This document shows positions 1-50,741 of a DNA stretch of 50,741 nucleotides, piece by piece. The position numbers and the translations under genes are program-made. Location of the stretch: the NCBI GenBank assembly GCA_039908345.1, contig JAMOBD010000013.1:1-50741 (forward strand), in the 5' to 3' direction. Below the pieces are notes generated by a model. The model was not told where the DNA came from, did not search any database, and saw nothing but the letters and a program-made list of their open reading frames with translations. The DNA is from Magnetospirillum sp. WYHS-4 (lineage in GTDB: Bacteria; Pseudomonadota; Alphaproteobacteria; Rhodospirillales; GLO-3). Within the stretch, counting starts at the first letter, position 1. Each line of letters opens with the position of its first letter.

Positions 1-170
1 CTCGCCGCCGGATTGACGGCAGCCAGCCAGGCGCCGCCGTGGGGGGACGCCTGGACGGTGGCGACCGGCCTACCCCGCCAAGCGATGCCGGGCCGCCGGG
101 CTTCCCACCGCCGGATCGGCCGGTCGGTCGGAAAGTCCGGCAACCAGAGCGAAACCACCCGCCGTTCCAT
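1..170 (-). CDS. imuB: ImuB (DinP-like translesion polymerase homologue), 5' end only, cut by window edge
   Basis: Only the first 56 codons are visible; the gene runs off the left edge. ImuB is a Y-family polymerase-like protein that works with ImuA and DnaE2 in SOS mutagenesis. The translated start shows MERRVVSLWLPDFPTDR, then a Val-Ala-x-Val strand and LAAVNPAA, the usual N-terminus of this family (cytoplasmic). The ATG at 168-170 has a strong GGAGGT ribosome site 5 bases upstream, which decides the start. The gene begins inside imuA and overlaps its last 101 bases in another frame, so the two are probably translationally coupled. Assignment rests on the N-terminal match plus the neighbour; catalytic residues lie outside the window. 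Confidence 0.82.
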   Translation of the reverse strand, partial: MERRVVSLWLPDFPTDRPIRRWEARRPGIAWRGRPVATVQASPHGGAWLAAVNPAA

Positions 171-822
171 GGCTCACCTCCAAAATCCAGGTCCCCGTGC
201 CGCCGCCCCGGCAACGCAGCAATTCCAGCCGCCAACGCGGAGGGCCCAGGCCCGGCAAGGCGGAAAGGCTGGGTTCCGCCGTCACCCGCCAGCGCGTCAC
301 CGCCGGCAAGGGCTGGTCGCGGGCCAGCAGCAACAGGGCCGGCGTACCGCCCGTCTCGGCGGCCAATTGCAGACGCCGGGCGGTCACCGGCGGCAGGCTT
401 TCCGCCTCGCCCAGCACGGCGGCGAGCGCCCGGCTCTTCAAGCCTTCTTCCATGGCCCAAAGCAGGTCGGCGGGACGGCGCGCCCGCGCCACCACCAGCC
501 GTTCCGGTGGCAGACCGAAGGCCGCCACCCCCGGGCCATGCAGGTCGCCCCCCGCCCGGCACCAGAGCACCCGGCCTTCCTTCCCCGCCAGACGAGCCGC
601 CAGAGCCGCGGCGAATCCGGATACCGCCGGACGTTCCCCGGCCAGAGCATGGAGGGCACCACGCGCCAATCCTCCGCCGGGCAAGGCCGCGTCGATATCC
701 ACCAGCCCGAAAGGCAGCCCCCCGTCTCCGCCGCCGCCCCTTCCTTCCAGGCGCCGGATTCGTTCCCGCAACCCAGCCAGAAGAGCTTTGTTAGGACGTT
801 CAATGTTTACAATGTCAGCCAT
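70..822 (-). CDS. imuA: ImuA, RecA-like SOS mutagenesis protein
   Basis: A 250-residue protein of the ImuA family, RecA-fold relatives that partner ImuB and the error-prone polymerase DnaE2 in DNA-damage-induced mutagenesis. Visible hallmarks are the segment GLVDIDAALPGGGLARGAL near residues 40-58, which takes the place of the RecA nucleotide-binding region, and the later LLWAMEEGLKS and LLLLARDQ strands. It starts at an ATG at 820-822. Upstream lies a TTGACA/TAGAAC promoter overlapped by a perfect palindrome, as expected for damage-regulated control. It is followed by imuB with a 101-base overlap. dnaE2, if linked, lies outside the window. Confidence 0.85.
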   Translation of the reverse strand: MADIVNIERPNKALLAGLRERIRRLEGRGGGGDGGLPFGLVDIDAALPGGGLARGALHALAGERPAVSGFAAALAARLAGKEGRVLWCRAGGDLHGPGVAAFGLPPERLVVARARRPADLLWAMEEGLKSRALAAVLGEAESLPPVTARRLQLAAETGGTPALLLLARDQPLPAVTRWRVTAEPSLSALPGLGPPRWRLELLRCRGGGTGTWILEVSHGTAGGFALVAGLSDRPADPAVGSPAARHRLAG

Positions 823-852
823 CGATCAGCCAATACGACTGTTTTATTCGTT

Positions 853-885
853 ATTTGTTCTAGAACAAATCGGGTTTTTTGTCAA
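853..885 (-). promoter_or_regulatory. imuA promoter with overlapping SOS-like operator
   Basis: Read on the minus strand, TTGACA (880-885) is separated by 17 bases from TAGAAC (857-862). The -10 box lies inside an 18-base perfect palindrome, ATTTGTTCTAGAACAAAT (853-870). GAAC-N7-GAAT (846-860) is one base off the GAAC-N7-GAAC direct repeat known for alphaproteobacterial LexA. Repressor binding here would block the -10 region. The promoter call follows from the sequence; LexA as the regulator is inferred from the gene served. Confidence 0.6.
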
Positions 886-1017
886 GAATAGCATCCTCCC
901 CGACTCCTCCCTTCCCCGCTTACTGGTCGCAACGATGCGCAACGGTTTGTGCGGCCGGCTACAGGTCATCCCATATTCCCTTGACAGGTCCCACCCCGAA
1001 AGGTTGACATCGAGGCG

Positions 1018-2355
1018 ATGGGGAATCAGCAGGTTACCTCCGCCCAGTTTCAAGCGACGACCGTTTCACCTCCGCGCCCGCGCACCGAATACGGCGTCGT
1101 CGACTGGGAACAGTTCTTCGAGCATGTCACCGACGGCTTGGTGCCGCTGGTTCGACAGGCGCGTTCGCGCGATGCCCTTAAGAAGTGTTCGATGGTCATC
1201 GTCGAAGGCCTGTTCACCCGCAAGGACGATCACATCCATCGCCAGACCTTCCTGCGCGCCATCGGCGACATCGTCGGCGAGACCGGAGATATCGAAGAGA
1301 CCAAGGACCGCCTGATCGACCTGCTCCGCCAACTCAAGGAACACCGGGCCGAGCGGGCCGCGGAATTCATCCGCGGCAAGCGAGCGGAGGAAGCGGCCGC
1401 CCCGGAACGCCGCCGTCCCGGACCGCCCCCCGAGATCGCCTTGGTCGCCGGGCCGAGCGACAATGTCCTGGAATTCGATACTCTCGGACAGACGTCGACC
1501 CAGCCCGACCAGCCCGGCACCACCACCGTCCCCGCCGAACTGTTCTGCCTGGTCTTCTGGGAGATCATCGCCGAACGTCTGGAGATGCTGCGTCGCGGGC
1601 TCACCCGGTCTCCCCTGTTGCCCAGTCCCTTGCCCTACCTGTTTTCCAAGGATTTCGCCGACCGCTACCAGCGCATCGTGGTGGCGGACATCGCGCCGGA
1701 CCTCGCCCAGCGCCTGAGCACCATCATCCGCCCGGCGGAACTGCTGCCGCCCGAGCAACGGCACCAGTTCCTGCGCGAGCAGATCGACGAACACAAGAAC
1801 CGGCGCTCAATATGGGCGCTTTGGCAGGAAGTTTGGATCGCCTCCACCCGCCAGGCCGAACTGCCCGCCGAGCCCAAGGAACAGAAGAAGGGCAAGCTCG
1901 ACTTCCTCAAAAAGAAGGAGGACGTCCCTGCTTGGCGCAAAACCATGACCCGCGAGGAATGGCAGGAGGCGGTGGCCCGTACCACCGCCGCCAACCAGCG
2001 CGCCCAGCGCATCTGGGCCGAAATCACGGCTCCCGCCGACGTCTTCTCCCCCCCGCACGAGGAAGACAACGGCTTCCTGATGGAACTCTTCGCCCATAGT
2101 CCCCAGGTGCTGCAACAGAACATCCAGGCTATCCGCCAGATCGGCCAGCAGGGCGGCGAGGTCGGCCGCACCTTCGATTCCTACCGCCGCAACAAGAATA
2201 TGGATCTGCCGGTGCTGGCGTCCTGCCTGTGGTTCCCCGATATTTTCCTGGAAGGCAAGAAGACGCTACTGAAATCGCTGGTGTCGGGCATCCTGAAGCA
2301 GGACCTGCCGCGCTACATGCCCCTGACCTGCCGGTACCTGGAGAAGTTCCTTTAG
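1018..2355 (+). CDS. Hypothetical protein, 445 aa, unknown family
   Basis: I do not recognise this protein. It is soluble-looking: no signal peptide or membrane segment. The first 120 residues are mainly helical and include VDWEQFFEHVTDGLVPLVRQA and an Asp/Glu-rich helix ending near the AERAAEFIRGKR stretch. A proline/arginine-rich linker around residues 125-140 follows, then a long helical half with a lysine cluster (KEQKKGKLDFLKKKED) near residue 295. The ATG at 1018 has only a weak GAGG upstream. It stands alone, divergent from imuA, and its stop codon overlaps by 4 bases that of the convergent sensor kinase. Codon use matches the neighbours, so it is likely a genuine native gene. Confidence 0.75.
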   Translation: MGNQQVTSAQFQATTVSPPRPRTEYGVVDWEQFFEHVTDGLVPLVRQARSRDALKKCSMVIVEGLFTRKDDHIHRQTFLRAIGDIVGETGDIEETKDRLIDLLRQLKEHRAERAAEFIRGKRAEEAAAPERRRPGPPPEIALVAGPSDNVLEFDTLGQTSTQPDQPGTTTVPAELFCLVFWEIIAERLEMLRRGLTRSPLLPSPLPYLFSKDFADRYQRIVVADIAPDLAQRLSTIIRPAELLPPEQRHQFLREQIDEHKNRRSIWALWQEVWIASTRQAELPAEPKEQKKGKLDFLKKKEDVPAWRKTMTREEWQEAVARTTAANQRAQRIWAEITAPADVFSPPHEEDNGFLMELFAHSPQVLQQNIQAIRQIGQQGGEVGRTFDSYRRNKNMDLPVLASCLWFPDIFLEGKKTLLKSLVSGILKQDLPRYMPLTCRYLEKFL

Positions 2356-4565
2356 CCGACCGCGTTCAGCAGCCGCCGTTCCGGGAAGCACACGGTCACC
2401 GTGGTGCCGACGCCCAGTTCGCTATCGATGGTCAGCGTGCCGCCGTGGGCTTCCACCAGGCCCTTGGTGAGCGGCAGCCCCAGGCCCGTGCCCTCGTACT
2501 TGCGCGACAGTTCGCTGTCCACCTGGGTGAACGGCGTCAACACCCTGGCCAAGTCCTTGCGGGCGATTCCGATGCCCGTGTCGGCGACGCTGACCGTCAT
2601 TCCCTCATCTTTCGGCACCCAGGCCCGCACGGTGATCCGTCCGCCCGGATTGGTGAACTTGATGGCATTGGATAGCAGGTTGAGGAAGATCTGCTTGAGC
2701 CGCCGTTCGTCCGCCTTCAGGCCCGGCAACCCGCTCTCGATCTGCGCCGCAAGCATCACCCCTTCCCGTTCGGCGCGCTCCCGTACCAGGCGCAGGCTGG
2801 CGTCGATGCAGGCGGCGATGTCGACCGGTTCCTCGATCAGGTCGACGCGCCCGGCTTCCACCTTGGATACATCCAGGATGTCGTTGATGACGTCCAGCAG
2901 ATGTTGTCCCGAATCCCGAATATTCTTCAGGTAGCTAACGTAGCGGGCATCCCCTACTTGGCCGAATATCTCGGCCAACATGGCGTCGGAAAAGCCGATC
3001 ACCGCGTTCAACGGCGTGCGCAATTCATGACTCATGGCGGCCAGGAATTCCGACTTGGCGCGGTTGGACTCCCGGGCCCGGACCAGGGTCTGTTCCAGTT
3101 CCACGTTCTGGCGTGCCAGTTGGCGGGCTCCCTCGGCCAGACGTTCCTCGTCACGCTTAGCGCGTGAAATGTCGGAAAACTGGGCGATGTAGTGGGTAAT
3201 CTCGCCCCGAGGGCCCTTCTGAGTGCTGATTTCCAGCCATTCCGGATAGATTTCTCCCGCCTTGCGGCGGTTCCAGATTTCGCCAGCCCATTTTCCTTCC
3301 TCGGCCAGGTCCGACCACATGCGGGCATAGAAAGCCTTGTCGTGCCGGCCCGAACTGAGGATTCCGGGCGTTTTTCCCACCGCTTCATCCTTGGTGTAGC
3401 CGGTCACCGCGGTGAAGGCCGGGTTGACGTCCAGGATACGATTGCCGGCGTCCGAAATCATGATGGCATGCGGGCTATGGGCGAAGACGCTAGCCGCTAG
3501 ACGCAGGCTCTCCTCACCCCGCCGCTGCAGGGTGATGTCGGCCACCGAACCCGCCATACGGTAGGCACGGCCATCGTCGCCCCGGAGCGCCAGACCGCGC
3601 TGGCGCACCCAGCGCACCTCGCCGCGCATCACGCGATAGTCGGCCGAGAAGAAGGCCGTCCGGCCACGCAGGTGATCGCGCATGGCGTCCAGGTAGGTGC
3701 GCCGATCCTCGGGATGAATGATACCCAGCCAGTCCCGCCCGTTCAGGAAGCGCTCGTTCTCGTCGATCTGGAAGATGGTCCTGAGGCGCGGCGACAGGAA
3801 GACTTGGTCGGTCGCGATGTCCCAGTCCCACAGCCCCTCGTTGGTACCCTGGACCGCCAGCATGTGGCGTTCCTTGGCAAGGTGCAGTTCCTCCATCTCG
3901 CCCCGCACTTGGCGTATCAAGGGGGCGAAGACCAAGCCCCCGGACAGCACGAGAACCAGCAGGGTCGCCACCAGCCCCAGGGAAGCCAGTTGGATCATCT
4001 GGGTTCCCTGGGATTCGGCCTCTACCTGATACTGGCGCACCAGGGCGTCGAGGGCGCGGGCCATGTCCCCTGCCCGCCCGGAAAGCGCGATCAGATCGGG
4101 ATGGTCCTGCTTGAGTGCCAAGTCCGCATCGGGAACCGCGGCCACGCGGCGCGCCAGGACCAGGAAATCGCGCAGACTCCGGTCCAGGGTGCCGGCCGGG
4201 CCGTGGAAAAGGCTCGCGATTTCGCGTGAGGGCCGCCCCGCAGGCCCCCTGGCACCGGCCAGCAGGGCTCCGTGGGAACGTTCCATCAGGTCGATGGCAT
4301 CATTCAACTCGACCCGCACTTCGGAGCGCGCCAACGGCGCCTCGGCATGCAGCGCTCGCCAAGCCAGGAACGCCACACGCTGCGACAGCATCCGTTGACG
4401 GCCGGCGATGTCGACCGCGGCGGCGGTCTCCTGCTTGCTCAGGGTAACCCGGATGAAGGTCGTATAGCCCCCCACCGACAGCAGGGCGAGTCCTCCCAGG
4501 ACCAGAAGGATATGCACTGTCATGCGGCGCGTTACGCGCCGGATGGTATCGGCGACTTGGAGCAT
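2352..4565 (-). CDS. Membrane sensor histidine kinase, PilJ/NarX-type sensor + 2 PAS + HisKA + HATPase
   Basis: A 737-residue hybrid-free sensor kinase. Order: transmembrane helix at about 16-38; a periplasmic helical domain opening with AGRQRMLSQRVAF, the signature of PilJ/NarX-like sensor domains; a second membrane helix at about 192-216; PAS with PAC (about 240-350); a second PAS (about 355-470); HisKA with the phosphorylated His at about 513 (SHELRTPLN); and HATPase with NLLSNAIKF, DTGIGI and GTGLGL boxes. All catalytic boxes look intact. A TTG 60 bases upstream is open in frame, but the ATG at 4563-4565 has GAGG four bases before it. No response regulator is adjacent, so its partner and ligand are unknown. 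It is divergent from parA. Confidence 0.9.
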   Translation of the reverse strand: MLQVADTIRRVTRRMTVHILLVLGGLALLSVGGYTTFIRVTLSKQETAAAVDIAGRQRMLSQRVAFLAWRALHAEAPLARSEVRVELNDAIDLMERSHGALLAGARGPAGRPSREIASLFHGPAGTLDRSLRDFLVLARRVAAVPDADLALKQDHPDLIALSGRAGDMARALDALVRQYQVEAESQGTQMIQLASLGLVATLLVLVLSGGLVFAPLIRQVRGEMEELHLAKERHMLAVQGTNEGLWDWDIATDQVFLSPRLRTIFQIDENERFLNGRDWLGIIHPEDRRTYLDAMRDHLRGRTAFFSADYRVMRGEVRWVRQRGLALRGDDGRAYRMAGSVADITLQRRGEESLRLAASVFAHSPHAIMISDAGNRILDVNPAFTAVTGYTKDEAVGKTPGILSSGRHDKAFYARMWSDLAEEGKWAGEIWNRRKAGEIYPEWLEISTQKGPRGEITHYIAQFSDISRAKRDEERLAEGARQLARQNVELEQTLVRARESNRAKSEFLAAMSHELRTPLNAVIGFSDAMLAEIFGQVGDARYVSYLKNIRDSGQHLLDVINDILDVSKVEAGRVDLIEEPVDIAACIDASLRLVRERAEREGVMLAAQIESGLPGLKADERRLKQIFLNLLSNAIKFTNPGGRITVRAWVPKDEGMTVSVADTGIGIARKDLARVLTPFTQVDSELSRKYEGTGLGLPLTKGLVEAHGGTLTIDSELGVGTTVTVCFPERRLLNAVG

Positions 4566-4681
4566 GGCCTCGCAACCCAGGGATAATCGGCTGCCGATTA
4601 TGGCGAACCCTTCCGGGTCTTGCAAATTCCATGACAGCCGCTAGCCTGCTCTTGGTGCGCCGCAACACGGGAGGAACCGGC

Positions 4682-5320
4682 ATGTCCGCCAAGGTATTGA
4701 CCATCGCCCAGCAGAAGGGCGGGGCCGGAAAGACGACGCTGGCGGCGCAACTGGCAGTGGCCTGGTCGGCGCGGGGCCTGAAGGTGGCGGCCCTCGACAT
4801 CGACCCCCAGGGCAGCCTGCTGAAATGGCATGAGGTGCGCATGTTGGCAGGCACCCGCCCCGACGGACTCACCGTCGGCAAGGTCGGCGGCTGGCGCGTC
4901 CCCAGCGAAGTGGATCGTCTGCGGCGGGAAGCCGATCTGGTGATCGTCGACAGCCCGCCCCATGCCGACACCGAAGCGAAGATCGCGGTGCGTAGCGCCG
5001 ATCTGGTGCTGGTTCCCGTGCAGCCCAGTTCCATGGACGTCTGGGCGACCGGCCAGACCCTGACGCTCGCGGTGGCCGAGCGCGTCCCCGCCCTGGTGGT
5101 GCTCAACCGGGTGCCGGCACGGGCCAAGCTGGTGGAGGCGGCGCGGGCCATGCTGATGGAACAAGACATGCCGGTGATGGAATGCTTCATCGGCAACCGG
5201 GTGGCGTTCGCCGCCAGCATGATGGACGGCCGCGCCGTGGTGGAAACCGAACCGCGCGGCCAGGCGGCCCAGGAACTGGAAGCCCTGATGGGCGAACTGG
5301 CGGCCCGCCTCGGTCTTTGA
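4682..5320 (+). CDS. ParA/MinD-family ATPase (orphan)
   Basis: A 212-residue P-loop ATPase of the ParA family. The deviant Walker A KGGAGKTT is at about residues 13-20, the switch/Walker A' segment DIDPQGSL near 41-48, and Walker B VIVDSPPH near 88-95. ParA-type ATPases dimerise with ATP and position DNA or protein complexes. The start is the ATG at 4682, preceded by GGAGG; an upstream in-frame extension lacks such a site. There is no parB beside it and I see no parS consensus, so this is probably an orphan positioning ATPase rather than the chromosome-segregation ParA. Cargo unknown. Confidence 0.85.
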   Translation: MSAKVLTIAQQKGGAGKTTLAAQLAVAWSARGLKVAALDIDPQGSLLKWHEVRMLAGTRPDGLTVGKVGGWRVPSEVDRLRREADLVIVDSPPHADTEAKIAVRSADLVLVPVQPSSMDVWATGQTLTLAVAERVPALVVLNRVPARAKLVEAARAMLMEQDMPVMECFIGNRVAFAASMMDGRAVVETEPRGQAAQELEALMGELAARLGL

Positions 5321-5387
5321 CCCTCCTATCCGCCGCCCTGCTTGCGCGCCCCTTGTGCCCGCGGCAAAGGCAGGCCATCATCGGGCC

Positions 5388-5972
5388 ATGTCACAGACCG
5401 GCGACGACAATCGTCCGCCCTTGGTGGTGGGAATCTCCGGGGCCTCGGGCGCCCTTTTCGGGGTGGAACTTCTGCGGGTGCTTCGCAGCCTGAGCCAGCC
5501 CACCCATCTGGTGGTCAGCGGGGCCGCCGAACGCACCCTGGCGCTGGAGGCCGACATGGCCCTGGCGGAAGTCGCCGCTCTGGCCGATACCTTCCACCCG
5601 GCCGACGATATCGCAGCGCCGATCGCCAGCGGCTCCTACCGGACCCGCGGCATGATCGTCGCCCCATGTTCCATGAAGACGCTGTCGGCAATCGCGAACT
5701 CGTATGCAGACGGCCTTCTGACCCGGGCCGCCGACGTGACCCTGAAAGAACGCCGGCCGCTGGTCCTGATGGTGCGCGAGACGCCGCTGCACAAGGGCCA
5801 CCTGGATCTGATGGCGCGCGCCGCCGACCTGGGCGCCCTGATCCTACCCCCGGTTCCCGCCTTCTACCACAAGCCGCAAACCATTCTGGACATCGTCCAC
5901 CAGATCCTGGGCAAGGCCCTGGACCACGTGGGCGTAGAGCATCAGCTCTTCGAGCGCTGGCGCGGCGTCTGA
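5388..5972 (+). CDS. ubiX: UbiX flavin prenyltransferase
   Basis: A 194-residue UbiX/Pad1-like protein. It joins a dimethylallyl group to FMN to make prenylated FMN, the cofactor of the decarboxylase UbiD in ubiquinone synthesis. Motifs: GISGASGALFG at the flavin-binding N-terminus; PCSMKTLSAIANSYADGL in the middle; then KERRPLVLMVRETPL, a hallmark of the family. The start chosen is the ATG at 5388; an upstream GTG at 5355 is open but has no ribosome site and no family support. A TTGTGC-17-CATCAT pair ends six bases before the ATG, so the message may be leaderless. The 3' end overlaps kdsC by 31 bases. Confidence 0.92.
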   Translation: MSQTGDDNRPPLVVGISGASGALFGVELLRVLRSLSQPTHLVVSGAAERTLALEADMALAEVAALADTFHPADDIAAPIASGSYRTRGMIVAPCSMKTLSAIANSYADGLLTRAADVTLKERRPLVLMVRETPLHKGHLDLMARAADLGALILPPVPAFYHKPQTILDIVHQILGKALDHVGVEHQLFERWRGV

Positions 5973-6481
5973 GTCCGCCCGGCCACGATCAGGTCGCAGA
6001 CTTCCCGCACCGCGCCCTCCCCGCCTTTCCTGCGGGTGACGAAGGCGACCCGCTTCAGGACCTCGGACACCGCGTCGGCCACCGTCATGGGAAGGCCAAC
6101 GGCTTTGAGCACCGGTATGTCGTTGATATCGTCGCCCATGTGGGCGACTTGGGAGAGGGGAATGCCCAGCCGGCCTGCCATCTCGGTCAGGGTCGCCAGC
6201 TTGTCCTCGACGCCCACGTGGACTTCGGCAAGGCCGAGCTTGTGGCCGCGATGGGTAATGGAGGGCGTGTCGCTGGCGGTGATGATGGCGACTTCGACTC
6301 CGGACTGGCGGGCCATCTGCATGCCCATGCCATCCTTGACGTTGAACTTGCGGAGCTGGCTGCCGTCGTCGGCGTAATAAAGTCCCCCGTCTGTCAACAC
6401 CCCGTCGACGTCGAGGGTCAGGAGACGGATATCCTTCAGCCGCTCCTTTACGGCGCGGACCGTCAACGGGCGCGCGGCCAT
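5942..6481 (-). CDS. kdsC: KdsC-type 3-deoxy-D-manno-octulosonate 8-phosphate phosphatase
   Basis: A 179-residue HAD phosphatase of the KdsC/YrbI type. It removes phosphate from KDO-8-phosphate to supply KDO for the lipopolysaccharide core, in the cytoplasm. HAD motif I is DVDGVLTDG (about residues 24-32), motif II TASDT (about 69), and motif IV GDDINDIPVL (about 114-123). Family tetramers lack a cap domain, which fits this length. Its start forms a TGATG junction with the end of the upstream PAS-GGDEF-EAL gene, so the two are coupled, an odd pairing. Its end runs 31 bases into convergent ubiX. The KdsC substrate is inferred; related HADs act on similar sugars. Confidence 0.87.
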   Translation of the reverse strand: MAARPLTVRAVKERLKDIRLLTLDVDGVLTDGGLYYADDGSQLRKFNVKDGMGMQMARQSGVEVAIITASDTPSITHRGHKLGLAEVHVGVEDKLATLTEMAGRLGIPLSQVAHMGDDINDIPVLKAVGLPMTVADAVSEVLKRVAFVTRRKGGEGAVREVCDLIVAGRTQTPRQRSKS

Positions 6482-8568
6482 CAGAGTTTCCTCTCGCTAC
6501 GCATCAGGACCTCGAAATCAGGCGCCGGGACGGGCGGGCTGAAAAGGAATCCCTGGATTTCGTCGCACCACTGCTGGCGCAGGAAGGAAAGCTGGGCCTG
6601 GGTTTCCACGCCCTCGGCGATCACCCGCATGTCCAGACTCTGGCCGATGGCGATGATGGCCGCCGCCAGCATGGCACCACCGCCGTCGCCGCCGATGTCC
6701 TTGACGAAGGAGCGGTCGATCTTGATGGCGGTCAGCGGGAAGGTGCGCAGGTAGTTCAGGGACGAATAGCCGGTACCGAAATCGTCGGCCGAGAGCGAGA
6801 TGCCCATCTCGCGGATTTCGCGGAGCGTCAGTAGCGCTTCCTCGGCCCGTTCCATCAGCGAGCTTTCGGTGATCTCCAACTCCAACATCTCAGGCGGTAG
6901 ACGGGTCTCGTCCAGGATGGCCCGGATGTCCTTCATCAGGTCACGCTTCGCCAGTTGGCGTGCCGACAGGTTGACCGCCATCTTGATCGGCGGCAGTCCC
7001 ATGTCTGCCCAGGCCTTGGCCTGAAGGCAGGCCTGCCGCAGCACCCATTCGCCGATGGGCACGATCAGGCCGGTTTCCTCGGCCAGCGGAATGAACTTGA
7101 GGGGCGAGATCAGGCCTTCCTCGGGGCACTGCCAGCGCACCAAAGCCTCGGCCCCCGCCACATGGCCGCGCCTCAATTCCACCTTGGGCTGGTAGTGCAG
7201 CACCAGTTCGTCGCGATCCAGGGCACGACGCAGGCGGTTTTCCAGAGACAAGCGATGGCGGGCGCGGACGTTCATGTCCTCGGTGAAGAACTGATAGGCG
7301 TTACGCCCCAGTTCCTTGGCGTGAAAGGCTGCCGTATCGGCATTGCGGATCAGGTCGGCGGTGGTTTCGGCATCCTCGGGGAACAAGGCGATGCCGATGC
7401 TCACCGTGACAATGATGTCGTGGGCCCGCTCCTCGAGCTGCATGGGTTTGGCGATGGCCTCGAGCAGGCGGCGGGCGATGATCGTGGTCTCGTCGGCCGA
7501 ATGAATATGGTTGAGCAACACCAGGAACTCGTCGCCGCCGAGGCGGCCGACCGTGTCGTTTTCGCGCAGACAAGGCTTGATGCGGCGCGACACCTCGACC
7601 AACAAGGCATCGCCCAGATTATGCCCCATGCTGTCGTTGACGAACTTGAAATTGTCGATGTCCAGGTACATCACCGCCATCTGCTCGCGATTGCGCGAGG
7701 CATCGGCCAGGGCTTGGTGCACCCGGTCCTGGAGCAGGCGGCGGTTGGGCAAGCCGGTGAGCCCATCGTAGTTTGCCTGGTAGATCAGCCGTTCGGCGTC
7801 CTGCTTTCGCTTGGTGATATCGGAGAACATCGCCACGTGATGCTGTATCTGGCCATCCTTACCCGGAATGGCCGAGACCGACAGCCATTCGGCGAACAGT
7901 TCGCCGTTCTTGCGGCGGTTCCAGACTTCCCCTTCCCAACGGCCCGTCTCGCGCAGTTGAACCCACATGGCATCGAAGAACTCGGGATCGTGCCGCCCGG
8001 CGCCAAGGATGTCCGGAGCCTTGCCCAGGACCTCGTCGGCGTCGTAGCCGGTGATCGCCGTGAAGGCCGGATTCACCGAGACGATGATATTCCTGGCATC
8101 GCTGACCAGGATGCCCTCGCTAGTTACCTCGAAGATGGCGTCGGCAAGGCGCAGCCGATCCTCGACCGCTTTTTCCTGGGTGATATCCTCCACCACCCAG
8201 ACGGCGTCGGCGCTTCCGGCCCCGCCGGGAACGGGAGTTCCCGACATGCGGGCCCAGAACGGAGAGCCGTCCTTGCGGCGCATGGACCGCTCGCTGACGC
8301 AGCTCTGCCCCGTGGCGAAGGCCGCGTCGGCATGGGCGTCCAACGCCAGAGCCTCTTCCGGAGACAGCGACAGGGAGGAAAAACCGAGGGAGGTCAATTC
8401 CCCGGCGGCGAAACCGAAGATGCCTTCCATCTTGCGGTTCGCCCACACGACCAGCCCGGCCTTGACGTGGACGATTCCCACCCCAGCCGTCTGCAAGACG
8501 ATATCCTGTTCGCTCGGCGCCACGTCGGAAGGCATGTTCTTGGCGGGCACGCCGGATTCCTCGGCCAT
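6481..8568 (-). CDS. PAS-PAS-GGDEF-EAL c-di-GMP signalling protein
   Basis: A 695-residue soluble c-di-GMP enzyme. Two PAS domains (about 25-135 and 140-260) precede GGDEF (about 265-430) and EAL (about 445-690). The GGDEF site is intact ([12 protein letters not shown]) with an RxxD inhibitory site (REND) five residues before it. The EAL site has AEALVRW and DDFGTGYSS, both needed for phosphodiesterase activity, so both activities are possible. The second PAS closely resembles the second PAS of the kinase at 2352-4565 (GRHD... and WNRRK... blocks). The frame is open to 8730, but the conserved part and the ATG at 8568 favour the shorter form. It is coupled to kdsC downstream. Confidence 0.88.
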
Positions 8569-8604
8569 ACCGGGTTTCACGAGTTGTCGAGTCCAATCCG
8601 GAGG

Positions 8605-8619
8605 CCCGCGCCGCGCGGG
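8605..8619. repeat. GC-rich inverted repeat upstream of the GGDEF-EAL gene
   Basis: CCCGCG-CCG-CGCGGG is a perfect 6-bp stem in the 252-base interval between the M48 protease gene and the GGDEF-EAL gene. There is no run of T after it on either strand, so it is not a standard intrinsic terminator. It may be part of the 5' leader, or of coding sequence if the longer start at 8730 is used. The rest of this interval holds no gene I can support. Confidence 0.35.
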
Positions 8620-8820
8620 ATTCCACACGAACACGAACCCATCCGATCCAGGGGCACTGTAATACCGTCGGCACGGCGAAAACAATCTAATTCCAGAGCG
8701 CCACAGTGCCCGGAACTCGAAGCGCACCAATGTATTGCCCCGCCTCTCTGGAACACGGCAAGGTATTGATAAGACAAGCCGCCAAGCAGGCCGGAGTCGC
8801 GGGACGGGCCTTGCGGGCCA

Positions 8821-9711
8821 TCAGCCCTTCTTGAACCCGGCCGGCGTGGGGAATTTGCTCTTCAGTTCAACCCATCCCGGGACGTTGGCAGGCTTGGAAG
8901 GACGCGCCAGGGCCTTGGCGGCATCCGCCAGCTTGTCGATGCGCGACTGGGTGCCGGGATGGGTGGAAAACAGCGACGTGGTCTCGCTGCTGTTGTCCGG
9001 ATAGAGCGTCTTCAAGGTCTTGAAGAAATCCCCAGCCCGCTGCGGGTCCATGCCGGTCTTCTGGAAGACGCCCAGGATATGGTTATCGGCCTCGAACTCA
9101 TTGGCACGCGAATAGCCGGTGAGCACCATGGTGTAGAGCGGCCCCTCAAGGGCGCTCAACACCTCCGCCCCCAGGGGGGCGGCCGAACCCATCCAGCTTG
9201 CCACGAGTTGCTTTCCCGCCCCGCCGATGGTGGTCAGGAACGCCTGGTTGCGCATCTGCTTGGCGCTGTGACTGAGTTCGGCATGGCCGATCTCGTGGGC
9301 GATCACCGAGCCCAACTCGGCCGGATCGTCTGCGTAACGCACCAATTCCGAATTGACTGCGATCTTGCCCCCCGGCAGGGCCCAGGCGTTGACTTGCTTG
9401 TTGTCGACCAGGGTGATTTCCCAGGGTAGATTCTTGCGGTCGCTGGTGGAGATGAAGGGTTCGGCGAACTTGCGCAACGCTTCCTGGGCATTACGATCCG
9501 AATAGGCGCCGCCGGACTTCGTCAGATAGCCGGGGTAGTAGCTCTGCCCCATCTTGATTTCGTCCTCCTCCTTGATGGAGAGGGCGCCCATCAACTGAGC
9601 GGCCCCGCCCACCACGTCGCCCAGACTGAGCTGGGCCACGGCCGGTGCGGCGGCCAACAGCCCCGACGCTCCCAGGCCAAGAACGAAGCCGCGGCGATGC
9701 AACATGGTCAT
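8821..9711 (-). CDS. M48-family metalloprotease, Tat-type signal
   Basis: A 296-residue exported zinc metalloprotease. The start at 9711 (MTMLHRRGFVLG) has AGAGGGG upstream; the twin arginine followed by GFVLG and a hydrophobic stretch to AVAQ is a Tat-like signal peptide. Zinc ligands are HEIGHAE near the middle and Glu in NEFEADN further on, giving the HExxH...E arrangement of family M48. Such periplasmic proteases (BepA/LoiP-like) handle misassembled outer-membrane proteins. No TPR domain is visible, unlike BepA. It follows a FlgO-like lipoprotein gene by 19 bases and probably shares its transcript, which suggests an envelope role. Confidence 0.88.
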   Translation of the reverse strand: MTMLHRRGFVLGLGASGLLAAAPAVAQLSLGDVVGGAAQLMGALSIKEEDEIKMGQSYYPGYLTKSGGAYSDRNAQEALRKFAEPFISTSDRKNLPWEITLVDNKQVNAWALPGGKIAVNSELVRYADDPAELGSVIAHEIGHAELSHSAKQMRNQAFLTTIGGAGKQLVASWMGSAAPLGAEVLSALEGPLYTMVLTGYSRANEFEADNHILGVFQKTGMDPQRAGDFFKTLKTLYPDNSSETTSLFSTHPGTQSRIDKLADAAKALARPSKPANVPGWVELKSKFPTPAGFKKG

Positions 9712-9730
9712 GAGAACCCCTCTCGAAGGA

Positions 9731-10291
9731 TTAGTAGCGGGTGCCGGCGGCCTTGGCCAGGACGCGGACGTTGTCGTCCATCGGCAGGACGTAGTCGTGG
9801 GCGGCCAAAACCCGTCCGTCGGAAGCCTGAAGAATCTTGAGGTTGACGTAGATGCTGTCACGGGCCGGCGTGTAGGTACCGGCGACCACCGCCTGCGCCC
9901 CAGCGGTCTGGCCGATACGGCGGGCATCGCGGGACAGCACGAACTGCCCTTCCCCTTCGCGGACCAGGAAACCGTCGCGGAGCTTGATCTCGGTGACCGT
10001 ATAGCCAGCGTTGGCGATGCGCGAGGCGATCTGCTCGGCGATCAGGCGGCCCAGCGGCGTGGACTCCTCTAGATGGTTGATATCGGACAGGGTGGCGACC
10101 AGCACCGGCTGGGCGGGATCGAGGCGAGCCTGCATGGTCTGCACCAGTTGGTCCGCGGCCGCGTAGCTGGCGAGGATGACCGGATCGCCGGCCAGTCTTT
10201 GACGTTCCTTGGTCGTGAGCACCGGTTCCCCGGCACAGCCGGCGGCCAGAAGAAGGACGGCCAGGAGGCCCGTCGGGCGAAGGCGGAACAT
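9731..10291 (-). CDS. FlgO-family outer-membrane lipoprotein
   Basis: A 186-residue lipoprotein with lipobox LLAAGC at about residues 14-19. The body matches the FlgO family: SYAAADQLVQTMQ, then PVLVATLSDINHLEES, PLGRLIAEQIASRI, a tyrosine-containing TVTEIKLRDGFLVREGEGQFVLSRDA region, and VVAGTY. In Vibrio, FlgO is an outer-membrane flagellar protein; relatives occur without flagellar genes. GAGGAG seven bases upstream supports the ATG at 10291. It sits 11 bases after another lipoprotein gene and 19 before an M48 protease gene. A link with flagella is not shown here: no other flagellar structural gene is in the window. Confidence 0.82.
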   Translation of the reverse strand: MFRLRPTGLLAVLLLAAGCAGEPVLTTKERQRLAGDPVILASYAAADQLVQTMQARLDPAQPVLVATLSDINHLEESTPLGRLIAEQIASRIANAGYTVTEIKLRDGFLVREGEGQFVLSRDARRIGQTAGAQAVVAGTYTPARDSIYVNLKILQASDGRVLAAHDYVLPMDDNVRVLAKAAGTRY

Positions 10292-10302
10292 CGGGCGTCT
10301 CC

Positions 10303-11025
10303 TCAGGGCGCGTTGATCGAGAACTCGCGGATCGGCAAAGGCTGGGCCGGTGCCCCCGCCAACGCCACTCCCAGGGGGCCGGCCGGTGCACTGCCCGCGT
10401 ACTGGAAGGCTTCCTTGCGGTCGATGTAGTACATGGCCTCGTTGCGCGACAGGATATCGCCTCCCTTCAGGAGGGTCACGGTGATCAGTATCTCGTCGTT
10501 GGCCCCATAGCCGAAGGCCCCCGCGTTGGCCAGCTCCAGCGCCGTCCCGGCCACCATCATGTTGGCCGTCACCAGATTGAACCCGCCAATGTCGCGCAGA
10601 CGGTGGATTCCGCCCAGGGCGCTTGCCGCCAGAAAGGCGCTTCCGGTAGCGGGACGGTTGGACGTCTCGTGCAGGATCGGCTGGACTGCCGTATGGACCC
10701 GATAGCCGGCCTCGGCCCGCACCAGGGTTACCGGCAGACCCTTCTTGACCAAGTGAGTGGTCAGGTGGTCGCGGAAGGCGCGCCCGAAGGGCATGGAGAT
10801 ATCCAGAGGCTCAACGAAATAGCTGCCGCCTCCCGGCGGGGCCTTCTTGGCGGCCTCGGCGATCTCGGCCGCCACGTCGGAAGCCAGGATGTCCCAGTGC
10901 TGGACCCGAAGCATTTCCATCTGGGTGGTCGCGTCATGGCCGACCGCAACCGGCGTCGCGGCGGTCTCGCATCCGGCCACCGCCAGCCCCAGCAACGCCA
11001 CCGCGAGCATTCTCGTAGGAAACAC
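10303..11025 (-). CDS. Hypothetical lipoprotein, 240 aa
   Basis: An exported lipoprotein of unrecognised family. The GTG at 11023-11025 is preceded by GGAGG at seven bases; the next in-frame ATG (11010) lacks this. The signal peptide has lipobox LAVAGC. The mature part starts with Thr/Ala-rich residues, then WDILASDVAAEIAEA and SMPFGRAFRDHLTTHLVKKG. This pattern, with later VTLLKGGDILSRNEAMYYID, resembles proteins that assemble with FlgO-like lipoproteins, but I cannot name a family. It is first of three closely spaced genes ending in an M48 protease, so a shared envelope job is likely. Confidence 0.8.
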   Translation of the reverse strand: MFPTRMLAVALLGLAVAGCETAATPVAVGHDATTQMEMLRVQHWDILASDVAAEIAEAAKKAPPGGGSYFVEPLDISMPFGRAFRDHLTTHLVKKGLPVTLVRAEAGYRVHTAVQPILHETSNRPATGSAFLAASALGGIHRLRDIGGFNLVTANMMVAGTALELANAGAFGYGANDEILITVTLLKGGDILSRNEAMYYIDRKEAFQYAGSAPAGPLGVALAGAPAQPLPIREFSINAP

Positions 11026-11163
11026 CGGATGTCCTCCGCAGGTTGGACCGTGCTCCAAGCCTATGCCGGCCTCCCGCCCCGGTCAAGGACGCGAGGACGA
11101 CACCTGGATACCGAATTCGAAGAGGCGTTCGACCGGATTACATGGTTGTCGGATCGACTTGCC

Positions 11164-12474
11164 TCACCGCCCGGCGACGATACAGGCGACGGAGAGCTTT
11201 TGCAGGGCGTCGCAGGAAGCGACGGCTTCGGCACGGGAGGCGAAGGGCCCGGCCTGCACGCGATAGAACAGTCCACGCGGCCCCAGGTCCGCTTCCTCGA
11301 CATGGAAGTTCAGTCCGGCCAAGACTGCGGGATAGGACTCCTGCAGCTTCTTCCATTCCTTGGCCGCCTGGTCGGGCGAACGCAAAGAGGCCAACTGGAT
11401 GCGCGGACCGCCACCGGAATGGACGGCCGCCATCCGGGCGGGCATGGCCGCAGCCGGAGAAGTCGCCCGGTTGGGCTTCGCCTCGGGCGCCGGCTTGGCC
11501 GACGTCTCGATCTGGGGTGCCTTGGCCGGATCGGCTGGCGGCGACATGGGCACCGCCTCGGGCACCGGAGCGGTGGCAACCGATTGCGGACGACCGGCAA
11601 CGGCCTCGTCCTCCACCTTGGCGAGGATTTGCTTGATGCCGTCGGTGGCGGCGGTTGCCGCCAAGCCGGATACCCGACCCCAGGGGCCGTCCAGGCTGCC
11701 GGCCGGCACCGCGTTTTCCTGCTGGGCCTCGCCGACCGTCGAGCCGTCCGGGCGCAGGACCGTCCAGGTGATGCGCACCGTCTGCTGGCCCTTCTTGTCG
11801 GGCGGCGACATCTCGACCGTGCCGTTGATCGTCGCCAGCAGGTCGCCGGCCTTGTCCGCCACGGGCACGTCGGCGTCCTTGAGGGCGGTCTTCAGGGCTG
11901 CCGCCAGGGTCTGGTTGCCGTCGCCGGGAGCGCCCACCACCTCCTGGACGCGCACGCCCTTGCGGGCGCCGGGCTGGGTGGCGGCCACTTCCCGCGGGTC
12001 CTGCAGCATGGCGGCCACCGCCTTGCCGGTATCCAGGCCGACGGCGCGGATGATCTTGGGATCGCCGTTCACCCATTCCCACCAGGTGCCCTTGACCTCC
12101 TGGACGTGGGAGCCCATGGGGCGGCGCTGCTTGTCGAACAGGGTCCATTCGATGAACACGATGGTCGCCGCGCTGCTGTCCTGGTTGGTGCGGGTCTTGC
12201 TTTTCAGCAGGTAATGGCCCGTACCCGGCCCGCCGGCGGAAGCCGGAATGCCGCGGTTGGACAATTCGTCCGCCACCGACTGGGCCAGCAGGCGGGCCAT
12301 GGGCACGGCCGGACCGTCGACGTGTTCGACTTCGATGTTGCCGGCTTCCTTGATGGCCGCAAGCGGACTGACCTTGGGATCGCTGGGACCCAGGAAGGGC
12401 TGCGGCAACTGCCCGCAGGCCGCCGCCAGGAGCGCCGCCAGAACGACCAGCCGTTTCGTCAGACCATCACGCAC
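11164..12474 (-). CDS. SPOR-domain lipoprotein, 436 aa
   Basis: The start is a GTG at 12472-12474 followed by a signal peptide with lipobox LLAAACG. The mature protein has two repeats of a beta-rich unit (WTLFDKQRRPMGSHVQEVKG near 110 and WTVLRPDGSTVGEAQQEN near 240). A Pro/Ala-rich linker (about 305-355) follows, then a C-terminal SPOR domain with RIQLASLRSPDQAAKEWKKL and FYRVQAGPFASRAEA. SPOR domains bind denuded peptidoglycan glycan strands, often at the division site, so this is likely an outer-membrane lipoprotein touching the wall. A 22-codon ORF ends across its start. It lies 138 bases upstream of the FlgO-like cluster. Confidence 0.83.
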   Translation of the reverse strand: MRDGLTKRLVVLAALLAAACGQLPQPFLGPSDPKVSPLAAIKEAGNIEVEHVDGPAVPMARLLAQSVADELSNRGIPASAGGPGTGHYLLKSKTRTNQDSSAATIVFIEWTLFDKQRRPMGSHVQEVKGTWWEWVNGDPKIIRAVGLDTGKAVAAMLQDPREVAATQPGARKGVRVQEVVGAPGDGNQTLAAALKTALKDADVPVADKAGDLLATINGTVEMSPPDKKGQQTVRITWTVLRPDGSTVGEAQQENAVPAGSLDGPWGRVSGLAATAATDGIKQILAKVEDEAVAGRPQSVATAPVPEAVPMSPPADPAKAPQIETSAKPAPEAKPNRATSPAAAMPARMAAVHSGGGPRIQLASLRSPDQAAKEWKKLQESYPAVLAGLNFHVEEADLGPRGLFYRVQAGPFASRAEAVASCDALQKLSVACIVAGR

Positions 12475-12527
12475 ATCGCCACCGTCACCAGGAGAAAGGC
12501 CAGGATCAGGATTACCATATGAGGCAT
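12459..12527 (-). CDS. Possible 22-residue membrane peptide
   Basis: A short ORF, MPHMVILILAFLLVTVAMCV followed by MV and TGA, is almost entirely hydrophobic and long enough to span a membrane. AAGGGG lies about nine bases before the ATG. Its stop falls inside the first codons of the SPOR lipoprotein in another frame, so translation could feed that gene, whose GTG start lacks a strong ribosome site. Against it: a chance ORF in GC-rich DNA is possible, and the same bases lie upstream of a signal-peptide region. I cannot assign a function. Confidence 0.4.
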   Translation of the reverse strand: MPHMVILILAFLLVTVAMCVMV

Positions 12528-12553
12528 GGCGAGCAACCCCTTCGCGGGACGAG

Positions 12554-13318
12554 CTAACGGGCGAGTGCGATGGCGGATAGCTGTCGGCCATAGTCCGCTT
12601 GGCCTTCCAGGGTGGCGCGGCGGTAGCTGAAGAAGGTCTTCTCCTCCCGCCGGGTGTCCCTGGACAGCACCTCGAAACGCGCGACTCCGGCCGACTCGAG
12701 TCGCATGGCGACATAGCCGGGCAGGTCGAACAGGTGATGACCGTCCCGTCCCGATGGCACGAAGAAGCGTCCGTTCGCCGGATCGTCTCCGGTCAGGGCA
12801 GCGAGGAATTCCGGCCCCACCTCGTAGGACGGTTGGTGGATGCAGGGCCCCACCGCAGCGAGGATAGACTCGTGCCGGGCGCCCAGGCCGACCATGGCCT
12901 CGACGGTCGCTTCCAGGATTCCGGCCCGCGCGCCCTTCCAGCCCGCATGGGCGGCGGCGACGACCCCCGCCTCAGGGTCGGCGAACAGCACGGGCGCACA
13001 GTCGGCGGTGAGAATCCCCAAGGCCAGGCCGGGGGTCCGGGTCGCCATGGCGTCGGCTTGCGGCGCCCCGCCGTTCCAGGGGCCATCCACCACCACGCAA
13101 GCCGACGAATGGACCTGATGGACGGTGACCAGGGCCCCGGAATCCAGGCCCAGGCTTGCCATGGTCCGGCCGCGGTTGGCGCGCACCGCTTCCGGATCGT
13201 CCTTGGAGCCGGGGCCGCAGTTGAGCGTCGCATAAAGCCCGGCGCTGCAGCCGCCCTCGCGGGTGAAGAAGGCATGCTGGACGCCGGGCAGGCCCGACAG
13301 GGCGGAAGCGGCGATCAT
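12554..13318 (-). CDS. pgeF: PgeF/YfiH laccase-domain protein (peptidoglycan editing factor)
   Basis: A 254-residue protein of the YfiH/LACC1 family. Members have purine-nucleoside phosphorylase and adenosine deaminase activity, and the E. coli protein helps keep L-Ser out of peptidoglycan. The zinc-site residues are visible: VHQVHSS, LTADCAPVLF and AAAHAGWKGA. FFTREGG at the N-terminus and FFSYRRA near the C-terminus are also typical. The start at 13318 overlaps the stop of midA as ATGA, giving an lgt-midA-pgeF translationally coupled string that is common in alphaproteobacteria. Confidence 0.92.
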   Translation of the reverse strand: MIAASALSGLPGVQHAFFTREGGCSAGLYATLNCGPGSKDDPEAVRANRGRTMASLGLDSGALVTVHQVHSSACVVVDGPWNGGAPQADAMATRTPGLALGILTADCAPVLFADPEAGVVAAAHAGWKGARAGILEATVEAMVGLGARHESILAAVGPCIHQPSYEVGPEFLAALTGDDPANGRFFVPSGRDGHHLFDLPGYVAMRLESAGVARFEVLSRDTRREEKTFFSYRRATLEGQADYGRQLSAIALAR

Positions 13319-14412
13319 CGGCTGGCGTCCTCCTCGTCGAAGCCGGGCGGCGTGGGCAGGCCGGGGGCCGTCAGGCACAGAAACTTGAACAGGCTGCCCA
13401 TCTCGTCAGGATCGGTCAAGCGCCGGAAGGCCGCCTGGATGTCCGCCGCCTGCTGGGGCGTCGCCTTCTGTAGCAGCATTGCGGCTCGGGCGCCCAACCC
13501 CAGGCGCAGCAGGAATTCCCCCTGAGGCAAGGGGCCGTAAACCGCTGCCCCGCGCTCGGCGGCGGAACGTCCCAAGGCCTCGAAATCCACATGAGCGGTC
13601 AGATCGGCATCGCCGGGATCGGCCAGCACCTCGTGGAAGGCATGGCCCTTGACCGCCTGCAAGGTGTCGCCGATTCCCGAACGGTGATGCCCGTAATCGA
13701 CGATAAGGGCGGCGCCGCCGAAGCGGGCAAGCCGTTCCGCCAGGGCGTGAACGACCGCCAGCCCGGACGGACAGGTTTCGACGATGCCGCCTTCCGGGGC
13801 GTCGGCCAGGTCGTCGGACAGGAAGGGCGGCCGATGCGCAGCGGGCGCCAACTGGAATTCCAGCCCCTTTTCGTCCGCCGCCAGCCCCACCATGCGCTCG
13901 CGCCAGCCGTCGCCCACCTTCTGGAACTGGCGGATGGGCAAGGCGTCGAAGAACTCGTTGGCGATGACCAGGAGCGGCCCCTGCGGCACCTGGTCCAGGC
14001 TGTCGTGCCAGGTGGCCGGGACATCGCCCAGGGCTTCCCGCTGGCGGGCCCGCAAGGCCGGGCTGATTTCCACGAGATGGACCCGGATGGCTTGGCGAAA
14101 GCCGGGGACGCTGCGGGCGGCGCGCAGCATGTCGGCCATCAGGGTGCCGCGGCCGGGGCCCAGTTCCACCAGGTTCAACGCCTCCGGCTCGCCCATGGCG
14201 CGCCAGACCAGGGCGCCCCATAGTCCCAGGATCTCGCCGAACATCTGACTGATTTCGGGCGCCGTGGTGAAGTCCCCGCCGCGCCCGAAGGGATCGCGGC
14301 CCATATAGTAGCCGTACTTGGGATGGCCCAGGACCTCGGCCATGTACTGGGCGACGGACAGCGGCCCTTCGAGTGCGATGCGCCGGCAAAGGATATCCAG
14401 CAACCCGCTCAT
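13315..14412 (-). CDS. MidA/NDUFAF7-like SAM-dependent methyltransferase
   Basis: A 365-residue class I methyltransferase of the DUF185 group. The mitochondrial homologue NDUFAF7/MidA dimethylates an arginine of a complex I subunit during assembly; bacterial targets are less clear. Typical sequence: QYMAEVLGHPKYGYYMGRDP, GDFTTAPEISQMFGEI, the SAM-binding VELGPGRGTLMADML, and IANEFFDALPIRQF. Both ends show ATGA overlaps (lgt upstream, pgeF downstream), so it is translated from the same message. The size is normal for the family. Confidence 0.9.
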   Translation of the reverse strand: MSGLLDILCRRIALEGPLSVAQYMAEVLGHPKYGYYMGRDPFGRGGDFTTAPEISQMFGEILGLWGALVWRAMGEPEALNLVELGPGRGTLMADMLRAARSVPGFRQAIRVHLVEISPALRARQREALGDVPATWHDSLDQVPQGPLLVIANEFFDALPIRQFQKVGDGWRERMVGLAADEKGLEFQLAPAAHRPPFLSDDLADAPEGGIVETCPSGLAVVHALAERLARFGGAALIVDYGHHRSGIGDTLQAVKGHAFHEVLADPGDADLTAHVDFEALGRSAAERGAAVYGPLPQGEFLLRLGLGARAAMLLQKATPQQAADIQAAFRRLTDPDEMGSLFKFLCLTAPGLPTPPGFDEEDASR

Positions 14413-15209
14413 GACGCCGGGCGGCGCAGGGCCAGGACCGCCAGGGCGATGCCGGCGGCCAGCATGGGCAGGGACAGGGCCTGGCCGATGGTCAGCCAGG
14501 GCAGCACCCAGGCGTCGGGCTGGCGGAAGAACTCGGACACCGAACGCGCAATCCCGTAGCCCGCGATGAAGACGCCGGCGGTCAGGCCGGGACGACGGCG
14601 CAACGCCTCGTTCCGGTAGACCAGGTTGGCGACGGCGAACAGCACCAGTCCTTCCAGCAGCGCCTCGTAAAGCTGGCTGGGATGGCGGGGCTCGGGCCCG
14701 CCGCGCGGAAAGACCATGGCCCAGGGCACGTCGGCGGGCCGGCCGAACAACTCGCCGTTGATGAAATTGGCGAGGCGGCCGAAGAACAGGCCGATGGGCG
14801 CGCCGCAGGACAGCAGGTCGGCGAAGACCAGGCCGGAAATGCCCCGCCTTTTGACGAAGACGATGCCGGCCACCGCCACGCCCAGGATGCCGCCGTGGAA
14901 GGACATGCCGCCTTCCCAGACCCGCAGCATGGCGCCCGGGTTCGCCAGGTAGTAGCCGGTCTGGTAGAACAGCACGTAGCCCAGCCGCCCCCCCAGCACC
15001 ACGGCCAGGGTAGCCCAGACCAGGAAATCGTCGATGTCGATTTCCTTGACCGGCAGGGGCGCCTTGCGGGCCAAGCGGACGATCAGCCGCCAGCCCAGCA
15101 CCAGCCCGGCCACATAGGCCAGCGCGTACCAGCGAATGGCCAAGGGCCCGATCTGGAACAGCACCGGGTCGATATTGGGATAGGGAATGGCGAGCAGGAT
15201 GTCGGTCAC
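14409..15209 (-). CDS. lgt: Prolipoprotein diacylglyceryl transferase
   Basis: Lgt, 266 residues, is the inner-membrane enzyme that transfers diacylglycerol from phosphatidylglycerol to the lipobox cysteine of lipoprotein precursors. It serves the many lipoproteins in this window. Visible: seven hydrophobic helices, the WEGGMSFHGGILG segment with the essential His, the Lgt signature GRLANFINGELFG, and RHPSQLYEALLEG near the C-terminal third. The start is a GTG at 15207-15209, with GAGGA nine bases upstream and a GTGA overlap with the stop of hldD. Confidence 0.95.
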   Translation of the reverse strand: MTDILLAIPYPNIDPVLFQIGPLAIRWYALAYVAGLVLGWRLIVRLARKAPLPVKEIDIDDFLVWATLAVVLGGRLGYVLFYQTGYYLANPGAMLRVWEGGMSFHGGILGVAVAGIVFVKRRGISGLVFADLLSCGAPIGLFFGRLANFINGELFGRPADVPWAMVFPRGGPEPRHPSQLYEALLEGLVLFAVANLVYRNEALRRRPGLTAGVFIAGYGIARSVSEFFRQPDAWVLPWLTIGQALSLPMLAAGIALAVLALRRPAS

Positions 15210-16192
15210 CGGAACGAATCCTCGGCGTCCAGGAAGTCGCGGACGTAGCGCGCCACGCCGTCCTCCAGCGCCGTAAAGGGCCTGGCATAGCCGGCGGCGC
15301 GCAGGCGGCCCATGTCGGCCTGGGTGAAGTACTGGTATTTGTCGCGGATCGCTTCGGGCGTCGGGATGTACTCGATCTTCGGCTCCTGCCCCAGCGCCCG
15401 GTAGGTGGCCGCGGCCAGATCCTTGAAGGACCGGGCCTGGCCGGTGCCACAGTTGAACAGGCCGCTGGCTTCGGGATTGTCCAGCAGCCACGTCATCACG
15501 TCGATGCAGTCGCCGATCCAGACGAAGTCGCGCGACTGGCCGCCGTCCTCGTAGTCGGGGCGGTGGGACTTGAACAGCTTGCAGGTGCCGCCCGCCTTCA
15601 CCGTGGGGAATATTTGGGCGACCACGCTTTTCATGGTCCCCTTGTGGGCCTCGTTGGGGCCGTAGACGTTGAAGAACTTCAGCCCCGCCCATTGCGGCGG
15701 ACGAAGCTCGCCATTGCCCAAGGCCCGCACCACCCAGCGGTCGAACAGGTGCTTGCTCCAGCCGTAGGCGTTCAGGGGACGCAGCGTCTCCAGATGGCGG
15801 GGGGAGGCGTCGTCGGAGAATCCCTGCCGCCCGTCGCCGTAGGTGGCGGCCGAAGAGGCGTAGATCAAGGGCACCTGGTGGGTGGTGCACCAGCGCCAAA
15901 GCGCCACCGACAGGCGGAAGTTGTTGTCGACGATCTTGTCGGCGTCGGTTTCGGTGGTGGCCGAAATGGCCCCCATGTGGATCACCGCCTTGACGGCGGC
16001 GCTATGAATGTCGAGGAAATCGAGCAGACGGTCGGGATGGACGATGTCGAACAGATCGCGCTTGGCGATGTTCTTCCATTTCACCCCGTCGCGCAGGCGG
16101 TCGCAGACGACGACGCGGCCCAGGCCCCGCTCCTCGATCGCCGCCGCCATGTTGGAGCCGATGAATCCGGCGCCTCCGGTCACCACGTACAT
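15206..16192 (-). CDS. hldD: ADP-L-glycero-D-manno-heptose 6-epimerase
   Basis: A 328-residue extended SDR. HldD (RfaD) converts ADP-D-glycero- to ADP-L-glycero-manno-heptose for the inner core of lipopolysaccharide, using bound NADP. GGAGFIGSN binds the dinucleotide at the very N-terminus, YGWSK supplies the catalytic Tyr and Lys, and VKWKNIAKRDLFDIV plus FFNVYGPNEAHKGTMKS are characteristic of the heptose epimerase group. AAGGAG seven bases upstream supports the ATG at 16192. With kdsC elsewhere in the window it implies a KDO/heptose-containing core. It ends in a GTGA overlap with lgt. Confidence 0.93.
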   Translation of the reverse strand: MYVVTGGAGFIGSNMAAAIEERGLGRVVVCDRLRDGVKWKNIAKRDLFDIVHPDRLLDFLDIHSAAVKAVIHMGAISATTETDADKIVDNNFRLSVALWRWCTTHQVPLIYASSAATYGDGRQGFSDDASPRHLETLRPLNAYGWSKHLFDRWVVRALGNGELRPPQWAGLKFFNVYGPNEAHKGTMKSVVAQIFPTVKAGGTCKLFKSHRPDYEDGGQSRDFVWIGDCIDVMTWLLDNPEASGLFNCGTGQARSFKDLAAATYRALGQEPKIEYIPTPEAIRDKYQYFTQADMGRLRAAGYARPFTALEDGVARYVRDFLDAEDSFR

Positions 16193-16244
16193 GCAGGTCT
16201 CCTTCCCGATCGCCGGGCCTCTATAGCGCAAAACCGCCCGCCCG

Positions 16245-17591
16245 TCACTCGCCGGCCAGCCATCCCTCCACATCGGCGAGGGCGCGGGCGGCCAGGGCCT
16301 TTTTGCGTTCGCGGCCCTTCAGCGGCCGGCCGCGTTCGTTGCGGGCCTCGATGGGCGGGAACAGGCCGAAGGTGATGTTCATCGGCTGGTAGGTATCGGC
16401 CAGGGCGCCGCCGGTGATGTGGCCCAGCAGGGCCCCCAGGGTGGTGGTGGCGGGCGGCGGGCGCGGGGGCAGGCTCCGGGCTTCTTCCGCGGCGAAGCGC
16501 CCGGCCAGCAGGCCGACGGCCGCGCTTTCCACATAGCCCTCGCAGCCGGTGATCTGGCCGGCGAAGCGCAGTCGCGGATCGGCCTTCAGGCGCAAGGTGC
16601 CGTCCAGCAGGCGCGGCCCGTTCAGGAAAGTATTGCGGTGGATGCCGCCCAGGCGGGCGAATTCGGCCCCTTCCAGGCCGGGAATGGTGCGGAAGACTTC
16701 CACCTGGGCGCCATGGGCGAGCTTGGTCTGGAAGCCCACCATGTTGTAGAGGGTGCCCAGCCGGTTGTCCTGGCGCAACTGCACCACGGCGCGCAGCCGG
16801 CGGCCGGGGTTGTGGGGATCGCGGAGCCCCACCGGCTTCATGGGACCGAAAGCCAGGGTCTCGCGTCCCCGTTCGGCCATCACCTCGATGGGCAGGCAGC
16901 CTTCGAAATAGGGGGTATCCTTCTCCCAGTCCTTGAAGGGCACCTTGGGGCCGGCCAGCAGGGCGTCGACGAAGGCCTCGTACTGGGTGTCGTCCATGGG
17001 GCAGTTGATGTAGTCGTCCCCTTCCCCCTTGTCCCAGCGCGATTGGAACCATGCCTTGGAGAAGTCGATGGACTCCTTGACCACGATGGGGGCGATGGCG
17101 TCGAAGAAGGCGAGGGAATCAGTTCCGCTCAGGGCCCGGATGGCTTCGGCCAAGGGCGCCGAGGTCAAGGGCCCGCTGGCGACGATGGCGCTTGCGCAGC
17201 CCGGCAGGTCCAGGGAAGCGACTTCCTCGCGGACCAGTGTCACCAGGGGATGGGCGAGGAGGGTCTCCTCGACGGTCCGGCTGAAGGCCTCGCGATCCAC
17301 GGCCAGGGCGCTGCCCGCCGGCACCCGGTTGGCGTCGGCGGCCTTGAGGATCAGGGAGCCGGCCCGGCGCATTTCCGCATGCAGGACGCCCACCGCGCTG
17401 CCTTCGGCGTCGTCGGAACGCAGGGAATTGGAACAGACCAGTTCCGCCAGCCCGCCCGAGGCATGGGCCGGCGTCGACTTCGCCGGCCGCATCTCGTAAA
17501 GCCGCACCGGCACGCCGGCCTGGGCAAGTTGCCAGGCGGCTTCGCTGCCGGCCAGGCCGCCGCCGATCACAGGTATGGGTTGGATCGCCAT
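16245..17591 (-). CDS. trmFO: TrmFO, folate-dependent tRNA (uracil-54-C5) methyltransferase
   Basis: A 448-residue flavoprotein that makes ribothymidine-54 in tRNA, using methylenetetrahydrofolate as carbon donor and FADH2 as reductant. The N-terminus has the FAD motif [14 protein letters not shown]. Typical downstream segments are [25 protein letters not shown] (carrying a reactive-site Cys) and [12 protein letters not shown] near the end. The ATG at 17589-17591 is used; a longer frame upstream has no family support. It is divergent from the rhodanese gene and 52 bases before hldD. TrmFO replaces TrmA in many alphaproteobacteria and Gram-positives. Confidence 0.95.
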
Positions 17592-17655
17592 GGCCCAGTC
17601 ATAGAGCCGGCTCCCCCGATTGACAAGCCCGCGCGGGCCGGCTACCAGAATGCCC

Positions 17656-18096
17656 ATGAACGCCGATCAGATCCAATCCATCGCCATCCAGGTCGCCTTC
17701 GTCGTCGGCGCCCTGGTGTTCGTCAAGTACCTGCCGCGCCTGACCGCGGGCGTGCCCTTCGTCGAGCCCCAGGCCGTCAAGAAGCTGATGGACGAAGGCA
17801 AGGACGTGGTGGTCGTCGACGTGCGCACGGCGGGCGAATTCACCGGCTCGCTGGGCCACATTCCCGGCGCCATCAATCTGACGCCCGGCGATCTCAAGGA
17901 ACGCATCGGCCTGGTTGCGGAAAAGCTGGAAGCCTACAAGAACGAACCGGTCTTCGTGCTCTGCCGCACGGAAAACCGCGCGCCCGGCGGCGCCCGGGTG
18001 CTGAAGCAGGCCGGCTTCACCAATGTCGCGGTGGTCAAGGGCGGCATGGCGCGCTGGAACCGGGAAGGCTTTCCTGTGGAAGGCGTGGGCGCCTGA
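17656..18096 (+). CDS. Membrane-anchored rhodanese-like protein
   Basis: A 146-residue protein with one N-terminal membrane helix (about residues 8-27) followed by a single rhodanese domain. Visible features: [25 protein letters not shown] and the active-site loop [12 protein letters not shown], whose Cys begins a six-residue CRTENR loop that could hold a persulfide. [14 protein letters not shown] closes the fold. Substrate and side of the membrane are not clear. TTGACA-17-TACCAG ends seven bases before the chosen ATG, with no Shine-Dalgarno, so the transcript may be leaderless. An ATG two codons earlier is also possible. Confidence 0.85.
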
Positions 18097-18172
18097 TCGG
18101 GCGGCCGTTAACTTTTTCTAAACCCGAATCATGGCACCCTGAGAAGCAGCAAGCTTTTCGGGGAGAAAACCC

Positions 18173-18328
18173 ATGATGACGACGCAGAAGCGCCGGGCTG
18201 CCGGGACGGGGATCGTCGGCCCCAAGGAAATGCAGCTCATTCTGGTCAATACGATCCTCTACAGCGCCGCCTTCGCGGCGTTCATGTGGAAGGACTTCGC
18301 CCAGGTCTTTCAGTGGCTGACCAACTGA
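18173..18328 (+). CDS. Small single-span membrane protein, 51 aa
   Basis: A short gene: two Met codons, a basic N-terminus (TTQKRRAAG), then a hydrophobic span at about residues 20-38 (MQLILVNTILYSAAFAAFMW), and a C-terminal FAQVFQWLTN. GGGGAG lies nearby upstream of 18173. It is separate from the rhodanese gene by 75 bases, and a TTAA-N7-TAAA sequence (18108-18122), one base off the CtrA consensus, sits between them. Its 3' end overlaps the convergent gene by 19 bases. The composition and positive-inside topology favour a genuine small membrane protein; the function is unknown. Confidence 0.6.
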   Translation: MMTTQKRRAAGTGIVGPKEMQLILVNTILYSAAFAAFMWKDFAQVFQWLTN

Positions 18329-19194
18329 AGGCGTTCGTAGCGCACGCCTTTCGGCGTGGCGGCCAGGCCGGCGCGATCATGGATCGGTCCCGATTCCACC
18401 CGGACGGCCGCGGCTCCCGCCCCTGAGGCCTTGGCCCGCGGCGGGACGTCTCCCGGATAGAAGGCGCTCGCCTGTTTCAGGCGGACGGGCTTGCCGTCGA
18501 CCTGGGGGTCGCGGAAGACGACCGTCGCGCGCGGGACTTGGTCGGGCGCGATCTCCTTGCCGTAGACCTCGAAAAAGCTGTTGAAGGAGCGCCCCAGCCG
18601 CGTCGAGGCGCCGGGAAACTTCAGGCTGCCCGCTTCCGCGCAGGCATCGGCCGGCAAGGCGCAGACCCGGTAGCGCAGCCAGGAGGACTCCGCGTCCGCC
18701 GCCTCGCGGGTCAGGATGACCCGGTAGCGGCCCTCCCGCCAGTCCATCCGGTTGCGGACGCTGACGAAGTCCCCTTCCGAGCCGCTGCTCACCCCCACCC
18801 CGCCCGGCGCGGCGCGGATATGATCCTCGCGCCGCTCGTCCCAGCGGGAAAAGATGATGCCGCGAGCCGCTTCCCTGCCCATCTGGTGCACCTGGGTCTG
18901 CAACCCGCCGTAGGCGCGGATGCCGTTGATGGTCAGCAGGCCGGTGGGCGCGATGTAGAGCGGCACCTCCCCCCCGACGGCCCCGGCGATTTCCACCTCG
19001 ATGGAAAATTCCCGGAATTCGACGGCGTCGTCCAGGGTCCACCAGATGTCCGCCAGATGCCAGGGAATGCGCTTCCAGGCTTCGGCCGCGAGGGCCGCGC
19101 CCGCAGCCAGCAAAACCAAGGCAAGGACCGGAAAGAAGAAGCCCCGCCGCAAGGGCGGGGCCTTCCCGTCGACTTCCCGCGGATCGGAAACCAT
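18310..19194 (-). CDS. Hypothetical exported protein, 294 aa
   Basis: An exported or membrane-tethered protein with an N-terminal hydrophobic segment (about 18-37) after a basic stretch. The rest is beta-rich: WHLADIWWTLDDAVEF, VPLYIAPTGLL, GIIFSRWDERREDHIRAAP, and WREGRYRVILTREAADAES. The GIIFSRWD segment and the glycine-rich loop before VSVRNRMDW recall domains such as DUF3472, but I am not certain of the family. Its ATG forms a TAATG junction with the glycine-zipper lipoprotein gene upstream, so the two are probably coupled. Confidence 0.78.
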   Translation of the reverse strand: MVSDPREVDGKAPPLRRGFFFPVLALVLLAAGAALAAEAWKRIPWHLADIWWTLDDAVEFREFSIEVEIAGAVGGEVPLYIAPTGLLTINGIRAYGGLQTQVHQMGREAARGIIFSRWDERREDHIRAAPGGVGVSSGSEGDFVSVRNRMDWREGRYRVILTREAADAESSWLRYRVCALPADACAEAGSLKFPGASTRLGRSFNSFFEVYGKEIAPDQVPRATVVFRDPQVDGKPVRLKQASAFYPGDVPPRAKASGAGAAAVRVESGPIHDRAGLAATPKGVRYERLQLVSH

Positions 19195-19424
19195 TACTTC
19201 TTGGCAACCGCGTCGCCGGCGAAATAGCCGGCCACGCCACCCGCCAGAGCGCCGCCGGTGGTCGCCAGGGCCTGGCCCACACCGCCGCCGAACTGCCAGC
19301 CGACGATGCCGCCCGTCGCCACGCCGATGGCCGTACCGACCACATGCTCGGTCTTGATATCGTTCATGCTGGAACAGCCTGCCAGAAGGCCTATGGCCAA
19401 AGTCGCCGTCATTACCTTTTTCAT
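19194..19424 (-). CDS. Small glycine-zipper lipoprotein, 76 aa
   Basis: A lipoprotein with signal peptide and lipobox LLAGC. The mature chain is a glycine-zipper region: GTAIGVATGGIVGW, then FGGGVGQALATTGGALAGGVAGYFAGD, i.e. two closely packed helical spans rich in small residues (the 2TM glycine-zipper type found in SlyB- and 17-kDa-antigen-like proteins). GGAGG five bases before the ATG at 19422-19424 supports the start. A TTGGGC-17-TACAAT promoter is just upstream (19464-19492). Likely an outer-membrane lipoprotein. Confidence 0.85.
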   Translation of the reverse strand: MKKVMTATLAIGLLAGCSSMNDIKTEHVVGTAIGVATGGIVGWQFGGGVGQALATTGGALAGGVAGYFAGDAVAKK

Positions 19425-19463
19425 CGCTACCTCCGGGTCGAATTTCTCAACGCGAATGGCGGG

Positions 19464-19492
19464 ATTGTACACTCGGCTCGATTCCCGCCCAA
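19464..19492 (-). promoter_or_regulatory. Promoter of the glycine-zipper lipoprotein gene
   Basis: On the minus strand, TTGGGC (19487-19492), a 17-base spacer and TACAAT (19464-19469) make a good sigma-70-type match. It lies about 40 bases ahead of the ATG at 19424, just downstream of the response-regulator stop, so this gene can be expressed on its own. Confidence 0.5.
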
Positions 19493-19502
19493 CAGGATTC
19501 AC

Positions 19503-20078
19503 TCACCCGTTGAGCAGCGCCTCGATCTCGGCTTGGCTGAGGCTTGGGCCGTCCGCCACAGCGCCGGGCGCCCCTTCCGGCAGAGGCTGGTTGGCCTTGC
19601 GCCTTTCCGGACCGTTATAGTTGGGGCTCGCCCTGCGGCGCCGATCGGGCCCGAAATAGATCTTGGTGCGCACGAAGGGCCGCGGCCGTTCGATGATCGC
19701 CTTGACCCTGGCATACAATCCCTTGGCCGAGATCGGCTTCGCGATGAACTCGTGAACCCCGGAATCGCGGGCCTCGAGAACCCGGTTCATCTCGGTATGG
19801 CCGGTCAGCATGATGATGGGGACGAAGGGGTTGGGGCTGTCCTTGCCGGTCCGCACCAGACGCACGAAGTCAAGGCCGTCCAACGGCGACATGTTCCAGT
19901 CGCAGATGATGATGTCGGCCGGGAAGTGCCGCAACTCCTTGAAAGCATCGGCGCCATCGCCGGCCTCCAGGCAATTCCTGGAGCCCAGCGCATGCAGGAT
20001 GGTCTTGACCAACGCCCGCATGTGCTTGTTGTCGTCGACGATCAGGAAGTTCAGGCGCTCAAGGTTGTAGTTCGGCAT
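19503..20078 (-). CDS. CheY-like response regulator with Arg-rich linker and FliM-like C-terminal tail
   Basis: A 191-residue regulator. The receiver domain (about 8-125) has LIVDDN acidic residues, the phosphorylated Asp in IICDWNM, Thr in MLTGHTE and Lys in IAKPIS. There is no DNA-binding or enzyme output domain. After it come RPFVRT and two arginine-rich elements, FGPDRRRR and NGPERRK. The last 13 residues are SLSQAEIEALLNG, almost the same as LSQAEIDALLNG at the N-terminus of E. coli FliM, the site that docks CheY. A near-identical paralogue is at 37321-37878. The ATG at 20078 is one of the alignment-conserved starts. No histidine kinase is adjacent. The role is unknown; receiver-receiver docking or motor control is inferred. 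Confidence 0.9.
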   Translation of the reverse strand: MPNYNLERLNFLIVDDNKHMRALVKTILHALGSRNCLEAGDGADAFKELRHFPADIIICDWNMSPLDGLDFVRLVRTGKDSPNPFVPIIMLTGHTEMNRVLEARDSGVHEFIAKPISAKGLYARVKAIIERPRPFVRTKIYFGPDRRRRASPNYNGPERRKANQPLPEGAPGAVADGPSLSQAEIEALLNG

Positions 20079-20114
20079 ACCTCGGCCATCCCGGTTCCGT
20101 CCCCCAACCGGGGC

Positions 20115-20144
20115 ATTATAGTCAGCCCGCCCGACCCGCGACAA
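20115..20144 (-). promoter_or_regulatory. Promoter of the response-regulator gene
   Basis: Read on the minus strand: TTGTCG (20139-20144), an 18-base spacer and a perfect TATAAT (20115-20120). The expected transcription start is about 30 bases before the ATG at 20078. This lies between the SDR gene stop and the regulator start, so the regulator is expressed independently. Confidence 0.6.
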
Positions 20145-20154
20145 GGCCGGCCAA

Positions 20155-20838
20155 CTACCAGGGAATCGGGGAACCGTCGTAGTTGAGGAACGCCCCGGAG
20201 GTTTCCGGAGTCAACCCCGCGATGACCTTGCGCATGCCGGCGACGCTGACGTCGGCGTCGATCAGGGCGCCGGGGCCTCCCATGTCGGTCCGCACCCAGC
20301 CCGGATGCAGGATGCCGACCAGAATACCGCGCGGCGCCAAGTCTACGGACAAACTCTTCATCACGGCGTTCAAGGCCGCTTTACTGGAACGGTAGACATA
20401 GGACCCGCCGGATCGGTTGTCGGCCATGCTGCCCATCTTGCTGGTCAGGGCAGCGATGCGCTTCTGGCCGCTACGCGCTACATGGTCGAGGAAGGCCTCG
20501 CTGACCTTCAGGGCGGCCATGGAATTGATGCGGAAGACCTCGCCCCACCCGGCGTAGTCCAGGTTGCGCAGCGCCGAGGAACGCGGCCCGTAGACACCGG
20601 CGTTGTTGATAAGCACGTCGATGGATTCGCGGCGTAGGCTGGCGGCCAGGGCATCGACGGCTTCGTGGTTCCCCACATCGAGGGCTTGTACCAGGAGGTC
20701 GCCGCGCAAAGCCGTCAACCCTTTTGAATTCTTCGGATCGCGGCCGGTGGCGACCACCCGCCAGCCATCGTCCAGGTACTGGCGACAGAACTCCAGGCCG
20801 ATACCGCGGCTTGCGCCGGTGATCAGCACGGTGGGCAT
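20155..20838 (-). CDS. Short-chain dehydrogenase/reductase (C-factor-like)
   Basis: A 227-residue classical SDR. The NAD(P)-binding TGASRGIG is at residues 7-14, NNAG near 83, and the catalytic Tyr and Lys in YRSSK near 150, with a Ser about 13 residues before Tyr. PGWVRTDMGG is typical of the C-factor (CsgA-like) and sniffer subfamily. Its substrate is not predictable. It lies between a 42-codon micro-ORF and the response regulator, each with its own spacing, and I see no sign of a dedicated operon. Confidence 0.87.
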   Translation of the reverse strand: MPTVLITGASRGIGLEFCRQYLDDGWRVVATGRDPKNSKGLTALRGDLLVQALDVGNHEAVDALAASLRRESIDVLINNAGVYGPRSSALRNLDYAGWGEVFRINSMAALKVSEAFLDHVARSGQKRIAALTSKMGSMADNRSGGSYVYRSSKAALNAVMKSLSVDLAPRGILVGILHPGWVRTDMGGPGALIDADVSVAGMRKVIAGLTPETSGAFLNYDGSPIPW

Positions 20839-20880
20839 CCGACGCTTCTCCCTCCCTGGTGGCGGAACCGGAGCGCGAAC

Positions 20881-21009
20881 TCAGCTCTTCCCTTGCGGGA
20901 GGTTCTGGTCCTTTTGGGACTTGTAGAACTTGACCAGCGTGCGGATACCAAAGGCCAGAGCGAAGCCCAGGATAACCAGCGCGCCAAGAATGAGATGGTT
21001 CGGGTCCAT
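20881..21009 (-). CDS. Small single-span membrane protein, 42 aa
   Basis: A micro-ORF between parE and the SDR gene. Translated: MDPNHLILGALVILGFALAF (residues 1-20, a likely membrane span), followed by a basic tail with TLVKFYKSQKDQN. The charge pattern and lack of rare codons fit a real membrane protein. The ATG at 21007-21009 sits seven bases after an imperfect stem-loop (21012-21034, GGAGAA/TTCTCC) that could hide its ribosome site. Function unknown; possibly cotranscribed with parE. Confidence 0.55.
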   Translation of the reverse strand: MDPNHLILGALVILGFALAFGIRTLVKFYKSQKDQNLPQGKS

Positions 21010-21011
21010 GG

Positions 21012-21034
21012 CCCGGAGAATACCTTTCTCCCGG
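21012..21034 (-). other. Stem-loop just upstream of the 42-codon micro-ORF
   Basis: GGAGAA and TTCTCC form a 6-bp stem around TACCT, with outer CC/GG pairing after one mismatch. On the minus strand it lies between the parE stop and the ATG at 21009. The likely ribosome site (AGAAAGG) is within the stem and loop. No T-run follows, so it is not a typical terminator; a role in translation or mRNA end formation is inferred. Confidence 0.35.
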
Positions 21035-21074
21035 CCCGGAGGCGAGAGGGATTTGTCGTCCCTTGTCCAGAACC

Positions 21075-23078
21075 TTAGACGTCGATCTCCTCGACGAAGC
21101 GGGCGTGTTCCTGGATGAAGGCCATGCGGAGTTCGGGCTTGCGGCCCATCAGGCTTTCCACCAGTTGCGCCGTCTGGCGAGCCTCCTCATGGTCCTCGAC
21201 GTTATGGCCTTGGGGCACCACCACCCGCAGCAGGGTGCGCTTGGCCGGGTCCATGGTGGTTTCCTTCAGCGAGGCCGGCGGCATCTCGCCCAAGCCCTTG
21301 AAGCGGCTGATCTCCACCTTGGAGTTGGCCTTGAACTCCTTGGTCAGCAGTTCGTCCTTATGGGCATCGTCGCGGGCGTAGACGCTCTTGCCCCCGTGCA
21401 CCAGTCGATAAAGCGGCGGCTGGGCCAAGTAGAGGTGCCCGCCCAGCACCAGCTTCGACATCTCGCGGTAGAAGAACGTCATCAGCAAAGAGGCGATGTG
21501 GGCGCCGTCCACATCGGCGTCGGTCATGATGATGATTCTCTCGTAGCGTAGCGCTTCCGGGTCGAAGCGGTCGCGGGTTCCGCAGCCCAAGGCCTCGACG
21601 ATGTCCGACAGTTCCTGGTTGGCCTGCATCTTGTCGAAGGAGGCCGAAGCCACGTTGAGAATCTTGCCCCGGAGCGGCAGAATCGCCTGGGAGGCGCGGT
21701 CCCGCGCCTGCTTGGCCGAGCCGCCGGCAGAATCGCCTTCCACCAAAAAAATTTCCGTGCCGACGTTGACCGTGCGGGAACAGTCGGCCAGCTTGCCCGG
21801 CAGGCGCAAGCGCTTGGTGGCCGACTGGCGCTTGGTTTCCTTGTCCTGGCGGCGCTTGAGCCGGGCCTCGGCACGCTCGACGATCTTGTCCAGCAGGGCC
21901 TTGGCCGTTTCCGGATCGCCCGACAGCCAGTGGTCGAAATGGTCGCGCACCGCGTTCTCGACCAGACGGGCGGCTTCGGCGGTCGCCAGTTTCTCCTTGG
22001 TCTGGCCCTGGAACTGGGGATCGGCGATGAAGACCGACAGCATGGCGCAAGCGCCGTTCACCACGTCCTCGGCCATGATCTTGGCCGCCGCCCGGTTGCC
22101 GATCATCTCGGCATAGGCCTTCAGGCCCCTGGCCAGCGCCGACCGCAACCCGGCCTCGTGGGTGCCGCCCTGGGGTGTCGGCACCGTGTTGCAATAGCTG
22201 TTGAAGAAGCCTTCCTCCTCATCGGCAGGCCAAGCCACCGCCCATTCCGCCTTGCCGGGGCCTTCGGGAGCTAGACGCGCCTGACCGGCGAAGGCCTTGG
22301 CGGTGACCGTCGGGCGACCCTCTAGCATGGTACCCAGGAAATCCGAGAGGCCGCCAGGAAAATGCAGTACGGCGCTGGCGGGGGTTTCCTCCTTTTCGCC
22401 CAGCAGGGAGGGATCGCAGGACCACCGGATTTCCACCCCCCGGAACAGGTAGGCCTTGGAACGCGCCATGCGATAGAGCCAAGCAGGCTTAAAGCGGGCC
22501 CGTGTGCCGAATATCTGCGGATCGGGCGAGAAGACCACCGTGGTGCCACGCCGGTTCTGTACCGCCCCCAGGGCCTGCAGGGGTCCCAGCGGCTTGCCGC
22601 GCGAATAGGTCTGGGAATAGAGCTGGCGGTCGCGCGCCACCTCGACCACCAGCTTTTCCGACAGGGCGTTGACCACCGAGACGCCGACGCCATGCAGGCC
22701 GCCCGAAGTCTCGTAGACCTTGCCCGAGAACTTGCCGCCCGAATGCAGGGTGGTGAGGATGACTTCGAGCGCCGACTTCCTGGGAAACTTGGGATGGGGA
22801 TCGACCGGGATGCCGCGCCCGTTGTCGCGCACCGTCACCGCGCCGTCGGCCGCCAGTTCGAGTTCGATGCGGCTGGCATGTCCGGCCACCGCCTCGTCCA
22901 TGGCATTGTCCAGAACTTCCGCCACCAGATGGTGAAGCGCATGCTCGTCGGTGCCGCCGATGTACATGCCCGGCCGCCGCCGTACCGGCTCCAAGCCTTC
23001 CAGGACCTCGATGTCCTTGGCCGAATAGTCGTCCTTGCCGCGCGGCGCGCCGGCAAACAGATCGTCGTCGCCCATCAT
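21075..23078 (-). CDS. parE: DNA topoisomerase IV subunit B
   Basis: A 667-residue GHKL ATPase subunit of topoisomerase IV, which unlinks replicated chromosomes together with ParC. Order: ATP-binding EVLDNAMDEAVAGHA, RDNGRGIPVD, GGLHGVGVSVVNALS (residues within the first 140); the transducer domain; TOPRIM with VEGDSAGGSAKQARDR near 445 and DADVDGAHI near 525; and the C-terminal RFKGLGEM. The length and the PVRRRPGMYIGGTDEHALHH start distinguish ParE from GyrB. The ATG at 23078 or the one at 23075 may be used; a longer frame is not supported. Confidence 0.96.
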   Translation of the reverse strand: MMGDDDLFAGAPRGKDDYSAKDIEVLEGLEPVRRRPGMYIGGTDEHALHHLVAEVLDNAMDEAVAGHASRIELELAADGAVTVRDNGRGIPVDPHPKFPRKSALEVILTTLHSGGKFSGKVYETSGGLHGVGVSVVNALSEKLVVEVARDRQLYSQTYSRGKPLGPLQALGAVQNRRGTTVVFSPDPQIFGTRARFKPAWLYRMARSKAYLFRGVEIRWSCDPSLLGEKEETPASAVLHFPGGLSDFLGTMLEGRPTVTAKAFAGQARLAPEGPGKAEWAVAWPADEEEGFFNSYCNTVPTPQGGTHEAGLRSALARGLKAYAEMIGNRAAAKIMAEDVVNGACAMLSVFIADPQFQGQTKEKLATAEAARLVENAVRDHFDHWLSGDPETAKALLDKIVERAEARLKRRQDKETKRQSATKRLRLPGKLADCSRTVNVGTEIFLVEGDSAGGSAKQARDRASQAILPLRGKILNVASASFDKMQANQELSDIVEALGCGTRDRFDPEALRYERIIIMTDADVDGAHIASLLMTFFYREMSKLVLGGHLYLAQPPLYRLVHGGKSVYARDDAHKDELLTKEFKANSKVEISRFKGLGEMPPASLKETTMDPAKRTLLRVVVPQGHNVEDHEEARQTAQLVESLMGRKPELRMAFIQEHARFVEEIDV

Positions 23079-23186
23079 GCTTCCCGTCCAGGATTCTTGA
23101 ACGCAGGATACAGTAGTCGCCGGGGAGGAAATGACAAGGGGTAGCGTGGCTCCACGATGGGGCCCCGTTGCGGAATCCATCCCCGA

Positions 23187-24380
23187 TCAGGCCAAGCAGC
23201 CCACCACCCGGTTGCGCCCGCTTTCCTTGGCCTTGTAGAGACACTGGTCGGCCCGCTCGAAGAAATCCTTCGGATTATCCATCTTGCTCGGCCGGACGGT
23301 GGCGACGCCGATGCTGATCGTGACATGATCGGCAGCCGACGATTTCTTATGCTCGACTTCCAGGGCGGCCACCGCCTCGCGGATCTTTTCTGCCACCACC
23401 AGGGCGCCGGCGTTGTCGGTGTTGGACAGGACGCAGGCGAATTCCTCGCCGCCGTAACGCGCCGCCAAGTCGGTGGCACGGACGACCAGGGCCGACATCG
23501 CCTTGGCGACCGCCGCCAGGCATTGGTCGCCCATGGCGTGGCCGTATTCGTCGTTATACCATTTGAAGTGGTCCACATCGATCAGGATAAGGGACAAGGG
23601 CGCCCCGCTGCGCATGGCCCGCGTCCATTCCAGTTCGAAGACTTCGTCGAAGCGCCGACGGTTGGCGATGCCGGTCAAGGCGTCTGTCGTCGACAGCTTG
23701 GCCAGCATGTCGCGATTCGCGGCCAGTTCGCGGGTAGTCCTGGACTCCCGGGCCACCACGAAAATCCCGATGACGATCGCCAGGATGACCGCACCGGTGC
23801 TCAGGCCCATCATCTTGCGCTGGGTCTGTTCCACGGCCCGGCTGGCGGCGGCGGCCTCGCGCAGCGACGAATCCTCAACCACCTTCACGAAGGTGTTCAG
23901 GGATTCGATGATTTTGGATTGGCCGTTGAGGCCGGCTTCCACCTGGGCCTGGATCTCACCGTTGCCCCCCCCTTCCACGACCCGCGCCATGGCCTCGTCG
24001 ACAACCGGACGCGCCTTGGTGATGGTGCCCTCCAGGGAACGCAGGGCATCGGCCTCCTCGGGCGTCAGGATCAAGTTCTGCAACTCGCCGCGAGCCCGCA
24101 CGAAGACGCTGGCCGCTTCACGGAAATGTTCCTGCTGGGAGTCGCGGTCGAAAAAGTCTGGAAATGTCGTGGCGAAGGCCAAGCGGAAGGAACGTTCGCG
24201 CACCGCCTCCCGCATCACGAAAGCCGCCCGGACCTTTTCGCGGAAAGCGGCGTCCCGCAGCCAAGCCTGGCGGGTAACCTCCAGGTGCTGGACGCCGATG
24301 TAGAGCGCCCCCAGCATGCAGGCCAGGATCGCCCCGAAACCGACGATCAGGAACGCGCTCGCCCGGCGACTTACCGTCAT
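23187..24380 (-). CDS. Membrane diguanylate cyclase with periplasmic helical sensor
   Basis: A 397-residue protein. Membrane helix at about 9-28; a long helical periplasmic region (about 30-185, four-helix-bundle type by its heptad-like pattern); second membrane helix (about 188-208); then GGDEF. The active site reads ARYGGEEFACVL, with an RATD inhibitory I-site five residues before it, and DALTGIANRRRFDEV at the domain start. Product: c-di-GMP. No HAMP domain is obvious. The ATG at 24378-24380 follows a G-rich ribosome site (GGGGAAG). It is divergent from the Liv transporter operon, and 108 bases separate it from parE. Confidence 0.9.
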   Translation of the reverse strand: MTVSRRASAFLIVGFGAILACMLGALYIGVQHLEVTRQAWLRDAAFREKVRAAFVMREAVRERSFRLAFATTFPDFFDRDSQQEHFREAASVFVRARGELQNLILTPEEADALRSLEGTITKARPVVDEAMARVVEGGGNGEIQAQVEAGLNGQSKIIESLNTFVKVVEDSSLREAAAASRAVEQTQRKMMGLSTGAVILAIVIGIFVVARESRTTRELAANRDMLAKLSTTDALTGIANRRRFDEVFELEWTRAMRSGAPLSLILIDVDHFKWYNDEYGHAMGDQCLAAVAKAMSALVVRATDLAARYGGEEFACVLSNTDNAGALVVAEKIREAVAALEVEHKKSSAADHVTISIGVATVRPSKMDNPKDFFERADQCLYKAKESGRNRVVGCLA

Positions 24381-24512
24381 GCTTCCCCCCCCCCACGGAC
24401 AATCATCGAAAATGACCCCGTACGGTGAGTGTAACATCGCGGCCCTGGTTTATTAAGCCCGTACATCTACCTGCTGTCGCATTTTCGCTCGGGAATTTCC
24501 CCTCATTCACGG

Positions 24513-24541
24513 ATGACAGGGGAGACCATCCTCCCTAAGAT
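24513..24541 (+). promoter_or_regulatory. Promoter of the Liv transporter operon
   Basis: ATGACA (24513-24518), a 17-base spacer and TAAGAT (24536-24541) form a good sigma-70-type promoter, with transcription expected about 25 bases ahead of the ATG at 24571 and its GGGGAGG ribosome site. Nothing else with clear coding potential lies in the 190-base divergent gap. Confidence 0.5.
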
Positions 24542-24570
24542 GCGCGGCATATGCTCCGGGGAGGATCGCC

Positions 24571-25773
24571 ATGCATCCGAGACAGCCGAACAGGCCGGCG
24601 CGCCGGCGTTTTCTGATGGGCGCCGCGGCAAGTGCCGCCGCCGCCTGGGTCCCGTCGCGGTTTGCTATCGGCGGCGAGGCGCCGGTCCGGATCGGCATCA
24701 TGCTGCCCTACACCGGGGTCTACGCCCAGCTGGGCGAGAACATCACCAGCGGACTGACGATGCGGCTCAAGGCTACCGGCGACAAGCTGGGCGGCCGGAC
24801 ATACGAACTCCACAAGGTCGACAGCGAGGCCAATCCCTCCAAGGCCGTCGACAACGCCACGAAATTGGTCAAGGGCAAGGATGTCGATTTCGTGGTCGGT
24901 CCGGTGCATTCCGGCGTCGCGCTCGCCATGACCAAGGTGATGGCCAAGTCGCCCAAGACCATCATGATCTGTCCCAACGCCGGGGCGGACGAATTGACGC
25001 GCGGCGCCTGCCTGCGGAACGTCTTCCGTACTTCTTTCAGCAATTGGCAAACCGGATTTTCCATGGGTGCCGAGGTGCTGAAGCGCGGCCATAGGCGCGT
25101 TGTCACCTTGACCTGGAAGTACGCCGCCGGCCAGGAGATGATGGCCGCTTTCGGCGAGAGTTTCCGTAAGGCAGGAGGCGCAGACCCGGTGGAGCAACTC
25201 TGGGTCGACTTTCCCGACGCCGAATTCCAGCCGGTGCTGACCCGCATCGCGGCCCTGAAGCCCGACGCCGTCTTTGCCTTCTTCTCCGGCTCGGGCGCGG
25301 TCAAGTTCATTCGCGACTACGACACGGCTCTGGATCGCAAGCAGATCCCTCTTTATGGCACCGGCTTTCTGACGGAGGGCGTGCTGGACGCGGTCGGCAA
25401 CCACGCCGAAGGCATCGTCACCGCGCTGCATTGGGCCGAGACCCTGGATTCTCCGGAAAATCGCCTGTTCCTGGGCGACTTCCGCAAGACCACCGGCCGG
25501 ATGGCCGATGTCTTCGCGGTTCAGGGATGGGATACCGGAACCCTGCTCTATCGCGCCCTGGACACGGTCAAGGGCGATACCGGCGCCACCAAGGACCTCA
25601 TCCAGGCGATGGAGGATGCCGAGATTTCGGGGCCGCGCGGTGTCTGGCACATGTCCAAATCCCACAACCCGATCCAGGACTTCTACCTGCGGCAGGTCGA
25701 AGGCGGCCGCAACAAGGTCCTGGGCATCGCCCACGCCCAATTGGAAGATCCGGGCACCGGCTGCAAGATGTGA
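24571..25773 (+). CDS. ABC transporter substrate-binding protein, Liv type, Tat-exported
   Basis: A 400-residue periplasmic binding protein of the branched-chain amino acid/amide family. RRRFLMG at residues 11-17 with the alanine-rich stretch after it is a Tat signal. The mature part opens RIGIMLPYTGVYAQLGENI and continues with FVVGPVHSGVALAM and WKYAAGQEMMAAF, typical of this fold type. Tat export is unusual for this family but known in alphaproteobacteria. It begins a five-gene operon with both permeases and both ATPases. The ligand could be a branched-chain amino acid, urea, or an aromatic acid; the sequence does not decide. Confidence 0.9.
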   Translation: MHPRQPNRPARRRFLMGAAASAAAAWVPSRFAIGGEAPVRIGIMLPYTGVYAQLGENITSGLTMRLKATGDKLGGRTYELHKVDSEANPSKAVDNATKLVKGKDVDFVVGPVHSGVALAMTKVMAKSPKTIMICPNAGADELTRGACLRNVFRTSFSNWQTGFSMGAEVLKRGHRRVVTLTWKYAAGQEMMAAFGESFRKAGGADPVEQLWVDFPDAEFQPVLTRIAALKPDAVFAFFSGSGAVKFIRDYDTALDRKQIPLYGTGFLTEGVLDAVGNHAEGIVTALHWAETLDSPENRLFLGDFRKTTGRMADVFAVQGWDTGTLLYRALDTVKGDTGATKDLIQAMEDAEISGPRGVWHMSKSHNPIQDFYLRQVEGGRNKVLGIAHAQLEDPGTGCKM

Positions 25774-25774
25774 C

Positions 25775-26644
25775 ATGGACGCCTCGTTCGTCCTGATCCA
25801 GGCCTTGAACGGCGTCCAGTACGGCATTCTGCTGTTCCTGGTGGCGAGCGGTCTTACCCTGGTGTTCGGCATCATGGGCGTAATCAATCTCGCCCACGGG
25901 TCCTTCTACATGATCGGCGCCTATCTGGCCTATTGGCTGACCGCGAAGACCGGCAGCCTGGGAGGCGCCGTGGCCTTGGGCATTCCCATCGCCTTCGCCC
26001 TGGGACTGGCGGTGGAGCGCTTTGCGGTCTCCTTCCTCTATGGCCAAGACCACTTGAAGCAAGTTCTGCTGACCTATGGGCTGATCCTGGTGCTCAACGA
26101 ACTGCAACGCATGCTGTGGGGAAGCGACGTTCATTCGGTGCCGGTGCCGGAGATACTGCGGGGCACCGTCCGGCTTACCGAGACCCTGTCTTATCCGATC
26201 TATCGCCTGTTCCTGTCCGCGGCCTGCTTGGCCTTGGCCGGCGGCATGGCGTGGGTGGTGCGCCGGACGCGCCTCGGCATGACCATCCGCGCCGCCGCCG
26301 CGGACCGCGAGACGGCCGGAGCCCTGGGGATCGACACCGACCGCCTGTTCTCCCTGGTCTTCGGTGCCGGTGCGGTGCTGGCGGCCCTGGCCGGAATGCT
26401 CGCCGCCCCCATCGAGTCGGTGGCGCCCGGCATGGGCGAGCAGGTGTTGGTGCTCTGCCTGGTGATCGTGGTCATCGGCGGCATCGGCTCCGTCAAGGGC
26501 GCCTTCCTGGGCGCCATGGCCATCGGCCTAGCCGACTCCTTCGGCAAGACCCTTCTGCCCGAGACCGCCGGCCTTTTCGTCTACGGCCTGATGGCTGCGG
26601 CCTTGGTCTGGCGGCCGCAAGGCCTGTTTGCCCGGGGGACCTGA
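25775..26644 (+). CDS. Branched-chain amino acid-type ABC permease, LivH-like
   Basis: A 289-residue integral membrane permease, LivH group, with the diagnostic LVASGLTLVFGIMGVINLAHGSFYMIGAY start and the ERFAVSFLYGQDHLKQVLLTYGLIL stretch. The ABC-facing loop carries RRTRLGMTIRAAAADRETAGALGID, the EAA-like coupling region. It starts one base after the binding-protein stop, so it is translationally linked, and is followed by a LivM-like permease almost without gap. It forms one half of the transmembrane pathway. Confidence 0.93.
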   Translation: MDASFVLIQALNGVQYGILLFLVASGLTLVFGIMGVINLAHGSFYMIGAYLAYWLTAKTGSLGGAVALGIPIAFALGLAVERFAVSFLYGQDHLKQVLLTYGLILVLNELQRMLWGSDVHSVPVPEILRGTVRLTETLSYPIYRLFLSAACLALAGGMAWVVRRTRLGMTIRAAAADRETAGALGIDTDRLFSLVFGAGAVLAALAGMLAAPIESVAPGMGEQVLVLCLVIVVIGGIGSVKGAFLGAMAIGLADSFGKTLLPETAGLFVYGLMAAALVWRPQGLFARGT

Positions 26645-26645
26645 G

Positions 26646-27530
26646 GTGCGCGCCCCGGCGATCCACGGTGCGATTCTCGCCCTGCTGCTGGCCCTGCCGC
26701 TCACGGTGGGCGAGTTCGGGCTCACCCTGGGTGCCAAGCTGGCCGCCATGGCGCTGTTCGCCATGAGCCTCGATCTGCTGGTCGGCACCGTCGGCCTGGT
26801 CAGCCTGGGCCATGCCGCCTACCTGGGCCTGGCCGCCTACGCCGCCGCCCTGCTGCCGCCGGGCTTCGCCTCCCTGCCCGCCGCCGTGGCCGCCGCCGGT
26901 CTGGCGGCACTGGTCATCGGCGCACTCTGCCTCCGGGCATCGGGAGTCTACTTCATCATGGCGACCCTGGCCTTCGCCCAGATGGCCTTCACTTTCGTCC
27001 AGGGGGCCTCCGTCCTGGGCGGGTCCGACGGGCTGCTGATCGATGCCCGCCCCCTCCTGGTGAAGGATGCCGCCGCCTTCTACCTGTTCAGCGTCGCCGT
27101 CCTCGCCGCCGGCTACGGGCTGCTGGCCTGGGTGGTGCGATCCCCTTTTGGCCGCAAGCTGGCCGGCATCCGGATGAACGAGGCACGCATGGCCTCGCTC
27201 GGCTACGCCACCTACCGTCTGAAACTCGCCGCCTTCGTCATCGCCGGGGCGGTGGCCGGGCTGGCCGGATGGCTGATGGCCTATCAGGCCGAATACGTGT
27301 CGCCGGGGCTGCTGGACTGGCGCCTGTCAGGCCTGGCGCTGATGATGGTGATCCTGGGCGGCAAGGGAACCTTGTACGGCCCGGCTATTGGCGCCGCCGC
27401 CCTGGTGCTGCTGGAGGAAGTCCTGTCCGATCTCACCGCCCACTGGATGCTGGGAATGGGGCTGTTCGTCATCCTGGCGGTGATTTTGCTGCCGCGCGGC
27501 CTGGCGGGCCTGCGGAGGCATCATGGCTGA
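26646..27530 (+). CDS. Branched-chain amino acid-type ABC permease, LivM-like
   Basis: A 294-residue LivM-like permease. Recognisable: SLDLLVGTVGLVSLGHAAYLGLAAY, then GVYFIMATLAFAQMAF and WVVRSPFGRKLAGIRMNEARMASLGY, the cytoplasmic coupling loop. The start is a GTG at 26646, two bases after the LivH stop and six after GGGGGA; a TTG further upstream is unlikely. It overlaps the livG start by eight bases. It pairs with the LivH-like permease. Confidence 0.92.
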   Translation: MRAPAIHGAILALLLALPLTVGEFGLTLGAKLAAMALFAMSLDLLVGTVGLVSLGHAAYLGLAAYAAALLPPGFASLPAAVAAAGLAALVIGALCLRASGVYFIMATLAFAQMAFTFVQGASVLGGSDGLLIDARPLLVKDAAAFYLFSVAVLAAGYGLLAWVVRSPFGRKLAGIRMNEARMASLGYATYRLKLAAFVIAGAVAGLAGWLMAYQAEYVSPGLLDWRLSGLALMMVILGGKGTLYGPAIGAAALVLLEEVLSDLTAHWMLGMGLFVILAVILLPRGLAGLRRHHG

Positions 27531-28230
27531 GGTCTTGCTGGAAACCGTGGGCCTTTCGCGTGCCTTCGGCGGCCTGCATGCGGTCGCGGATCTGTCCTTG
27601 CGTGTCGAAGCCGGCCGCGTCCACGCGGTGATCGGCCCCAACGGCGCCGGAAAGACCACCCTGGTCAATCTGCTGTCCGGCCACCTCGCCCCGACGGCCG
27701 GACGCGTCCTCCTGGAAGGCCGCGACATCGCCGGCCTGCCGCCCTACCGCATCGCCCGCCTGGGGGTGGGACGTATCTTCCAGCGTACCAGCCTCTTCGC
27801 CGAGGCCACCTGCCTGGAGAACTGTTGCCTCGGTGCGGGCGGCGGGCGGGACGCCATCGGCCGGGCCCGTGCGGCCCTCGATCTCTGCGATCTGGGCGAC
27901 CTGGCGGAGGTGCGCGCCGACCGCCTCAGCCATGGTGCCGCCCGTCAGCTCGAAATCGCCCTCATGCTGTCCGCCGGGCCGCGCCTGCTGCTGCTGGACG
28001 AGCCCCTGGCCGGCATGGGTGCCGAGGAATCGGTTCGCACCACCGCCCTGCTGAAAAAACTCGCCGGCGACCGCACCCTGGTGCTGATCGAACACGACAT
28101 GGATGCCGTCTTCGCCTTGGCGGATACTGTCACGGTGATGGTGGACGGCCGGGCCATCGCCACCGGCAATCCGGCGGCGGTGCGCAACGACCCGGCCGTG
28201 CAGCGGGCTTACCTGGGGCATCCGGCATGA
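27523..28230 (+). CDS. ABC ATPase, LivG-like
   Basis: A 235-residue ATPase with Walker A GPNGAGKTT (about 36-44), signature LSHGAARQLEIALML (about 137-151) and Walker B LLLLDEPLAGM. The signature with His and Ala in place of the second Gly-Gly pair is normal for LivG. LGVGRIFQRTSLF is the Q-loop. EHDMDAVFALAD is the switch region with the catalytic His. It overlaps livM at the front and livF at the end (ATGA), so the operon is tightly coupled. Confidence 0.93.
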   Translation: MAEVLLETVGLSRAFGGLHAVADLSLRVEAGRVHAVIGPNGAGKTTLVNLLSGHLAPTAGRVLLEGRDIAGLPPYRIARLGVGRIFQRTSLFAEATCLENCCLGAGGGRDAIGRARAALDLCDLGDLAEVRADRLSHGAARQLEIALMLSAGPRLLLLDEPLAGMGAEESVRTTALLKKLAGDRTLVLIEHDMDAVFALADTVTVMVDGRAIATGNPAAVRNDPAVQRAYLGHPA

Positions 28231-28922
28231 CCCTTCTGGAAGCCCGGGGCCTGCATGTCTACTACGGGGAAAGCCACATCCTGCACGGCGTCGACCTGCT
28301 CATCGCGGCGGGGGAAGCGGTAGCCCTGCTGGGGCGCAACGGCATGGGCAAGACGACGACGGTGCGCGCCCTGATGGGCCTGACGCACCCGCGCCGGGGA
28401 TTTGTGCGGTGGTTGGGAGAGGACATCACGGCCGCCCCTCCCTTCCGCCGTGCCCGCTCGGGCCTGGGCCTGGTGCCCGAGGGGCGAGGCATCTTCCCCA
28501 ACCTGACCGTCGACGAGACCCTGGCGGTGGCAGCCCGGCCCGGCGGGGAATGGACGCGGGAAGCGGTGCTCGGCCTCTTTCCGCGCTTGGCGGAACGGCG
28601 CCATCACCCGGCCGGCAGGCTGTCCGGGGGCGAGCAACAGATGTTGGCCATCGGCCGCGCCCTGACCACCCATCCGAGGCTACTGATTCTGGACGAAGCC
28701 ACGGAGGGTCTCGCACCTTTGGTGCGGGAGGAGATCTGGGCGGTGCTGCGCCGTCTGCATGCGGCCGGCCTGGCGATCCTGGTCATCGACAAGGATTTGG
28801 AGACCTTGCTGGGGCTGGTCGACCGCTGCGCCATCCTGGAAAAGGGCCGCATCGTCTGGGATGGATCGACCGCCGACTTGGCTGCGCGTCCGGACGTCCA
28901 TCTGAGATATTTGGGAGTTTAG
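28227..28922 (+). CDS. ABC ATPase, LivF-like
   Basis: A 231-residue ATPase with Walker A GRNGMGKTT, the LivF-type VPEGRGIFPNLTV, signature LSGGEQQMLAIGRAL and Walker B LLILDEATEGLAP. The switch region reads VIDKDLETLLGL: the usual catalytic His of ABC ATPases is replaced by Lys in this copy (VIDKDL, where LivF proteins normally have VEQN or similar with variable residue), which is tolerated in LivF. It overlaps livG by four bases. It is the last gene of the operon; the radical SAM gene follows after 87 bases that contain an AT-rich -10-like box. Confidence 0.92.
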   Translation: MTLLEARGLHVYYGESHILHGVDLLIAAGEAVALLGRNGMGKTTTVRALMGLTHPRRGFVRWLGEDITAAPPFRRARSGLGLVPEGRGIFPNLTVDETLAVAARPGGEWTREAVLGLFPRLAERRHHPAGRLSGGEQQMLAIGRALTTHPRLLILDEATEGLAPLVREEIWAVLRRLHAAGLAILVIDKDLETLLGLVDRCAILEKGRIVWDGSTADLAARPDVHLRYLGV

Positions 28923-29009
28923 GGCGCGCCGGACTGACGGATTTGTGAACTGGTGCCCGGCGACGATCCGGGATAAATATACAGGGGTGAAACAGGGGAA
29001 AGGCGACCC

Positions 29010-29966
29010 ATGCCCAGCAACCGGGCCGTCCAGCGGCGGCCGCTCGATCCGTCCAAGTTCCGCGATCCCCGGCTGACCGCCAAGGGCCAGGATCGGGCTG
29101 TGGTGGCGCTCACCCGCCTGCGGTGCGTCTGGTTCAATACCGGCAGTCTGTGTAATCTGAATTGTCACGGCTGCTACATGGAATCGGGTCCCACCAACGA
29201 CCGTTTGCCGTTTCTGTCGGCGACCGAGGTCCGGACCTATCTGGACGAGATCGCCGCTTGCGGCCTGCCGGTCGAGGAGATCGGGCTCACGGGCGGCGAG
29301 CCCTTCATGAACAAGGACATCCTTGCCATCCTGGAAGACGCGCTGGAGCGCGGCTTCCGCGTCCTGGTGCTGACCAACGCCATGCAGCCCTTCCGGTTCC
29401 GCCGCGAAGCGGTGAAGGCCCTGAACGAGAGGTTTCCCGGCCGGCTGACGCTTCGGGTTTCCATCGACCACCCGAGCCCTGAAGGGCACGAGGCCAACCG
29501 GGGCGACGGCTCCTGGGACAAGATGCTGGAAAATATCAGGTGGATGGCTGGTAATGGTCTTTCCCTGGCCGTCGCGGCCCGCACCGGCTGGGGCGAGGCG
29601 CCCGACGTTCTGCGCGCCGGCTACGCGGCACTGTTCGCCCACCTGGGCATCCCCATCGACGTTACCGATCCACGCCGGCTGGTGTTGTTCCCCGAGATGG
29701 ATGCGACCCAGGACGTCCCTGAAGTCTCGGTGCAATGCTGGGATATCTTGGGCGTCGCCCCCGACAGCATGATGTGCGCCACCTCGCGCATGGTCATCAA
29801 ACGCAAGGGTGCCGACCGTCCGGTGGTCGTGCCCTGCACCCTGCTGCCCTACGATCCCCGCTTCGAACTGGGGTCCGAGCTTGCCGGCTCGGCCCAGGCC
29901 GTCTCCCTCAACCATCCCCACTGTGCCAGCTTCTGTGCGCTGGGCCGTGGGGCCTGTTCGGTGTGA
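29010..29966 (+). CDS. Radical SAM protein of unknown substrate
   Basis: A 318-residue radical SAM enzyme. The 4Fe-4S/SAM motif is CNLNCHGCY near residues 48-56, followed by LTGGEPFMNKDI, the SAM-amine binding motif, and VLTNAMQPF. Near the C-terminus are five more cysteines in PCTLLPY, HPHCASFCALG and GACSV, likely ligands of an auxiliary cluster (SPASM/twitch-like), often tied to peptide or protein substrates. No precursor peptide or partner is obvious beside it. GGGGAAAGG precedes the ATG. apaG begins two bases after its stop, so they share a message. The reaction is unknown. Confidence 0.88.
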   Translation: MPSNRAVQRRPLDPSKFRDPRLTAKGQDRAVVALTRLRCVWFNTGSLCNLNCHGCYMESGPTNDRLPFLSATEVRTYLDEIAACGLPVEEIGLTGGEPFMNKDILAILEDALERGFRVLVLTNAMQPFRFRREAVKALNERFPGRLTLRVSIDHPSPEGHEANRGDGSWDKMLENIRWMAGNGLSLAVAARTGWGEAPDVLRAGYAALFAHLGIPIDVTDPRRLVLFPEMDATQDVPEVSVQCWDILGVAPDSMMCATSRMVIKRKGADRPVVVPCTLLPYDPRFELGSELAGSAQAVSLNHPHCASFCALGRGACSV

Positions 29967-29968
29967 CC

Positions 29969-30391
29969 ATGCCTCTCCAGCAATTGCAGACAGCATCGCC
30001 CTACGTCTCGACCACCCACGGCATCACCGTGTCCGTCGAGCCTTCCTACCTGGCCGAACAGTCGGACCCCGAGGCCCAGCATTTCGTCTGGGCCTACCAC
30101 GTGCGCATCGAAAACCACAGCAGCGGCCCGGTCCGCCTGCTCACCCGCTACTGGAAGATCACCGACGCCCGCGGCACGGTGCGCGAGGTCCATGGCGACG
30201 GCGTGGTCGGCGAACAGCCGACCCTGGCGCCCGGCGAGTCCTTCGAATACACCAGCGGCACCCCCTTGCCGACCCCGTCGGGCATCATGGTCGGCACCTA
30301 CGGCATGACCACGGAAAGCGGTCAGCCCATCGAAGTGGCCATTCCCGCCTTCTCCCTGGATAGCCCGCATGAACGGCGGCAGGTTCATTAG
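29969..30391 (+). CDS. apaG: ApaG, DUF525 protein
   Basis: A 140-residue all-beta protein of the ApaG family. YWKITDARGTVREVHGDGVVGEQPTLAPGESFEYTSG is the core, with the glycine loop GDGVVGEQP and SGTPLPTPSG typical of the fold; VEPSYLAEQSDPEAQHFVWAYHVRIEN is the usual first strand pair. Despite the name, ApaG is not firmly tied to a single process; it has been linked with Co2+ resistance and diadenosine polyphosphate metabolism, and eukaryotic relatives are domains of F-box proteins. It is fused into one transcript with the radical SAM gene by a two-base gap. Confidence 0.92.
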   Translation: MPLQQLQTASPYVSTTHGITVSVEPSYLAEQSDPEAQHFVWAYHVRIENHSSGPVRLLTRYWKITDARGTVREVHGDGVVGEQPTLAPGESFEYTSGTPLPTPSGIMVGTYGMTTESGQPIEVAIPAFSLDSPHERRQVH

Positions 30392-30466
30392 AACGGGTTG
30401 AAATCGGAAGGGACCTCCCCACATCAAGCGAAGTCTATCGCCTCCCCTTTCTTCAGGAGACCTTCC

Positions 30467-31126
30467 GTGCCCCCCACAAAGAAGACCTTGACCGTCGTCG
30501 ATGCCGAAGGCGTGCTGAACCCTTCCGGCGTCGCTCTGCCCAGCCGCGCGGAAGCGGAGGAGGCGGTGCGGGTGCTGCTCCGCTGGGCCGGCGACGACCC
30601 GGACCGCGAGGGCCTTCGGGATACGCCGTCACGGGTAGTCAAGGCCTATGAGGAGTATTTCCAGGGCTACGCCGCCGATCCAGTCGAGCACCTCAAGCGC
30701 ACCTTCGAGGAAGTGGACGGCTACGACGAGATGGTCCTCCTGAGGGATATCCGCTTCGAATCCCACTGCGAGCATCACATGGCGCCGATCATCGGCCGCG
30801 CCCACATCGCCTACCTGCCGCACCGCCGGGTGGTCGGCATCAGCAAACTGGCCCGTCTGGTGGAAATCTTCGCCAAGCGTCTGACCATCCAGGAAAAGAT
30901 GACCGCCCAGATCGCCAACACGCTGAACGATATCCTGCAGCCGGAAGGCGTGGCCGTGGTCATCGAGGCGGCGCACCAGTGCATGACGACGCGCGGCGTC
31001 CACAAGCCGGGCGTCACCATGGTGACCAGCCGCATGCTGGGCGCCTTCCGCGACAATTCCTCGACCCGGCGCGAGTTCATGGCGGCCATCGGCAGCCCGC
31101 GTGGGGGCAATGGGGGGCTAGTCTGA
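30467..31126 (+). CDS. folE: GTP cyclohydrolase I
   Basis: A 219-residue type IA enzyme, first step from GTP to dihydroneopterin triphosphate for folate. Zinc ligands Cys and His appear in [11 protein letters not shown] and in HQCMTTRG, and the signature [21 protein letters not shown] is present. The C-terminal TRREFM is typical. The start is a GTG at 30467 with AGGAGA seven bases upstream; the TTG at 30398 that lengthens the frame is not supported. It lies 75 bases beyond apaG. The leader shows no clear riboswitch. Confidence 0.95.
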
Positions 31127-31252
31127 ATAATGTGAATATCCGTAGTGTGACGGACATGGCGCTTCCTTTCGGAAGGGAATGGAGCTAGAGTTCCGGCCGC
31201 ATCGAGACCGGCAAGGACGTCTCTGCTTCCGCCACATAGGCTCCCTTTTCCC

Positions 31253-33154
31253 ATGACCATGCCCTCCCAGGAGGACTCTCCCGAGTCCAACGCCGGCCGC
31301 GCCGTCGGCCTCATGTTCGCCGCCATCGGCGTGGTGTTCGGCGACATCGGCACCAGTCCGCTCTATGCCATCAAGGAAACCTTCGGCGGGCCGCATCCCC
31401 TTCCCATCGACAGGCTGCACATGATGGGCATCCTGTCCCTTGTCTTCTGGACCATCGCCAGCATCGTCACGATCAAATACGTGACGGTGATGATGCGTGC
31501 CGACAACCGCGGCGAAGGCGGCAGCCTGGCGCTGCTGGCCCTGGTCGGCAAGGCGGTGGAGAAGCGGCCCGACCTGGGGCCGGTGGTGGCGGCATTGGGT
31601 ATTTTCGCCGCCGCCCTGTTCTACGGCGATTCCATGATCACCCCGGCGATCTCGGTGCTCAGCGCCGTCGAAGGCCTGGAGGTCGCCAAGCCCGAACTGG
31701 GCCGCTTCATCATCCCGATCACCATCGCCATCCTGATTTCGCTCTTCGCCATCCAGAAGCATGGCACCGGGACGGTGGGCAAGTTGTTCGGCCCAGTGAT
31801 GACGCTTTGGTTTCTCGTCCTGCTGGTACTGGGGGTCCGCAATATCGCCGCCATGCCCTATGTCCTGACCGCCATCAGTCCGCACCACGCCTTCATGTTC
31901 GTCCTAGCCCACCCCTGGACCGCTTTCGTCGCCCTGGGTTCGGTGGTGCTGGCGGTGACGGGCGCCGAAGCGCTCTATACCGACATGGGGCATTTCGGCC
32001 GCTTGCCCATCCGGCTGGGCTGGTACATCCTGGTACTGCCCGCCCTGGTGCTCAACTACTTCGGCCAGGGGGCGCTGCTTCTGAAGACTCCCGGCGCCAT
32101 CGAGAATCCCTTCTTCCTCATGGCCCCGCAATGGGCACTGCTGCCCCTGGTGGGGCTGGCGACGGCAGCCACGGTGATCGCCTCGCAGGCGGTCATCTCC
32201 GGCGCCTTTTCGGTGACCCGCCAAGCCATCCAGCTGGGATATCTGCCGCGTATGAACATCATCCATACCTCGGAAAGCGAGATCGGGCAGGTCTACATCC
32301 CTTTCCTCAACTGGGTGTTGATGATCGCCGTCGCGGCGCTGGTCTTCGGCTTCGGCACCTCCAGCAACTTGGCCGCCGCCTACGGTGTGGCGGTCACCGG
32401 AACGATGCTGATCGACTCCGTCCTCATCGGCATGGTTATGCTGCTGATCTGGAATTGGAGCCCCCGCAAGGCTCTGCCTTTCATCGTCCTGTTCGCCGCC
32501 GTCGACTTGGCGTTGTTTTCCGCCAACTCGTTGAAAATTCCCTATGGCGGCTGGTTTCCGCTGGCGGTGGCTTCCGTGGTCTTCCTGCTCCTCACCACCT
32601 GGAAGAAGGGCCGCGCTCTGCTGAACCGCCGATTGAGGCGGGACGCCCTGCTCCTGGAAGACTTCCTGAAGACCCTGTCGAACAACATCCCCAGGGTCAG
32701 CGGCACCGCCATGTTTCTCACCGGAACGCCGGAGGCGGTCCCCCCGGCACTGCTGCATAACCTCAAGCACAACAAGGTGCTGCACGAACGGGTGGTCTTC
32801 CTCACCGCCCGCATCGAGGAGGTGCCCACCGTTTCCGAAGAACGCCGGATCGTGTCGGAAGACCTGGACAACGGCTTCCGCCGCCTGGTCATCCGCTACG
32901 GCTTCATGGAAGAACCCAACATCACCCGCACGCTGATGCATGCCCATCAGGCACAGCTGGGGTTCTTCTTCGTGCCGCTGGCGACTTCCTATTTCCTCAG
33001 CCGCGAAATGCTGGTCCCCAGTCCGCAACCAGGCATGGTGATGTGGCGCGAACGCCTGTTCGCCTGGATGTCGCGTATGGCGGCCACGCCCATGGATTTC
33101 TTCCACCTGCCCCACAACTGCGTGGTAGAGATGGGAACCCAGGTGGAGATATGA
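31253..33154 (+). CDS. kup: Low-affinity potassium transporter Kup
   Basis: A 633-residue potassium uptake protein, with twelve predicted membrane helices in the first 440 residues and a cytoplasmic C-terminal domain. Typical beginning: AIGVVFGDIGTSPLYAIKE; later ADNRGEGGSLAL, FYGDSMITPAISVLSAVEGL and SQAVISGAFSVTRQAIQLG. ATG codons at 31253 and 31259 are both possible. K+ uptake is probably proton-coupled. Its stop overlaps a 21-codon micro-ORF as ATGA, followed at once by the hypothetical membrane gene. Confidence 0.95.
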   Translation: MTMPSQEDSPESNAGRAVGLMFAAIGVVFGDIGTSPLYAIKETFGGPHPLPIDRLHMMGILSLVFWTIASIVTIKYVTVMMRADNRGEGGSLALLALVGKAVEKRPDLGPVVAALGIFAAALFYGDSMITPAISVLSAVEGLEVAKPELGRFIIPITIAILISLFAIQKHGTGTVGKLFGPVMTLWFLVLLVLGVRNIAAMPYVLTAISPHHAFMFVLAHPWTAFVALGSVVLAVTGAEALYTDMGHFGRLPIRLGWYILVLPALVLNYFGQGALLLKTPGAIENPFFLMAPQWALLPLVGLATAATVIASQAVISGAFSVTRQAIQLGYLPRMNIIHTSESEIGQVYIPFLNWVLMIAVAALVFGFGTSSNLAAAYGVAVTGTMLIDSVLIGMVMLLIWNWSPRKALPFIVLFAAVDLALFSANSLKIPYGGWFPLAVASVVFLLLTTWKKGRALLNRRLRRDALLLEDFLKTLSNNIPRVSGTAMFLTGTPEAVPPALLHNLKHNKVLHERVVFLTARIEEVPTVSEERRIVSEDLDNGFRRLVIRYGFMEEPNITRTLMHAHQAQLGFFFVPLATSYFLSREMLVPSPQPGMVMWRERLFAWMSRMAATPMDFFHLPHNCVVEMGTQVEI

Positions 33155-33216
33155 TGCCGGTCACCCCTCGCAATGACTCGTTGGCCGGTATCGAGATCTC
33201 CCTTCTGGAACGATGA
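33151..33216 (+). CDS. Possible 21-residue coupling ORF
   Basis: MMPVTPRNDSLAGIEISLLE plus Arg, then TGA. Its first ATG overlaps the kup stop as ATGA, and its own TGA overlaps the ATG of the next gene as ATGA. AGGTGGAG lies just before it. Such a perfect bridge would let ribosomes pass from kup to the hypothetical gene. The peptide itself looks unremarkable, so it may act only through translation, or may be a chance ORF. Confidence 0.3.
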   Translation: MMPVTPRNDSLAGIEISLLER

Positions 33217-33824
33217 GCGAATTCCGGTACCTTTCGGACGCAGCCAGGATAAGCGTCGACACTCCCCTTTCCCCAGACGAGTTGAAGGTTCTGGCCAGCC
33301 CGGAGCGCCTGATCCGCATCAACCCGATGCTGGAAATCCAGACCCTGGAACCCGATGGCGCCGACGGCCTGCATTTGGTGGCGAGGAACTTGTCGAACGG
33401 CCATGCCATCGATACGGCCATCGCCGTGGAACGGGATGGCGACACCGTCATTCTCCGCTACGATGCCGGCCTGAAAGCCCGTACCTTGCTGCAAATCGAG
33501 GCAGGCCCCACCGGCGGCGGACGCCTGATCGTCACCGACGACTACGATGCCCTGCCGGAATCCGAGCGGGCGGAGCGTGCCCCCGAGGTCGACCGCAGCC
33601 TGGTCCCCTGGGGCCACGCCCTGCACGGATACTTCCGCCTGTGGCGGCGCTGGAGTTGGCTGGGACCCTGGCGCTGGTACATGGACCGGGTCTGGCTGAA
33701 CATGACGCCTTCGGGGCGGCGCATCGCCTATATGCTGTGGGCCATCACGGCTTTCGAGATCGCCGCGGCCCTGCTGCTGGCTGCGGCACTCATGGGGGAG
33801 CCCCCCCCGACCACCCGCGCCTAA
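33213..33824 (+). CDS. Hypothetical protein with C-terminal membrane anchor, 203 aa
   Basis: Unknown family. The first 130 residues form an alternating alpha/beta pattern (RISVDTPLSPDELKVLASPERLIRINPML, then VERDGDTVILRYDAG and GGRLIVTDDYDAL), compatible with a START/SRPBCC-like cavity fold. A Trp-rich stretch (RRWSWLGPWRWYMDRVW, near 148-164) precedes a membrane helix at about 175-195 that ends near the C-terminus, so the domain is probably cytoplasmic and tail-anchored. It follows kup through the 21-codon bridge. Its 3' end overlaps the small convergent gene by 35 bases. Confidence 0.72.
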   Translation: MSEFRYLSDAARISVDTPLSPDELKVLASPERLIRINPMLEIQTLEPDGADGLHLVARNLSNGHAIDTAIAVERDGDTVILRYDAGLKARTLLQIEAGPTGGGRLIVTDDYDALPESERAERAPEVDRSLVPWGHALHGYFRLWRRWSWLGPWRWYMDRVWLNMTPSGRRIAYMLWAITAFEIAAALLLAAALMGEPPPTTRA

Positions 33825-34023
33825 CCATATCCCGACCGGTCGATGTGATGCTGGTCTTGTTGAACCCGGCGCCGAAGACCTTGGTCGTGACCCACCCGTT
33901 CTGGCGGCACTCTTCCAGAGTCCTTTCAAGAATCGTCCCCTTGATGTCGTCGGCGACCGCGATATCCCCCGACATGGTCAGAAGTTCCAGAAGCAGTTGT
34001 TGTTGCGGCAGGATATGGCTCAT
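33790..34023 (-). CDS. Small hypothetical protein, winged-helix-like, 77 aa
   Basis: A short soluble protein. LLLELLTMSGDIAVADDIK and RTLEECRQNGWVTT look like the helices and turn of a winged-helix module; FGAGFNKTSITSTGRDMVRRG resembles the wing and last helix. GGGGA sits about five bases before the ATG. The protein pattern is clearly non-random, so it is probably real, but I cannot name it. It overlaps the convergent gene at 33790-33824 and lies 74 bases before the end of olsA on the same strand. Confidence 0.6.
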   Translation of the reverse strand: MSHILPQQQLLLELLTMSGDIAVADDIKGTILERTLEECRQNGWVTTKVFGAGFNKTSITSTGRDMVRRGWSGGAPP

Positions 34024-34097
34024 CGCATCCCCGACATTTAACGTTCCGTCGACGAACGCATGTTAGGGGGATTCGCGGAATGTCGGCAACAGCCCTT

Positions 34098-34919
34098 TCA
34101 ACCGATGGCGTATATCCCTGAGGTACAAGGTTCCACCGGCCGTTCGCCGGGCAATAAGGCCGCGCCGCGCCGCCGGCCGGCCAGCAGGTCGTCCAGGCCA
34201 CCGCCAACCGTCGCCTCGCAGCGGCCGGCCAGGGTCTTGCGGTCGGCGAAGGCGGATGCCGCAACGGGCGGATGGAACAGGACTTCCACTTCGACGCCAT
34301 CGCGCCCCAGGACGCCGATCAGATGCGGCAGGAGCTCCATGTCGCCGAACCAGGAGAAGGCCGGACGGTCTTCGGCCGCCAGGGGCCGGCCGTCGCCGTG
34401 GCGGGTGTAGGCGAGAGAGACCGGCTGTACCATCCGGCGCCCTTCGGTCGCCGCGAACAGGCCGCTGCGGAAGGGCAGAACCCGATTGCCGTCGCTGCTG
34501 GTACCTTCCGGGAACAGGACGAGACGCTCGCCGCCCGACAGGCGGGCCGCCATCCGCTCGCTTTCCTTGCCGGCGGCGGCACGGCGCCGGGAAACGAAGA
34601 CCGTTCCCCCAAGATGGGCGATAATCCCGAACAAGGGCCAGCGGGCCACCTCGGCCTTGGCGACGAAGGCGGCGTCCAGCAACCGCCCCAGCACCAGGAT
34701 GTCCAGGTAGGAGGCATGGTTGGCAACGTAGAGCGTTCCGGCGGCCTCCGACGGCCGGCCGGAAACCCGGAGCGCAATCCCCAGGATGTCGCAACAGCCG
34801 GAAAACCAGAGCGCGGCGACACGCCGCCGGGCGCCGAAAGGAAGCACCGCCAGGTAGACCGGCAATAGAAGACCGGTCAGGCCGAGGAACAGCGCCCCAC
34901 GGCGCAGGACCCTGGTCAC
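34098..34919 (-). CDS. olsA: Lyso-ornithine lipid O-acyltransferase-like (PlsC family)
   Basis: A 273-residue PlsC-family acyltransferase with an N-terminal hydrophobic helix. The catalytic HX4D box is NHASYLD and the second block is LFPEGTSSDGNRVLPF. OlsA adds the second acyl chain to lyso-ornithine lipid; PlsC, which acylates lysophosphatidate, has the same motifs. The GTG start at 34917-34919 overlaps the stop of the OlsB-like gene as GTGA, and this pairing favours OlsA over PlsC. The C-terminal part after 200 is less conserved. Confidence 0.83.
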   Translation of the reverse strand: MTRVLRRGALFLGLTGLLLPVYLAVLPFGARRRVAALWFSGCCDILGIALRVSGRPSEAAGTLYVANHASYLDILVLGRLLDAAFVAKAEVARWPLFGIIAHLGGTVFVSRRRAAAGKESERMAARLSGGERLVLFPEGTSSDGNRVLPFRSGLFAATEGRRMVQPVSLAYTRHGDGRPLAAEDRPAFSWFGDMELLPHLIGVLGRDGVEVEVLFHPPVAASAFADRKTLAGRCEATVGGGLDDLLAGRRRGAALLPGERPVEPCTSGIYAIG

Positions 34920-35710
34920 GGCCGGGCCTCCTCGCCCGTCGGACGGCTGGCGTAGTGCTTGAGGTAGCGCCCGGTAACCTGGGCGGTCTCGACAACCACG
35001 CAAACGTCGATGGTGTTGAATTGCGTGTCGATCACCGCACCTTCGCCGACCATTCCACCCAACCGCAGATAGCCCTTGACCAAGGGAGGCAGGGCCGCCT
35101 TGGCCGCCTTCTCGTCCAGATCGCGCCGCGGCAACAGGTCCATGTCCACCGCCTGCGGCCCCAGCGCGCTCGGCCGCAACTGGCGCGGCGCCCGGTGGCA
35201 ATGGTGCAGATAGCTGAAGGCCTGGGCGTGGGCCGCCGGATCGATGCCGGGGAAGCTGGCGCAGCCGAACATCCAGCCCACCTCGTGGCGGAACACGTAC
35301 TCGGCCAAGCCGCGCCAGAGGATCTGCATCACGGCCCCGCCCCGATAGGCGGGATGGACGCAGGACCGGCCCAGTTCCATCACCTCGCCGGTGCAAGACA
35401 TCAGAGGCCCAAGGTCGAATTCCCCGGCCGTGTAGAATCCCTGCCCGCGTCCCAGGGCGGAACGCCGCCGCAGGCGGTAGGTGCCGACCACGAAAGGCGA
35501 GGCCTCGCGCTGATCGATGTCGATCACCAGTAGGTGGTCGCAAAGTTCGTCGAAGCGGTCGAAGTCGCGCCGCAGGCGTTCCATTTCCGGCGTCGGCCGG
35601 GCGCCCATCTCGTCGTAGAAGACATGGTAGCGGAGCGCCTGTGCCGCATCCAGGTCCAGGGCGGTTTCCGCCAAGCGGACCTCGAAGTTCCCGAATCGCA
35701 TGGACTGCAT
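34916..35710 (-). CDS. olsB: Ornithine N-acyltransferase-like (OlsB)
   Basis: A 264-residue acyl-ACP-dependent acyltransferase of the OlsB group (GNAT-like). OlsB makes lyso-ornithine lipid from ornithine and 3-hydroxyacyl-ACP. Segments: YDEMGARPTPEMERLRRDFDRFD, VVGTYRLRR, ELGRSCVHPAYRGGAVMQILW and GCASFPGIDPAAHAQAFSYL. The ATG at 35710 is preceded by GGAGGT, which rules out the longer frame. It leads the olsB-olsA pair and is divergent from a Deg protease across a 168-base AT-rich gap. Ornithine lipids often replace phospholipids when phosphate is scarce. Confidence 0.85.
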   Translation of the reverse strand: MQSMRFGNFEVRLAETALDLDAAQALRYHVFYDEMGARPTPEMERLRRDFDRFDELCDHLLVIDIDQREASPFVVGTYRLRRRSALGRGQGFYTAGEFDLGPLMSCTGEVMELGRSCVHPAYRGGAVMQILWRGLAEYVFRHEVGWMFGCASFPGIDPAAHAQAFSYLHHCHRAPRQLRPSALGPQAVDMDLLPRRDLDEKAAKAALPPLVKGYLRLGGMVGEGAVIDTQFNTIDVCVVVETAQVTGRYLKHYASRPTGEEARP

Positions 35711-35878
35711 GGATACACCTCCGTCAGATGCGATAACATAAAGTCGTCTCATAGATACATTCCCTGAAACCGTAACTTCTTGATTATTGTTCCATTGTGG
35801 ATTTGTGATCGTCGCGTTGCGGTTCGGAGACAAGGCCTCTACCATGGAGGCGCCGTTTCACCTCGGGAGATCGCCCCC

Positions 35879-37267
35879 ATGCCCGCACTCCACGTTGTTC
35901 TCGCCGTCCTGGCCGTTCTCGCCACAGCCCTACCCGCCCTGGCCGGCCTGCCCATGCTGGACGAAAAGCGCGGAGTGCTGACCATTGCCCCGGTGGTCGA
36001 GAAGGCCACGCCCGCCGTAGTCAACATCTCGGTGGCGACCCGCGAGGCCGCCGATAGCAACCCCCTCTACCAGGACCCCTTCTTCCGCCGCTTCTTCGGC
36101 GCCCCGGAGCGTCAGGAAAGGGATTCCATGAGCGCCGGCTCGGGCGTCATCGTCGATGCCGCCAAAGGCTACGTGCTGACCAACCATCATGTGGTGGAAG
36201 GCGCCTCCGACGTCACGGTCACCCTGAAGGACGGCCGGGCCCTGAAGGCCAAGCTGGTGGGCAGCGATCCGGAAACCGATATCGCCCTGCTGCAAGTCAA
36301 GGCAGACCGCCTCCAGGCCCTGCCCTTCGGCAGTTCCGACAGCCTGCAGGTGGGCGATCTGGTGATCGCCATCGGTAATCCCTTCGGCCTGGGCCAGACG
36401 GTAACCTCGGGCATCGTCAGCGCCCTGGGGCGTAGCGGCCTCGGCATCGAGGGCTACGAGGATTTCATCCAGACCGACGCCTCGATCAACCCCGGCAACT
36501 CGGGCGGCGCGCTGATCGATTCGCGGGGCGAACTGGTAGGGATCAACACCGCCATCCTGGGCCCCAGCGGCGGCAACATCGGCATCGGCTTCGCGGTGCC
36601 GGTCGCCATGGCGCGCTCCGTGATGGACCAGTTGGCCCAGAACGGCCAAGTACGGCGCGGCATCATCGGCGTCGCCATCCAGGACGTCACGCCCGAGATC
36701 GCCGAAGCCATGGGGTTGGCGCGACATGGCGGCGCCCTGGTCACCAAGGTGGAAAAAGGCACTTCGGCCGAGGCGGCCGGACTCAAACAGGGCGACGTCA
36801 TCATCGCGCTGGATGCTCGCCCGATCAAGGATGCCGGCGATTTACGCAACCGCGTCGGCATGATGCGGGTGGGCGACGCGGTGGAGGTCGTCTACCTGAG
36901 GGGAGGCCGGGAACTCCGGGCCGTGATGAAGGTCGGGGCGCGCAAGGCCGCCGCCGACGCCCGGCCCGACGCCAAAGCCGGCAAGGACGGAGACATTCCC
37001 GTCTACCGGTTCGCCGGGGCCCGCTTCGCCCCCCTGCTGCCGGGAGCACCCGGATTCGGCATCGTGGAAGGCGTCCTGGTGCTGCAGATCGACCCGGCCG
37101 GCAAGGCGGCGGCGGCCGGACTCGCCCAGGGCGATATCGTGGTCGCGGTGGACCGCCAGCCGGTGCGAAATCCGCTGGAGATGGCCGCCGCCGTGGATCG
37201 CCTTGAAGGGCCGGTACCCCTGGCCGTGCTAAGAAACGGTTCCCGCTTATCCATCGTAGTTCGCTGA
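35879..37267 (+). CDS. HtrA/Deg-family periplasmic serine protease
   Basis: A 462-residue protease with a cleavable signal peptide (to about residue 22). The protease domain holds the triad His in LTNHHVVEG, Asp in DPETDIALLQV and Ser in NPGNSGGALID. Two PDZ domains follow: about 275-365 (IGVAIQDVTPEIAEAMGL) and about 385-460 (FGIVEGVLVLQIDPAGKAAAAGL), the second shorter than usual. HtrA proteases degrade or refold damaged envelope proteins. The ATG at 35879 has GGGAGA ten bases upstream. The response regulator follows after 53 bases. Confidence 0.92.
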   Translation: MPALHVVLAVLAVLATALPALAGLPMLDEKRGVLTIAPVVEKATPAVVNISVATREAADSNPLYQDPFFRRFFGAPERQERDSMSAGSGVIVDAAKGYVLTNHHVVEGASDVTVTLKDGRALKAKLVGSDPETDIALLQVKADRLQALPFGSSDSLQVGDLVIAIGNPFGLGQTVTSGIVSALGRSGLGIEGYEDFIQTDASINPGNSGGALIDSRGELVGINTAILGPSGGNIGIGFAVPVAMARSVMDQLAQNGQVRRGIIGVAIQDVTPEIAEAMGLARHGGALVTKVEKGTSAEAAGLKQGDVIIALDARPIKDAGDLRNRVGMMRVGDAVEVVYLRGGRELRAVMKVGARKAAADARPDAKAGKDGDIPVYRFAGARFAPLLPGAPGFGIVEGVLVLQIDPAGKAAAAGLAQGDIVVAVDRQPVRNPLEMAAAVDRLEGPVPLAVLRNGSRLSIVVR

Positions 37268-37320
37268 CCGGGGTCGTCTTTCTCTTCCGTTGCGGAAGCG
37301 TTGTCCGTAGAATGGCCTCC

Positions 37321-37878
37321 ATGGCGGCCTACAATCTGGAACGCTTGAACTTCCTGATCGTCGACGACAACCGGCACATGCGCATGCTGGTGAAGACGAT
37401 CTTGCACGCCCTGGGCGCCAAGAACGTGGTCGAGGCCGAGGACGGCGCCGACGCCTTCCGCGAGATGCGCACCTTCCCAGCCGACATCGTGATCTGCGAC
37501 TGGAACATGGAACCCCTGGACGGACTCGACTTCGTGCGCCTGGTCCGCACGGGCAAGGACAGCCCCAACCCTTTCGTACCGATCATCATGCTGACCGGCC
37601 ACACGGAAATGAACCGGGTGGTCGAAGCCCGCGATGCCGGGGTCAACGAGTTCATGGCCAAGCCCATCTCGGCCCGCGCCCTGTTCGCCCGCATCCAGCA
37701 GATCATCGAAAAGCCCCGGCCTTTCGTGCGCACGAAGCGCTATTTCGGCCCCGACCGCCGACGCAAGATCAAGGGCAACTACAATGGCCCGGAACGTCGC
37801 AAGGAAGGAATGCCGAGTTCCAGCGAATCGGCCGGGGCCCTCAGCCAGGACGAAATCAACAAGCTGCTGAACGGCTAA
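37321..37878 (+). CDS. CheY-like response regulator with Arg-rich linker and FliM-like tail, paralogue
   Basis: A 185-residue paralogue of the regulator at 19503-20078; the receiver domains are almost superimposable (YNLERLNFLIVDDN at the start, ICDWNM phosphorylation site, MLTGHTEMNRV, AKPISAR). The linker repeats FGPDRRRK and NGPERRK. The last 13 residues are ALSQDEINKLLNG, again like the FliM N-terminal docking peptide. The ATG at 37321 aligns with the start of the paralogue; an ATG at 37312 is also open. It lies 53 bases after a Deg protease gene and overlaps the rarA stop by four bases. No kinase adjoins it. Confidence 0.9.
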   Translation: MAAYNLERLNFLIVDDNRHMRMLVKTILHALGAKNVVEAEDGADAFREMRTFPADIVICDWNMEPLDGLDFVRLVRTGKDSPNPFVPIIMLTGHTEMNRVVEARDAGVNEFMAKPISARALFARIQQIIEKPRPFVRTKRYFGPDRRRKIKGNYNGPERRKEGMPSSSESAGALSQDEINKLLNG

Positions 37879-39164
37879 TCGTTCCTCGTCTTCCTGAGTC
37901 CGTCCCAGTAGGTGAGGCGTTTGGCGATCTCGCGTTCGAAGCCGCGTTCGCCCGGCTGGTAGAACCGTTGGCGGGCCATGCCTTCCGGGAAGTAGTCCTG
38001 GCCCGAGAATCCTTCCTCGGTATCGTGGTCGTAGACATAGCCGTCGCCGTATCCCATATCCTTCATCAGCCGCGTGGGCGCGTTCAGGATATGCTTGGGC
38101 GGCATCAGCGAGCCGGTCTCGCGCGCCGCCCTTTTCGCCGCCCCCGCCGCCTTGTAGGCGGCGTTCGACTTGGGCGCCGTGCCCAGATAGACGACCAATT
38201 GCACCAGCGCCAGTTCCCCTTCGGGCGACCCCAATCTCTCGTAGGCCTCCCAGGCGGCGATGGCCTGGGGCAGCGCGTTTGGATCGGCCAGCCCCACATC
38301 CTCGACGGCGAAGCGGGTCAGGCGCCGGGCGATGAAGCGCGGGTCCTCACCGCCTTCCAGCATGCGGGCGAACCAGTAGAGCGCCGCATCGGTATCCGAG
38401 CCCCGCAAGGACTTGTGCAGCGCGCTAATCAGGTTGTAGTGGCCTTCCTGGGCCTTGTCGTAGAGCGGCATGCGCCGCTGCACCGCCTTGGTGAGTGCCG
38501 CCGTATCAAGAAGCGGCGCGGGCGGCAGGGCGAACAGAATCTCCGCCATGTTGAGCAGGTAGCGCCCATCGCCGTCAGCCATGGCCCGCAGGGCGGCGCG
38601 GGCATCGGGCTCCAGGGGCAGGCTTCGGCATTCCGCCGCCTCGGCACGGCCGAGCAGTTCCTCCTGCGCCTCGTCGGACAGGCGATTGAGCACCAGAACC
38701 CGGCAACGTGACAACAGGGCCGCGTTCAGTTCGAACGACGGATTCTCGGTGGTGGCCCCCACCAGAATCACTGTCCCATCTTCGACATAAGGAAGGAATC
38801 CATCCTGCTGGGACCGGTTGAAACGGTGGATTTCATCGACGAATAGCAGGGTTCCCTGCCCGATTCGGCGGCGCTGGCGGGCGGCGTCGAAGATCTTCCG
38901 CAGATCGGCCACCCCCGAGAAGACCGCTGACAGCGGCTCGAAATGCAGATCGGTGCGTTCCGCCAGCAGGCGGGCGATGGTGGTCTTGCCCGTACCCGGT
39001 GGGCCCCAGAGGATGATCGACGCCAGCTTGCCGCTCGCCACCATGCGCCCCAAGGGCCCGTCGCCGGCCAACAGGTGCCCCTGGCCCACCACCTCGTCCA
39101 GTGCCCTGGGGCGCAGGCGGTCGGCCAGGGGGCGGGGAGCCCGGGATTCGAAAAGCGTGCTCAC
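37875..39164 (-). CDS. rarA: RarA (MgsA) replication-associated AAA+ ATPase
   Basis: A 429-residue clamp-loader-like ATPase that acts at stalled forks. Start region RPLADRLRPRALDEVVGQGHLLAGDGPLGRM; Walker A GPPGTGKTT; Walker B LLFVDEIHRF; sensor 1 GATTENPSFELN; and the family-specific middle and C-terminal domain (LYWFARMLEGGEDPRFIARRL). The start is a GTG at 39162-39164 overlapping the stop of the second Deg protease as GTGA. It touches the response-regulator stop from the other strand. The damage-linked role is family knowledge. Confidence 0.94.
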   Translation of the reverse strand: MSTLFESRAPRPLADRLRPRALDEVVGQGHLLAGDGPLGRMVASGKLASIILWGPPGTGKTTIARLLAERTDLHFEPLSAVFSGVADLRKIFDAARQRRRIGQGTLLFVDEIHRFNRSQQDGFLPYVEDGTVILVGATTENPSFELNAALLSRCRVLVLNRLSDEAQEELLGRAEAAECRSLPLEPDARAALRAMADGDGRYLLNMAEILFALPPAPLLDTAALTKAVQRRMPLYDKAQEGHYNLISALHKSLRGSDTDAALYWFARMLEGGEDPRFIARRLTRFAVEDVGLADPNALPQAIAAWEAYERLGSPEGELALVQLVVYLGTAPKSNAAYKAAGAAKRAARETGSLMPPKHILNAPTRLMKDMGYGDGYVYDHDTEEGFSGQDYFPEGMARQRFYQPGERGFEREIAKRLTYWDGLRKTRND

Positions 39165-40567
39165 CGCCCGACCATCAGTTCCAGTATCTTGTCGCCGCGC
39201 CGGATGGCCATCTTCCAGCGCGCCACGCCCTCGCCCAACAGCCCCTTGAGCTGCCTGACCGATTCGATGCGGGTACCGTTGATCTCGACCATGCGGTCCC
39301 CCGGCTTGAAGCCAAGGCGGGCCGCCGTGCCGCCCCGCTTGATCCGGAGCAGAATGACACCGCCGCCCACCTCGTCCAGGCCCATCTCGTCGGCCAGAGC
39401 CGGCGACAGATTGGCGACCACCGCTCCCTCCAAGGGGCTGGCTCCGGACAGCACCGTCTCCTCGCGCGCCGGCACCTCGGGAGGGGAGAGCAGCGGCAGG
39501 GCCAGCGTCAGGCGGTCGCCACGCCGCCAGACCAGCAGCTGCGCCGTCCCGCCCACCGGCAGAGTGGCGATGCGGAAACGCAGTTCGCGCGGATTGTCGA
39601 TGGCTCGGCCGTTGACCTCGAGAACCACATCGCCCGGAATCAGGCCCGCCTTCTGGCCGGCCCCGCCGGCATGGACCTCGCCCACCAAGACGCCGGTCGG
39701 ACGCGGCAAGCCGAAGGCGGCGGCCAAATCCGGGTTGACCGCCTGGCCCGCGACCCCCACCCAGGGCCGCACCACCTTGCCTCCGGCCGCCAAGCCGGAC
39801 ACCACGGAGCGCACCATGTTGGACGGCGTGGCGAAGCCGATGCCCATGTAGCCGCCGTTCTTCGAGAAGATGGCGGTGTTGATGCCCACCACGCGGCCGT
39901 CCATGGCGATCAGGGCGCCGCCCGAATTGCCGGGATTGATGGCGGCATCGGTCTGGATGAAGGACCCCAGGTCCGAGATGCCCACTTGGGTGCGGGCAAG
40001 GGCGGAGACGATGCCGCCGGTTACCGTCTGTCCGACGCCGAAGGGATTGCCGATGGCGAGTACCAGGTCGCCCACCTCCAGGTCGTCGGAATCGCGCAGT
40101 TCCAGATAGGGCAAGGGCTCCTTGCCGGAATCGACCTTCAGCACCGCGAGGTCGGTGCGCTCGTCGGCACCCGCCAGCTTGGCCTGGAACTCGCGGCGAT
40201 CGGCCAGCACCACGGTGATCTCCTCGGCGCCCTCGATGACGTGATGGTTGGTGACGATCAGCCCGTCGGGCCGCAGGATAACCCCGGAGCCCAAGGAGTT
40301 CTGCACCTTCTCGCGCGGCGGGCCCAAGGCCCCCAGGTCCTCGCCGAAGAAGCGGCGGAAGAAGGGGTCGTCGAACAGCGGCGCCACCTGGCGGGTCCGC
40401 ACCGTCTTCTTCGTATAGATGTTGACCACTGCCGGCGCCGTGCGCTTGACCAGGGGCGCGTAGGACAACTGGACGTCCGCCCGGTCCATGGGCACTTGGC
40501 GCTGCTGCGCGCCAGCCGGCAAGGCGATGGCCAGGGCGGCCAGGACGATGGCAATGGTCTTCCTCAC
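39161..40567 (-). CDS. Second HtrA/Deg-family periplasmic serine protease
   Basis: A 468-residue Deg protease. Signal peptide to about residue 20; catalytic His in VTNHHVIEG, Asp in ADERTDLAVLKV and Ser in NPGNSGGALIA. Two PDZ domains (about 260-350, with VNPDLAAAFGLPRPTGVLV; and about 385-465, with KRGGTAARLGFKPGDRMVEI). Start GTG at 40565-40567, with GAGGAG eight bases upstream. It differs clearly from the first Deg protease and shares a transcript with rarA. Two related proteases within five kilobases is a noteworthy local arrangement. Confidence 0.92.
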   Translation of the reverse strand: MRKTIAIVLAALAIALPAGAQQRQVPMDRADVQLSYAPLVKRTAPAVVNIYTKKTVRTRQVAPLFDDPFFRRFFGEDLGALGPPREKVQNSLGSGVILRPDGLIVTNHHVIEGAEEITVVLADRREFQAKLAGADERTDLAVLKVDSGKEPLPYLELRDSDDLEVGDLVLAIGNPFGVGQTVTGGIVSALARTQVGISDLGSFIQTDAAINPGNSGGALIAMDGRVVGINTAIFSKNGGYMGIGFATPSNMVRSVVSGLAAGGKVVRPWVGVAGQAVNPDLAAAFGLPRPTGVLVGEVHAGGAGQKAGLIPGDVVLEVNGRAIDNPRELRFRIATLPVGGTAQLLVWRRGDRLTLALPLLSPPEVPAREETVLSGASPLEGAVVANLSPALADEMGLDEVGGGVILLRIKRGGTAARLGFKPGDRMVEINGTRIESVRQLKGLLGEGVARWKMAIRRGDKILELMVGR

Positions 40568-40668
40568 GGCGGAGTCTCCTCGGCTGAACGAGACCGAAGC
40601 TTAGCACCGCTCCCGCCGGGGCGTAATAGCAATGGGGGGAAGGCGTGCCGCTCGCCCTGCCGTCCGCA

Positions 40669-41379
40669 TCACTCCCCTTCGGGAGGGCGCGGACGGCGGA
40701 TCACCTTGGGCGCCCAGGCCTTGGTGGCCGGCTGGGCGGCCGGAGGATGCGGTTGCTTGGGGCGCTTGGGCTTGGTCAAGCCCAGGTGGGCGAGCATCGC
40801 CTCTTCCTCGGTCTGTCCTTCCGGTTCGGCTCGCGCCACCACCTCGGCCGGATCGGCGGCCCGCGGTTTCCATGCCTTGATGGTGACCGGGCGACCATCC
40901 TGGGTGCGGAAGACCTTCGGCTTGACCACCTGCTGCACGCCGGGCGTCTGTTCCGCCCGCGCCACCGACAGCCGCATGGCGTCCAAGGGAATTTCGCTGC
41001 GCGGCCCCCGCTGGAAAGCATGCTTGTAGGCCAGCATCTCCTTGGTCATCTTGGTCAGCTTGTCGGCAGAATAATGGCCGAAACGCCGCCAGACACTATA
41101 AAGAAAGGTCTCCACGTCCTCGGGCAGGAAAAGCTCGGCATCGACATCGGGCCGTCCTTTCGAGAAGGCGGCGAAGACATTGGGTTCGATGGGCCCCATT
41201 TCGTCGGCGACGAAGACCGCCGGCATCAGCGCCCGTCCCTCCGAGACCACGGCGAAGTAGGCTTGCGCCAGGAACATCAGCCGATGGAGCTTCTGCGGCT
41301 GCAGATACTCGTTGGCATTCAGCGCCGTGTCGGCGAACCAGAAGGCGATGTCGAATGCTGTCCTGACGGCGGCCGTCAT
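40669..41379 (-). CDS. Panacea/SocA-domain protein
   Basis: A 236-residue protein. The first 140 residues match the Panacea (SocA, formerly DUF4065) fold: DIAFWFADTALNANEYLQPQKLHRLMFLAQAYFAV, ADEMGPIEPNVFAAF, FGHYSADKLTKMT. Panacea domains often neutralise toxins, but no toxin gene is beside it. The remaining C-terminal part is a Lys/Pro-rich tail with repeats of PK and RP (about 160-236), an unusual addition. It is divergent from the ydbH operon. Annotation as an antitoxin would be an over-reading. Confidence 0.8.
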   Translation of the reverse strand: MTAAVRTAFDIAFWFADTALNANEYLQPQKLHRLMFLAQAYFAVVSEGRALMPAVFVADEMGPIEPNVFAAFSKGRPDVDAELFLPEDVETFLYSVWRRFGHYSADKLTKMTKEMLAYKHAFQRGPRSEIPLDAMRLSVARAEQTPGVQQVVKPKVFRTQDGRPVTIKAWKPRAADPAEVVARAEPEGQTEEEAMLAHLGLTKPKRPKQPHPPAAQPATKAWAPKVIRRPRPPEGE

Positions 41380-41453
41380 CTCGATCCTGTCGTCCCTGCC
41401 TTAGGATCGCCATGATACCATCGTCGAATGCACCTCGCGCAAGGGAGAAGCGG

Positions 41454-42854
41454 ATGACCACGGGGACAAGACGGCGACTTCTCGGAACGGCGGCAGGGCT
41501 GATCGCCTTGGCCGCCTTCGGCGCCGCCACCCTATCCCCCCGCCTGCCCGGAATCGCCGAGAGCGCCGCCCTGGCCGCCCTGGCCAGGGCCGGATTCCCC
41601 GAGGCCGCCCTGAGTCTGGACGGAATCGGATGGAGCCGTCTGACGGCCGCCGACCTGCGCCTCGCGCCCGGTGCCCCCTCCATCCGTCGTCTGGAGATCG
41701 ACTTCTCGCTCTGGGATATTCTCGTCGGCCGCCGCGTCCTGGACCGGGTGGTCGTGGTCGGCCTCGACCTGCCCCTCGTCACGGATGGTTCGGGAATCAG
41801 GGTGGCCGGTCTGCCCAACCCCGCGGCCGACGGCGGAGACTCATTGTGGACGCTCAACAGCCTGGTCCTGGACGATGCCATCCTTCGGCTGGAAGGCGCG
41901 TCCCCAGCCGTGACACCTTTGCGCCTGGACGGAAAAATCGACCGCGGCGACGACGGATGGAACTTCTTCGGCCGCCTGAACGCGGCCGAGGCACGGTTAA
42001 CCCTGGAGTTCTCCGGTCGCCATAGCGGGACCGAGGGCGCGGCGCAATTGGAGCTCAAGCCGGTCCATTTCGTCCCCGGCCGCCTTCAGCCCCGGGATAT
42101 CTCCCCGGCCTACGCCGCCGCCATCCAAGACCTGACGGCCACCGTCTCCGGCAAGGGACCCTTGCGCTGGAATGCCAAGGGACTACAGGGAGACTTGCGA
42201 ATCGACCTCGCCGATGGAAGCGTCGACCTGGGCGGCCTGCGGCTGGAGAAGATCGCGGGTGGCCTGCGTCTTCTCGCCCTTAATGACGTGCGCCTGGACG
42301 GCCTGACCGTCCAAACCGCCCAGGGGACCTTTACCGTCGCCCCCATGACGCTTCTGGCACCCAAGCCCGGCCGGCACGAAGGCAGAATCGTCCTGAACGG
42401 CGTTTCCGCCCAGGCGTTGCTGGACGCCTTCCAGGTTTCCCACACAGCCGTGGATGGCCGACTGCAGGGAACCATTCCCTTCGCCCTCGACCACGGTCGT
42501 CTGGTGGTGGCGGATGGGAACTTGGAGACCGCGTCTCCGGGCACGCTGCACTATGCGCCGCCCGCTCCACCCGCCGCGTTGCAAGCGGGCGGCGGAGGGG
42601 CTAGTCTCATGCTGTCGGCCCTCAAGAATTTCCATTACGAGGAACTGCGCCTGACGGCCGACAGGGGATCGGATGGGGAATGGCAGGCCCGCATCCGTTT
42701 GGCGGGAAGAAATCCAGAATTGCTGGAGGGACGCCCCTTCGAGTTCAACATCAACATCGGCGGCGCGCTGGATGCCATCCTGCGTCATGGGCTCGAGGGT
42801 TGGCGGCTCCCTCAGGCCTTGGCCGACGCCCTCGTCCGCCAGGGAACGAATTGA
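41454..42854 (+). CDS. ydbH: YdbH-family AsmA-like protein
   Basis: A 466-residue protein with one N-terminal membrane helix (LLGTAAGLIALAAFGAATL) and a long repetitive beta-rich region. The C-terminal IPFALDHGRLVVADGNLETA, then ALKNFHYEELRLTAD and GRPFEFNINIGGALDAIL is the YdbH family signature. In E. coli YdbH, together with TamB and YhdP, moves phospholipids between membranes, and pairs with YnbE as an outer-membrane partner. GGGAGA precedes the ATG at 41454. It is the first of ydbH-ynbE-ydbL and shorter than its E. coli counterpart. Confidence 0.85.
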   Translation: MTTGTRRRLLGTAAGLIALAAFGAATLSPRLPGIAESAALAALARAGFPEAALSLDGIGWSRLTAADLRLAPGAPSIRRLEIDFSLWDILVGRRVLDRVVVVGLDLPLVTDGSGIRVAGLPNPAADGGDSLWTLNSLVLDDAILRLEGASPAVTPLRLDGKIDRGDDGWNFFGRLNAAEARLTLEFSGRHSGTEGAAQLELKPVHFVPGRLQPRDISPAYAAAIQDLTATVSGKGPLRWNAKGLQGDLRIDLADGSVDLGGLRLEKIAGGLRLLALNDVRLDGLTVQTAQGTFTVAPMTLLAPKPGRHEGRIVLNGVSAQALLDAFQVSHTAVDGRLQGTIPFALDHGRLVVADGNLETASPGTLHYAPPAPPAALQAGGGGASLMLSALKNFHYEELRLTADRGSDGEWQARIRLAGRNPELLEGRPFEFNINIGGALDAILRHGLEGWRLPQALADALVRQGTN

Positions 42855-42855
42855 C

Positions 42856-43050
42856 ATGGACCGCATGCGGGAATGGATTCTGGCATCCGCAAGCCTGTTG
42901 GTATTGACGGCCTGCGAACCGCGGGTAACGGTGGAGGCTCCCGACAAGCCGATCACCATCAACCTGAACATCAAGATCGAGCACGAACTCCGCGTAAAGC
43001 TTGAGAAAGATGTCGATGACCTAATCACGAAGAAGAAGGAGCTGTTCTGA
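42856..43050 (+). CDS. ynbE: YnbE-family lipoprotein
   Basis: A 64-residue lipoprotein with lipobox LTAC. The mature part, CEPRVTVEAPDKPITINLNI, then KIEHELRVKLEKDVDDLI, is the YnbE family pattern: a short beta strand that extends the YdbH fold at the outer membrane. It starts one base after the ydbH stop and ends in a TGATG junction with ydbL, so the three are translated together. Confidence 0.9.
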   Translation: MDRMREWILASASLLVLTACEPRVTVEAPDKPITINLNIKIEHELRVKLEKDVDDLITKKKELF

Positions 43051-43391
43051 TGGCCAAGACCACAAAACGGACCCTTCCCCTCCTGGCGGCCGCCATTGCC
43101 CTTCTTCTTTCCCTGCCCGCTTTCGCCCAGAGCCTGGGCGACGCCAAGAGCCAGGGATTGGTTGGGGAACGACCAGACGGATACGTCGGCGCCGTCAAGA
43201 GCCTACCGTCCAGCGTCAAGAGTCTGGTGGACGACGTCAACGCTCAGCGTCGCGCCAATTACGAGGATATCGCCCGGAGACAGAACACGAGCCGTTCCGC
43301 CGTCGAAGCGGTGGCAGGAACACGCCTGCAAGACATGACCGCGCCGGGCGGCTTCATCCAGGACACGTCGGGAGGGTGGCGGCGGAAATAA
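43050..43391 (+). CDS. ydbL: YdbL-family periplasmic protein (DUF1318)
   Basis: A 113-residue exported protein: signal peptide to about residue 26, then AKSQGLVGERPDGYVGAVKSLPSSVKSLVDDVNAQRRANYEDIARRQN with alternating charges, and a conserved QDTSGGWRRK end. The YDbL family is a periplasmic chaperone-like partner that controls the YdbH-YnbE complex. It closes the three-gene operon and stops six bases before the convergent 17-kDa-antigen-like gene, so no terminator space remains. Confidence 0.9.
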   Translation: MAKTTKRTLPLLAAAIALLLSLPAFAQSLGDAKSQGLVGERPDGYVGAVKSLPSSVKSLVDDVNAQRRANYEDIARRQNTSRSAVEAVAGTRLQDMTAPGGFIQDTSGGWRRK

Positions 43392-43397
43392 CCCGCC

Positions 43398-43883
43398 TCA
43401 ACCCACTTCATCGGCCATGGCGTACCACAGGCCGTCGTTACCTTGGCAGGCAGTGCCTTCGCCCGATTCCACCGTCTCTCCCACCGCCAGGGTGGCGCGG
43501 TAGTCGCGGCAAAGTTCGCCCGACTGCATCCGGTAGCTGCGGGTCGGCCGGAAAATGCCGCTGGCCCCGGTCGCCGGGTTCTGCCAGCCGTGCACCTCGC
43601 CGTCGCGGCCCTTGCTCAGGGCCCGCTTGGCGGCGTCGTCATGCATGGACCAATCCGAGGATTCCAAGCGGCGAGCCACCACATAACCCGCCCCGGCACC
43701 GACCAAAGCCGCCCCGGTAATAATCAAGGTGCGTCCCATGCCGCCCCCGAACTGGGCGCCGATCAAGCCACCCGCGGCGCCGCCGAGAGCCGCGCCAAGC
43801 AGGCCGCTGGAATTCACCTTCATGTTTTCAGTAGCGCATCCGACCAAAGAAAGGGCCAGTACCGCAACCACGACTTTCTTCAT
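43398..43883 (-). CDS. Glycine-zipper surface-antigen lipoprotein, 161 aa
   Basis: A lipoprotein resembling rickettsial 17-kDa surface antigens. Signal peptide with lipobox LSLVGC; then a glycine zipper (LLGAALGGAAGGLIGAQFGGGMG and ALVGAGAGYVVARRLESSD); then a compact C-terminal domain with NPATGASGIFRPTRSYRM, CRDYRATLAVG and GTACQGNDGLWYAM, including a pair of cysteines likely to form a disulfide. GAGGAG seven bases upstream marks the ATG at 43881-43883. Related proteins link the outer membrane to the wall. Confidence 0.85.
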   Translation of the reverse strand: MKKVVVAVLALSLVGCATENMKVNSSGLLGAALGGAAGGLIGAQFGGGMGRTLIITGAALVGAGAGYVVARRLESSDWSMHDDAAKRALSKGRDGEVHGWQNPATGASGIFRPTRSYRMQSGELCRDYRATLAVGETVESGEGTACQGNDGLWYAMADEVG

Positions 43884-43978
43884 GGCCAACTCCTCTCGAT
43901 CCCATTCTGGTTTACGAGCCGGGGGTTAATATTATCTGAATCGAGCCGAATCTCGAAGGAATTTCGTAGAGACGCCCG

Positions 43979-44416
43979 TCAGCGCGCCGATTCGTCCGGG
44001 CTTGGCGGCAGAAGGGGCGACTCGCCAGGCCCGGAATAGGACCAGTTGTACGGCCCTGTCGCCGTCTCGCCGCCGGCCCGGGCTCCCGTCCAGGAAGAAC
44101 CGCTTCCACCGTCGCAGGCAAAAAAGGCGGCTGCGAAAGTTGCCGGGCATTTGGTCCGGGTGTGGCGGACGAAGCGCGCCGTCTTTCCGTGCTTGCCGCA
44201 AGTCTCGCCGGCCATGCGACGGACTTCCTCGGGCGTCGTGGCCTTGGCGCTGTAGCAGATGGTGACGTTTCGTCGTTCGACGGGCTCCTGCCTGAAGGTC
44301 TCGGAATCCCGATTGAACTCATCGGGATTGTGGACATAGGGCGGCAAGGCACAGCCAGCCCCTCCCCCCAGAACGATAAGTGACAGCAGAACGACGGCGA
44401 GGCCACGAGACTTCAT
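43979..44416 (-). CDS. Hypothetical cysteine-containing lipoprotein, 145 aa
   Basis: Signal peptide with lipobox GGAGC at about residue 22. The mature chain has VERRNVTICYS, MAGETCGKHGKTARFVRHTRTKCPATFAAAFFAC, i.e. four cysteines after the acylated one, which could form two disulfides. The remaining C-terminal 35 residues are Gly/Ser/Pro-rich. The family is not recognised. Only the region after the ATG at 44416 is protein-like; an earlier frame extension is not. It sits between tag and the 17-kDa-antigen-like gene, which is 95 bases away with an AT-rich gap. Confidence 0.75.
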   Translation of the reverse strand: MKSRGLAVVLLSLIVLGGGAGCALPPYVHNPDEFNRDSETFRQEPVERRNVTICYSAKATTPEEVRRMAGETCGKHGKTARFVRHTRTKCPATFAAAFFACDGGSGSSWTGARAGGETATGPYNWSYSGPGESPLLPPSPDESAR

Positions 44417-44469
44417 GGCCCTTCTATAGCCTTTTCCGAACCGGTTGGGCAATCGGCGGTGTAATGGCC

Positions 44470-45030
44470 TCATTCCCCTTCGTAGACCTCCCGCCCCACC
44501 GCCATCCAGGGGGGCGACTGGGCGGAGATGAGGGCAAAGGCCGGACAGGTCGGGCGGTGGGCGCCCGGCAGGTAGCCGATGCTCATCAGGAACTCGTTGA
44601 CCACCTCGCCCCCCATGAAAACGAAGGTCTTCTTGAACAGCCTTACCCAATCGTCCTTGTGCCGCGGATGATTCCCGGCAATCCAGGCGGCAAAGTCCCC
44701 GTGGCTGTCGCGGAGCGCCCGGACACGCCGCGCATTCTCGATGACGGCGGCCACCTTTCGGCGATTGCGGATGATGCCCGCATCGCCCAGCAGACGAGCG
44801 ACATCGGCCTCGCCATAGGCGGCAACCCGGTCGACCGCAAAGCCCTCGAAGGCGGCATGGATGAACGGACGTTTTTTGAGGACGATTTCCCAGGATAGGC
44901 CAGCCTGGAATATCTCCAGACTCAGGCGCTCGAACAACCCCGCCTCATCGACCAGGGCAAAGCCGTATTCCCGATCATGGTAGTCCCCATGCACGGGATG
45001 GCCCGGGGCAAGGTCGCAGTACCAGGACAC
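44470..45030 (-). CDS. tag: DNA-3-methyladenine glycosylase I
   Basis: A 186-residue Tag enzyme, which removes 3-methyladenine from alkylated DNA. Zinc ligands can be seen at Cys in WYCDLAP, His in DYHDREYG, and the His-Cys pair in HRPTCPAF near the end. FQAGLSWEIVLKKRPFIHAAFEGF is the family hallmark. The GTG at 45028-45030 directly abuts the stop of the MerR-like gene, so it probably depends on translational coupling. Confidence 0.93.
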   Translation of the reverse strand: MSWYCDLAPGHPVHGDYHDREYGFALVDEAGLFERLSLEIFQAGLSWEIVLKKRPFIHAAFEGFAVDRVAAYGEADVARLLGDAGIIRNRRKVAAVIENARRVRALRDSHGDFAAWIAGNHPRHKDDWVRLFKKTFVFMGGEVVNEFLMSIGYLPGAHRPTCPAFALISAQSPPWMAVGREVYEGE

Positions 45031-45588
45031 CTAACGCAGAGCCGTCTGCAGCAGGGACTGGAGTTCCTCCAGTTCTCCCAGGGCGGCGGACAGGTCGGCC
45101 TTGCGTTTTTCCTTGTCCGGCGAGGGCGGAATGGATGGAGGCGCTGCCGAGTCGACCGCCACGACGGCGGGAGCCGGCGTCTCGACAGGTGGAGCCACCG
45201 GATAAACCACAGGGCCACGCCGGGGTTGCTCCGCAGCGGCGAACAGGTCGGCGGCCGGAACCCGCGGCGGCTCGGGAATCAATTCGGGGACCTTCGCCTT
45301 GTCGCCCGGCGTCCCCTGGCGCAGCAGTTTCTGCACGCCCTTGATGGTATATCCTTCCTCGTGCAGCAGGGTCCGGATGCGCCGCAAAAGCACCACATCC
45401 TCGGGCCGATAGTAACGGCGACCGCCCCCCCGCTTCAGGGGACGGACCAGGGGAAACTTGGTTTCCCAGAACCGCAGCACGTGTTGCGGCAATTCCAGCT
45501 CGAAGGCCACCTCGCTGATGGTGCGGAAGGCCTCGGGGGACTTGCCCTCGCGGCGCGGCTCGTCGATGTCGTCTTTTTCGGGGTTCAT
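45031..45588 (-). CDS. MerR-family transcriptional regulator
   Basis: A 185-residue regulator with an N-terminal winged-helix MerR domain ([24 protein letters not shown], then [15 protein letters not shown]). The C-terminal part is a Pro/Ala-rich linker and a short coiled coil ([22 protein letters not shown]), with no metal-binding cysteines, so it is not a metal sensor. It always follows ihfA in alphaproteobacteria; its target is unknown. tag follows at once. Confidence 0.88.
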
Positions 45589-45604
45589 GCCGACGCAGGC
45601 CCGC

Positions 45605-45910
45605 TTACGCGGGCTTCCGCTTGCGGTTGATGTGCGACTTCAAGACCTGTGACGGCCGAAAGACCAGGACCTGGCGCGGGAGAATGGGAACCTCCTGGCC
45701 GGTCTTGGGATTGCGCCCGATCCTCTGCCCCTTCTTGCGAACTGAAAAGCTGCCGAAGGAGGAAATCTTGACGGTTTCCCCGTGCACCAGGGCCTCGGAA
45801 ATGGCACCCAGCACCTGTTCCAGAAGTTCCGCCGACTCGTTACGCGACAGCCCCACTTCCTGGTAGACCGCCTCGCTAAGCTGCGCCCTCGTGATGGTTC
45901 TTCCAGCCAT
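45605..45910 (-). CDS. ihfA: Integration host factor subunit alpha
   Basis: A 101-residue DNA-bending protein, alpha subunit of [29 protein letters not shown] at the front, [30 protein letters not shown] for the beta arm with the intercalating Pro, and [14 protein letters not shown] near the end. GAGGGG lies upstream of the ATG at 45910, and TTGACG-17-TAGGCT just ahead of that (45946-45974) is a plausible promoter. It belongs to the plsX-fabH-ihfA-merR neighbourhood. Confidence 0.95.
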
Positions 45911-45945
45911 ACCCGCCCCTCGTCCGGAAGCCTGTCCTGGGAGAC

Positions 45946-45974
45946 AGCCTATCCTTCCCGAAGAAACCCGTCAA
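45946..45974 (-). promoter_or_regulatory. Probable ihfA promoter
   Basis: On the minus strand TTGACG (45969-45974), 17 bases, TAGGCT (45946-45951). A 5-bp stem CTGTC/GACAG (45932-45947) with a six-base loop overlaps the -10 box and start region. Promoter strength is moderate by match; it lies in the 87-base gap after fabH. Confidence 0.4.
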
Positions 45975-45997
45975 TATCAAAGGGATGGGATACGACT

Positions 45998-46960
45998 TTA
46001 CCAGCGGGCCAGGGCCGCCCCCCAGGTGAAGCCGCCACCCATGGCTTCCATGAGGACCAGATGGCCCTCCCGGATGCGGCCGTCGCGCACCGCTTCATCC
46101 AGAGCGAGCGGTATGGAGGCTGCGGAAGTATTGGCATGCCTCTCGACCGTCACGACCACCTTTTCAGGCGGCATCTTGAGCTTCCGCGCGGTCGACTCGA
46201 GAATGCGCCGGTTGGCCTGATGGGGTACCAGCCAGTCCAGGTCCTCGGATATGAGGCCATTGGCGTCGAGGGCTTCCTTGACCACCTGAGCCAGGTTGGT
46301 CACCGCATGACGAAAGACTTCCTGCCCGGCCATTCGCACGAACCCCATGGAGCGGGTCGACGACGGCCCCCCGTCCATGTAGAGCAAGTCTTCCAACCGT
46401 CCGTCGGCGTGTAGATGGGTCGACAGGATGCCGTGGCGGCCGTCGGCTTCGGCACGTAGAACCACGGCGCCGGCACCATCGCCGAACAGGACGCAGGTGT
46501 TGCGGTCGCTCCAGTCGAGCAGGCGGGAAAAGGTCTCGGCACCGATCACCAGGGCCGTCTTCACCTGGCCGGAGCGGATGAAGCTATCGGCCGTCGCCAG
46601 GGCGTAGATGAAACCCGAACAGACCGCCTGCACGTCGAAGGCAAAGCTTCCCGTCGCGCCGATTTGCGCCTGCACCCGCACCGCCGTGGCGGGAAAGGTT
46701 CGGTCGGGAGATGTGGTGCCCAGTACGATCAGGTCAAGGTCGGCCGCGGCGACGCCGGCCATCTCCAAAGCCTTTAGCGCGGCCTCGCGGGCCAAGTCCG
46801 ATGTCATCTGACCTTCGGCGGCGATGCGGCGCTCGCGAATGCCGGTGCGTTCCCGGATCCACTCGTCCGAAGTATCGACCCGTTTCGCCAGTTCGTCATT
46901 GGTGACGACGTGCTCCGGCAGGTAGGAGCCGCTGCCGACGATCCGGGCGCGCAACGTCAT
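45998..46960 (-). CDS. fabH: 3-oxoacyl-ACP synthase III
   Basis: A 320-residue condensing enzyme that starts fatty acid synthesis by joining acetyl-CoA to malonyl-ACP. The Cys-His-Asn triad is AVCSGF, VPHQAN and RHANTSAAS. Beginning [33 protein letters not shown] is typical. AGGGGGGG precedes the ATG at 46958-46960, which overlaps the plsX stop as ATGA. Length and residues indicate full function. Confidence 0.96.
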
Positions 46961-48012
46961 GTCGCCCCCCCTACCTCTTGCGGGGCGGACGCTTGGTGCC
47001 GACCGAGTTGGGCGAAGTCCTCGCGGATGGAATCGACCAAGCCGTCGCGTGCCATCTCGGCCGCCACCTTGATGGCGTTGGCGAATCCCAGAGCATCGGT
47101 TCCGCCGTGGCTTTTGACGCAGATGCCCTTCAGCCCCAGGAACATGGCGCCGTTGTAGCGGCGGGGATCGACCCGCCTGCGGAAGGAGTCCAGGGCCGGC
47201 TTGGCCAGCAGCGTGCCCAGCTTGGCGGCAAACGAACTGGTCAGCGCCTCCTTGAGAAAGGCACCCAGCATCTTCGCGATGCCTTCGGCGGTCTTCAGTG
47301 CCACGTTGCCGGTGAAGCCGTCGGTGACGATCACGTCCACCGTGCCGGCACCGATGTCGTCACCTTCCACAAAGCCGTGGAAGCGGATGGGCAGGGTACT
47401 TTCGGAAAGAATCTGCGCCGCCTTCTTGACGGCGTCGCTGCCCTTCATTTCCTCGGTACCGACATTGAGGATTCCGATGGAGGGTTGCTTCAGCCCCAGC
47501 ACGTTGCGGGCGAACACCTCGCCCATCACGGCGAACTGGACCAGATTATCCGCATCGCAGTCCACGTTGGCGCCCAGATCGAGCATCACGGACTCGCCGC
47601 GCCGGGTCGGGAAATAGGTAGCGATGGCCGGGCGATCGATGCCGGGCAGGGTCTTCAGGACGAATTTAGCCATGGCCATCAGGGCCCCGGTATTGCCAGC
47701 CGAGATCACCCCTGCCGCCTCTCCGGTGCCCACGGCGTTGATGGCAAGCCGCATGCTGGATTGCCGCCGGCCACGCAGGGCTTGGCTGGGTTTCTCGTCG
47801 TTGGGCACGACATCGTCGGTATGGCGGATATCGGAAGCCGCCGCCACGGCCGGGAAGCGGGCCAGCAACGGCTCCAGCCGCTCCCGGTCACCGAATAGCA
47901 GAAAGCGCACGCCCGGATCTTTCCGGAGCGCCAAGTCGATACCTTCAATGACCATGTCGGGAGCGTGATCGCCGCCCATGGCGTCCAGGGACAGGGTAAT
48001 GCACTCGGGCAC
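46957..48012 (-). CDS. plsX: Phosphate acyltransferase PlsX
   Basis: A 351-residue enzyme that makes acyl-phosphate from acyl-ACP, the substrate of PlsY in phospholipid synthesis. [16 protein letters not shown] near the start, [31 protein letters not shown] and [14 protein letters not shown] are diagnostic. The start is a GTG at 48010-48012. rpmF lies 44 bases upstream, matching the common order yceD-rpmF-plsX-fabH. Confidence 0.95.
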
Positions 48013-48056
48013 AGGCCAAATCCCCCCGCTGCCGCCCCCTCCTCGCTTATCGAGGA

Positions 48057-48236
48057 TCAGGCGGTGGTGGCGACCAGTTCGCGCCCGTCATACTGCCCAC
48101 AGGCGGGACAAACATGATGCGGCCGCTTCAGTTCGCCGCAATTGGGGCACTCATGATAGGAAGAACTCTTGAGAGCATGGTGGGCGCGACGCATGTTGCG
48201 GCGCGACTTCGACACTTTCTTCTTGGGAACAGCCAT
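48057..48236 (-). CDS. rpmF: 50S ribosomal protein L32
   Basis: A 59-residue ribosomal protein. [20 protein letters not shown] is the classic L32 N-terminus, followed by a zinc ribbon with CPNCG and CPACG pairs. It is placed between yceD and plsX as in most proteobacteria. The ATG lies at 48234-48236; no strong ribosome site is visible, which is common for this gene when the leader is short. Confidence 0.96.
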
Positions 48237-48331
48237 CGGCGTAACTCGCTTTGTCGGAAAGGACCGGTCGTGCGGAAGGCGCCCTACTTAAACAATTCCG
48301 CAGGCAAGGGCAAGGAGATTGGCGGCAGGGA

Positions 48332-48874
48332 TCATCCCTTTTTTTTCAGTTCCGCCAGAACGGCGAAAGGATTGGCCGGCTTGGCTTCCGCCGCCTCGCC
48401 GGTCGAGTAGCCGGTGAAAACGGCTCCGGGCGCCCTTGGAAAGAGATCGATCTCCAGGCCGAACTGCCCCGCCACGGCCTCGCCCAGGTCGATGACGCCG
48501 TCGGTGATGGGCTCCGGCAGTTCGTTCGCCCCGATCTCCTCTTCCATAGGTTCGTCGCGCTCCGGAGCGGGCGGGGCGAACAGAAGTTCGAAGGATGTCG
48601 CCACCTCGGCGGTCACGGGCGCCAGGGTGACCACGCAGCTCTGGGTGAGGCGGGCCGATAGTTCGCCCCGAACCCTCACGCGCCCCCCCGCGATGGGCAT
48701 CAGGGACAGAGTCGCCTCGAGCATTTCCAAGGATACCAAGTCGAAGCGCCGCGCCAGCGCCGCACGCTCCTCATCGGTAGCCGCCAAGCGCCGCTCGCTC
48801 TCGCCGGGCGGCAAGTCCTCGACGCGCAGGGGCCGCGAGAACTCGGGCGGCGGGACGGGCTCGTGCAAGGTCAT
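48332..48874 (-). CDS. yceD: YceD-family protein (DUF177)
   Basis: A 180-residue DUF177 protein. Conserved beginning FSRPLRVEDLPPGE, middle GRVRVRGELSARLTQSCVVTLAPV with a single cysteine, and DLGEAVAGQFGLEIDLFPRAPGA. The family precedes rpmF nearly everywhere; plant and bacterial members are linked to 23S rRNA accumulation. The start at 48874 overlaps the CBP3-like gene as ATGA. It lies 95 bases before rpmF. Confidence 0.92.
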   Translation of the reverse strand: MTLHEPVPPPEFSRPLRVEDLPPGESERRLAATDEERAALARRFDLVSLEMLEATLSLMPIAGGRVRVRGELSARLTQSCVVTLAPVTAEVATSFELLFAPPAPERDEPMEEEIGANELPEPITDGVIDLGEAVAGQFGLEIDLFPRAPGAVFTGYSTGEAAEAKPANPFAVLAELKKKG

Positions 48875-49416
48875 GGGATGTCTCCCTCGAAAGGTGGAAA
48901 GGCGGCGCGGCCAGCCATCAGGTCCGCCAGCGTCTGCGCCTCCAGGGCCGCCGTCGCCGTCGCCAGGTAACGCGCCACGGCCGCCACCTGGACGTCTTGC
49001 GGCAGGGTGCCGCGGAAAAGGTTGCGTCGCAGGGCTTCGCCCAGGGACGCCCCCCCTTCCGCCAGGCCCCGGTCGTAGGCGGCGATGCGCCCGTAGAAGG
49101 CTTTGGCCATCTCCTTGATCCGCTTGCCCACAACCAAGTCGCCGACGCCGATCTCGCGCAGGTTATGGTCCATGTCCTCGAACATGCGATCGAACAAAGC
49201 CTGGGATAGCGGGGCCGCGGACTCGCCGTCCCGCTTCAGTCGGCGCAGCAGCAGGTAGACCTGCAACGCCACCATGTCGAAGCGGCCGTCCAGGCTGTCC
49301 GGAACCCCGCCCCGCCCATAGAATTCCGGCCGGCGCGCCTGGGCCACCGCAGCCGCGTAGAGGGCGGAAGCCGGCCCGGCGAGAGGGTTCTTCTGGCGGA
49401 ACAAGTGCAGGATCAT
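48871..49416 (-). CDS. Ubiquinol-cytochrome c chaperone, CBP3/UQCC1 family
   Basis: A 181-residue member of the Ubiq_cyt_C_chap family. Mitochondrial CBP3 helps translate and assemble cytochrome b of the bc1 complex. Typical: ALYAAAVAQARRPEFYGRGGVPDSLDGRFDMVALQVYLLLRRLK, then LFDRMFEDMDHNLREIGVGDLVVGKRIKEMAKAFYGR. It has no signal or membrane helix. It is divergent from bamE across only 47 bases, so the two promoters must interlock. It is coupled to yceD downstream. Confidence 0.93.
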   Translation of the reverse strand: MILHLFRQKNPLAGPASALYAAAVAQARRPEFYGRGGVPDSLDGRFDMVALQVYLLLRRLKRDGESAAPLSQALFDRMFEDMDHNLREIGVGDLVVGKRIKEMAKAFYGRIAAYDRGLAEGGASLGEALRRNLFRGTLPQDVQVAAVARYLATATAALEAQTLADLMAGRAAFPPFEGDIP

Positions 49417-49428
49417 TCGGCAGACGCG

Positions 49429-49456
49429 TTGACAAAGGGGGTAGACCGACTATCCT
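49429..49456 (+). promoter_or_regulatory. bamE promoter immediately upstream of the start codon
   Basis: TTGACA (49429-49434), a 16-base spacer and TATCCT (49451-49456). The ATG of bamE begins seven bases later, at 49464, about where transcription should start, and no Shine-Dalgarno exists. A leaderless message is therefore likely. Confidence 0.5.
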
Positions 49457-49463
49457 CTAGCAC

Positions 49464-49943
49464 ATGCGGACTTGTCATACGAGCATCACCCTGCGGGCGC
49501 TGGCCCTGGCCGCCGTGGTTCTGTCCATCGGTTGTTCACCGCGCATCGATTCCCGCGGGAACCTTCCCGATCCGGAACGCTTGGCCGAGATCAAGGCCGG
49601 CCAGATCACCAAGGACGAGGTGCTGGAAAACCTGGGATCGCCGTCCAGTATTGGGGCTTTCGACGAGGAAACCTGGTACTACGTCAGCGAGCGGACGGAA
49701 ACCAACGTCTTCTTTGCCCCCGAGGTCAAGGACCGCAAGGTCCTGGTGCTCAAGTTCGACAAGAAGGGCACCCTGGCCGACATCCGCCAGTTGGGTTACG
49801 AGGATGGATACGCAGTCCGCCCCATCCAACGCGAAACCCCGACCGGCGGCAATGAAGTCGGGATGTTCGAACAGCTGTTCGGCAACATCGGCCGCTTCAA
49901 CAAGGACAGCCGCAAAGGCGGCGGTGGCGGCGGCGGCGAGTAA
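49464..49943 (+). CDS. bamE: BamE/SmpA outer-membrane assembly lipoprotein
   Basis: A 159-residue lipoprotein (lipobox LSIGC). BamE is the small lipoprotein that stabilises the BAM complex for outer-membrane protein insertion. Core: DPERLAEIKAGQITKDEVLENLGSPSSIGAFDEETWYYVSERTE, then KVLVLKFDKKGTLADIRQLG. After residue 115 a linker leads to a Gly-rich end (seven consecutive Gly). No other in-frame ATG precedes the lipobox, so the start is certain despite the missing ribosome site. Convergent with the ParE-like toxin gene. Confidence 0.94.
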   Translation: MRTCHTSITLRALALAAVVLSIGCSPRIDSRGNLPDPERLAEIKAGQITKDEVLENLGSPSSIGAFDEETWYYVSERTETNVFFAPEVKDRKVLVLKFDKKGTLADIRQLGYEDGYAVRPIQRETPTGGNEVGMFEQLFGNIGRFNKDSRKGGGGGGGE

Positions 49944-49961
49944 TCCCCCCGCAATGACCTG

Positions 49962-49985
49962 AACCCAAGGCGGCCCTGGTGGGTT
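49962..49985. terminator. Hairpin between convergent bamE and parE-like toxin genes
   Basis: AACCCA (49962-49967) pairs with TGGGTT (49980-49985), with AGG/CCT extending the stem across a two-base bulge. It lies in the 46-base gap between two convergent stops and could end both transcripts. There is no T-run, so a standard intrinsic terminator is uncertain. Confidence 0.35.
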
Positions 49986-49989
49986 GAAT

Positions 49990-50283
49990 TCACGGCGACG
50001 CGGGCCAGCGCCGGGCGCCGTGAAGAACGTGGAGAACTTGAACTCCCATCGGCGCTTCGCGGTAGACCACCACGTAAGGAGTTCCGTCCACGACCAATTC
50101 CCGGGCGCCGGCAACCCGGCCCGGCCGCCCGAGCCCCGGGAACTCGCCCAGCCGATCGACGCAGGCAAAGACCCTTGCCGCCATGTTCCGGGCGGCCCCC
50201 GGATCGTCCTTGGCGATGTGGTCCGCCTGGGCGTCGAGGTTCAAGAGCGCCCGGCGCGTCCAGCGGACGATCACGCCCGCCAT
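49990..50283 (-). CDS. RelE/ParE-family toxin
   Basis: A 97-residue protein of the ParE type: VRWTRRALLNLDAQADHIAKDDPGAARNMAARVFACVDRLGEFPGLGRPG, then RELVVDGTPYVVVYREAPMGVQVLHVLHGARRWP. This is the full fold with the conserved C-terminal Arg-Trp, so it is likely active. ParE-type toxins inhibit DNA gyrase. It starts at the ATG at 50281-50283, overlapping the antitoxin gene by 13 bases. Confidence 0.92.
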   Translation of the reverse strand: MAGVIVRWTRRALLNLDAQADHIAKDDPGAARNMAARVFACVDRLGEFPGLGRPGRVAGARELVVDGTPYVVVYREAPMGVQVLHVLHGARRWPASP

Positions 50284-50513
50284 TTGGCACGCACCCCCGC
50301 CACCGCTTCGGCGTCGGCGAAGTCTCCGGTGTCGGCCTCCGCGATCCCTTGCCGGACCTCTTCGACGAACCATGTCTCGTGGTCCACGAAGGAGGCGAGC
50401 GCCTTCTCGACCACCCAACTCTTGGGACGGTCCAGCGCCAGCGCCAGAGCTTCCACCCGGTGGGCCAAATCTTCCGGTACGCGTACCGAGACGGATGCGG
50501 TCTTGGGTGCCAT
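50271..50513 (-). CDS. Ribbon-helix-helix antitoxin, ParD/CopG-like
   Basis: An 80-residue antitoxin. The first 45 residues are a ribbon-helix-helix DNA-binding domain (TASVSVRVPEDLAHRVEALA, then RPKSWVVEKALASF); the rest wraps the toxin. It precedes the ParE-like toxin gene and overlaps it by 13 bases, the usual order. A perfect inverted repeat, TGTATG-N7-CATACA, lies 12 to 30 bases upstream of its ATG and is probably the site of autorepression. Confidence 0.92.
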   Translation of the reverse strand: MAPKTASVSVRVPEDLAHRVEALALALDRPKSWVVEKALASFVDHETWFVEEVRQGIAEADTGDFADAEAVAGVRAKWRA

Positions 50514-50524
50514 TGCCTCTCGCC

Positions 50525-50543
50525 TGTATGAGTGTTGCATACA
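50525..50543. promoter_or_regulatory. Operator palindrome of the toxin-antitoxin operon
   Basis: TGTATG-AGTGTTG-CATACA is a perfect 6-base inverted repeat with a seven-base centre, 12 bases before the antitoxin ATG. Spacing and position suit a ribbon-helix-helix dimer of dimers. Binding by the antitoxin is inferred. Confidence 0.55.
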
Positions 50544-50665
50544 ACTCCGTACATTGTGACACCCGGCTATCGGTTTGTCGAGAGCCGGCTCGGACCCTGT
50601 CGGCTCGGCCCCTGCGGGGCTCCGCCGCCCTTGCCCCCTCCCCATGCTGGTGGCAGGATTGGCGC

Positions 50666-50741
50666 ATGCGTATTTGGCTTGCCTCGCTTCTGGTCCTGTT
50701 TCTTGCCGCCGGGACGGTTCGGGCCGATCCGGCGGCGGAGG
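50666..50741 (+). CDS. Exported protein, N-terminal fragment, cut by right window edge
   Basis: Only 25 codons are visible: MRIWLASLLVLFLAAGTVRA then DPAAE. This is a clear signal peptide with a likely cleavage after VRA. AGGA eight bases upstream supports the ATG. The rest of the gene is outside the window, so the product cannot be named. It is divergent from the toxin-antitoxin operon. Confidence 0.65.
   Translation, partial: MRIWLASLLVLFLAAGTVRADPAAE

Follow-up and report, generated by a model that had tools for sequence, protein, structure and literature searches.

Arsenosugars and arsenolipids occur widely in the sea; to our knowledge, their microbial producers are for the most part still to be identified. 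The radical SAM enzyme of the arsinothricin pathway is ArsL. The arsinothricin radical SAM enzyme forms its C-As bond by transfer of a 3-amino-3-carboxypropyl group, and ArsS, also a radical SAM enzyme, adenosylates arsenic en route to oxo-arsenosugars (PMC12159101). The genes that accompany ArsS can be read from its loci. One of them (L199) carries TIGR04282, a VTT/MerA fusion, ArsS, an MTA phosphorylase and TIGR04283. At another (L200), TIGR04282, MerA-like and MTA phosphorylase genes are present with TIGR04283 close by. On a Burkholderia glumae plasmid, arsS is found with TIGR04283, an MTA phosphorylase, a second radical SAM protein and DUF547.

We analyzed a stretch of 50,741 nucleotides from Magnetospirillum sp. 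WYHS-4 (the window) that carries a radical SAM gene immediately upstream of apaG. Gene neighbourhoods and co-occurrence across genomes point to arsenosugar biosynthesis rather than to a partnership with apaG. By analogy with ArsS, we propose that this unnamed radical SAM family, with its auxiliary-cluster C-terminus, probably replaces ArsS in arsenosugar biosynthesis and would represent a non-ArsS route for 5'-deoxyadenosyl transfer to arsenic.

The radical SAM gene and its protein

The features of the window that matter here are as follows.

29010..29966, + strand: radical SAM gene, 318 aa, ATG start; proposed ArsS-equivalent arsenic adenosyltransferase
29151..29174, + strand: CNLNCHGC motif (C48, C52, C55), from the translation; cysteines invariant in 31/31 relatives
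29736..29777, + strand: auxiliary cysteines C243 and C256; invariant in 31/31 aligned relatives
29835..29957, + strand: auxiliary cysteines C276, C305, C309 and C316 (CTLL ... HPHCxxFC ... GxCS); invariant in 31/31
29969..30391, + strand: apaG, 140 aa; PF04379 122.8 bits, NCBIfam ApaG NF003967 165.1 bits (cut-off 106)
30398..31126, + strand: folE, GTP cyclohydrolase I (coordinates of the longest ORF, with an uncertain start); NF006825 271.7 bits
31253..33154, + strand: kup potassium transporter; PF02705 606.2 bits

A run of ORFs upstream (24571-28922), by eye a branched-chain amino acid ABC transporter, ends 87 bases before the radical SAM gene.

The first-pass annotation had recognized a radical SAM gene with a CNLNCHGC cluster motif, and this gene is real: the protein, with the spacing C48-x3-C52-x2-C55, scores 67.1 bits against Pfam Radical_SAM (PF04055, cut-off 29.5) and belongs to the superfamily. 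Its description as a gene without known function also fits. Among the best 25 of 59 NCBIfam matches every score lies below the cut-off, and on this basis the protein is claimed by no curated family and the family is unnamed. The top match, the Rv1681 family (NF049973), gives 95.7 bits for a cut-off of 380; it has the core domain in common and is confined to residues 40-192. Open-licence literature searches found no description of this radical SAM family, nor any paper that brings together arsenosugars, a radical SAM enzyme and a glycosyltransferase, and public annotation, where present, reads merely 'radical SAM protein' (Roseomonas plasmid). The window's genome contains one full-length copy of the enzyme and three core-only matches.

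The C-terminal cysteines had been counted as five in the motifs PCTLL, HPHCASFC and GACSV. The count there is four; C243 and C256, upstream of these motifs, had been missed. That extra cysteines exist is nevertheless correct: six are invariant in 31 relatives and are for this reason not a matter of chance. A C-terminal cysteine pattern drawn up afterwards from the alignment fits 110/110 family rows.

These six cysteines sit in a C-terminal extension, as in SPASM/twitch enzymes, and the auxiliary iron-sulfur cluster of this type suggested earlier is supported by them together with the predicted fold. The AlphaFold model of the window protein has a mean pLDDT of 86.3 and a pTM of 0.87, with pLDDT below 50 at residues 1-8 and 48-62 (the cluster motif) and low confidence at the C-terminal end. 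The closest folds by both Foldseek and VIA are those of BlsE, SuiB and SkfB (VIA Z of 17.3 for BlsE over 237 residues at 3.6 A, 17.2 for SuiB and 16.5 for SkfB), with the C-terminal end and residues 48-62 poorly modelled. The predicted fold is consistent with a radical SAM barrel that carries a SPASM/twitch-like extension, and a fold of this kind does not tell the substrate. No Pfam SPASM/twitch model matches the window protein at E 0.1, and none in NCBIfam is above its cut-off among the best 25 of 59 matches. The SPASM cysteine spacing differs from that of the window protein.

Distribution of the family

Within the order of the window the enzyme was matched in 104/199 genomes at E 1.8e-30 or better, and in the class-wide sample of Alphaproteobacteria in 83/289 genomes at E 1e-60, roughly 30%. 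A phylum sample gave 12/160 genomes at E 1e-40, including four with distant members that fall outside the class. Named relatives include assemblies of Pelagibacteraceae/SAR11, Acetobacteraceae and Porticoccaceae; those under actinobacterium and Nitrosovibrio record titles may be binning errors. Cluster-borne relatives inside the class share 53-59% identity with the window protein (L038 over 218 residues), except L158 with 35%, and the distant members from outside the class share 32-34%.

Among the 111 loci that we fetched and counted are the window itself (L159), some close relatives and a pair that is probably one locus (L101/L049, on contigs of equal length); L065-L068 match the enzyme core only and were excluded. 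After removal of nine near-duplicate or partial rows, the tree was built from 110 members of the family together with two ArsS (112 rows in all). With support by SH-aLRT only, 46/109 inner branches are open. Members linked to arsenosugar-type clusters are scattered over this tree, with 11 label changes by parsimony, a number that is not a firm lower bound because many forks are weak.

Some relatives of the enzyme lie in arsenosugar-type gene clusters

Gene content and linkage around the enzyme were read directly from the 111 loci. Sixteen of them contain TIGR04283-like genes, 14 TIGR04282-like genes, 13 VTT genes, seven MTA-phosphorylase-like genes and four ArsM. A MerA-like oxidoreductase (cluster 19) occurs in seven loci; an alternative count of ten includes loci that match just the VTT half of a fused reference. 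By chance, 0.3 linked loci would be expected, a rough estimate that assumes one TIGR04283 gene per ~3,400. None of TIGR04282, TIGR04283, ArsM, MerA-like or MTA phosphorylase genes is nearby in 88/111 loci.

In L244, a member from outside the class, TIGR04282, TIGR04283, ArsM, the enzyme and a VTT/MerA fusion lie on one strand. In L245, also from outside, a family 2 glycosyltransferase that is weakly TIGR04283-like, DUF547, TIGR04282, ArsM, the enzyme and MTA phosphorylase again share one strand, and in L246 and L247, likewise outside the class, the enzyme adjoins a VTT/MerA fusion. L158 has TIGR04282-enzyme-TIGR04283 beside ArsM; L157 has enzyme-ArsM-VTT-MerA-like with a TIGR04282/TIGR04283 pair nearby. 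The glycosyltransferase genes and the enzyme are ordered TIGR04283-TIGR04282-enzyme in L099 and enzyme-TIGR04283-TIGR04282 in L129, the enzyme is divergent from the pair in L113, and L110 is also among the cluster-bearing loci. In the Porticoccaceae loci L040-L044, which are close relatives of one another, the enzyme faces an MTA phosphorylase-TIGR04283-TIGR04282 run; the genome behind L041 has a homologue of the long ArsM (L251).

The enzyme or a relative also occurs on plasmids. On a Roseomonas haemaphysalidis plasmid (L253) the enzyme is found with TIGR04282, DUF547, a second radical SAM protein, FAD-dependent oxidoreductases and VTT. There the enzyme gene adjoins a phosphate/phosphite/phosphonate ABC transporter, for which arsenical import is a possible role. 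A Marinobacter adhaerens plasmid (L254:10001-10880) carries a relative that was matched in two pieces, has no annotated gene and is possibly a broken copy; it is 52% identical to the L244 enzyme. Separately, a gene of the fatty-acid-hydroxylase family (cluster 49) was seen near the glycosyltransferases at L053, L063, L157, L186 and L187, a hint of a lipid end product.

The window's genome has a long ArsM (C7:42099-43142) and TIGR04283 (C37:17289-17933). Its TIGR04282 is split into two pieces close to the starts of contigs C37 and C82, and the shorter piece matches weakly (E 1.5e-4). Enzyme, ArsM and glycosyltransferase genes are on separate contigs, and the window locus itself shows no linkage to an arsenosugar partner.

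Co-occurrence across genomes

At E 1e-20, TIGR04283 is present in 79/83 class genomes with the enzyme versus 30/206 without it (Fisher 2.8e-40, kinship ignored). At this threshold 109/289 genomes are counted, of which 92 exceed the curated cut-off. Of the 30 genomes with TIGR04283 that lack the enzyme, 28 lack ArsS too. In such enzyme-less genomes, TIGR04283 and TIGR04282 adjoin a gene of one cluster at L202, L204, L206 and L208, which in L206 is an APH-type phosphotransferase by Pfam; the APH-type kinase-like neighbour was seen in 4/7 loci examined. This setting without the enzyme indicates that the glycosyltransferase pair is not specific for arsenic, and a different use of it beside the APH-type gene is possible.

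By NF008823, ArsM was found in 15/83 genomes with the enzyme vs 4/206 without (p 3.8e-6, kinship ignored), and all 6/289 genomes with its long form bear the enzyme. A second ArsM-like form (ArsM2), searched with its own model, occurs in 10/83 genomes with the enzyme vs 1/77 without (p 0.01), the latter including many small genomes. The lone enzyme-less ArsM2 genome (G321) has the same taxonomic family code as G424, in which a partial enzyme lies at a contig end. ArsM2 proteins (L223-L228) are ~390 aa long, and two of them score 362.7 and 369.9 bits against the arsinothricin ArsM model (cut-off 500). ArsM of any form is present in 25/83 enzyme-bearing genomes; the pooled comparison with 5/206 overstates the contrast because ArsM2 was searched in 83/83 genomes of the one group and in 77/206 of the other. 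ArsM was thus undetected in 58/83 genomes with the enzyme, and this is what weighs most against assigning every member an arsenic role.

ArsS itself was found in 2/289 class genomes, both without the new enzyme, and no genome in the sample holds both.

SAR11 members

Two SAR11 loci (L053:4164-5474 and L063:6748-8058) encode a fusion of 437 residues, with a TIGR04283 part at 3-197 and a TIGR04282 part at 219-403, each below its cut-off. The order in both is enzyme, VTT gene and then the TIGR04283-TIGR04282 fusion, and the fetched stretch is free of ArsM. A VTT gene (cluster 8) lies directly 3' of the enzyme in ten loci, including these two. No ArsM was detected in the SAR11 genomes searched; one of these searches, with NF040538 in the 30 genomes behind L034-L064, returned a single ArsM overall, missed the visible ArsM of L038 and is therefore not counted as a negative result. 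Open-licence searches of the literature found nothing joining arsenosugars and SAR11. An ORF of 55 aa is conserved after the VTT gene, ~1.6 kb past the enzyme start, in L049 and nine other SAR11 loci, and was seen in SAR11 only.

A wider reading of these data is that this family would be a second and widespread group of radical SAM enzymes, outside ArsS, that adenosylate arsenic, found in about 30% of the alphaproteobacteria sampled (83/289) and in the streamlined ocean bacteria of SAR11. SAR11 and its relatives would then import methylated arsenic and turn it into arsenosugars, or glycolipids that resemble them, by means of a fused two-step glycosyltransferase. We offer this reading tentatively and would sooner expect some part of it to fail.

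A proposed pathway and the question of the acceptor

The substrate, reaction, intermediate and order of steps outlined here are inferred from ArsS. SAM would be cleaved at the cluster held by C48, C52 and C55. The 5'-deoxyadenosyl radical would then add to a trivalent dimethylated arsenical, either made by ArsM or taken up, to give a 5'-deoxy-5'-arsenical adenosine. The MTA-phosphorylase homologue, whose specificity is putative, suits a 5'-substituted 5'-deoxyadenosine intermediate of this kind; it would remove adenine and leave an arsenical ribose-1-phosphate. The TIGR04282 (CofC-like) protein would activate this sugar phosphate, and the TIGR04283 glycosyltransferase would hand the activated arsenical sugar to an acceptor. 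Redox or membrane steps may fall to the VTT/MerA-like oxidoreductase. If this is true, arsenosugar producers would be more numerous than ArsS indicates, with the enzyme in 83/289 and ArsS in 2/289 of the alphaproteobacteria sampled, plus SAR11, and clear test organisms for arsenosugar production would be at hand.

The same pathway logic might serve a different end in most hosts, the adenosyl group going to some other small molecule or element and arsenic being used only in lineages that carry ArsM. The large share of enzyme-bearing genomes in which ArsM was undetected speaks for this, as do the two SAR11 loci that keep the enzyme, VTT and the glycosyltransferase fusion but show no ArsM over the length fetched, and the phosphate/phosphite/phosphonate transporter next to the enzyme on the Roseomonas plasmid. 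However, the members linked to ArsM fall in three places of the tree (L038/L139; L157; L158/L244/L245) and have the same core and auxiliary cysteines as the others. Methylated arsenicals could be imported, and detection of ArsM was incomplete, as the missed gene of L038 illustrates. On balance we regard another acceptor as unlikely, though deserving of attention.

A partnership of the enzyme with ApaG (or FolE) is far less probable, and we give it little credence. It was suggested by the start of apaG two bases after the radical SAM gene, a spacing that is exact (TGA stop codon at 29964-29966, apaG from 29969), and wherever apaG was found (49/111 loci) it lies downstream of the enzyme and reads in the same direction. 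However, the two genes are separated by 100 nt or less in only 17/111 loci, apaG being elsewhere more distant or not found, and metZ, ompA or dcd stand between them in other loci, which suggests an inherited gene order. One genome that lacks the enzyme retains the order ompA-apaG-folE (L207, the single locus of this kind observed), and among loci with TIGR04282 or TIGR04283 nearby, apaG is in the fetched stretch only at L131. folE is often found downstream in relatives, as is trkH, which appears in many loci of the cluster table. The proposed functional link is therefore weak, and open-licence literature searches found no report joining a radical SAM enzyme and ApaG. The adjacency of folE and apaG looks like inherited gene order, and apaG is probably a syntenic neighbour outside the pathway.

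The auxiliary cysteines, and a predicted fold near SuiB, SkfB and BlsE, allow a second reading, namely that the enzyme, like SPASM/twitch enzymes that act on peptides or proteins, has such a substrate. We scanned the gene-free space within 1.5 kb of the 111 enzyme genes for ORFs of 20-100 aa on the same strand. None of the 263 candidates is conserved across the family: the two widest sets each extend to 12 loci, and the next is confined to ten SAR11 loci. The earlier remark that no precursor peptide is visible near the gene thus extends to the family, and a peptide or protein substrate is unsupported. Nine loci were scanned for tRNAs, eight chosen from the conserved-ORF sets rather than at random, plus the window. 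A tRNA-Gly(CCC) lies near the enzyme in 8/9 (L109, L117, L128, L136, L147, L160, L166 and L168), the window being the exception, and it was nearby in all eight scanned loci of the two widest ORF sets. A peptide modifier was rejected for the family on the lack of a family-wide short ORF, the two widest sets lying near tRNA-Gly. Moreover, BlsE, the top fold match, belongs by its record title to blasticidin S biosynthesis and not to peptide maturation, and the partner genes of the family concern sugar and arsenic. Modification of a peptide or protein is accordingly a very improbable role, and replacement of ArsS in arsenosugar biosynthesis is the reading that we retain.

Comparison with known systems

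The SPASM/twitch enzymes BlsE, SuiB, SkfB and PqqE have in common with the predicted fold a C-terminal extension that bears cysteines. They differ from the window protein in their partners, and no precursor peptide was found around the family. ArsL is likened here by description only: it is a radical SAM enzyme that forms a C-As bond, as the proposed enzyme would, with a different group transferred.

The window protein is not an ArsS by sequence. It scores 50.6 bits against the ArsS model (TIGR04167), whose cut-off is 300, and has no match at E 0.1 to DUF3641 (PF12345), the C-terminal domain of ArsS that is found at 184.8 bits in the ArsS of L199. The identity of the two proteins is 23-25% over ~140 residues only, and hhalign, with two sequences on the ArsS side, aligned the radical SAM core alone (probability 97.5-97.8). 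By eye, both have the CxxxCxxC spacing and, after it, a C-x-x-E-x-x-P stretch. The C-terminal cysteines are also alike by eye, MC...C...HCxxC...GSSC in ArsS and MC...CTL...HxxCxxC...GxSC in members from outside the class, a resemblance that is suggestive.

TIGR04282, TIGR04283, MTA phosphorylase and the VTT/MerA-like oxidoreductase are common to ArsS and the new enzyme, and DUF547 accompanies the new enzyme on the Roseomonas plasmid and in L245 and is likewise present in the region of the Burkholderia glumae arsS. The two sets of loci thus have the same kinds of partner around a different radical SAM enzyme. Since the protein fails as a member of the ArsS family, we file it as a variant that would work like ArsS, and not as an ArsS.
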